From positions 1-21,599 of IMG/VR virus record IMGVR_UViG_3300044645_001737: DNA of 21,599 bases; one strand, given 5' to 3'. Of this stretch, positions 1 to 21,599 are shown piece after piece. The stretch is from a virus. Positions within the stretch are counted from its first letter, which is position 1; the number at the start of each line of letters is the position of its first letter. The notes under the pieces are model-generated. The model saw only the letters and a list, made by a program, of their open reading frames with translations, ran no database searches and was not told the DNA's origin. The translations under genes were made by a program, and so were the position numbers.

Positions 1-431
1 GCATTCATTTCTTCTTGGGTCTTGGCCCCAGCGCGAGCAGCTTCATAACGCTGAAGCTCAGGGTCTTGTGCAGTGAGCTGAGCAACGCGTGATGCTTCTT
101 GCTGATATGCACGTTCGGCGGCAGGAGAAAAATTACTTACTGCAGAACTAACGCCTGAGTAACCTGCATTACCGCCACCACCACCGCCACCACCAGGTCT
201 AGCAGCATCCGCTAAACGCAGCTCAGCGCGACGATAAGATTCGCCGTTAGCACTTGGAGGAATAGAACCAATTACACCGCTGTAAAGTTTTCGGTTTGCA
301 GCAACTGCGGCGGGGTTAGAGCCAACATATGGACTCCTTCGGCCCGGCGGCACAAACTGATTTTCAATACTTGTCCCAAGGTTTCGGAGACCTGTAAAAA
401 TGTTATCTTTCAGTATGTTAGATAAATCCAT
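1..431 (-). CDS. Unidentified virion-region protein, 5' part only (runs off left edge)
   Basis: This is an open frame of at least 143 codons that starts with ATG at 431-429 and leaves the window without a stop. The start shares bases with the stop of the upstream gene (TAATG), a usual translational-coupling junction. The visible product begins MDLSNILKDNIFTGLRN, has a Pro/Gly-rich stretch around residue 40, a run of about eight glycines near residues 81-89, and then a helical Ala/Glu/Gln-rich part with sequences such as AERAYQQEASR. I do not recognise a family. Its place after capsid, peptidase and another small gene suggests a tail or connector component, but that is inference from position only. 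Confidence 0.75.
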   Translation of the reverse strand, partial: MDLSNILKDNIFTGLRNLGTSIENQFVPPGRRSPYVGSNPAAVAANRKLYSGVIGSIPPSANGESYRRAELRLADAARPGGGGGGGGNAGYSGVSSAVSNFSPAAERAYQQEASRVAQLTAQDPELQRYEAARAGAKTQEEMN

Positions 432-892
432 TAGCGCCAAACCTCATGTAAATAAAGACGTGAGCCAACTGCAGTGTCGGCAGGTCCAGGTAATGCCTGG
501 ATGAATTCTGCGCCAGAGCGTTCGTAACGATAACGAGCTTGGAACGGATCTTTGTAGTTAGGGACGTAAAGAATGCCAGCCAAACGATTTGTTTCGTAGA
601 GATAAATCTCGTCCCAAACCTTTAACGCTTCCTTGGCATTACTCGACCGAATAGTACGGTCAACGTCACCAGCAATACTTTCGAGTCTAGTGGAAGGAGA
701 AGTAGCAACTTCAGTTTTCTTTTCAGCCGTATCACAACGGCCAATCTGAATTGCGATCTTGTCGTAAAAATAAGAATCAGGTACTGTGTTAAGAGCTTCT
801 TCTAAACGGGCGTAGTCACCCGCCGGCACGGAAACCGTGAAGTAGCCCAGGTGGTACCGGACCCTACTTTTGTCAAAATCGCTGAGCTGCAC
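431..892 (-). CDS. Unidentified 153-aa protein of the virion block
   Basis: The frame starts with GTG at 892-890, with a GGAAG Shine-Dalgarno-like sequence six bases upstream, and ends in TAATG overlapping the next gene. The protein is mixed alpha/beta in appearance, soluble, with no signal peptide or membrane segment. It has an N-terminal part with alternating hydrophobic and charged residues (YHLGYFTVSVPAG), a central Ser/Thr-rich linker near residues 60-75, and an aromatic and basic C-terminal half (YKDPFQARYRYERSG). Size and position downstream of the capsid genes would suit a head-tail connector or tail completion protein. I see no diagnostic motif, so the product is best left as hypothetical. 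Confidence 0.75.
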   Translation of the reverse strand: MQLSDFDKSRVRYHLGYFTVSVPAGDYARLEEALNTVPDSYFYDKIAIQIGRCDTAEKKTEVATSPSTRLESIAGDVDRTIRSSNAKEALKVWDEIYLYETNRLAGILYVPNYKDPFQARYRYERSGAEFIQALPGPADTAVGSRLYLHEVWR

Positions 893-931
893 AGCTTACT
901 TCCGTATGTTTTTAATTATAGATGCAGTAAA

Positions 932-1570
932 TTAACCAACGTACGGATTCGGCATGGACTGAAGTAATTGCATGTACATGTCGGAATTGTCGGCTGGCTG
1001 CAAGAGTTGTTGTACAAGTCCGCGTTTCATCTGCGTGGCTGCACTCTCTTTCGGGGTACCTGCAAAACCTGTGCCGAGGAGATAACCAACTAAAAACTCT
1101 TTGGGGTCAGTGGCCGTACTTGCAGGAGTACTGGTAGATGCAGTTGACCCCATCCCAGTCTGTGCTGCACCGGGCATTACGTCAGTCAGCTTGCCTTCTG
1201 GAGTTTTATATCGACCAGTAGCAAGCCACTCAAGCTGTGGATCAGTGATGAACTTTTGGCCTTGTAGTGCCAAATGCACGTGAGTGTCATGACCCTTATC
1301 ACCAGGACCAAGAGCTTCGTTGAATAAGCCAAGTTGTTTTGCACGCCATGACATCTCACCTGTGCGCTGTTTCCAGGGGATAGGCTTACCTCCTGCATAA
1401 GCAGGTGCTACGTCTGGACGCCAATCTCGAACGTCAATTGCTTCGCCGGTAGGATGATAACCCGTTGGAGAATGCCCACCACCAACACCGCCAAATGCCG
1501 GGTTCTCGCCAACATTCAACCCATACTTTTGTAGGAATTTACCGACGTCAACAATAGAACGCTTAGCCAT
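932..1570 (-). CDS. Putative M15-type zinc DD-peptidase (cell-wall hydrolase)
   Basis: The 212-aa protein carries the metal-site pattern of the M15/hedgehog-type DD-peptidases. It has HPTGEAID with His39 and Asp46 (H-x6-D), preceded by His33, and a downstream DTHVH with His97 and His99. In this fold His, Asp and the last His bind zinc, and such enzymes cut peptide cross-links of peptidoglycan. The catalytic part fills residues 1 to about 120. A Ser/Thr/Ala-rich linker (about 140-155) leads to a helical tail with hydrophobic and Gln-rich stretches that could anchor it in the particle. It is the first gene after the terminator at 1597-1620. Placement among virion genes suggests a particle-borne enzyme used at entry, though a lysis role is possible. 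The AAGGA upstream of ATG is unusually close (1-2 bases). Confidence 0.72.
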   Translation of the reverse strand: MAKRSIVDVGKFLQKYGLNVGENPAFGGVGGGHSPTGYHPTGEAIDVRDWRPDVAPAYAGGKPIPWKQRTGEMSWRAKQLGLFNEALGPGDKGHDTHVHLALQGQKFITDPQLEWLATGRYKTPEGKLTDVMPGAAQTGMGSTASTSTPASTATDPKEFLVGYLLGTGFAGTPKESAATQMKRGLVQQLLQPADNSDMYMQLLQSMPNPYVG

Positions 1571-1596
1571 ATCCTTTTATTTTTAATTTTAAGACT

Positions 1597-1620
1597 AAAA
1601 AACCCCTGGTTTCCCAGGGG
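1597..1620 (-). terminator. Intrinsic terminator after the HhH gene
   Basis: A perfect 7-bp stem (CCCCTGG at 1603-1609, CCAGGGG at 1614-1620) with a 4-base loop is followed, in the minus direction, by six T residues (plus-strand A at 1597-1602). It lies 20 bases past the stop of the HhH gene and 27 bases before the start of the peptidase gene. It is the only clear intrinsic terminator I see on the minus strand. Confidence 0.85.
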
Positions 1621-1639
1621 CAGTACTTGGAGATGAGAA

Positions 1640-2068
1640 TTAAACCCTAATTAAATCAGCAGCAAACACTGCGTCCCAATCAATACGTCCAACCTGTCGT
1701 AGTTGTTCGAGGGTATGGAACCTTTCACCCGATAAGGACATTTGAAGGTCTTTAATTTCTCGAGCAGTTTTTAATCCAACACCCTTAATATGATCAGCGA
1801 TCATTTGAGCGGTAGCTGAATTAATGTTTAAACGCACGTCCGGTGGGAAAGTTCTCGGCTCTTCTTGTGCAGCTTTATCTTTTACTTGAAGAGTTTTTAC
1901 CTTTTTAGTGGCCTCTTCATCGGGCACAAGCTCAGTTTTGTAAGCGGTATAAAGACGACCGTCCTGATCTTCGACCATGTACCAGTCGCCGTTATCCCAT
2001 TCGCTTACAACTTTGACGCGTGCACCTGTCTTTTTATGCTGATAAAGCATTGCCGCAGTGATTGTCAT
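1640..2068 (-). CDS. Helix-hairpin-helix (ComEA-like) protein
   Basis: The 142-aa product has two parts. Residues 1-50 look like a small beta barrel (VKVVSEWDNGDWYMVEDQDG, then LYTAYKTELVP), similar in look to SH3/KOW folds. After a charged linker (50-75) comes a ComEA-type helix-hairpin-helix region, residues about 79-135: LNINSATAQMIADHI, the hairpin KGVG at 95-98, then KTAREIKDL and FHTLEQLRQVGRID. HhH motifs usually bind the DNA backbone without sequence preference. The gene directly follows the capsid accessory gene and is followed by a terminator, so it is the last gene of the capsid transcript. It may bind packaged DNA, act at the head-tail joint, or use the fold for protein contacts. 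No Shine-Dalgarno is visible; a hairpin ends exactly at its ATG. Confidence 0.8.
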   Translation of the reverse strand: MTITAAMLYQHKKTGARVKVVSEWDNGDWYMVEDQDGRLYTAYKTELVPDEEATKKVKTLQVKDKAAQEEPRTFPPDVRLNINSATAQMIADHIKGVGLKTAREIKDLQMSLSGERFHTLEQLRQVGRIDWDAVFAADLIRV

Positions 2069-2092
2069 AGGACCAGTAGTTACCTGGTCCTA
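2068..2092 (-). promoter_or_regulatory. RNA hairpin touching the start codon of the HhH gene
   Basis: A perfect 9-bp inverted repeat (TAGGACCAG at 2068-2076, CTGGTCCTA at 2084-2092) with a 7-base loop fills nearly all of the gap between the capsid accessory gene and the HhH gene. The last base of the 3' arm in the mRNA is the A of the HhH ATG. There is no T-run after it, so it is not an ordinary terminator. It could limit ribosome entry or act as a processing or stability element. Confidence 0.65.
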
Positions 2093-2103
2093 GTTTAACC
2101 TAA

Positions 2104-2907
2104 TCAGCTAACGGTGCGACCCAGAAGATAACCTTCGATGTCTTCGTAGCCAGGAGCAATGTCGGGCTGGATGTAGCACACTTCCACAACCAGGTAACCA
2201 GTGCGGCCGGCAGCAGCGTCACCGCTGGAGATGTAGAAACCACCAGAAGTAGTGGTGCTGTTAGCGGTTTCCTTAGCGAACACCTTGAGGGTGGTGGCGG
2301 CAACAGCGGCGTAGTTGACGGTGCCAGGAGCCACGCCAGTAGCGCCGGTGATGGTCAGGAAGGGGTTGGTGCCATAACCAGCAGTAGCGCCAGCGAAGTA
2401 GATTTCGCCAGCCTGGGTGCCGGAGATGCTAGAAGTCAGGTTGGCCTGAATCACACCTTCGCCCACGCCAGAAGCGGCGGTGGGGTTGCTGGAGGCAACA
2501 CGACCAAACGAGATCACGTTACCGGTGGCGGCATACACACCAGAAGCCACGCGGCCATCGCCCCAGCCAGAAGCCACGGAGATCGCAGTGCGATACACGT
2601 AAGCAGGAAGGGTGGAGCTACCAGAGATCACCATGCCGGTGATGTCGGTACGGGTGTCGTCCTGGCGGTAAGGCGAGGGAACGATCACGTCAGCAGAGGC
2701 GACAGGGCCAGAGCCAGAGGTGGCGGTAACAGCCACATAACCACGCTGCTGGAAGTAGCGGTAACCAGGGGTAGCCAGCACAGAAGTGGGGCCGCCCTTG
2801 GAGAAATCATTGGTGCCATCGGCAATGGCATCAATGTTTTTATACCAGCCGTTCAGGGGTTCAGCCCAGTTGCCGGGATAAATTTTCTTAGCGGACAAAT
2901 AGGTCAT
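2104..2907 (-). CDS. Probable capsid accessory or decoration protein
   Basis: The 267-aa protein follows the major capsid gene with 33 bases between them. It is rich in Gly, Ala, Ser, Thr and Val, with many short alternating segments typical of beta-sandwich surface proteins, and lacks signal or membrane segments. The N-terminus (MTYLSAKKIYPGNWAEPL) and C-terminus (YEDIEGYLLGR) are the most distinctive parts. Its codon choice matches the capsid gene: G+C-richer and strongly biased to C- or G-ending codons compared with flanking genes, which suggests it is made in large amounts. The ATG is preceded by AGGAAAAG. Decoration or cement protein is inferred from position and codon use; I do not recognise a named family. 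Confidence 0.72.
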   Translation of the reverse strand: MTYLSAKKIYPGNWAEPLNGWYKNIDAIADGTNDFSKGGPTSVLATPGYRYFQQRGYVAVTATSGSGPVASADVIVPSPYRQDDTRTDITGMVISGSSTLPAYVYRTAISVASGWGDGRVASGVYAATGNVISFGRVASSNPTAASGVGEGVIQANLTSSISGTQAGEIYFAGATAGYGTNPFLTITGATGVAPGTVNYAAVAATTLKVFAKETANSTTTSGGFYISSGDAAAGRTGYLVVEVCYIQPDIAPGYEDIEGYLLGRTVS

Positions 2908-2940
2908 TTATCTTTTCCTATAAATGTGTATGGTTAACTA

Positions 2941-4107
2941 TCAGACCACACCGTCATCAGACACATAGCTGAATGCGGTGGTCACGAAGTCCTTGTTCAG
3001 GATTTCGAAGCCGGCATACAGTTGCCAGATAAGGATGATGAAACGGCTGAAGTCGTCGTTGTTGTTGATCAGAACTTGAGCATTGGGGCCGCCAATACCC
3101 ACGCCGATCGACTGAGGACCGAAGAAGTAACCTTGGGCAACTTCTTGGGAAGTGTAGGTGCCGCCGGTGCCGGTGAAAGAAGTGCTGATGTTCTTGGTCG
3201 GGAAGTTGGTCGACTCGAAGAACTTAACGCCTTCAAACTGCACGCCGGTAGGCATAACAGGTTCGCCAGCCAGGAAATAGCCTTGACCAGCTTGGGGACC
3301 TTGGTAGAAGCTGGCGTTGTTAGGCAGCATGGGGTTACCCATGTACATGCCTTGGCCGGGGTTACCAGCGTAACGAGCAATCTCACGGAAGTCAGGATCA
3401 CGACGCAGGTGCATCATGAAAGTGGGATCGCAAATACAGCGATACAGACCATCAGCAAAGGTAGGAACGTTGCGCTTACGCAGGTCCTTAACAATGTTCA
3501 GAAGGTCGGTACGCACCGAGAACTGCTGCACGTCGGCAGTGTACTCGTCAGAGGTATAAGCGATACGACCAGAGGAGTCCTTGGCTTTGTTACCAGCGAA
3601 GTAGTAACCGCCTTGGGTGGTGCTAGCTTGACCATTGGCTTCGGCTTTGGCAAGTTCATCAATGAACACGCGGTCGCGCCAACGACGGTAGTCATCAAGC
3701 AGCGTCAGGCTACCGATGGACTGGTGGAACATGTTCAGGTTGCCGCTATCAAGCAGCAGACGCTGAGCAGTGATCAGAGTTTCGCGAGCGATCTTGAAGG
3801 TCGAAGGCTGGGTCGGATCACCAGGGTCCGCAGGACCGGTGTATTCCTTAAGCACCACCAGAACTTTTTCCTTGGTGATGTTACGGCTGTTAGCGGTACC
3901 GATGGTTTGGTCGGCGATACGCTCACGGCTATCCTTAGTACCAGGGGTACCCCAGAACTTATAGCGGTCTAACTGAACGGTTTGACCAGGCTGACGGGTG
4001 AAGTCGTGGACAACCACGGGCTCCACAGCCATTTCAGTGATATAGGCAGGGTGGGGCCGATATAATTCGGCGCCCAAAATTTTTGGAAAGTCGTTGTCAA
4101 TAAACAC
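2941..4107 (-). CDS. Major capsid protein
   Basis: The 388-aa product has the features of an HK97-fold major capsid protein, with resemblance to the N4 gp56-like group. An N-terminal segment holds QTVQLDRYKFWG followed by RIADQTIGTANSRNITKE, a beta-rich entry region; a long helix lies about residues 130-160 (DDYRRWRDRVFIDELAKAEA); a domain with CICDPTFMMHLRRDPDFREIA follows; and the C-terminal part (YFFGPQSIGVGIGGPN, IILIWQLYAGFEILNKDF) ends in the typical strand rich in aromatic residues. I chose the GTG at 4107-4105 because GGAGGA lies nine bases upstream. It follows scaffold-like and Gly/Ala-rich genes and precedes the accessory gene, as expected. Codon use is strongly biased, consistent with high expression. 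No protease gene or cleaved prodomain is evident. Confidence 0.85.
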   Translation of the reverse strand: MFIDNDFPKILGAELYRPHPAYITEMAVEPVVVHDFTRQPGQTVQLDRYKFWGTPGTKDSRERIADQTIGTANSRNITKEKVLVVLKEYTGPADPGDPTQPSTFKIARETLITAQRLLLDSGNLNMFHQSIGSLTLLDDYRRWRDRVFIDELAKAEANGQASTTQGGYYFAGNKAKDSSGRIAYTSDEYTADVQQFSVRTDLLNIVKDLRKRNVPTFADGLYRCICDPTFMMHLRRDPDFREIARYAGNPGQGMYMGNPMLPNNASFYQGPQAGQGYFLAGEPVMPTGVQFEGVKFFESTNFPTKNISTSFTGTGGTYTSQEVAQGYFFGPQSIGVGIGGPNAQVLINNNDDFSRFIILIWQLYAGFEILNKDFVTTAFSYVSDDGVV

Positions 4108-4147
4108 CTTGGTTTATCCTCCAGTGTCAGTGTTTTTATCGGGTGAA

Positions 4148-4172
4148 AGATAAAGACACATATGTCTTATCT
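4148..4172 (-). promoter_or_regulatory. Inverted repeat in the leader of the capsid gene
   Basis: The 96-base gap before the capsid gene holds AGATAAAGAC (4148-4157) facing GTCTTATCT (4164-4172), paired with one bulged A. In the minus direction it lies seven bases after a TAAAAT (4185-4180) that could serve as a -10 box, so a transcript could begin with this stem-loop. No convincing -35 box is present. A stabilised 5' leader for capsid mRNA is an inference. Confidence 0.4.
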
Positions 4173-4203
4173 AACACAAATTTTAGCAGACAGTAAACTT
4201 AGA

Positions 4204-4701
4204 TTACATGTACCGCAAAGTTGTCATCGATCCATCGGTGGTTGCAAGTGCACCCATCGTGTTACTCGAGCCATATTGCTCGGGATCCATGTACTGTTGT
4301 TGCTGGAAACCAGGGATTCCCATTGCACCAGGTACAGCACCAAGTGCAACACCGCCTAAGCCGGCAGCAAGTGCAGAAGCGGGAACAAGTCCTGCTGCGG
4401 CAGCTTTACCCAAAGCACGGGGATTTACTTTACCTGCTGCTTCTGCGGCATTTAAAAGAACCGCTTGGCGTTTACCGCCTTCACGATTTTTTACCGCAGA
4501 ATTAAGAAGTTTCTCTTGTACATCTTCTGGCATGTATTTACCAGCAAGTGCACGGGCTCCAAGTAAACCAGCAGCACCACCAAGAGCACCAGCAGCGCCA
4601 GCAAGAATTGCAGAGCCTGGATCTTCACCTTGAGAAAGGGCGTACCCACCCGTGGCCAAGCCAGCGGCAATAGGTACGCCTAATTTAAGAGCGCCACGCA
4701 T
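4204..4701 (-). CDS. Gly/Ala-rich protein with hydrophobic helices, between scaffold and capsid
   Basis: The 165-aa protein consists mostly of small residues. Hydrophobic, glycine-zipper-like stretches lie at about residues 5-23, 31-54 (AILAGAAGALGGAAGLLGAR) and 99-128, separated by a charged helical part (60-85). The C-terminal 35 residues are Gln/Met/Tyr-rich (GFQQQQYMDPEQYG). Such composition is common in phage internal proteins that insert into membranes during DNA ejection. The gene begins four bases after the scaffold-like gene stop, so the two are likely translated together. It could alternatively be a morphogenesis factor. There is no cleavable signal peptide. No family recognised. 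Confidence 0.72.
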   Translation of the reverse strand: MRGALKLGVPIAAGLATGGYALSQGEDPGSAILAGAAGALGGAAGLLGARALAGKYMPEDVQEKLLNSAVKNREGGKRQAVLLNAAEAAGKVNPRALGKAAAAGLVPASALAAGLGGVALGAVPGAMGIPGFQQQQYMDPEQYGSSNTMGALATTDGSMTTLRYM

Positions 4702-4705
4702 GGCC

Positions 4706-5707
4706 TCACTCCATCACAAACAGTTTGTTTGCAACAACTTGAGGTTGAGCTTGGTTCAGAAGACGCCAAGCATTCTCAGGACTTACATCCATTTGTTGCT
4801 TAAAGCTGCCCCAGAAGTTTTCAGGCTGTTGGGGAGCAGAAGCAGCGGGAGGTGCAGGAAACTGACCTAAGCTTTGATAAGCAGAAGTCGTGGGATAGCC
4901 ACGGGTTTCCAGTTCCGACTCATCTTCGTACACGGGGTACGGACCTTCGGGACCGAAGAACTTCAGCGTGTAATCGCTGAGCACATCGGGGTTGGTCAGG
5001 ATTTCGTTGTAGGCCAGGTTCTCTTGGTGCTCAGCAACAGAGAAGTCAGCAAAACGATGAAGGACCTCTTGTGCTTTACCGCCCCAAGCAACAGCGCTAT
5101 CCAGCATGGCTTCCAGTTGGAGGCCGTAGTTATTGAGGATGGCGGGTGCGTCCCAGCCGTAAGCGTCAATTACGTTTCGGCTTTCGGGACTTAGGTGCAG
5201 GTAATCGGCGATCGCCGTTTGCACTTCGCTCCGGAGCTCGTTGGCCACTTCCGGGGAGGATGCCGCTAAGGAGATTAGGGAAGAGTTGGGCGAGTAACCC
5301 TGGTTGGGTGACCAGGTCTGCGGAGCCGATTGTTGCGTAGCTGGGTTGCTGTACTGCTGACCGTAATTCGCCGGGGCGTAATCCGTCGTCGGATATGACT
5401 GACCCTGGAACGGGGATTGAACTGGACTGCTCAGCAGACCCACCACTTTGTTGAACGCCGACTCCCATGGGTTGGCCTGAGGGGCCGCCGGTTGGGATTG
5501 GGGGGCGTACTGAGTAGGGGCTGATTGGTAACTGGGGGCCGCTTGAGGCACCGCTTGGGGGTAGCTGGTACCCACCTGATACTGAACCGGCATCCCCATC
5601 GGAGCTTGAGGTGCCGGAGCTTGGGCCGGTACCACGTAGCTGCTTGGAGCCACCGCCACTGGTGATTGGCTCGTCTGTGGGATCGATTGGACGGTAGCGT
5701 CCTGCAT
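4706..5707 (-). CDS. Scaffold-like assembly protein
   Basis: The 333-aa product has a Pro/Gln/Ala-rich, apparently disordered N-terminal part (residues 1-140), a helical, charged central region (about 143-235, including SSPEVANELRSEVQTAIADYL and DFSVAEHQENLAYNEI) and a shorter tail ending KLFVME with an amphipathic helix (ENAWRLLNQAQ). Extended helical proteins encoded between portal and capsid are usually scaffolds, and this one sits exactly there. The start is secure: AGGAG lies seven bases before ATG at 5707-5705. The first 180 codons overlap the end of the portal gene in another frame (the scaffold frame starts on the second base of portal codon 583). The overlapped DNA is visibly G+C-richer than its surroundings. 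Scaffold function is inferred from position and composition. Confidence 0.7.
   Translation of the reverse strand: MQDATVQSIPQTSQSPVAVAPSSYVVPAQAPAPQAPMGMPVQYQVGTSYPQAVPQAAPSYQSAPTQYAPQSQPAAPQANPWESAFNKVVGLLSSPVQSPFQGQSYPTTDYAPANYGQQYSNPATQQSAPQTWSPNQGYSPNSSLISLAASSPEVANELRSEVQTAIADYLHLSPESRNVIDAYGWDAPAILNNYGLQLEAMLDSAVAWGGKAQEVLHRFADFSVAEHQENLAYNEILTNPDVLSDYTLKFFGPEGPYPVYEDESELETRGYPTTSAYQSLGQFPAPPAASAPQQPENFWGSFKQQMDVSPENAWRLLNQAQPQVVANKLFVME
5166..5707 (-). other. Dual-coding region: portal C-terminus and scaffold N-terminus
   Basis: For 542 bases the same strand is open in two frames, offset by one base. One gives portal residues 583-762, a Gly/Ser/Pro/Gln-rich tail ending in a basic cluster (APKSRKPKRN). 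The other gives scaffold-like residues 1-180. Both frames end or begin in clear genes, and the scaffold start has its own strong ribosome site inside the portal gene. The region includes a single GCGATCGC palindrome at 5208-5215. Confidence 0.75.
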
Positions 5708-7454
5708 AACTCATCTCCTTTTGTAGAGCTTCTAATGTTCGATACAGATATGGGGTTAAATCCAATCTTGGATCCGCAGCCATCGGTAAGTCCGGTGCCT
5801 GTGGGTGAGGAGTCTGCATCATGCCCCCCACTAAGCGAGCAAATTGAGAGTAAGCACCCTGCAATTCGTTCACCATCCTGAAAGGGAACCCAGATAACAT
5901 CTCGGCCCTTTCCTCATCCGTCTTAGACGGAAAGAGGTATTTCAGTGCTTCAATGCTATCAACACCTAATTCCTGTAGGTTTCGTACCACGATGGAGTTG
6001 TTGAGGATGTCTTGTGTAGAGTCCTCATAGACAGGGCCCATCCAACGCCATAACACTGTTACGTCACCGTCAGGAATAAGGCCGATAACCTTGGGTGGAA
6101 TTTGTTGTGTCTCCACACAAGCCATCATAAGTTTTTTCAACATCTCGTTGTGTTGCTTCATCGCCTCTTCGTAGGCAGCCTCTTCTTCAGGACTTGCACC
6201 TAAAGCTAAGTCCACTGGCTTCTCAAGGCCGGCTGCCATGGCAAGAGTTGTTTTGAACAACTGCTCTTCTTGGTAGATAATTAACTCAAGACAACGAGAG
6301 ATGCCGTGAGTATAAATTGCGTTTGCTTTCTTTTTAGATGTTGCAGCAACACGACCGAACAAGGATTTGTATTCTGTTGCGGTGACGCCTGCCGAAATTG
6401 AAAGTTCGTCAACACCACCTAAAGCAGTACGAATCTCTTCGCGATACTGACGGGCAAATGCGTTCTGGTCACCTGTGATTGCATCAGGAACGATGTAACC
6501 AACTCGGTCGTTTGGTTCCAGGTTCGCAATAACACGTGGAACTCGGATCTGACCATCTACACCACGACTAACGGGATCAGCCTTAAAGGTTGAACGACTC
6601 AATGCCGCGGGACTTGTAAAGCCAGAGTTAGCAGCGATTGAAGGGCGCTGGACCACGGAGTCACCACCTGCTTCCATCAAGTCCGTCTTGGGACGAGAAG
6701 AAAGAAGGGTAGGGTTACCAAAGAACGTGATGTTTTTGCGCATGGTGCGCATCAATTCATCATGAGTACAGATATGGTTTGCTACTGCGTCAAACTCTCC
6801 GGAACCCTCGTTGGAGAAACCTTGAGTATTGTTGATGATCTCTACGCAGGGAATAAAACCAAGACTATTTTTAAGCTGCTTGGTGCTCCCAGTCAAAGCA
6901 TAGGTAGGCATGTCGAAAGTCATCTCCGAATCGGAGTGAGTCTCTTCAATTTCCTTTGCCTTAATGGACAGACGAATATAACGCTTGGCCCCAGGGTTGT
7001 AAGTGCTTTGCGTTCCCGTAAGATTTGTTGTATTCAGCTGATCACCAAAGCCGTTACCTTTACGAACCTTGTAGCTGTAGATGATTACAACTTCATCCAG
7101 CTCGCCATCAACGTTGTAATAGGCACGATATTCGTGCTCACGAAAATAATAAAGCCTGTAGTTTTGCTTGGTAGGACGGATATAAAAAAGACCTTTGCCA
7201 TCACACAGGAAATATTCCCAGATCGAATCAAGGCGTGTATCTAGTTTGTTGTACTTCAGTACACGGTCCAGGAAGTCTTTGCGTTGTGCACCAAAGTTAT
7301 CCTGAGATGGAAAGAATTCAACTCCTTGGCGGATGCCAAAAAGTTTCATCTGAGCAATGTGGGCTGCGACAATGCTAGTGTCGACGACAACGTTACTATC
7401 CTTGTTGAGATAGGCGTCAATAATTTCGTTAAGTCGTGCCTTAGCGTCAGCCAC
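5166..7454 (-). CDS. Portal protein with long low-complexity C-terminal tail
   Basis: The 762-aa product looks like a tailed-phage portal (the dodecameric DNA channel of the head). Residues 30-130 hold an aromatic, mixed region (IWEYFLCDGKGLFYIRP); the clip/stem-like middle includes EVIDAV-type helices such as EFDAVANHICTHDELMRTM and FGNPTLLSSRP; the later core has YREEIRTALGGVDELS, ATEYKSLFGRV and IPDGDVTVLWRWMGP (459-474) followed by a helical region. The core ends near residue 595. From there the chain is Gly/Ser/Pro-rich and overlaps the scaffold gene. Start GTG at 7454-7452 is supported by GAGGAG five bases upstream. It lies two genes after the AbrB-like gene and close to terL, as expected of a packaging motor partner. 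Exact portal family is not determined. Confidence 0.85.
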   Translation of the reverse strand: MADAKARLNEIIDAYLNKDSNVVVDTSIVAAHIAQMKLFGIRQGVEFFPSQDNFGAQRKDFLDRVLKYNKLDTRLDSIWEYFLCDGKGLFYIRPTKQNYRLYYFREHEYRAYYNVDGELDEVVIIYSYKVRKGNGFGDQLNTTNLTGTQSTYNPGAKRYIRLSIKAKEIEETHSDSEMTFDMPTYALTGSTKQLKNSLGFIPCVEIINNTQGFSNEGSGEFDAVANHICTHDELMRTMRKNITFFGNPTLLSSRPKTDLMEAGGDSVVQRPSIAANSGFTSPAALSRSTFKADPVSRGVDGQIRVPRVIANLEPNDRVGYIVPDAITGDQNAFARQYREEIRTALGGVDELSISAGVTATEYKSLFGRVAATSKKKANAIYTHGISRCLELIIYQEEQLFKTTLAMAAGLEKPVDLALGASPEEEAAYEEAMKQHNEMLKKLMMACVETQQIPPKVIGLIPDGDVTVLWRWMGPVYEDSTQDILNNSIVVRNLQELGVDSIEALKYLFPSKTDEERAEMLSGFPFRMVNELQGAYSQFARLVGGMMQTPHPQAPDLPMAADPRLDLTPYLYRTLEALQKEMSYAGRYRPIDPTDEPITSGGGSKQLRGTGPSSGTSSSDGDAGSVSGGYQLPPSGASSGPQLPISPYSVRPPIPTGGPSGQPMGVGVQQSGGSAEQSSSIPVPGSVISDDGLRPGELRSAVQQPSYATIGSADLVTQPGLLAQLFPNLLSGILPGSGQRAPERSANGDRRLPAPKSRKPKRN

Positions 7455-7489
7455 TATTGCTCCTCTGTTTTATCAATACTAACAGTAAA

Positions 7490-7831
7490 TCAAGAAAGTG
7501 TTTTGCCTTGGAAACCAGCGGGTGGCACCATCTGGCCAAGTTGTGGCCCGGCAAAAAACCCAGCGTTACCCATTGGTGTTCCTGTTGCTCCAGGTACAAA
7601 AGCACCTTGCACACCTCCGCCCATAATCTCACGAAACCGTTGAAGACCTCGCTGCTCTTGAGCTGGCCCCAGAATGCGATTTAATTTCTCCAGTCCCATG
7701 TGATGCTGAAAATCAGCTTGGGACATGGGCAGGCGCGGGTCTTGTCCTACAGGAATGCCGCCAGCGAGTAACCCGCCGGGATTTAAGTTGCCAGGTGCCC
7801 CAGGAACGTTGCTTTCACCTGCGAAATACAT
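7490..7831 (-). CDS. Unidentified Gly/Pro-rich 113-aa protein
   Basis: The ATG at 7831 has AAGGA seven bases upstream, and the gene ends 35 bases before the portal start. The protein has Gly/Pro-rich ends (NVPGAPGNLNPGGLLAGG and PQLGQMVPPAGFQGK) around a short helical middle (residues about 37-70: SQADFQHHMGLEKLNRI, then EQRGLQRFREIMGGG). There is no signal peptide or obvious membrane helix. Low-complexity flanks of this sort are common in small structural or assembly factors. Its position directly ahead of the portal gene suggests a role in head assembly, without direct evidence. I recognise no family. Confidence 0.65.
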   Translation of the reverse strand: MYFAGESNVPGAPGNLNPGGLLAGGIPVGQDPRLPMSQADFQHHMGLEKLNRILGPAQEQRGLQRFREIMGGGVQGAFVPGATGTPMGNAGFFAGPQLGQMVPPAGFQGKTLS

Positions 7832-7855
7832 TTGGAATCCTTCTTTGTTTCTATT

Positions 7856-8038
7856 TTACTCTTCTATTACTTCGTATCCAGCGGAGTCGTTGACTTTGGT
7901 AAGAGAGATGCCGGTACCACGCACGTCCCAGTTGAGTACGTCTCCTTCTTGCCAACCCAGCTCTTCGATTACTTCGTCTGGCAATGTGATGTATTGATCG
8001 CCGTTTTCGTCTTCTTGGACCTCAAGGATGTAACTCAT
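7856..8038 (-). CDS. AbrB/MazE/SpoVT-type DNA-binding protein
   Basis: This 60-aa protein matches the swapped-hairpin AbrB pattern. It has a first strand (YILEVQED), then GDQYITLPDEVIEELGWQEGD, where the LP and the helix end in G-W-x-E-G-D, followed by strands VLNWDVRGTGISLTKV. Such proteins dimerise and bind DNA, as transition-state regulators or as antitoxins. The ATG lies inside the end of the upstream gene (ATGA overlap), so expression is coupled; no separate ribosome site is seen. The neighbour does not look like a MazF, VapC or PIN toxin, so this is probably a stand-alone regulator or an orphan antitoxin. The target DNA is unknown. Confidence 0.8.
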   Translation of the reverse strand: MSYILEVQEDENGDQYITLPDEVIEELGWQEGDVLNWDVRGTGISLTKVNDSAGYEVIEE

Positions 8039-8328
8039 TTGGACAAAAGCTTTTCCATTAGCTTATCAAGCTTATTATTAATTTCGCGAAAATTATCATG
8101 CATTTCTTTTATCTCTCTAAGGAAGTCAACCTTAAGAACGTACTCCATTGGCATTCGGTTGATTTGATCTTCCAAAATATCAATCCTGCGTTTTTGCGAA
8201 TCAGTATATTTCAGCGTGTTTTGAATACGCTCTTGATGTCTATCTAATATTTTATTGGCGGTCCAGGAACCGCCTGTAATTGCCGATATCACTGCAGTGA
8301 TCGCAATCGCTACATACTCTGGTCCCAC
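8035..8328 (-). CDS. Small membrane-anchored coiled-coil protein (holin-like candidate)
   Basis: The 97-aa product starts with one hydrophobic segment (about residues 4-26, VAIAITAVISAITGGSWTA) and continues as a charged heptad-like helix to the end (KILDRHQERI, RIDILEDQINRM, FREINNKLDKLMEKLLSK). A single N-terminal membrane helix with a cytoplasmic or periplasmic coiled coil is seen in several small phage membrane proteins, including some holins and spanin-like or head-associated proteins, but no family-specific motif is visible. The start is GTG at 8328-8326 with no clear Shine-Dalgarno. It follows terL by 31 bases and overlaps the AbrB-like gene by ATGA. Lysis function is a weak guess: the nearest wall enzyme is about 6.5 kb away. 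Confidence 0.72.
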   Translation of the reverse strand: MGPEYVAIAITAVISAITGGSWTANKILDRHQERIQNTLKYTDSQKRRIDILEDQINRMPMEYVLKVDFLREIKEMHDNFREINNKLDKLMEKLLSK

Positions 8329-8359
8329 AGCAGGAAATTCTTTTTTTCAATTCTACAAT

Positions 8360-9886
8360 TCAATAATCAAGTTGAAGTTTGCCTTTACGCATCAGGCCAT
8401 TGATGAGCCACACAAGAGCGTCAACGCAGTCATCATGACTGCTGACACCAAAGTTAGTCATTTCTTCAAACATTGCAGTGAAGTTCCGGAAACGATTGAA
8501 GATAATTTTGCGATCTTCAAACATACCCATACAACCACGGAATCGAGCCAGTTTATCTGCTCGGAAACCTTTAACGGCATGCCAGTTAATGTTGTACAAG
8601 TTCTCACCGTTTAAGCAAACACGTTTAAAGTCAGCCTCCAAAGATGCCTGGTACTGTACGGCTTCTGAGTAAATGTCGCACGTTGAGTAGGTCGGAAAGT
8701 AATTACCGTTCTGATCACAACCCAAGATTGACCAATCATTGAGAAGTTCTTTGAGTGCATCTAGTTTTTCTAGGTTGCCCATCACGCGAATACGTCTGTA
8801 ATCAATAATGTGAATACTGTCGCCAATGCGTCCGCCAAGAACCATCACCGTGTAATCATTCTTTTCTTTGGTGCCAGCAGATAGATCGACCCCTACAGCA
8901 AGGGTGTCAAACTCCGTTGCAATCTCAGCCTTTACAATTAACTCTGGTGCCAGGGAGAGTTCATTCTGTCGAACCACCTGGTTCATGTACTGGAAAGAGA
9001 AAGCAATTGGTGCTTGTCGTTTCTTTTCCTTTAGGTAGTCCAGTGACCACATATCTGGCCAGTACGAGATCTCGTCCCCTGTCTTGGCATCATTCAAGAT
9101 TGCCGACAACACAATCTGCATCCAGTTGTTTTGCGGGTTGAATGTTGTTGAGTGAATGTCATCATGTCGGAAGCGGGTGCCAAGGCAGATGGCACGTGCT
9201 CCTTCAAACATGGTTGGTGCGATCACAGCATTCCAGTTGTCCTGCATCTGTTTACGGATGTCAGGGTTGGAAATGTCTGCCGCAGATTTAATGGCGTCAT
9301 CGATGATGACTAGGTGAGAACGCTTAGAGGTCACTGAGCCTTTAAGACCTGCCGCACACAGTGTGAACTGTTCTTCACCAGTGGTATCAATAGAAGCAAA
9401 CTTGTGATCAATAGACCAGTACTCATTACTGGTAACGTTCTTGAGAAGACGTACCTTCGGGAAGACCTCCTGGTACCGCTTGCTTTCAATGATTCGTTTA
9501 ATGGTTGCAGACTTGGAACGTGCGATATCAACCGTATAGGACAAGTAAAGAATCTGTAGTGGCATCTTGGCCATGGTGTGCACACCAATAGCCCATGCAG
9601 TAAACAGACCTAAGACTGTGGACTTGGCGGAACCACGAGGCGCAAGTAGGTCTACGTTGGGGCCAGCAATTTTAATGAGACAGCTACTGTCCTCATTAGT
9701 CACAAAGTGACGATGCCATTCTTTATGGTGTTCTGCCGGTGGCTTATCAGCTACGTAATCACAGAAGAAACCAAAATCGTCCCTTGCTTTCTGTAGCGTC
9801 TCAAGGTTGCGGGGGACACGAATTTGTTGCCGGCGGGCAGCAGCTTGTGCGTTGCGTCGATATGCAAGATGCTGATATGCAGGCAC
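8360..9886 (-). CDS. terL: Terminase large subunit
   Basis: The 508-aa protein has both parts of a large terminase, the ATPase and nuclease of the DNA-packaging motor. The ATPase shows a Walker A motif APRGSAKST (residues 82-90), Walker B LVIIDDAI (192-199) and a coupling motif LGTRF (235-239). The nuclease domain shows VGVDLS with Asp334 and SSHDDCVDALVW with Asp485, Asp486 and Asp489, an RNase H-like metal site. Length is normal for the family. The GTG at 9886 is the only usable start, because the frame has a stop 15 to 17 bases upstream and only ATA, ATA, CCG and ATC between; no Shine-Dalgarno is seen, and a hairpin lies just ahead. A candidate small terminase is encoded two genes upstream. 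Confidence 0.95.
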   Translation of the reverse strand: MPAYQHLAYRRNAQAAARRQQIRVPRNLETLQKARDDFGFFCDYVADKPPAEHHKEWHRHFVTNEDSSCLIKIAGPNVDLLAPRGSAKSTVLGLFTAWAIGVHTMAKMPLQILYLSYTVDIARSKSATIKRIIESKRYQEVFPKVRLLKNVTSNEYWSIDHKFASIDTTGEEQFTLCAAGLKGSVTSKRSHLVIIDDAIKSAADISNPDIRKQMQDNWNAVIAPTMFEGARAICLGTRFRHDDIHSTTFNPQNNWMQIVLSAILNDAKTGDEISYWPDMWSLDYLKEKKRQAPIAFSFQYMNQVVRQNELSLAPELIVKAEIATEFDTLAVGVDLSAGTKEKNDYTVMVLGGRIGDSIHIIDYRRIRVMGNLEKLDALKELLNDWSILGCDQNGNYFPTYSTCDIYSEAVQYQASLEADFKRVCLNGENLYNINWHAVKGFRADKLARFRGCMGMFEDRKIIFNRFRNFTAMFEEMTNFGVSSHDDCVDALVWLINGLMRKGKLQLDY

Positions 9887-9896
9887 GATCGGTATT

Positions 9897-9915
9897 ATTC
9901 AGTGTATTACTGAAT
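9897..9915 (-). promoter_or_regulatory. Hairpin just upstream of terL
   Basis: A perfect 7-bp stem (ATTCAGT at 9897-9903, ACTGAAT at 9909-9915) with a 5-base loop lies ten bases before the terL GTG in the mRNA. Ahead of it, the minus strand is an A/C-rich tract (about 9928-9960) with almost no G or T. The spot where a Shine-Dalgarno would be expected is taken by the hairpin. It may act in translational control or as a processing site. Confidence 0.5.
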
Positions 9916-9970
9916 GCTACCTCATTACTTGTCTTTGTTGTTTTTGTTTTGTTTTTTGTACTTATGTGCT

Positions 9971-10270
9971 TTATCTAATGCGGCCTTCCTCTTCTCCTGG
10001 TCGGACATTTCGCTTCCGTCCTTGTTCTTCGCTTCGTTCTTCTTGAGGTGTCCCAGGAGTTGAAGAGGCGTTTTGTCCTTGCTCATCTTGTTGTTTTTTG
10101 GTTAATGCATTTATCACGTCTTGGCCTTGAGAAACTTTCTGCGCCAAGGGTGTTGGTCGCCGCACGCTAGCATATTCTTCGCGGTTCTTTTGAAGTTGAC
10201 GAGCAACGTCAAACATTCGACCAGCGATGTTTTCACCGTATTGCGGTGGCTGCGGTGGTGGCTTCTGCAT
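9971..10270 (-). CDS. Unidentified small charged protein between terminase genes
   Basis: The 99-aa product begins with a Pro/Gln-rich segment (MQKPPPQPPQYGEN), has one likely helix (about residues 16-65, RMFDVARQLQKNREEY to DVINALTKKQ) and a disordered, highly charged end rich in Glu, Arg, Gln and Gly. It sits between the candidate small terminase (18 bases before) and terL (84 bases after). No membrane segment, metal site or known motif is visible. A packaging accessory role is possible from position alone. No ribosome site is obvious, so the precise start is less certain than the frame. Confidence 0.65.
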   Translation of the reverse strand: MQKPPPQPPQYGENIAGRMFDVARQLQKNREEYASVRRPTPLAQKVSQGQDVINALTKKQQDEQGQNASSTPGTPQEERSEEQGRKRNVRPGEEEGRIR

Positions 10271-10288
10271 TGCGTTATTCTAAGACGA

Positions 10289-10873
10289 TTACTCTTCCAT
10301 CTGCATATGGGACCATACGCTCATTGAGGCTTCTTCCAGGGGGATCTCAATGGGGTCGTCCTTGAAGATGGTAAGTAGTTCACGTATGGCACGATCCGCA
10401 CCTGCCATTAAGAGGCCTTTGCGGTCCCTGCTGGCGGTGAATAAGCTCATTTGTGCGATGGTGCCACGCAGTTCTTTTTGCATGCCTGCAATCCTGGCGA
10501 CACCTGCATCGCGCTTAACGATACCGTTATCTACGTCTTCCCTTAATTTCCTAATGTCTTCTTGCATCTCATCAATTTCACGCAACAAGACTTTCCTGTG
10601 ATCAGGCTTAGGATAGTTTTGTTGGATCCAGAGATCACAGCCACTTATGCAGCCGTTATATCGCAAGAAACGTGCGTAGAGATAACACTCGATAAGAGAG
10701 TAGTTTTCTGCACAGAACGCCCGAAAAGCTTGCTCAGTAGGTGAATCTAAATTGTCCACCCATTGATCAAAGATATCAATATCGATATGCTCTTTGGGCC
10801 TGAGAGTAGTCTCGCGCCTCGTCGCTTTCGCTGAAACGCTGGGCTTGCTCTGCGGAAGTTCTTTCTTGTTCAC
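10289..10873 (-). CDS. Candidate terminase small subunit
   Basis: The 194-aa protein has a basic N-terminus (residues 1-28), then a helical domain with a helix-turn-helix look (about 42-90: PTEQAFRAFCAENYSLIECYLYARFLR and SGCDLWIQQNYP), followed by a long charged coiled coil (about 92-142: VLLREIDEMQEDIRKLREDV through GMQKELRGTI) and a C-terminal helical tail. A DNA-binding N-part plus a central oligomerising coiled coil is the usual plan of small terminases, and the gene is encoded shortly ahead of terL. The start is GTG at 10873, with GGAGG three bases upstream, inside the preceding gene. An alternative is a general assembly factor. Sequence similarity to any named small terminase was not established. 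Confidence 0.6.
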   Translation of the reverse strand: MNKKELPQSKPSVSAKATRRETTLRPKEHIDIDIFDQWVDNLDSPTEQAFRAFCAENYSLIECYLYARFLRYNGCISGCDLWIQQNYPKPDHRKVLLREIDEMQEDIRKLREDVDNGIVKRDAGVARIAGMQKELRGTIAQMSLFTASRDRKGLLMAGADRAIRELLTIFKDDPIEIPLEEASMSVWSHMQMEE

Positions 10874-11027
10874 CTGCCTCCTTCATTTTTTCTTTAGTAG
10901 ATCCAACGGAAACATCTTGGAAAATTTTGACAGCAGCCGCGGCTTTACGGGCCTGGTCCTCGTCAAATAATAGATCATATGGATCCGGATTTGCCGGATC
11001 TTCCCAGTCAAAAGCTGTGTCAGGCAT
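10776..11027 (-). CDS. Small acidic protein overlapping the candidate small terminase
   Basis: This 83-aa frame starts at ATG 11027 with AAGGA eight bases upstream and runs 98 bases into the next gene in another frame. The N-terminal 30 residues are very acidic with Pro and aromatic residues (FDWEDPANPDPYDLLFDEDQ); the remainder is a Glu/Gln/Ala/Arg-rich helix (AEQAQRFSESDEARDY). Nothing identifies its function. The good ribosome site and coherent composition support it, but the long overlap means a shorter product cannot be excluded. Confidence 0.6.
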   Translation of the reverse strand: MPDTAFDWEDPANPDPYDLLFDEDQARKAAAAVKIFQDVSVGSTKEKMKEAGEQERTSAEQAQRFSESDEARDYSQAQRAYRY

Positions 11028-11038
11028 GATGTAATTCC

Positions 11039-11197
11039 TTATGCATCTTCTTCATTAAAGGCGTCTTCTTCGCTTGTGGTGGCAGGCGCGTTTCCGTTCT
11101 CGAGCTTATCTTTGGCGTAGCGATAAGCTACATCAGCAGCTTGCTGGTAACGCTTGAGGTCGAAACTTTCGTCAGTTTTGGAATCAATTTCAGGCAT
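11039..11197 (-). CDS. 52-aa helical acidic protein
   Basis: A short frame, ATG at 11197-11195 and TAA at 11041-11039, fills what would otherwise be an empty gap between two genes. The product begins MPEIDSKTDESFDLKRYQQA, continues with a helix (ADVAYRYAKDKLENG) and ends in a Glu/Asp-rich tail (SEEDAFNEEDA). The tail resembles the acidic composition of the next gene. No Shine-Dalgarno is clear. Tight packing with neighbours on the same strand supports coding; function is unknown. Confidence 0.6.
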   Translation of the reverse strand: MPEIDSKTDESFDLKRYQQAADVAYRYAKDKLENGNAPATTSEEDAFNEEDA

Positions 11198-11218
11198 TAC
11201 CAGTAAGCATTAGATAGA

Positions 11219-11503
11219 TCAGAAATTACCCATCATGCTAGCGAGACCGCCGGCCATGGTGTCACGCTGACGTGCGCGGTTGCCTTGGGCAGCTTGACGC
11301 ATTTTAGAGCCTTCAAGGCGACCAACAAGGGTTTCAAAATCTTGAAGCTCGGCTTTGGACATGCCGCCACCAGTTTCGCGTTCGAGCCAGGCATCAACTG
11401 CTTGTTGTGCCTCAAGTTGACTCATGCCCTGTGCCACGAGTCCGGACACGGTCGGACGAGGACCACGGTTGCCGGCGGTAGTTTGATTAATCGAGTAACC
11501 CAT
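11219..11503 (-). CDS. Unidentified 94-aa helical protein
   Basis: The protein has a short N-terminal tail, a helix with Ala/Gln-rich character (SGLVAQGMSQLEAQQAVDAWLER), a Gly-Gly-Gly break near residue 45, a second charged helix (KAELQDFETLVGRLEGSKMRQAA), and a Met/Gly-rich end (AGGLASMMGNF). The ending is similar in type to that of the glycine-repeat protein encoded just upstream (KMMGNITSMFNF), which hints at a shared interaction or relation. There is no membrane segment or catalytic motif. Unknown function; probably a small virion or assembly protein because of its place in the operon. Confidence 0.65.
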   Translation of the reverse strand: MGYSINQTTAGNRGPRPTVSGLVAQGMSQLEAQQAVDAWLERETGGGMSKAELQDFETLVGRLEGSKMRQAAQGNRARQRDTMAGGLASMMGNF

Positions 11504-11546
11504 TTGCTTAAAGAGAAATCTCTACAGTTATTTTAGTATATTCAGC

Positions 11547-12287
11547 TTAAAAGTTGAACATACTAGTGATGTTGCCCATCATTTTAGATCCGCGCTCTAC
11601 TCGAGAAATCTGAGTGTATCCTGCATTAACAATTTTTTGCAAGTCAAGTTTCCCGCTGATTTCCGTTTGTAACAGTGGCTTTTTATTGTCTTCTATGTAT
11701 TTTGTGCGCTCAGTTTCTCCAGCTTGTTGGAGCTGGACAATTTGTAATTGAGTTTGTAAATTTGCGCCTTCTTGTGCTGCGTCAAATGTAGACTGCGGAA
11801 CATATCCCTCTGGGATTTCGTAGCCGCCATTGTTGTAGCCACCACCCCAGTTATTTAAAGTGTCAGTGAAATCATTTAAAAAATCTGAAGGGTCCCAGTT
11901 GCTTCCACCGCCTCCTCCTCCACCACCACCGCCACCCGACATTCCACCACCACCGCCACCTGACATTCCTCCACCACTACTTCCACCACCACCTGACATT
12001 CCTCCACCGCCACCGCCGCCGCCGCCGCCGGACATTCCTCCACCACTACTTCCACCGCCACCTGACATTCCTCCACCGCCACCGCCACCTGACATTCCTC
12101 CACCACTATTTCCACCGCCTACGTAAGGTGCGTACCAAGGCTGGGAACCGCCACCGCCACCGCCGCCACCGCCGCCACCGCCGCCACCGCCGCCACCGCC
12201 GCCTGACATTCCTCCACCGCCACCGGACATTCCGCCGCCACCGCCACCATCGCCCATTCCACCGCCGCCGCCCATTCCCATTGACAT
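11547..12287 (-). CDS. Glycine-repeat protein with MSGGGG units
   Basis: The 246-aa product has an N-terminal half (residues 1-130) that is almost only Gly, Met and Ser, with eight MSGGG units, one glycine run of about 19 and a single interruption around SQPWYAPYVGG. The C-terminal part (about 130-246) is ordinary: an acidic/aromatic segment (NWDPSDFLNDFTDTLNNWGGG) and a helical Gln/Leu region (LQTQLQIVQLQQAGETERTKY). The start has a strong ribosome site, AAGGAGA seven bases before ATG, which overlaps the stop of the SET gene. The repeat half is probably flexible, as in fibre-linking or surface proteins; the function is not known. The antisense strand reads as polyproline and is a shadow. Confidence 0.72.
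   Translation of the reverse strand: MSMGMGGGGGMGDGGGGGGMSGGGGGMSGGGGGGGGGGGGGGGGGGGSQPWYAPYVGGGNSGGGMSGGGGGGGMSGGGGSSGGGMSGGGGGGGGGGMSGGGGSSGGGMSGGGGGGMSGGGGGGGGGGGSNWDPSDFLNDFTDTLNNWGGGYNNGGYEIPEGYVPQSTFDAAQEGANLQTQLQIVQLQQAGETERTKYIEDNKKPLLQTEISGKLDLQKIVNAGYTQISRVERGSKMMGNITSMFNF
11904..12287. repeat. GGN/CCN trinucleotide-rich repeat array with 60-69 base units
   Basis: The DNA for the glycine half of the protein is a CCN-type array on the plus strand. A 29-base unit starting GACATTCCTCCACCACTA recurs at 11962, 12031 and 12091 (spacings of 69 and 60 bases, both multiples of three) with one or two changes. Separating runs are simple CCG/CCA triplets. The structure is in-frame and prone to slippage or unequal exchange. 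Confidence 0.85.
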
Positions 12288-12299
12288 TTGTAAATCTCC

Positions 12300-12695
12300 T
12301 TAATTTAAAACAAAACGATCCACGTTATTTTTTCCATAGTCAAGAGTAATTTCTTGATCTGCTTCTATCTGCAAAATTGAATAGTGGCGAATAACCTGAT
12401 TCACATAGTCAATTTCATAAGAAGCATTTGGAATCCCACTATGGTTATACAATCCAGCATAACCCATCCCTATCAACTGACTGTTATCAGTCAACCAATA
12501 AGAATAGCGCTCACACTCGGGAGCGTTTTCAATTTGAGAGTCAGGCACCTCAAAATAAGGAGACTCCTCTAGTAAATCGTGTTTATTGATTTGCTCTTTA
12601 GCAAAAACACCCCAGCGATGAACGTCCGATCGTCTAATTTCTAAAGCTGGATTTTTGCGTAATGTTGCTTTAGCAAGAGAAAAATCTTCCGGCAT
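12300..12695 (-). CDS. SET-domain protein (putative protein lysine methyltransferase)
   Basis: The 131-aa protein is a compact SET domain. It shows the N-terminal glycine motif HRWGVFAKE (residues 26-34), the SAM-pocket and catalytic-fold signature YNHSGIPNASYEI (83-95, with Asn84-His85-Ser86) and EITLDYG (115-121, with Tyr120). SET enzymes methylate protein lysines using S-adenosylmethionine. There is no post-SET cysteine cluster, and the size is near that of minimal viral SET proteins such as the roughly 120-residue chlorovirus enzyme. A candidate promoter (12748-12720) lies just upstream, while no Shine-Dalgarno is seen. The gene sits between an internal-virion-like block and the glycine-repeat gene. 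Substrate unknown: a phage or host Lys-rich protein is possible. Fold assignment is firm; activity is inferred. Confidence 0.85.
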   Translation of the reverse strand: MPEDFSLAKATLRKNPALEIRRSDVHRWGVFAKEQINKHDLLEESPYFEVPDSQIENAPECERYSYWLTDNSQLIGMGYAGLYNHSGIPNASYEIDYVNQVIRHYSILQIEADQEITLDYGKNNVDRFVLN

Positions 12696-12719
12696 TTAAC
12701 GTCAAGCGCATTTCAGTAC

Positions 12720-12748
12720 ACTATACCTACTTTGCGCTGTTTTGTATT
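12720..12748 (-). promoter_or_regulatory. Candidate sigma70-type promoter before the SET gene
   Basis: On the minus strand AATACA (12748-12743) is followed after 17 bases by TATAGT (12725-12720). The -10 box matches consensus at five of six positions, the -35 box at three of six. Transcription would start about 20 bases before the SET ATG, in the 61-base gap after the preceding gene. Confidence 0.4.
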
Positions 12749-12756
12749 GCCTGTAG

Positions 12757-13320
12757 TTAACCAATCATTGAATTGATCATGGACTGCACCTGTGCTGGGT
12801 CGTACCGTACCAGGCCCCTGAGCAGGTTTCCTTTCGCATCACGTGGCATGGTTCCGTACTGTGATTCCCACGCAATATCTGCTTCTGATTTAATCTTGCG
12901 TTGACCTTCTGGAGTTGAAGCAAGGCGTTGGGTGAAGAATGCTTCAAACGCATTGGGATCTTTAATGCCTTTCACCCTTGCAAGGCTAGAGGTTGATTCC
13001 CACTCGGAGTCTGTCATTTGGCGCCCCAGTAAATCCTGGAATGCTGACGCACCAAGGCCTCTGTAATTGTTATAGTCAACAGGCTTAGACCCTAACTTAG
13101 CAATAAACGTTTCCGGACGCCAGTTAAGATATCCTCTTGTTCCAGCTAAATAAGAAGCTGCGTCACTAGGACTAGTCCTATTAAGATCACGGGCATAATT
13201 TTTAATGCTTTTTATTTCTTTCTTTGTAAGCCTACCCGCAGCAGCGGGATACTGCTCAAAAATACTGTTAGTAGTATGAGAGCCTTCAGTTGGATCGAGG
13301 CCTACTAAATCAAAAGCCAT
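12757..13320 (-). CDS. Unidentified 187-aa protein
   Basis: The product is a soluble, helical protein. Short charged helices (LTKKEIKSIKNYARDLNR; EADIAWESQYG) alternate with an aromatic middle (GYLNWRPETFIAKLG) and a second helical region (FQDLLGRQMTDSEWESTSSLARVKG, PNAFEAFFTQRL). It lacks signal, membrane or metal-binding features. The gene has a plausible promoter and a short AAGG-type ribosome site upstream. Position in the run of internal virion candidates suggests a structural role, but the absence of the Gly/Ala hydrophobic segments seen in its neighbours sets it apart. I do not recognise it. Confidence 0.7.
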   Translation of the reverse strand: MAFDLVGLDPTEGSHTTNSIFEQYPAAAGRLTKKEIKSIKNYARDLNRTSPSDAASYLAGTRGYLNWRPETFIAKLGSKPVDYNNYRGLGASAFQDLLGRQMTDSEWESTSSLARVKGIKDPNAFEAFFTQRLASTPEGQRKIKSEADIAWESQYGTMPRDAKGNLLRGLVRYDPAQVQSMINSMIG

Positions 13321-13334
13321 ATTTAAAACCTTGC

Positions 13335-13364
13335 GTTATATCAATTTTACAATAAAAGCATCAA
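13335..13364 (-). promoter_or_regulatory. Candidate promoter before the 187-aa gene
   Basis: TTGATG (13364-13359) and TATAAC (13340-13335) are separated by 18 bases on the minus strand, matching the sigma70 consensus at four and five of six positions. The -35 box overlaps the stop codon of the upstream gene, and the predicted start would be close to the ATG at 13320. Confidence 0.4.
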
Positions 13365-13762
13365 CCGCCAAACATTCTTATTGCTGTTGCAGTCGTGTGG
13401 GGGTTAAATCCATATTTACCAGCAAGTGAAAAAGCTCGTCCGTATTCCTGTGATTTGTTTTGCTGGAAGAGAGGACTTTGCATAACGCCTAGACCCTCGC
13501 GAACAGCTTCCATTTGCTTGGCTTTATCACGATCCATCATGAACATGTTAAAGCCCCAGTCGCGGGCCTTAGCTTCTTCTGCTGCGTTGATTGCGTCTCG
13601 AGCACCTGCTCTGGCTTGCGTGGCGCCAAAGATAGATGCACCTGCCTGAAGGCCTGCAGATGCTAGGCCTAGGGGGCCAAGGGCTGCCATCCCAGCTCCT
13701 GCTGCCGCACCGCCACCGCCAGCAAGTAGAGGCATTGACATTGCTGCTGAAAAAGGAAGCAT
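13361..13762 (-). CDS. Internal-virion-like protein with Gly/Ala N-terminus
   Basis: The 133-aa protein starts with a hydrophobic Gly/Ala segment (residues 10-48, including LLAGGGGAAAGAGMAALGPLG) followed by a helix ATQARAGARDAINAAEEAKARD and a charged helical part (MMDRDKAKQMEAVREGLG). The C-terminus is RAFSLAGKYGFNP and a short tail. Small proteins with a glycine-zipper N-part and an Ala-rich helix occur among podovirus internal core and ejection proteins (T7 gp14-like by general look only). I base the suggestion on composition and context, not on a recognised family signature. Confidence 0.7.
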   Translation of the reverse strand: MLPFSAAMSMPLLAGGGGAAAGAGMAALGPLGLASAGLQAGASIFGATQARAGARDAINAAEEAKARDWGFNMFMMDRDKAKQMEAVREGLGVMQSPLFQQNKSQEYGRAFSLAGKYGFNPHTTATAIRMFGG

Positions 13763-13786
13763 CGTTATTACCTATATTCTTTTATT

Positions 13787-14215
13787 TTACCCGACAAAAC
13801 CGTAGTAGTTTCGGGGGGTATATGGTGCGTTACCTGTTTGCATCGAACGACCTGCAATTTCAACTTGCTGCGGTAAGTATTCATTTCGCGCACGCGCCGC
13901 AGCGCCAAACGCAGCAGGTACATCTTTTAAGAACGAACCAATAATTTGATTGCGAATCCCCATTTCATTTGCTTCTTTTGAGGCTTCTCGTTGAGCAGCA
14001 AACATTTCACGCATGAAATCACGATTGTCTTGCCTGTTTTGTTGGGCAAAAACATTCTGTGCGCCAATAGCTGCGATAAGGCCTCTGTCGCTTTCCGGTA
14101 CGCTGCTAAGAAAAGGGCTAAGCTGATCCATGACCCCATATCTACCGGCAAGCGGCATTGTTTGCGCCCCTGCAACGGCGCCTAGGCTGCTTGTGTCACC
14201 CCAAGTATATGCCAT
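13787..14215 (-). CDS. Unidentified 142-aa virion-block protein
   Basis: The product begins MAYTWGDTSSLGAVAGAQ and has a charged central helix (about residues 54-92: FAQQNRQDNRDFMREMFAAQ followed by REASKEANEMGIRN) and an Ala-rich helix (FLKDVPAAFGAAARARNEYL). The C-terminal end (PYTPRNYYGFVG) is aromatic. It lies six bases after the 313-aa gene and 24 before the 133-aa one, a tightly spaced group likely translated from one message. No family recognised. It could be an internal virion or chaperone-like partner of its Gly/Ala-rich neighbours. Confidence 0.7.
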   Translation of the reverse strand: MAYTWGDTSSLGAVAGAQTMPLAGRYGVMDQLSPFLSSVPESDRGLIAAIGAQNVFAQQNRQDNRDFMREMFAAQREASKEANEMGIRNQIIGSFLKDVPAAFGAAARARNEYLPQQVEIAGRSMQTGNAPYTPRNYYGFVG

Positions 14216-14221
14216 GATTTA

Positions 14222-15163
14222 TCAACCGAAACGAATTTGAGGAGCTTGCATCACAGAGTTAGCATAAGGGTTGTTTTGCAGATAACTCTGTGCCAGGTTG
14301 AAGGTACCAGCCTGTTGACCTTGTGCCAGTGCACCAGCAGTCGCGACAACACCTTGCTGCATATAAGCCTGGCTCTGTGTATTCAACAATGCTTGTTGAC
14401 GAGTAAGGTCTGCATTCTTCATTTGATTGAGAAGTGGAATGTTGCGCTGCAGATCAAGGTAAGCTTGATTAGAAGCATTACTACTTAAGTCACGCATTGC
14501 ACTGGTATACACGCCCATGTTGTCACGGTATTGTGTAGTGCCAAGCTCAGCAAGCTGCTTGTTGATTGCCATCTGGGTGCTGAACTCACCCTCCTTACCC
14601 TTGGTAGGCTCACCCGTTAACTTTTGGCGAGTAGATTCAGCGCCAGAGGCTGCAGCTCCTGGGAGGATAGCTCCAAGACCCAGCAAGGCGATACCAGCAG
14701 CAGTACCATAAGGACCTTTACCTATAAGTGCGGAACCAGCGGCGGATAAGCCTGCGGGAGCAAGTGCAGCTACAGCACCAAGGGGACGGCCTGCCTGTAA
14801 TTCTTCCATTGCCGTGCCAGCAGCCGGAAGTGCTCCTGCAAGCGCAAGTCCCGTACGAGCGTAACCACCTGCTTGCGGATACTTAGCTAAAAAATCTTGA
14901 GCGCCTTGCTTGCCTTTTTGGTAGGCCTCTTTTGTGCCTTGTTTAGTTTTTGCCCAGGCTTCACTAGCTTGTTGCCCCAGGCTTGGAGCTGCAGGTGCTG
15001 TTGGACCGCCAAGATTTAAATTGGCAGTAAAACCTTGTTGGCCGCCAAGACCTTTAATCCGTTGGATTTCAGCTATCTGCTCTGGCGTTAATTGACTTGC
15101 CGGAGCTTGAACACCGAGCTGAATATTTCCTGGAGTAACTCCGTAACCAGAATAATAATTCAC
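14222..15163 (-). CDS. 313-aa protein with three hydrophobic Gly/Ala helices (ejection-type candidate)
   Basis: After a Gln/Gly-rich start (GVTPGNIQLGVQAPASQLT), the protein has a Lys/Gln-rich amphipathic helix (residues 68-94), then three hydrophobic segments: 99-118 (GGYARTGLALAGALPAAGTA), 128-148 and 153-173 (GTAAGIALLGLGAILPGAA). The remaining part (195-313) is Gln/Asn-rich and helical (MKNADLTRQQALLNTQSQAYM). The hydrophobic region without a signal peptide is typical of proteins that insert into membranes only when released, as with ejection proteins, though it could be a channel or tape-like piece. The next gene starts 30 bases upstream. No named family assigned. Confidence 0.72.
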   Translation of the reverse strand: MNYYSGYGVTPGNIQLGVQAPASQLTPEQIAEIQRIKGLGGQQGFTANLNLGGPTAPAAPSLGQQASEAWAKTKQGTKEAYQKGKQGAQDFLAKYPQAGGYARTGLALAGALPAAGTAMEELQAGRPLGAVAALAPAGLSAAGSALIGKGPYGTAAGIALLGLGAILPGAAASGAESTRQKLTGEPTKGKEGEFSTQMAINKQLAELGTTQYRDNMGVYTSAMRDLSSNASNQAYLDLQRNIPLLNQMKNADLTRQQALLNTQSQAYMQQGVVATAGALAQGQQAGTFNLAQSYLQNNPYANSVMQAPQIRFG

Positions 15164-15193
15164 TTCACTAACGTTGCCTTTTTATAAATTCTA

Positions 15194-16075
15194 TCACTGC
15201 ATTCCCTGTGAATACTCTCCGATCGTCGGTAGTTTCGGTCGGTTAGCAGTTGCAATCATTTCGTTAACAACATTTCCTGTTAATGCTCCAGCAAAGGATC
15301 CTGCTAACGCAGAAGCAACGGTCTTCCTTGCACGTCCTTTGGGGCCACCAATACGTGCGCCAGCAGCCATACCTGCAATACCACCTGCGGCTGCAGTAAC
15401 GGATGGAATGGTAATCGGGAAGCCAAGAAGACGTGCTTCTGGGTAACCCTGTAAATTCTCAGGTGTTGCCTTGAGTACGCCAAGTACGCCAGGGTCTTGG
15501 TAATAAGACCTCATGTAATTACCATAACGCTCTGGGGTGAGACTGGGAATTTCCGCCTTAGCAGTCTCGTACTTTAATGGGCCGCCGGAGCGTCCTAAGA
15601 ACAAACGTTCAAACAACTCAAGGCCTGGTTGAGTAGATTCTCTGCGATCTTCCGAACCTGTTTCTGCGTATCTTTGAGCAAAGCCTTCAGGCCTGAATTG
15701 CTCGCCGATGTTAGTAATGTCGTAAGAACCTGTTAATGCTGCAGATGGTGCCAGGGCAGCAGCAAGAGCGAGACCTGTTTTAAGTGGTCCAAATGTCTTG
15801 GCCGTCTCTTCACCTAGCGCTGTTCTTGCAACTGATTGCTTAATTGCCTCTGGATGGTTGTAACGCCACCAAAGCATGCGGGTACCATCGTTTGTTACGT
15901 CGGCAAGTAAACGTGCTGCATATGCTCCAGCAAACTCTTGCGGGTTTTGCCTTAGTGTTACGCCTTCTAGAGCTAAGCGTTTTTTAAATGTTGGGGAACC
16001 AATCGACAGGTTGTAACTATCTGATTCTTTCATCAGCCTTTCGGCTGTCTGATAACCCTGCTTTAACTTATTCAT
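15194..16075 (-). CDS. 293-aa protein with glycine-zipper membrane segments (ejection-type candidate)
   Basis: An N-terminal charged region (residues 1-95, with ARLLADVTNDGTRMLWWRYNHPEA) precedes hydrophobic segments at about 98-115, 219-240 (GGIAGMAAGARIGG) and 251-270 (VASALAGSFAGALTGNVV). The last two are glycine zippers like those in membrane-inserting proteins. A middle polar part (116-215) contains an acidic/aromatic stretch. The ATG overlaps the stop of the 179-aa gene upstream (ATGA), so the two are coupled. It resembles its neighbours in composition more than any family I can name. Confidence 0.72.
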   Translation of the reverse strand: MNKLKQGYQTAERLMKESDSYNLSIGSPTFKKRLALEGVTLRQNPQEFAGAYAARLLADVTNDGTRMLWWRYNHPEAIKQSVARTALGEETAKTFGPLKTGLALAAALAPSAALTGSYDITNIGEQFRPEGFAQRYAETGSEDRRESTQPGLELFERLFLGRSGGPLKYETAKAEIPSLTPERYGNYMRSYYQDPGVLGVLKATPENLQGYPEARLLGFPITIPSVTAAAGGIAGMAAGARIGGPKGRARKTVASALAGSFAGALTGNVVNEMIATANRPKLPTIGEYSQGMQ

Positions 16076-16611
16076 AAGACCGGCCTCTGAGCTTGCTGAA
16101 GTAACAACTGATCTTCTGGCGATAGATACTGAGTTGAGTTATTACGTTGATTAAGTAAACTTTGAAAATGTTCCGGAGATGGTAACCCTGTCATTTGAAA
16201 CTGCGTGCCAGGAGAAACCAATTGGTTTTGAAGATCATTGACAGCAGCCCGTTGCATCATTTGCTGCTCTTGCAGCATCAACGGAGATGTTGCCTGCTGG
16301 TTGCCGTAAAGAATTTTACCGGCTGCCATGGTAGACCCAAGCTGTGCGCCAACGTTTGCGGCGAGTTCTAGGCCCCCTTTAACATTTTCTGGAGCAACGC
16401 CAAGCACGGGTTTAGTAATCTTGGCTCCAAGTCCACGAGCCGCTAGTGTAGCTGGTATTGATAACGCAAGGTCGCTAAGTCCATAGACCGCCGCTGCTTG
16501 CGGACTTTCCATTAAACCAAAACCAGCGGTAATGGCAGTGTTTGGCAGCACAGACTTAGCGACGTCGCCTACATTACGTCCGACAAAATTTAACAGCCGC
16601 TGGAATGACAC
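16072..16611 (-). CDS. 179-aa protein, hydrophobic N-half and Gln-rich C-half
   Basis: The first 105 residues are Gly/Ala/Leu-rich and mostly hydrophobic (NTAITAGFGLMESPQAAAVYG; LALSIPATLAARGLGAK; LAANVGAQLGSTMAAGKI). The last 70 are polar and Gln/Leu-rich (MLQEQQMMQRAAVNDLQNQL, PEDQLLLQQAQRP). The start is GTG at 16611, with a TATAAT at 16637-16632 just ahead but no clear -35 box. Its end is coupled (ATGA) to the 293-aa gene. It belongs with the set of membrane-active virion candidates; function otherwise unknown. Confidence 0.7.
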   Translation of the reverse strand: MSFQRLLNFVGRNVGDVAKSVLPNTAITAGFGLMESPQAAAVYGLSDLALSIPATLAARGLGAKITKPVLGVAPENVKGGLELAANVGAQLGSTMAAGKILYGNQQATSPLMLQEQQMMQRAAVNDLQNQLVSPGTQFQMTGLPSPEHFQSLLNQRNNSTQYLSPEDQLLLQQAQRPVL

Positions 16612-16640
16612 TTATCTACCCTTTTGTTCTTATTATAAAC

Positions 16641-17270
16641 CTAGGCTTTTTCTGGATTCTTAATAACTTCTCCCTTTTTGTCAGTTGCTTTTTTGGTTAA
16701 AACTTCTTTTTTGCCAGTTGTTTCTTTAGCTGGGACTTCAGTCTTCTCACTTGATTTATCGAGAAGCTGAGCAACTGATTTGTTCCCACTCACTTCGTTC
16801 TCTGCACGTTTCTCGGCAGCTGCCATCATGTAACCCTTGGGATCAGGGTTGCTCATCCGAGGCATGGGATTAGACGCACGCTTCTCCGGCTTGACGGTAG
16901 GACTGATGCGATAGGCCTCTACCCACACAGGAGAGAATCCAGGCTGCTCCTCGGGCCGCAGGGGCGTCCTAGCGCGACCTTCTGCAAAGTCATAGTTCTC
17001 TTTACGAGTAAAACGCCCGATATTGGCAAACACCTCATATTCTTCTGGTGTGTCTCCAACAAAGTTGAGGGTTGGGTTGAGTTGTAACTTGCGCGTTTGG
17101 ATACGACGCAATAAATCCGACTCATCAAATCGGCTAGGTGTCCAGGGGGCTGTGCCACTGGAAGCTTTTGATAAGAATGAATCGTCAAAGTCAACCTTAC
17201 GTTTTTTAACGAAAGGATCCTTCGTGTAATCAATATAACGGTCTAGAGCTAAGCGATGATCTTTAGCCAT
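16641..17270 (-). CDS. Unidentified 209-aa protein with Lys-rich tail
   Basis: The N-terminal 130 residues are polar and aromatic without repeats (RYIDYTKDPFVKKRKVDFDD, WTPSRFDESDLLRRIQTRKL, PEEYEVFANIGRF). From about residue 140 the chain is Lys/Glu/Thr/Ala-rich and repetitive (KTEVPAKETTGKKEVLTKKA, then TDKKGEVIKNPEKA), similar in look to histone H1-like tails. The gene starts with TAATG overlap to the basic 71-aa gene. The tail could bind DNA or be a target for lysine modification; neither is shown. No catalytic motif found. Confidence 0.7.
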   Translation of the reverse strand: MAKDHRLALDRYIDYTKDPFVKKRKVDFDDSFLSKASSGTAPWTPSRFDESDLLRRIQTRKLQLNPTLNFVGDTPEEYEVFANIGRFTRKENYDFAEGRARTPLRPEEQPGFSPVWVEAYRISPTVKPEKRASNPMPRMSNPDPKGYMMAAAEKRAENEVSGNKSVAQLLDKSSEKTEVPAKETTGKKEVLTKKATDKKGEVIKNPEKA

Positions 17271-17485
17271 TACTTCTTCTTACTTTTATGTTTTAATCGT
17301 ACCAGGGTTTCACGTAACCTGGCCTGCTTAACGGTTTTATCGTCATACTCATCTGGGTTGGATAGTACGTTTTCTTGAAGCTGAGCAGAGGTAATACCTT
17401 TGCGTTTAGCTTTGGCAGTAAAAGCGCCTTCCTTGATGTCAGCGCCTTGAATCCATTTTTTATCTTTCTTCTTTTTATCAGCCAT
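17270..17485 (-). CDS. Small basic protein (71 aa)
   Basis: I place the start at ATG 17485-17483, with GGAGA eight bases upstream; a TTG two codons earlier lies too close to that site. The product is very basic at both ends (ADKKKKDKKWIQ and LKHKSKKK). The middle reads GADIKEGAFTAKAKRKGITS and DDKTVKQARLRETLVRL, a pattern reminiscent of small Trp-Ile and ARLRETL-type proteins found beside structural genes in many aquatic phages. Likely a DNA- or RNA-contacting virion or packaging accessory, from charge only. It begins three bases after the stop of the 1127-aa gene and ends in a TAATG junction. Confidence 0.75.
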   Translation of the reverse strand: MADKKKKDKKWIQGADIKEGAFTAKAKRKGITSAQLQENVLSNPDEYDDKTVKQARLRETLVRLKHKSKKK

Positions 17486-17487
17486 GA

Positions 17488-20400
17488 TCAAGATCTCCGA
17501 GAGCCGCGACGACGCCCTGCCTGGGCTTGCAACTGTTTCATCACTTGTTCAATATTATAAGTTGTGCCAACACCTGTATTGGCTGAAGTTGCAGGAGAGC
17601 CTCGGAAACTAGAGACTGTATCTGGATTTGAACCCAGGTTTAAAGGTCTAGATGCACCAACGCCAACCTCATTAGGATTCATATATCCAAAACGAGTCAT
17701 CTTTGGCGCTTCTACTTGAACGTATTCGCCTCGTGGTAACGGGCCGCCAACAGGACCAGAGACGTAACGTGCATTGCTGGTGAACGGATTGTCTGTATTA
17801 GCAATGAACCCACCGCCAACATTGCTTATGTAAGGTGCTTGGTAACCAACGGGCGACGTTTCCATGCTTTGACGTAAACCTGCAAGTTGCGCTCCAGTGA
17901 TGCCAAGGCTTGCAGAAGTTGATTGATTTGGTACTTTGTACCCACGTTCAACAGTTTGTTCTTGGCTAATAATGTTACCTGTTTGATAACGGCGTCCGGT
18001 TTCAGGATCAACATCAAACTCGTGCAAAACAGGCGGAAGGAATTCAGTAGCTACATAAGAAAACTCAGGGGTATTTACGGTACGCAAGGCAACGTTTGGA
18101 TGAACTGTAAATTGACGCGTGGGTAGTGGTCGCAGCTGAGGGGCGGTTTCTCCAGTTGAAAGTCGGCCCATACCACTTTGTGCCGCTGTGCTTGCAGTAA
18201 GTACGTCACCCGTACGGCGATCACGTACAACCTGAGGTGCACTTTCGATACGGGGCGAATGGTAAGCAACCGCGCCTTCGTAGTCATTGGCGATAGACAT
18301 AGCATCTACGCCGCCAGTACCACGTACTTCCAGTTGTCCTGGGATGGGTCTTGCTTCAATACTTTTATCTACCTTGGGAGTCCAACCAAATTTGGTGCGC
18401 TCATAAATAACCCCGCCTGACTCGCCACGTACAACGGGCACACCGTATACGGGACCTTCTTTGGTAACTTGGCCAACATTACTGATGAATTCGTGTGCGG
18501 CTTTGGGATAGTAACCCTGTTTGCGCATCTGAAGGACGGGGAGCTTGTAGCCACGGGACTGCAAGCCTTTGTCTAAAGATTCAATGAGGAAGTCATTGTA
18601 GGAAATCGCATCCCCCATTTCACCTAACAACTTCCCTTCCCGCATACCTTGCTCTAAAAGCTCCGGACGGCGACGAGAAAGAAATTCTTTCTTGGCAGAA
18701 GGATTGTTGATGTAAGTATCTTTGGCATCTTGAACAATTTCAGTGAGCATACTGAGTGGTAATTGAATATTTTGAAGTTTTTGATTTTCCAGGAACACAT
18801 AAGATCCCTTTGAACCGTCTGGGTTGGTTGGGCGAACACCTACCTGTGCGACCAGGGGTTCTTCGCCTGTAATTTGTGATTTACTGCTACGTAAGTAGAC
18901 TTGGCCATCAGAACCTTTTACGAGACGGGGGTCATTACGACCAGCTTTAATGTTTTCGTAATAAGCAGACGTTGGTTGGGTAGAGACCATGGCATTAGGC
19001 TCCCCTGTCACCCCTTGGTACCCACCAACTAACTTGGTAACAAGTCTGTCCTCATAATCACCCTCAACCATCATGGTGGGGTCAGTAGGACGTAAGCGCC
19101 CAGTCTCATCACGCTCCGAAGCGCCCTCAAAACGCAGTCGTCCTGTTGTCTCGTCAATCCTGAAACCACGAGAAGTATCACCTTCCTCTGTGCTCCGTGT
19201 TGGCATCACACGGTCAATGCGTTCTTGACGGGTGTAAAGCTCTTCGTTGTTGCGATTTAAAGGACGAATACCTCTTGGAGACTGTGTACCACCAACAGCA
19301 AGTTGATATTGACCAGGAATATCGGTACGGCTTTTACCAGTGCGTTCATCAAACGTACGGCTGAGTGTTAAGCCACCAGGGCCTTCACCTTCGCCAAAAT
19401 CTGTGGCGCCTTCATAATCATCCCAAGACACTGTTTGTACGTATGGCGTATCACCCGCATATTCGTCATAGACCACCTCTTGACCCATCTGTGCACGACG
19501 AGCGGCTTGCTCATCTTTCCACCCAGGTACTTCAGTCATGCTGGCACGAGCACCAGGGGTGATCTCATGTGTTAAGTTGGTGCCAACACGACCGGCATCA
19601 ACACGCAAAGTACTACCAAGTAAACCACGAATCTTTTCAGTGGGTACAGTTGGGTTTAAAAGTAGTTGATGCTCGTAGGAGCCAGGAGCAAAGTTAGCTG
19701 TCGCTGAAATGCGATCGGCGATTTCAAGTTTGGATACAGTTACTGGAGTTGTACGCTGAGGAGATGCATAACCTTTCACAGAAGGTCCCTGAACAGCGCC
19801 CTCAAGATCACTCATGTCAACATCTGCACCAAAGAAACCAGTAGATTCACGTTCTTTGGACGGACGAAGATCTAAACCAATTTGCTTGCCATATGTTCTT
19901 CGTTCTTGTGCTGACATTTCGGAAACACCGGGAAGATCTCCACGTGCTCCAGACAGATTAAAAGACGTGGCAGGTGCGTTCCGATATTCTTGCTGCTGAA
20001 GGAAATTACCTAGATCATCCAGCAAATGCTCTGGAGGTCCATCGGACCAATCATTCATTTCAAACTCGTACGACGCACGCTTTAATGAAGTTGCGGGATC
20101 GTCTAAATTTGTTTTTGCAGCGCCCACTTGGCCCATCTCGGCCATGAGTCTTTGCTGACGAGGAGTTAACTGTTCCGCAACTCCTGTATATTTTTCGACA
20201 GCAACGATAGGCTTGCTGTAACGAACGGAATCTACGTCGCGTTGAATTACAGATTCAAATTTGGCATCCAGTTGGTCAGAAGAACTTTCTAGAGCGTCAA
20301 GACTATTTGCCGCAACATAAGGCGTGCCAGAGTCTTGAATATCAACAAGGCTACTAACCGCTTTTTGTGCAAAAGATTGAGCCCGGTCTTCTGCCGCTGG

Positions 20401-20871
20401 TACATCTAGATCTTTAAACTCAACTGGCTTAGATGTTTCGTATGGAACTTCTACGTCCGAGAAAGGAATAACAGAAAGATCTAACGTAGCTTGTTTAATT
20501 GCAGCTTTTGGCTGTGGTGCCGCAGTTTTAGAGGGAGGTGGTGTGGTCTTTGTGGGTTTGTAGCGTCCGGCAGTCTGTAAAGCAGCTTCGGCACTAGGAA
20601 GATCGGTGATTTTACGTCCAGCTTGCCTGACTTCTTGCGGAGCCATCAAGAACTTCTTGGCGCCGTATACCCCACCAGCTAATGCACCAAGGCCCAGGGC
20701 TGCGGTACCAATGGTGGCAAGTAGGTTTGACTCCTGTTGAGGTGCTTTGAGCTGATTACGGCGAAATTCAGCTACCGCAGGGGCCATCTGCGCCATTTCC
20801 TCCGAGTCTTCGGGGTACGGTGCACCAGTGGCACGGCTATATGCGGCAAAATCAGCAGGGGCGAGTGGCAT
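17488..20871 (-). CDS. 1127-aa large virion protein, function unknown
   Basis: This is the longest gene in the window and the first in the minus-strand module. The N-terminus (residues 1-45) is acidic/helical (EDSEEMAQMAPAVAEFRRNQ), followed by one hydrophobic segment at 50-69 (LLATIGTAALGLGALAGGVY) and a Pro/Lys/Thr-rich stretch (95-130). The rest is polar, with repeated use of RTGRxR-type turns (EETGRLRPTDP, DERTGKSRTDIPG, DPETGRRYQTGN) suggestive of extended or beta structure. There is a helical part near 690-760 (LTEIVQDAKDTYI; KEFLSRRRPELLEQGMREG). The C-terminus is basic (QAGRRRGSRRS). No polymerase, lysozyme or peptidase motif is visible. Size, a single N-terminal membrane segment and neighbours favour an internal or ejected virion protein over a tape measure, but that is inference. 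The ATG lacks a good ribosome site. Confidence 0.8.
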   Translation of the reverse strand: MPLAPADFAAYSRATGAPYPEDSEEMAQMAPAVAEFRRNQLKAPQQESNLLATIGTAALGLGALAGGVYGAKKFLMAPQEVRQAGRKITDLPSAEAALQTAGRYKPTKTTPPPSKTAAPQPKAAIKQATLDLSVIPFSDVEVPYETSKPVEFKDLDVPAAEDRAQSFAQKAVSSLVDIQDSGTPYVAANSLDALESSSDQLDAKFESVIQRDVDSVRYSKPIVAVEKYTGVAEQLTPRQQRLMAEMGQVGAAKTNLDDPATSLKRASYEFEMNDWSDGPPEHLLDDLGNFLQQQEYRNAPATSFNLSGARGDLPGVSEMSAQERRTYGKQIGLDLRPSKERESTGFFGADVDMSDLEGAVQGPSVKGYASPQRTTPVTVSKLEIADRISATANFAPGSYEHQLLLNPTVPTEKIRGLLGSTLRVDAGRVGTNLTHEITPGARASMTEVPGWKDEQAARRAQMGQEVVYDEYAGDTPYVQTVSWDDYEGATDFGEGEGPGGLTLSRTFDERTGKSRTDIPGQYQLAVGGTQSPRGIRPLNRNNEELYTRQERIDRVMPTRSTEEGDTSRGFRIDETTGRLRFEGASERDETGRLRPTDPTMMVEGDYEDRLVTKLVGGYQGVTGEPNAMVSTQPTSAYYENIKAGRNDPRLVKGSDGQVYLRSSKSQITGEEPLVAQVGVRPTNPDGSKGSYVFLENQKLQNIQLPLSMLTEIVQDAKDTYINNPSAKKEFLSRRRPELLEQGMREGKLLGEMGDAISYNDFLIESLDKGLQSRGYKLPVLQMRKQGYYPKAAHEFISNVGQVTKEGPVYGVPVVRGESGGVIYERTKFGWTPKVDKSIEARPIPGQLEVRGTGGVDAMSIANDYEGAVAYHSPRIESAPQVVRDRRTGDVLTASTAAQSGMGRLSTGETAPQLRPLPTRQFTVHPNVALRTVNTPEFSYVATEFLPPVLHEFDVDPETGRRYQTGNIISQEQTVERGYKVPNQSTSASLGITGAQLAGLRQSMETSPVGYQAPYISNVGGGFIANTDNPFTSNARYVSGPVGGPLPRGEYVQVEAPKMTRFGYMNPNEVGVGASRPLNLGSNPDTVSSFRGSPATSANTGVGTTYNIEQVMKQLQAQAGRRRGSRRS

Positions 20872-20984
20872 GGATGTAACTACCGTCTTTCATTTACCCA
20901 ATATTGTTATTTTACGGCATAAAAATATGACAGGGTAAGTTAAACTAAAGGAAATACAACGGAATTTGGGTTGTAAGTGCCAAG
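20872..20984. promoter_or_regulatory. Divergent promoter region
   Basis: This 113-base, A+T-rich gap separates the minus-strand virion module from plus-strand genes, so promoters for both directions are expected. For the plus strand, TTGTTA (20904-20909) and TATGAC (20926-20931) are spaced by 16 bases. For the minus strand, a TAAAAT lies around 20917-20912, with no matching -35 box. A regulator such as the AbrB-like protein could act here. Confidence 0.4.
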
Positions 20985-21203
20985 ATGAACCCCAAGAACA
21001 GAGCCGAGCGTATTGCTGGCATTGATGCAATTGCAAACGAAGCCCAAAAGCTAGCAGCGAGTGGTGCAGATTCACTCGATGTGCATGCATTTATCTCTGG
21101 GGCGCGAAAAGAACTTATTAAACAGCGTCCAGACGTTGACTCTTACCGTCAAGCAATAGCTGCATCAAGAAAAGCCCAAGGGATGTTGGGTAAGTACGGC
21201 TGA
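20985..21203 (+). CDS. Unidentified 72-aa helical protein (plus strand)
   Basis: The protein is entirely helical in appearance and soluble: NPKNRAERIAGIDAIANEAQ, then KLAASGADSLDVHAFISGARK, ELIKQRPDVDSYRQAIAASR and a basic end (KAQGMLGKYG). It is the first gene transcribed away from the virion module and is followed 37 bases later by an intrinsic terminator, so it is probably a single-gene unit. The ATG is not preceded by a strong Shine-Dalgarno. No family recognised; a small regulatory or early function is possible because of its orientation. Confidence 0.7.
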   Translation: MNPKNRAERIAGIDAIANEAQKLAASGADSLDVHAFISGARKELIKQRPDVDSYRQAIAASRKAQGMLGKYG

Positions 21204-21503
21204 GAAGAAGAAAAAAAACGCAAGTTTAGTTAAGTACACAGCCGGGGCCACAAACCCCGGCATTTTTGTCTAAATTTTTGGGCAAAGTCCTTGATAACAC
21301 TACACTAATTCGTGTTAGGTACGCTGTTATACCAAAGGGTCGGCCTCTATATACACCAAAAAAGGAGAAAAAATTTACTGACGCTTCTGTAATACCCCAT
21401 GCGTAACGAAATACGTATAGAAAAAAAGAAATACGGGGTGGGTTAATAAGTACCGGGGGCTGCGCATCCGTACCAACGCAGACAAACCACACGATTCAGT
21501 AGC
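21204..21503. other. Intergenic region of about 300 bases, no gene seen
   Basis: After the 72-aa gene stop the region holds a terminator (21241-21268) and then A/G-rich sequence. A TTGATA at 21291-21296 could be a -35 box, but the matching -10 is poor. A strong ribosome-site-like AAAGGAG at 21361-21367 has no start codon at useful distance. A 15-codon frame at 21399-21446 is too short to call. The minus-strand open frame across it runs through the terminator and looks random. Confidence 0.6.
21241..21268 (+). terminator. Intrinsic terminator of the 72-aa gene
   Basis: A perfect 7-bp G+C-rich stem (GCCGGGG at 21241-21247, CCCCGGC at 21255-21261) with a 7-base loop is followed by ATTTTTG on the plus strand. 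It lies 37 bases past the gene's stop codon. Confidence 0.85.
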
Positions 21504-21599
21504 ATGACAACAACAATCAGCGAGCTTGAGCTTGATTACCGCATCGAGCAAGCAAGCTTCGCGTTATTCGAAGGCAAGAAGGTGAGCATGAAGGCTGGA
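21504..21599 (+). CDS. Unidentified protein, 5' part only (runs off right edge)
   Basis: An ATG at 21504 opens a frame that stays open for all 32 codons to the window edge: it begins MTTTISELELDYRIEQASFA and continues LFEGKKVSMKAG. No Shine-Dalgarno is evident just upstream. The codons look ordinary and the orientation matches the 72-aa gene, so it is likely the next plus-strand gene. Too little is visible to name a product. Confidence 0.5.
   Translation, partial: MTTTISELELDYRIEQASFALFEGKKVSMKAG

Follow-up and report, generated by a model that had tools for sequence, protein, structure and literature searches.

A conserved out-of-frame overlap between the portal gene and a scaffold-like gene in relatives of Synechococcus phage S-EIV1: probable dual coding behind a constrained upstream segment

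In the DNA analysed here (the window, i.e. the whole 21,599-nt stretch of IMG/VR virus record IMGVR_UViG_3300044645_001737), the portal ORF (5166-7454, minus strand) and a scaffold-like ORF (4706-5707, minus strand) share 542 nt, the portal stop codon included, with an offset of one base. A sequence-only reading had pointed to this out-of-frame overlap, and both the ORF coordinates and the phase bear it out. The overlap (5166-5707) is, we consider with good confidence, a case of genuine and long-maintained dual coding in S-EIV1-like cyanophages. To judge from its sequence, the window is a fragment of a phage related to Synechococcus phage S-EIV1, and the virus group, which is widespread, probably has cyanobacteria as hosts. 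The features on which the argument turns are the following.

8360-9886, minus strand: terminase large subunit gene (phrog_38, E 2e-75; Pfam Terminase_6C)
5166-7454, minus strand: portal gene, 762 aa, GTG start; core residues 1-582, tail residues 583-762 predicted to be mostly disordered
5709-5987, minus strand: nucleotide-constrained element, portal codons 490-582, the ~280 nt upstream of the scaffold start
5941-5966, minus strand: 26-nt block in this element, portal codons 497-505, with synonymous sites conserved between clades
5715-5722, minus strand: Shine-Dalgarno (SD) sequence of the scaffold-like gene, AAAAGGAG, 7 nt before its ATG (5705-5707)
5166-5707, minus strand: probable dual-coding overlap in +1 phase, present in 278 of 278 testable sequences, with selection in both frames
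4706-5707, minus strand: scaffold-like gene, 333 aa, with its ATG inside the portal gene, lying between portal and major head protein
4204-4701, minus strand: Gly/Ala-rich ORF of 165 aa
2941-4107, minus strand: major head protein gene (phrog_1357, E 2e-16)

The head genes thus run on the minus strand in the order terminase, portal, scaffold-like gene, 165-aa ORF and major head protein. Among 50,697 phage records searched, S-EIV1 (KJ410740) is the sole relative of the portal and the scaffold-like protein (71.7% and 64.3% identity to the window, respectively); the same search found S-EIV1 plus three weak partial matches for the head protein, and 83 records for the terminase. The S-EIV1 terminase large subunit (L081:2538-5078) carries an intein at residues 202-526 (Pfam Intein_splicing, E 1e-11) that was not found in the 508-aa terminase of the window. 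Elsewhere in the window, amid uncharacterised phage ORFs, lie a 131-aa SET-domain protein (12300-12695, minus strand; Pfam E 2e-9) and a 246-aa ORF (11547-12287, minus strand) whose N-terminal half consists mostly of Gly/Ser/Met repeats.

The portal matches phrog_20475 (virion structural protein, E 7e-280) and phrog_64 (portal, E 1e-4), and a sequence search of the PDB gave no match at E <= 1. Its predicted model is poor (pLDDT 47), and has no structure past about residue 585 except for short helices at 712-732. A Foldseek search of the PDB with this model nevertheless returned 20 matches at E <= 0.001, all 20 of them portals or portal/tail complexes, and the best VIA-align superposition was to a portal (Z 9.8, rmsd 6.4 Å over 192 residues, model range about 52-473). 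The identification as a portal is thus supported by the predicted fold. The scaffold-like protein is a different matter. Its AF2 model (pLDDT 60) has residues 1-76 and 94-144 below pLDDT 50 and predicted helices at 80-93, 187-238 (a long one) and 298-332 (C-terminal). It had no Pfam match at E <= 0.001, a single PHROG match (16 residues, E 0.17) and no matching chain in a fold search of the PDB, and the search of BFVD returned solely A0A0C4K645, a protein of 133 aa with 74% identity, whose length would fit the scaffold fragment annotated in S-EIV1. A disordered arm, a long helix and C-terminal helices are also found in known scaffolds, and it is by gene order and by this predicted architecture, helical with a disordered arm, that the protein looks like one.

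How well the overlap is kept was assessed in relatives collected by scanning viral contigs with the window portal, the S-EIV1 portal, a portal-core alignment and the core of a distant relative (L164), each of these scans being limited to its 80 closest relatives, and by one further scan of genome contigs with the portal-core alignment. Two of these scans used whole portals and therefore favour intact tails; the other three used the portal core only. In total, at least 316 loci (the S-EIV1 record among them) were gathered, 317 sequences with the window. In 21 of the 317 no scaffold match was present, their contigs breaking off short of the portal core's end or at most about 100 nt past it, and 18 more stop short of the portal stop codon, which leaves 278 testable sequences; both genes are complete in 238 of them. 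Nine contigs (L174, L186, L194, L222, L229, L232, L239, L265 and L278) end within 100 nt past the portal core, as might be expected if a locally conserved segment breaks assemblies. Clade A comprises 213 of the testable sequences, the window and S-EIV1 among them, and clade B the other 65; no relative outside both was among those found, and the mean portal-core identity between the clades is 59% (351 representative pairs). For several analyses we used 48 representatives at <90% portal identity (39 of clade A and 9 of clade B), S-EIV1 being left out.

In all 278 testable sequences the scaffold-like gene starts with ATG in +1 phase and both frames are open, with an overlap of 518-656 nt; 190 overlap sequences are distinct, and this is the safer count because some contigs were fetched more than once. 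A portal that stops near codon 595, or an indel artefact that extends the portal frame, would have spoken against the sequence-only reading; neither was seen in any of the 278. The portal gene of one clade B relative (L165:5989-8390) is split into ORFs of 332 and 453 aa, the interruption lying in the core. G+C content is 0.57-0.59 in 500-nt windows mostly within the overlap vs 0.42-0.50 across most of the portal core. Synonymous resampling of portal codons kept the +1 frame free of stops in 398 or 1343 of 20,000 draws with the window and in 5415 or 6837 of 20,000 with the clade B sequence L267, the paired counts coming from two codon-usage sources. Openness of the scaffold frame alone is therefore weak evidence, since 2-34% of such portal-fixed resamplings are also open. 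Its retention across relatives is what makes chance untenable.

S-EIV1 itself has the same gene order and both ORFs, with an overlap of 554 nt (scaffold match from 59287, portal CDS to 59840), but its GenBank record annotates just the 3' 402 nt of the scaffold gene (59863-60264), so that the overlap is invisible there. The S-EIV1 major head protein (match at 60859-62007 in KJ410740.1) also lacks a whole annotation, an opposite-strand ORF (60784-61545) and a 3' fragment (61540-62010) being called instead.

Selection in the two frames was measured in sequence pairs of 4-25% core divergence in which each sequence was used once (78 pairs in a first run, then 90 in clade A and 24 in clade B), with every change classed according to what it does in either frame. 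In the clade A overlap, changes that are silent in the scaffold and alter the portal are the fastest (0.17), followed by those that are silent in the portal and alter the scaffold (0.095) and by those that change both (0.034), while the same three classes in the portal core, read with a pretended +1 frame, have rates of 0.049, 0.75 and 0.033. The fast class is thus portal-silent in the core and switches to scaffold-silent in the overlap. From core to overlap, the portal-silent rate falls from 0.75 to 0.095 in clade A and from 1.18 to 0.13 in clade B. Codon positions behave in the same way. Differences at portal positions 1/2/3 go from 0.066/0.028/0.357 in the core to 0.122/0.038/0.083 in the overlap in clade A, and from 0.071/0.033/0.446 to 0.126/0.044/0.110 in clade B, where the lead of position 1 is small. 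Within clades the most variable position of the overlap is therefore portal position 1, which is scaffold position 3; between clades portal position 3 is slightly above position 1 (0.477 vs 0.442). Fourfold-degenerate sites of the scaffold frame likewise speed up past about residue 180, where the portal ends, from 0.13 to 0.28 differences in clade A and from 0.14 to 0.42 in clade B.

The omega values in the overlap are 0.35 [0.26-0.47] for the portal and 0.19 [0.14-0.27] for the scaffold in clade A, 0.36 and 0.24 in clade B, and 0.39 and 0.24 in the first run of 78 pairs. The scaffold omega alone is not proof of coding, because the ratio of both-changing to scaffold-silent rates is below 1 even where the frame is merely pretended: 0.68 (A) and 0.63 (B) in the portal core, which has no scaffold frame, and 0.33 (A) and 0.19 (B), on few changes, in the upstream element. 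As far as sequence comparison goes, it is the reversed order of the change classes, together with that of the codon positions, which proves scaffold coding, and a scaffold frame unbroken in all 278 sequences rounds off the argument that both frames are coding and kept. The class of changes silent in both frames is tiny, and the clades disagree on it (saturated on 194 sites in A, 0.31 on 55 sites in B). Conserved residues show no general separation between the frames, conservation in one being positively correlated with that in the other (Spearman 0.40). The test of synonymous sites in each frame that the sequence-only reading had recommended thus finds both frames constrained and under purifying selection.

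The sequence-only reading had also suggested that one of the two tails was overprinted on the other. In its raw form, codon usage favours an older portal frame, being closer there to that of the genome in 39 of 39 clade A and 9 of 9 clade B representatives. A geometry control removes most of this signal: much of the offset also arises when frames are pretended in single-coding DNA, and both frames come out near-equally displaced. The idea of an older portal frame was dropped.

An unexpected result, absent from the sequence-only reading, is that constraint on the portal gene extends upstream of the overlap. Across codons 491-580, fourfold third sites differ at 354 of 3556 comparisons in clade A (0.10) and at 90 of 973 in clade B (0.09), with single bins at 0.03-0.16 and 0.01-0.26, respectively, against reference values of 0.37-0.43 (A) and 0.44-0.62 (B) per 60-codon window in codons 61-480. 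The strongest conservation between clades is in the 26-nt block, where codons 497-504 show 6 synonymous changes vs 46.4 expected (9 A x B pairs); at up to 3 mismatches this block has one site in the window. In the same 9 pairs the rest of the element has mostly diverged between clades, with weaker conservation at codons 553-560 and in the SD region. A hidden second ORF was considered and rejected, the alternative frames carrying stops in codons 490-580 in the 48 representatives, with the exception of one antisense frame that is open across the element in 6 of 39 clade A and 0 of 9 clade B representatives. A sweep or gene conversion is not favoured either, since divergence in the element tracks upstream divergence (Spearman 0.79 in A and 0.47 in B) and the 59 kb of S-EIV1 that were read hold no second copy. 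High expression or codon bias was set aside because 30-codon bins of TerL (0.27-0.47 in A, 0.40-0.63 in B) and of the head protein (0.19-0.34 in A, 0.18-0.40 in B) exceed the whole-element values of 0.10 and 0.09, although single clade B bins of the element reach 0.18-0.26 and lie inside the head protein range.

The synonymous constraint at 5709-5987 suggests an RNA or DNA element, and folding hints at RNA structure. Single-sequence folding against codon-shuffled controls gave mean z-scores, from related sequences and hence not independent, of -1.9 (codons 531-577) and -2.6 (538-584) in clade A, and of -2.6 (484-530) and -3.3 (531-577) in clade B; the window's own element has a z of -2.2. For clade A codons 484-530 the value is no lower than -1.2, which some upstream windows match (down to -1.3), and one upstream clade B window (codons 437-483) reaches -2.5. 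No single conserved RNA structure was found in clade A, consensus energies being low in 70 sequences. Rfam gave 0 matches at E <= 1 in region 4600-7700, and a promoter scan found no site in 5709-5987. A weaker step is that the element probably acts in cis on scaffold translation, at the level of internal initiation.

The start of the scaffold-like gene is among the best conserved parts of the locus. Its 24-nt context, TACAAAAGGAGATGAGTTATGCAG, is identical in 209 of 213 clade A sequences, and in clade B TACAAAAAGAGGTAACTTATGCAG and a one-base variant account for 64 of 65. Pairing with the anti-SD is predicted at -8.9 kcal/mol in all 39 clade A representatives and at -7.1 in all 9 of clade B, while the portal has medians of -4.0 (38 A, range -8.2 to 0) and -0.5 (9 B). 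The strong ribosome site that had been noticed inside the portal gene is near-invariant within each clade. The portal start and its ribosome site vary among relatives, clade B having ATG with weak SDs, and the contrast between the two genes is a trend rather than a rule because the window's own portal start (7452-7470) is a GTG with a good SD, AGAGGAG. The scaffold frame has a stop two codons ahead of the ATG in all 278 sequences (TGA in A, TAA in B). With this in-frame stop and an SD and ATG of its own, nothing in the 278 start contexts supports a portal-scaffold frameshift fusion, nor the shifted portal product by which the sequence-only reading had imagined the two head-assembly partners being joined. 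Stop-start coupling or reinitiation is excluded because the portal stop lies ~540 nt downstream of the scaffold start, and occlusion of the SD is not supported, roughly half of it being unpaired in either clade (0.55 and 0.61). Scaffold translation is thus most likely a matter of independent internal initiation.

These observations outline a model in which the portal frame would encode a mostly disordered C-terminal tail and the +1 frame the N-terminal arm of the scaffold-like protein, likewise mostly disordered. Scaffold translation would begin separately, at the strong SD that lies within the portal gene and hardly varies within a clade, and the portal would use its own ribosome site, variable and weaker at the median, the outcome being little portal and much scaffold from one mRNA, with both nucleation partners made at the same place. 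The 280-nt upstream segment would act in cis on internal initiation. In P22, the portal crown extends to residue 600, the C-terminal barrel that follows (601-725) lacks ordered structure in the procapsid, and a portal-scaffold nucleation complex has been proposed by the authors of that work (PMC12005531). By analogy, the tail described here would sit at the position equivalent to the P22 barrel and would project into the procapsid interior, towards the scaffold. We infer the expression of both products, their stoichiometry, the scaffold function and the role of the upstream element. Only tentatively do we propose that the 820-nt unit (the 280-nt element plus the 540-nt overlap) is a translation-control module in which a cis-acting RNA governs the internal scaffold start.

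Dual coding has to be weighed against two readings in which one of the frames is not used in full. It is very improbable, in our view, that only the scaffold frame is fully translated, while recoding or processing ends the portal near codon 585 and the tail frame is passively open. Scaffold coding by itself would slow portal-silent sites, the tail is mostly disordered in the model, and the matched solved portal chains are mostly of 390-570 residues (657-705 in phicrAss001), all of which would agree with a short portal. However, synonymous resampling of scaffold codons leaves the portal frame open in 13 (window) and 21 (L267) of 20,000 draws, about 0.1%, yet it is open in 278 of 278 sequences. 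Moreover, scaffold-silent fourfold sites are two- to threefold slower in the overlap than in the scaffold-only part, and a portal tail motif, QPG...QLFPN (residues 717-727), is conserved where the scaffold frame is mostly variable. Still further from probable is a constraint at the nucleotide level over the whole portal 3' region, the scaffold starting after the portal stop as in the S-EIV1 annotation. Constraint does reach 280 nt upstream, where no second frame is open, but there portal third positions still vary most (0.026/0.006/0.089 in clade A), whereas in the overlap position 1 does. The near-invariant SD and ATG of the scaffold start also tell against it, as does a scaffold frame that is unbroken in 278 of 278 sequences when the third frame has 2-11 stops across the overlap in 48 of 48 representatives.

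Two other alternatives concern the scaffold-like protein and the upstream element. A different role in the head for the 333-aa protein, not that of a scaffold, would fit the want of a family match at a meaningful E-value and of a fold match to a named scaffold; we think this unlikely, given a gene that sits between portal and major head protein and a predicted architecture, with its disordered arm, long helix and C-terminal helices, like that of known scaffolds. The upstream constraint might instead mark a DNA site, for packaging or recombination, unrelated to scaffold expression, and this has appreciable plausibility, short of an even chance. It would be consistent with the lack of a common structure in clade A (alifold z -0.8, 39 sequences), with a short block conserved across clades and with the absence of a known RNA family. 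On the other hand, the element adjoins the internal SD, its single-sequence folding is unusually stable, the alifold z in clade B is -3.9 (9 sequences), and no second copy was found in 59 of the 79 kb of S-EIV1.

Scaffolds that start internally within another head gene are familiar from lambda C/Nu3 and herpesvirus UL26/UL26.5, where the scaffold gene is nested in frame and its product is the C-terminal part of the longer protein. In the present case the frame is shifted, +1 in 278 of 278 sequences and never nested in frame, and portal and scaffold have no common sequence. Long same-strand, overprinted genes are a known kind in viruses, as reviewed in PMC8227390, and share with the overlap described here the use of two phases of one stretch, both under purifying selection. 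What differs here is the partners, a portal gene and a scaffold-like gene in a tailed dsDNA phage, and the arrangement, in which one long gene ends within the beginning of another. The likeness to P22 lies in a portal C-terminal extension that is unstructured in the procapsid and in the proposed nucleation complex, the difference in an extension that is here of low complexity and coded over the scaffold gene, no overlap being mentioned in the P22 text consulted (PMC12005531). No description of a portal/scaffold overlap, in general or in S-EIV1, was found in the literature searched, which covered few subscription papers.

For tailed phages it has long been asked how few portal and many scaffold subunits give one portal per head. 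In the widespread phage group described here, even diverged members have the two genes locked in different frames, and, as the S-EIV1 record illustrates, more than half of a head gene can go unnoticed in ordinary gene calling. The constrained 280-nt segment adds a concrete candidate for a control element. Since the internal start is near-invariant within clades and the genes are locked together, the dosage idea is directly testable. If it is true, the module would set the portal:scaffold ratio, and hence one portal per head, on a single mRNA.

Follow-up and report, generated by a model that had tools for sequence, protein, structure and literature searches.

SET domains have been studied mainly as writers of lysine methylation on histone tails, and to our knowledge the hosts of the phages considered here have no histones. 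The closest described relatives of the SET gene analyzed here are vSET of chlorovirus PBCV-1 (A612L; 1n3j, 3kma) and Set7 of S. pombe (5h6z), which are likewise minimal, stand-alone SET proteins of the same fold. However, they are only about 27% identical to it and act on histone lysines in eukaryotic systems; the gene in question lies beside a methionine-array gene in phages. Methionine has also been connected with the fold. BurB of Burkholderia thailandensis, for which crystal structures are known, is a SET enzyme that S-methylates free methionine (PMC12542666). It is thus a case of a SET fold serving methionine S-methylation (PMC12542666), but it acts on the free amino acid in DMSP synthesis and is longer, at 172 aa. 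SETD3 is reported, in a passage of PMC8537074 that cites Dai 2020, to methylate methionine in peptides in vitro; its natural target, however, is His73 of actin, and it has a Rubisco-LSMT-type substrate-binding domain that is absent from the 131-aa phage protein, in which Pfam gives a SET match only. A further point of comparison is the trapping of SET enzymes by K-to-M oncohistones, where a flexible tail presents the SET domain with a methionine, in many cases with serine as the next residue (PMC4853476, PMC5030085, PMC5335568). There, a single mutated residue acts as an inhibitor, whereas here many methionines form an evolved array with its own SET gene. The fold is a known one and the partnership is new: SET and methionine repeats are inherited together in four unrelated phage groups. 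In the open-access literature searched, which was not exhaustive, we found no description of a phage or cyanophage SET paired with a methionine array.

The SET gene and its surroundings

The window (the whole 21.6-kb stretch of DNA analyzed, an IMG/VR viral record) covers the late part of the genome of a relative of Synechococcus phage S-EIV1 (KJ410740). The late genes are syntenic, and identities to S-EIV1 reach 86% for the major capsid protein (2941–4107, on the minus strand like every window feature given below), 81% for the terminase large subunit, TerL (8360–9886), and 72% for the portal or virion structural protein (5166–7454). The SET gene (12300–12695) encodes 131 aa, with NHSGIPN at residues 84–90 and EITLDYG at residues 115–121 of the translation. 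From these motifs, the first-pass annotation had described a minimal SET protein inside a late virion operon, and both points are borne out, the second by the identified capsid, portal, and TerL genes nearby. It had also proposed a profile search and a structure prediction. The former gave a match to Pfam SET (PF00856) over residues 28–121 (E = 1.9e-9; 38.3 bits against a curated cut-off of 22.4). Against PDB sequences, phmmer found Set7 (5h6z, 4.8e-9) and vSET (1n3j, 5.4e-8), and a sequence profile of the window SET matched the same two solved structures at 5e-26 and 9e-25, respectively. The latter gave a SET fold: an AlphaFold2 model from a 49-sequence alignment (48 homologues) reached a pLDDT of 89.8 and a pTM of 0.82, while a single-sequence model (pLDDT 43) was discarded. 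Set7, vSET, and Plasmodium 4rz0 were on top in Foldseek, with E-values of 1e-9 to Set7 and 3e-9 to vSET, the latter with a TM score of 0.87 by target length. No BurB chain was among the best 60 of 168 PDB matches to the SET, and the PDB copy may not include BurB. Residues N84, H85, N90, and Y120 are at least 90% conserved across the 49 SET sequences, Tyr120 being the catalytic-type tyrosine. By Pfam match, profile comparison with solved structures, and fold, the window gene is a genuine SET domain.

The nearest relatives lack the gene. S-EIV1, with the same late-gene order as the window, has no SET at the corresponding position; the gene in that slot begins MGGKKVSYTPPPP and has no methionine array. 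No SET was found in the best 80 TerL relatives (L011–L090) within the available stretches, some of which end short of the slot. In SET-less relatives, the gene before SET (12757–13320, 187 aa) has a homologue that runs directly into the gene corresponding to the one after SET (11547–12287). By this comparison, the window SET is an accessory gene slotted between the two.

Comparison with S-EIV1 also turned up several features of the late region itself. The S-EIV1 TerL (L009:18081–20621) has an in-frame insertion of approximately 330 aa after residue 199 that is absent from the window TerL and is possibly an intein. A 333-aa ORF of the window (4706–5707) shares approximately 540 nt with the end of the portal gene, read in a different frame, and is 68% identical to its counterpart frame in S-EIV1; this is either long dual coding or a by-product of portal conservation. 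In S-EIV1, the minus-strand hypothetical protein AHV82227 (L009:24785–25546) is annotated over the plus-strand major capsid gene (capsid match 24860–26008) and is probably a mis-call. A 60-aa protein of the packaging region (7856–8038), 61% identical in S-EIV1, presumably resembles an AbrB/MazE-type DNA-binding domain.

A TATAGT promoter had been suggested ahead of SET. The hexamer (12720–12725) is part of GGTATAGT (12720–12727), a candidate −10 element that lies 24 nt ahead of the SET ATG. It has no recognizable −35 box and is missing from the list of a sigma-70 scan, and copies of GGTATAGT with at most one mismatch are no more frequent in the window than expected (8 against 10.8). As a general phage promoter, it was rejected for this lack of enrichment. 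Some support comes from conservation in the closest relatives: GGTATAGT stands in exact register in seven close SET-bearing contigs, and in three of these, where SET is 76% identical and the spacer otherwise 29% identical, it is kept. Such a conserved run arises in 21 of 20,000 shuffles. GGTATAGT was not found ahead of more distant SET genes; some of these overlap their upstream neighbor. A local promoter before SET is thus plausible for the window's own group only.

Methionine arrays beside SET genes

The partner gene (11547–12287, 246 aa) starts 12 nt past the SET stop codon and has a GGAG ribosome-binding site. Its C-terminal part has homologues in SET-less relatives. Residues 1–129 (11901–12287) form a Gly/Met/Ser array that contains neither lysine nor arginine, with methionines at positions 1, 3, 5, 11, 20, 27, 65, 74, 85, 97, 108, and 116. 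The first lysine is residue 196. The array as a lysine substrate was rejected, since it holds no lysine.

A terminal, low-complexity methionine array of this kind is present on an adjacent virion-region gene (a name given by position near portal, TerL, or tail genes, not by proteomics) in every readable SET-bearing locus of the window's clade. These loci come from metagenomic contigs, many of them fragments, and the scans return the nearest 80. The repeat unit is usually [G/A]-M-[S/G], with lysine and arginine nearly absent. Array and SET occur together in four unrelated backgrounds, namely S-EIV1-like, T7-like, a tail-spike podovirus group, and T4-like. In the first three, the array follows SET, and the tails hold 6–33 methionines and almost no lysine. 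In phages for which no further similarity to the window was detected, the gene directly after SET opens with the type of sequence seen in the Gly-rich window partner: it begins MPMGGMGGMGGMGG in the T7-like L097, MAMNMSNSGGGGGMSGGGG in the tail-spike group (L098–L107, L320–L396), and MGKKKGMGKMGMGMGMSMGM in L108, which keeps a few lysines; in L109, an S-EIV1-like phage with a distant SET, the post-SET gene has MGGMGGGGGGGMGG. In the T4-like background, the array comes before SET, near the C-terminus of a preceding fibre-like protein and ahead of an S74 chaperone (GGGMSGGGGGGGGMGMSDINLK). It can be very short there, as in L223 and L226, where an Arg/Pro-rich stretch precedes GGMGMSD. Six T4-like contigs scanned with a codon pattern for A-M-S repeats gave no match, as the methionine spacing differs in them.

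The C-terminal position of the T4-like array also bears on another use of the enzyme, in which SET would methylate the partner's N-terminal amino group after removal of Met1. Partner N-termini are indeed similar (MAMNMS, MPMNMS, MSMGMG, MGGMGG), but modification of the alpha-amino group would leave no role for an array near the far end of the preceding protein, and the repeats reach far past the N-terminus. We regard it as very improbable.

The composition of the arrays varies, and so does the residue after methionine. In the largest group, 79% of methionines are followed by serine, against 17% in composition-preserving shuffles; the figures for the window's group are 69% and 17%, and in a deep S-EIV1-like group (L111–L113) glycine takes the place of serine. 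Gly-richness was rejected as the key feature: Ala/Pro/Gln-rich arrays (AMSQAMSEAPAMSQ) occur with SET, and Gly-rich Lys/Arg arrays without it. A blunt scan by methionine count gave false positives in 32 of 48 control loci, so later counts were limited to low-complexity segments poor in lysine and arginine.

In ten T4-like SET-bearing contigs (L110, L114, L218, L223, L227–L231, L237), the S74 chaperone region that follows the array is divided between two frames (...MGMSDINLKDNI... plus a separate ORF ...GVIAQEVQKEFPEMVE). The split is identical in every contig, and it reflects either a split gene or a frameshift.

Charge at the tail with and without SET

To compare tails independently of SET, orthologues were collected with anchors blind to it: TerL, the T7-like portal, a 633-aa tail gene, and a T4-like 834-aa gene. 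In all four anchor sets, the SET-less loci have no array. Over the terminal 60 residues, methionine numbers 5.4 with SET and 0.2 without in the S-EIV1-like set, 14.0 and 0.7 in the T7-like, 10.2 and 1.2 in the tail-spike, and 5.4 and 0.6 in the T4-like, and lysine plus arginine runs the other way, at 0.0 and 9.6, 2.0 and 10.8, 0.4 and 7.8, and 2.0 and 7.2, respectively; these counts take related contigs separately, so that P-values overstate independence, the T7-like SET-bearing entries are two loci, and SET-bearing entries of the first three sets were picked for having a tail. Every SET-bearing locus left out stops at a contig edge or has an interrupted reading frame (L006).

Gain and loss of the two features could be followed on the tail-spike tree, where the SET state changed at least five times on strong branches, or seven times in the best tree; each time, the array changed along with it. 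All 42 SET-bearing members of the group have an array and all 16 SET-less members lack one; the five independent pairs are all concordant, in a sign test whose floor with five pairs is 0.0625. The other three backgrounds show concordant changes, outside the formal test. The association was also approached from the opposite side, with a SET-blind DNA pattern for arrays: SET accompanied the array in 11 of 14 array loci. The remaining three comprise a locus whose contig also carries SET, a locus truncated where its contig stops, and a single genuine exception, L464. Conversely, SET occurs in 2 of 102 loci classed as non-array, both of which border arrays that were missed by the threshold or the locus edge.

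What takes the place of methionine in the SET-less tails is often a cation. The same frame can hold arginine in the methionine position, as in GGGGRSSGGGG without SET and GGGGMSSGGGG with it. Comparable pairs are GGGGGGRSSGGGGGGRSS of S-CBP1 (SET-less) and GGGGGGMSSGGSGGGGMSS of L007 (SET-bearing), and PARSSSPARSSAPARSN of DSL-LC07 (SET-less) and PAMSAPAMSQAPAMSQ (SET-bearing). Other SET-less tails carry arginine or lysine in the frame (L074, GGAKASAPSGGGGGAKASAPSGG; L022, GGGGNKPSGGGG; L546, GGGKGGGGGKR), and many more orthologues have an MxKKK start or a KKKK end. Many SET-less tails share positive charge only, with no alignable frame, and three (L377, L379, L243) are not Lys-rich. At the tail, methionine and lysine or arginine are mutually exclusive. 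More than any other observation, this swap of charge favors a conversion of methionine into a cation.

We therefore propose that the SET gene and the methionine-rich end of the neighboring virion-region protein form one functional unit. SET would recognize the array and pass methyl groups from SAM, most likely, to the methionine thioethers, so that a neutral tail would become a string of permanently charged S-methylmethionine sulfonium cations. Such a tail would do, after synthesis, the job that lysine and arginine do in SET-less phages, for example (as a guess) binding packaged DNA or a membrane. The comparison strongly supports the association of SET with the array; it is the chemistry that we infer. 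Counting against the proposal are the very short arrays of some T4-like loci, the few lysines kept by L108, the SET-less tails that share no frame or are not Lys-rich, and the phage SETs outside this clade, which have no clear array next to them. Our confidence that the two are a unit in which SET methylates the methionine sulfur, with the resulting cation replacing lysine and arginine, is a little less than even. We put forward slightly more tentatively the broader proposal of a phage protein-methionine S-methyltransferase that makes sulfonium polycations out of the tandem methionine arrays of virion proteins, in place of Lys/Arg tails. As far as we found, neither a multi-site methionine modification nor a charge switch of this kind made after synthesis has been described before, nor did we find such a modification reported in viruses. 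If the proposal proves true, phages would genetically encode a sulfonium polycation, which would be novel as a protein modification and possibly of use as a tool. As to targets, the first-pass annotation had named host translation or nucleoid proteins and Lys-rich phage proteins. We found no support for the host proteins. A phage protein, the adjacent virion-region one, does seem likely, with methionine rather than lysine as the residue, to judge from the constant methionine-rich, lysine-free companion.

In its motifs and fold, the SET protein matches the lysine methyltransferases, and the window partner has six lysines outside its array. SET might accordingly act on lysines, whether of the partner core, of further virion proteins, or of the host, with the tail kept poor in lysine to avoid competition. 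Such avoidance would cover the loss of lysine but not that of arginine, and the gain of evenly spaced methionines only with SET would be left unexplained. We consider an ordinary lysine methyltransferase rather unlikely.

In a stronger competing reading, the spaced methionines serve as Lys-to-Met pseudo-substrates: by binding them when SAM is present, SET would stay docked on the virion protein, and its true target would be another protein. SET could then be packaged, delivered, or kept inactive. With SAM, SET pockets have a higher affinity for K-to-M peptides than for the lysine peptides (16-fold in PMC4853476; PMC5030085; PMC5335568), and no product is formed in the known SET–methionine complexes of histone enzymes (PMC4853476), which counts against S-methylation. 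The nearest structures are histone-type SETs, and the MSTGG and MSAP repeats resemble KSTGG and KSAP of H3 with M for K, a resemblance seen by eye and without statistics. However, docking leaves unexplained why arginine as well as lysine stands at the same places in SET-less orthologues and why both disappear from the tail when SET is present, and no other target is known. It may apply, with perhaps half the likelihood that we give to methylation of the array. S-methylation is preferred because it accounts for the absence of arginine as well as lysine, a permanent sulfonium cation being a replacement for either; BurB and SETD3 are its precedents among SET-domain enzymes. If there is docking only, phages would be using an oncohistone-type K-to-M trap as a built-in tether. 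Under either reading, the question of the phage SET substrate can be reduced to one enzyme and one peptide.

The phage SET family

Profile-based scans gave approximately 90 further SET loci among the matches listed. The closest cellular SETs, mostly acidobacterial, are at most 36% identical to the window SET, and a recent cellular donor was rejected on the ground of this distance. The only match to a close SET relative sought in annotated phages was an unannotated 735-kb phage (37%). On the tree, the window SET groups with that of the T7-like L097 (67% identical, 99% support), whose portal matches the cyanophage S-CBP1 portal at 73.5% identity, and stands apart from the SETs of other S-EIV1-like phages (L109, L111). 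This placement indicates horizontal transfer of SET between phages.

Identities around the gene are mosaic. Over 11200–13320 of the window, many late genes are 95–100% identical to those of L003–L005 and SET only 88%; in L002, SET is 99% identical and the gene before it 61%. Judged by these values, there is recombination around SET. Transfer and mosaicism would both suit an accessory cassette in which SET and low-complexity DNA travel together with no functional link. However, array position and gene order vary between backgrounds, the array following SET in three and preceding it in the T4-like one, which argues against hitch-hiking, and SET-less Gly-rich tails have lysine or arginine rather than methionine. 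We think mere co-travel improbable, if somewhat less so than modification of the partner N-terminus.

Array-linked SETs share Y66, G76, H104, and Y105, in which they differ from most other phage SETs. The four residues are candidates for the specificity of array-linked SETs, though a marine SET group in which no array is clear has them as well. More distant phage SETs, with neighbors such as a tail-sheath gene, a UvsW-like helicase, genes of glycosyltransferase type, or, in marine S-EIV1-like phages, polA, have no clear adjacent array, so the claim of a SET–array pairing covers the clade around the window gene. Other SET subfamilies (L165–L169, L131–L150, L148–L158) lie by a tail-sheath gene, a UvsW-like SNF2 helicase, or glycosyltransferase-looking genes of large phages. 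In the marine phages L599 and L604 (contigs G008 and G009), which have distant S-EIV1-like late genes, SET lies beside polA/HNH. Both also carry unlinked, protamine-like Arg/Met-rich proteins (RPMRRSRPMRRS; MSGSGMSMAPDGMSMAMSM), which might be the partners of those SETs.
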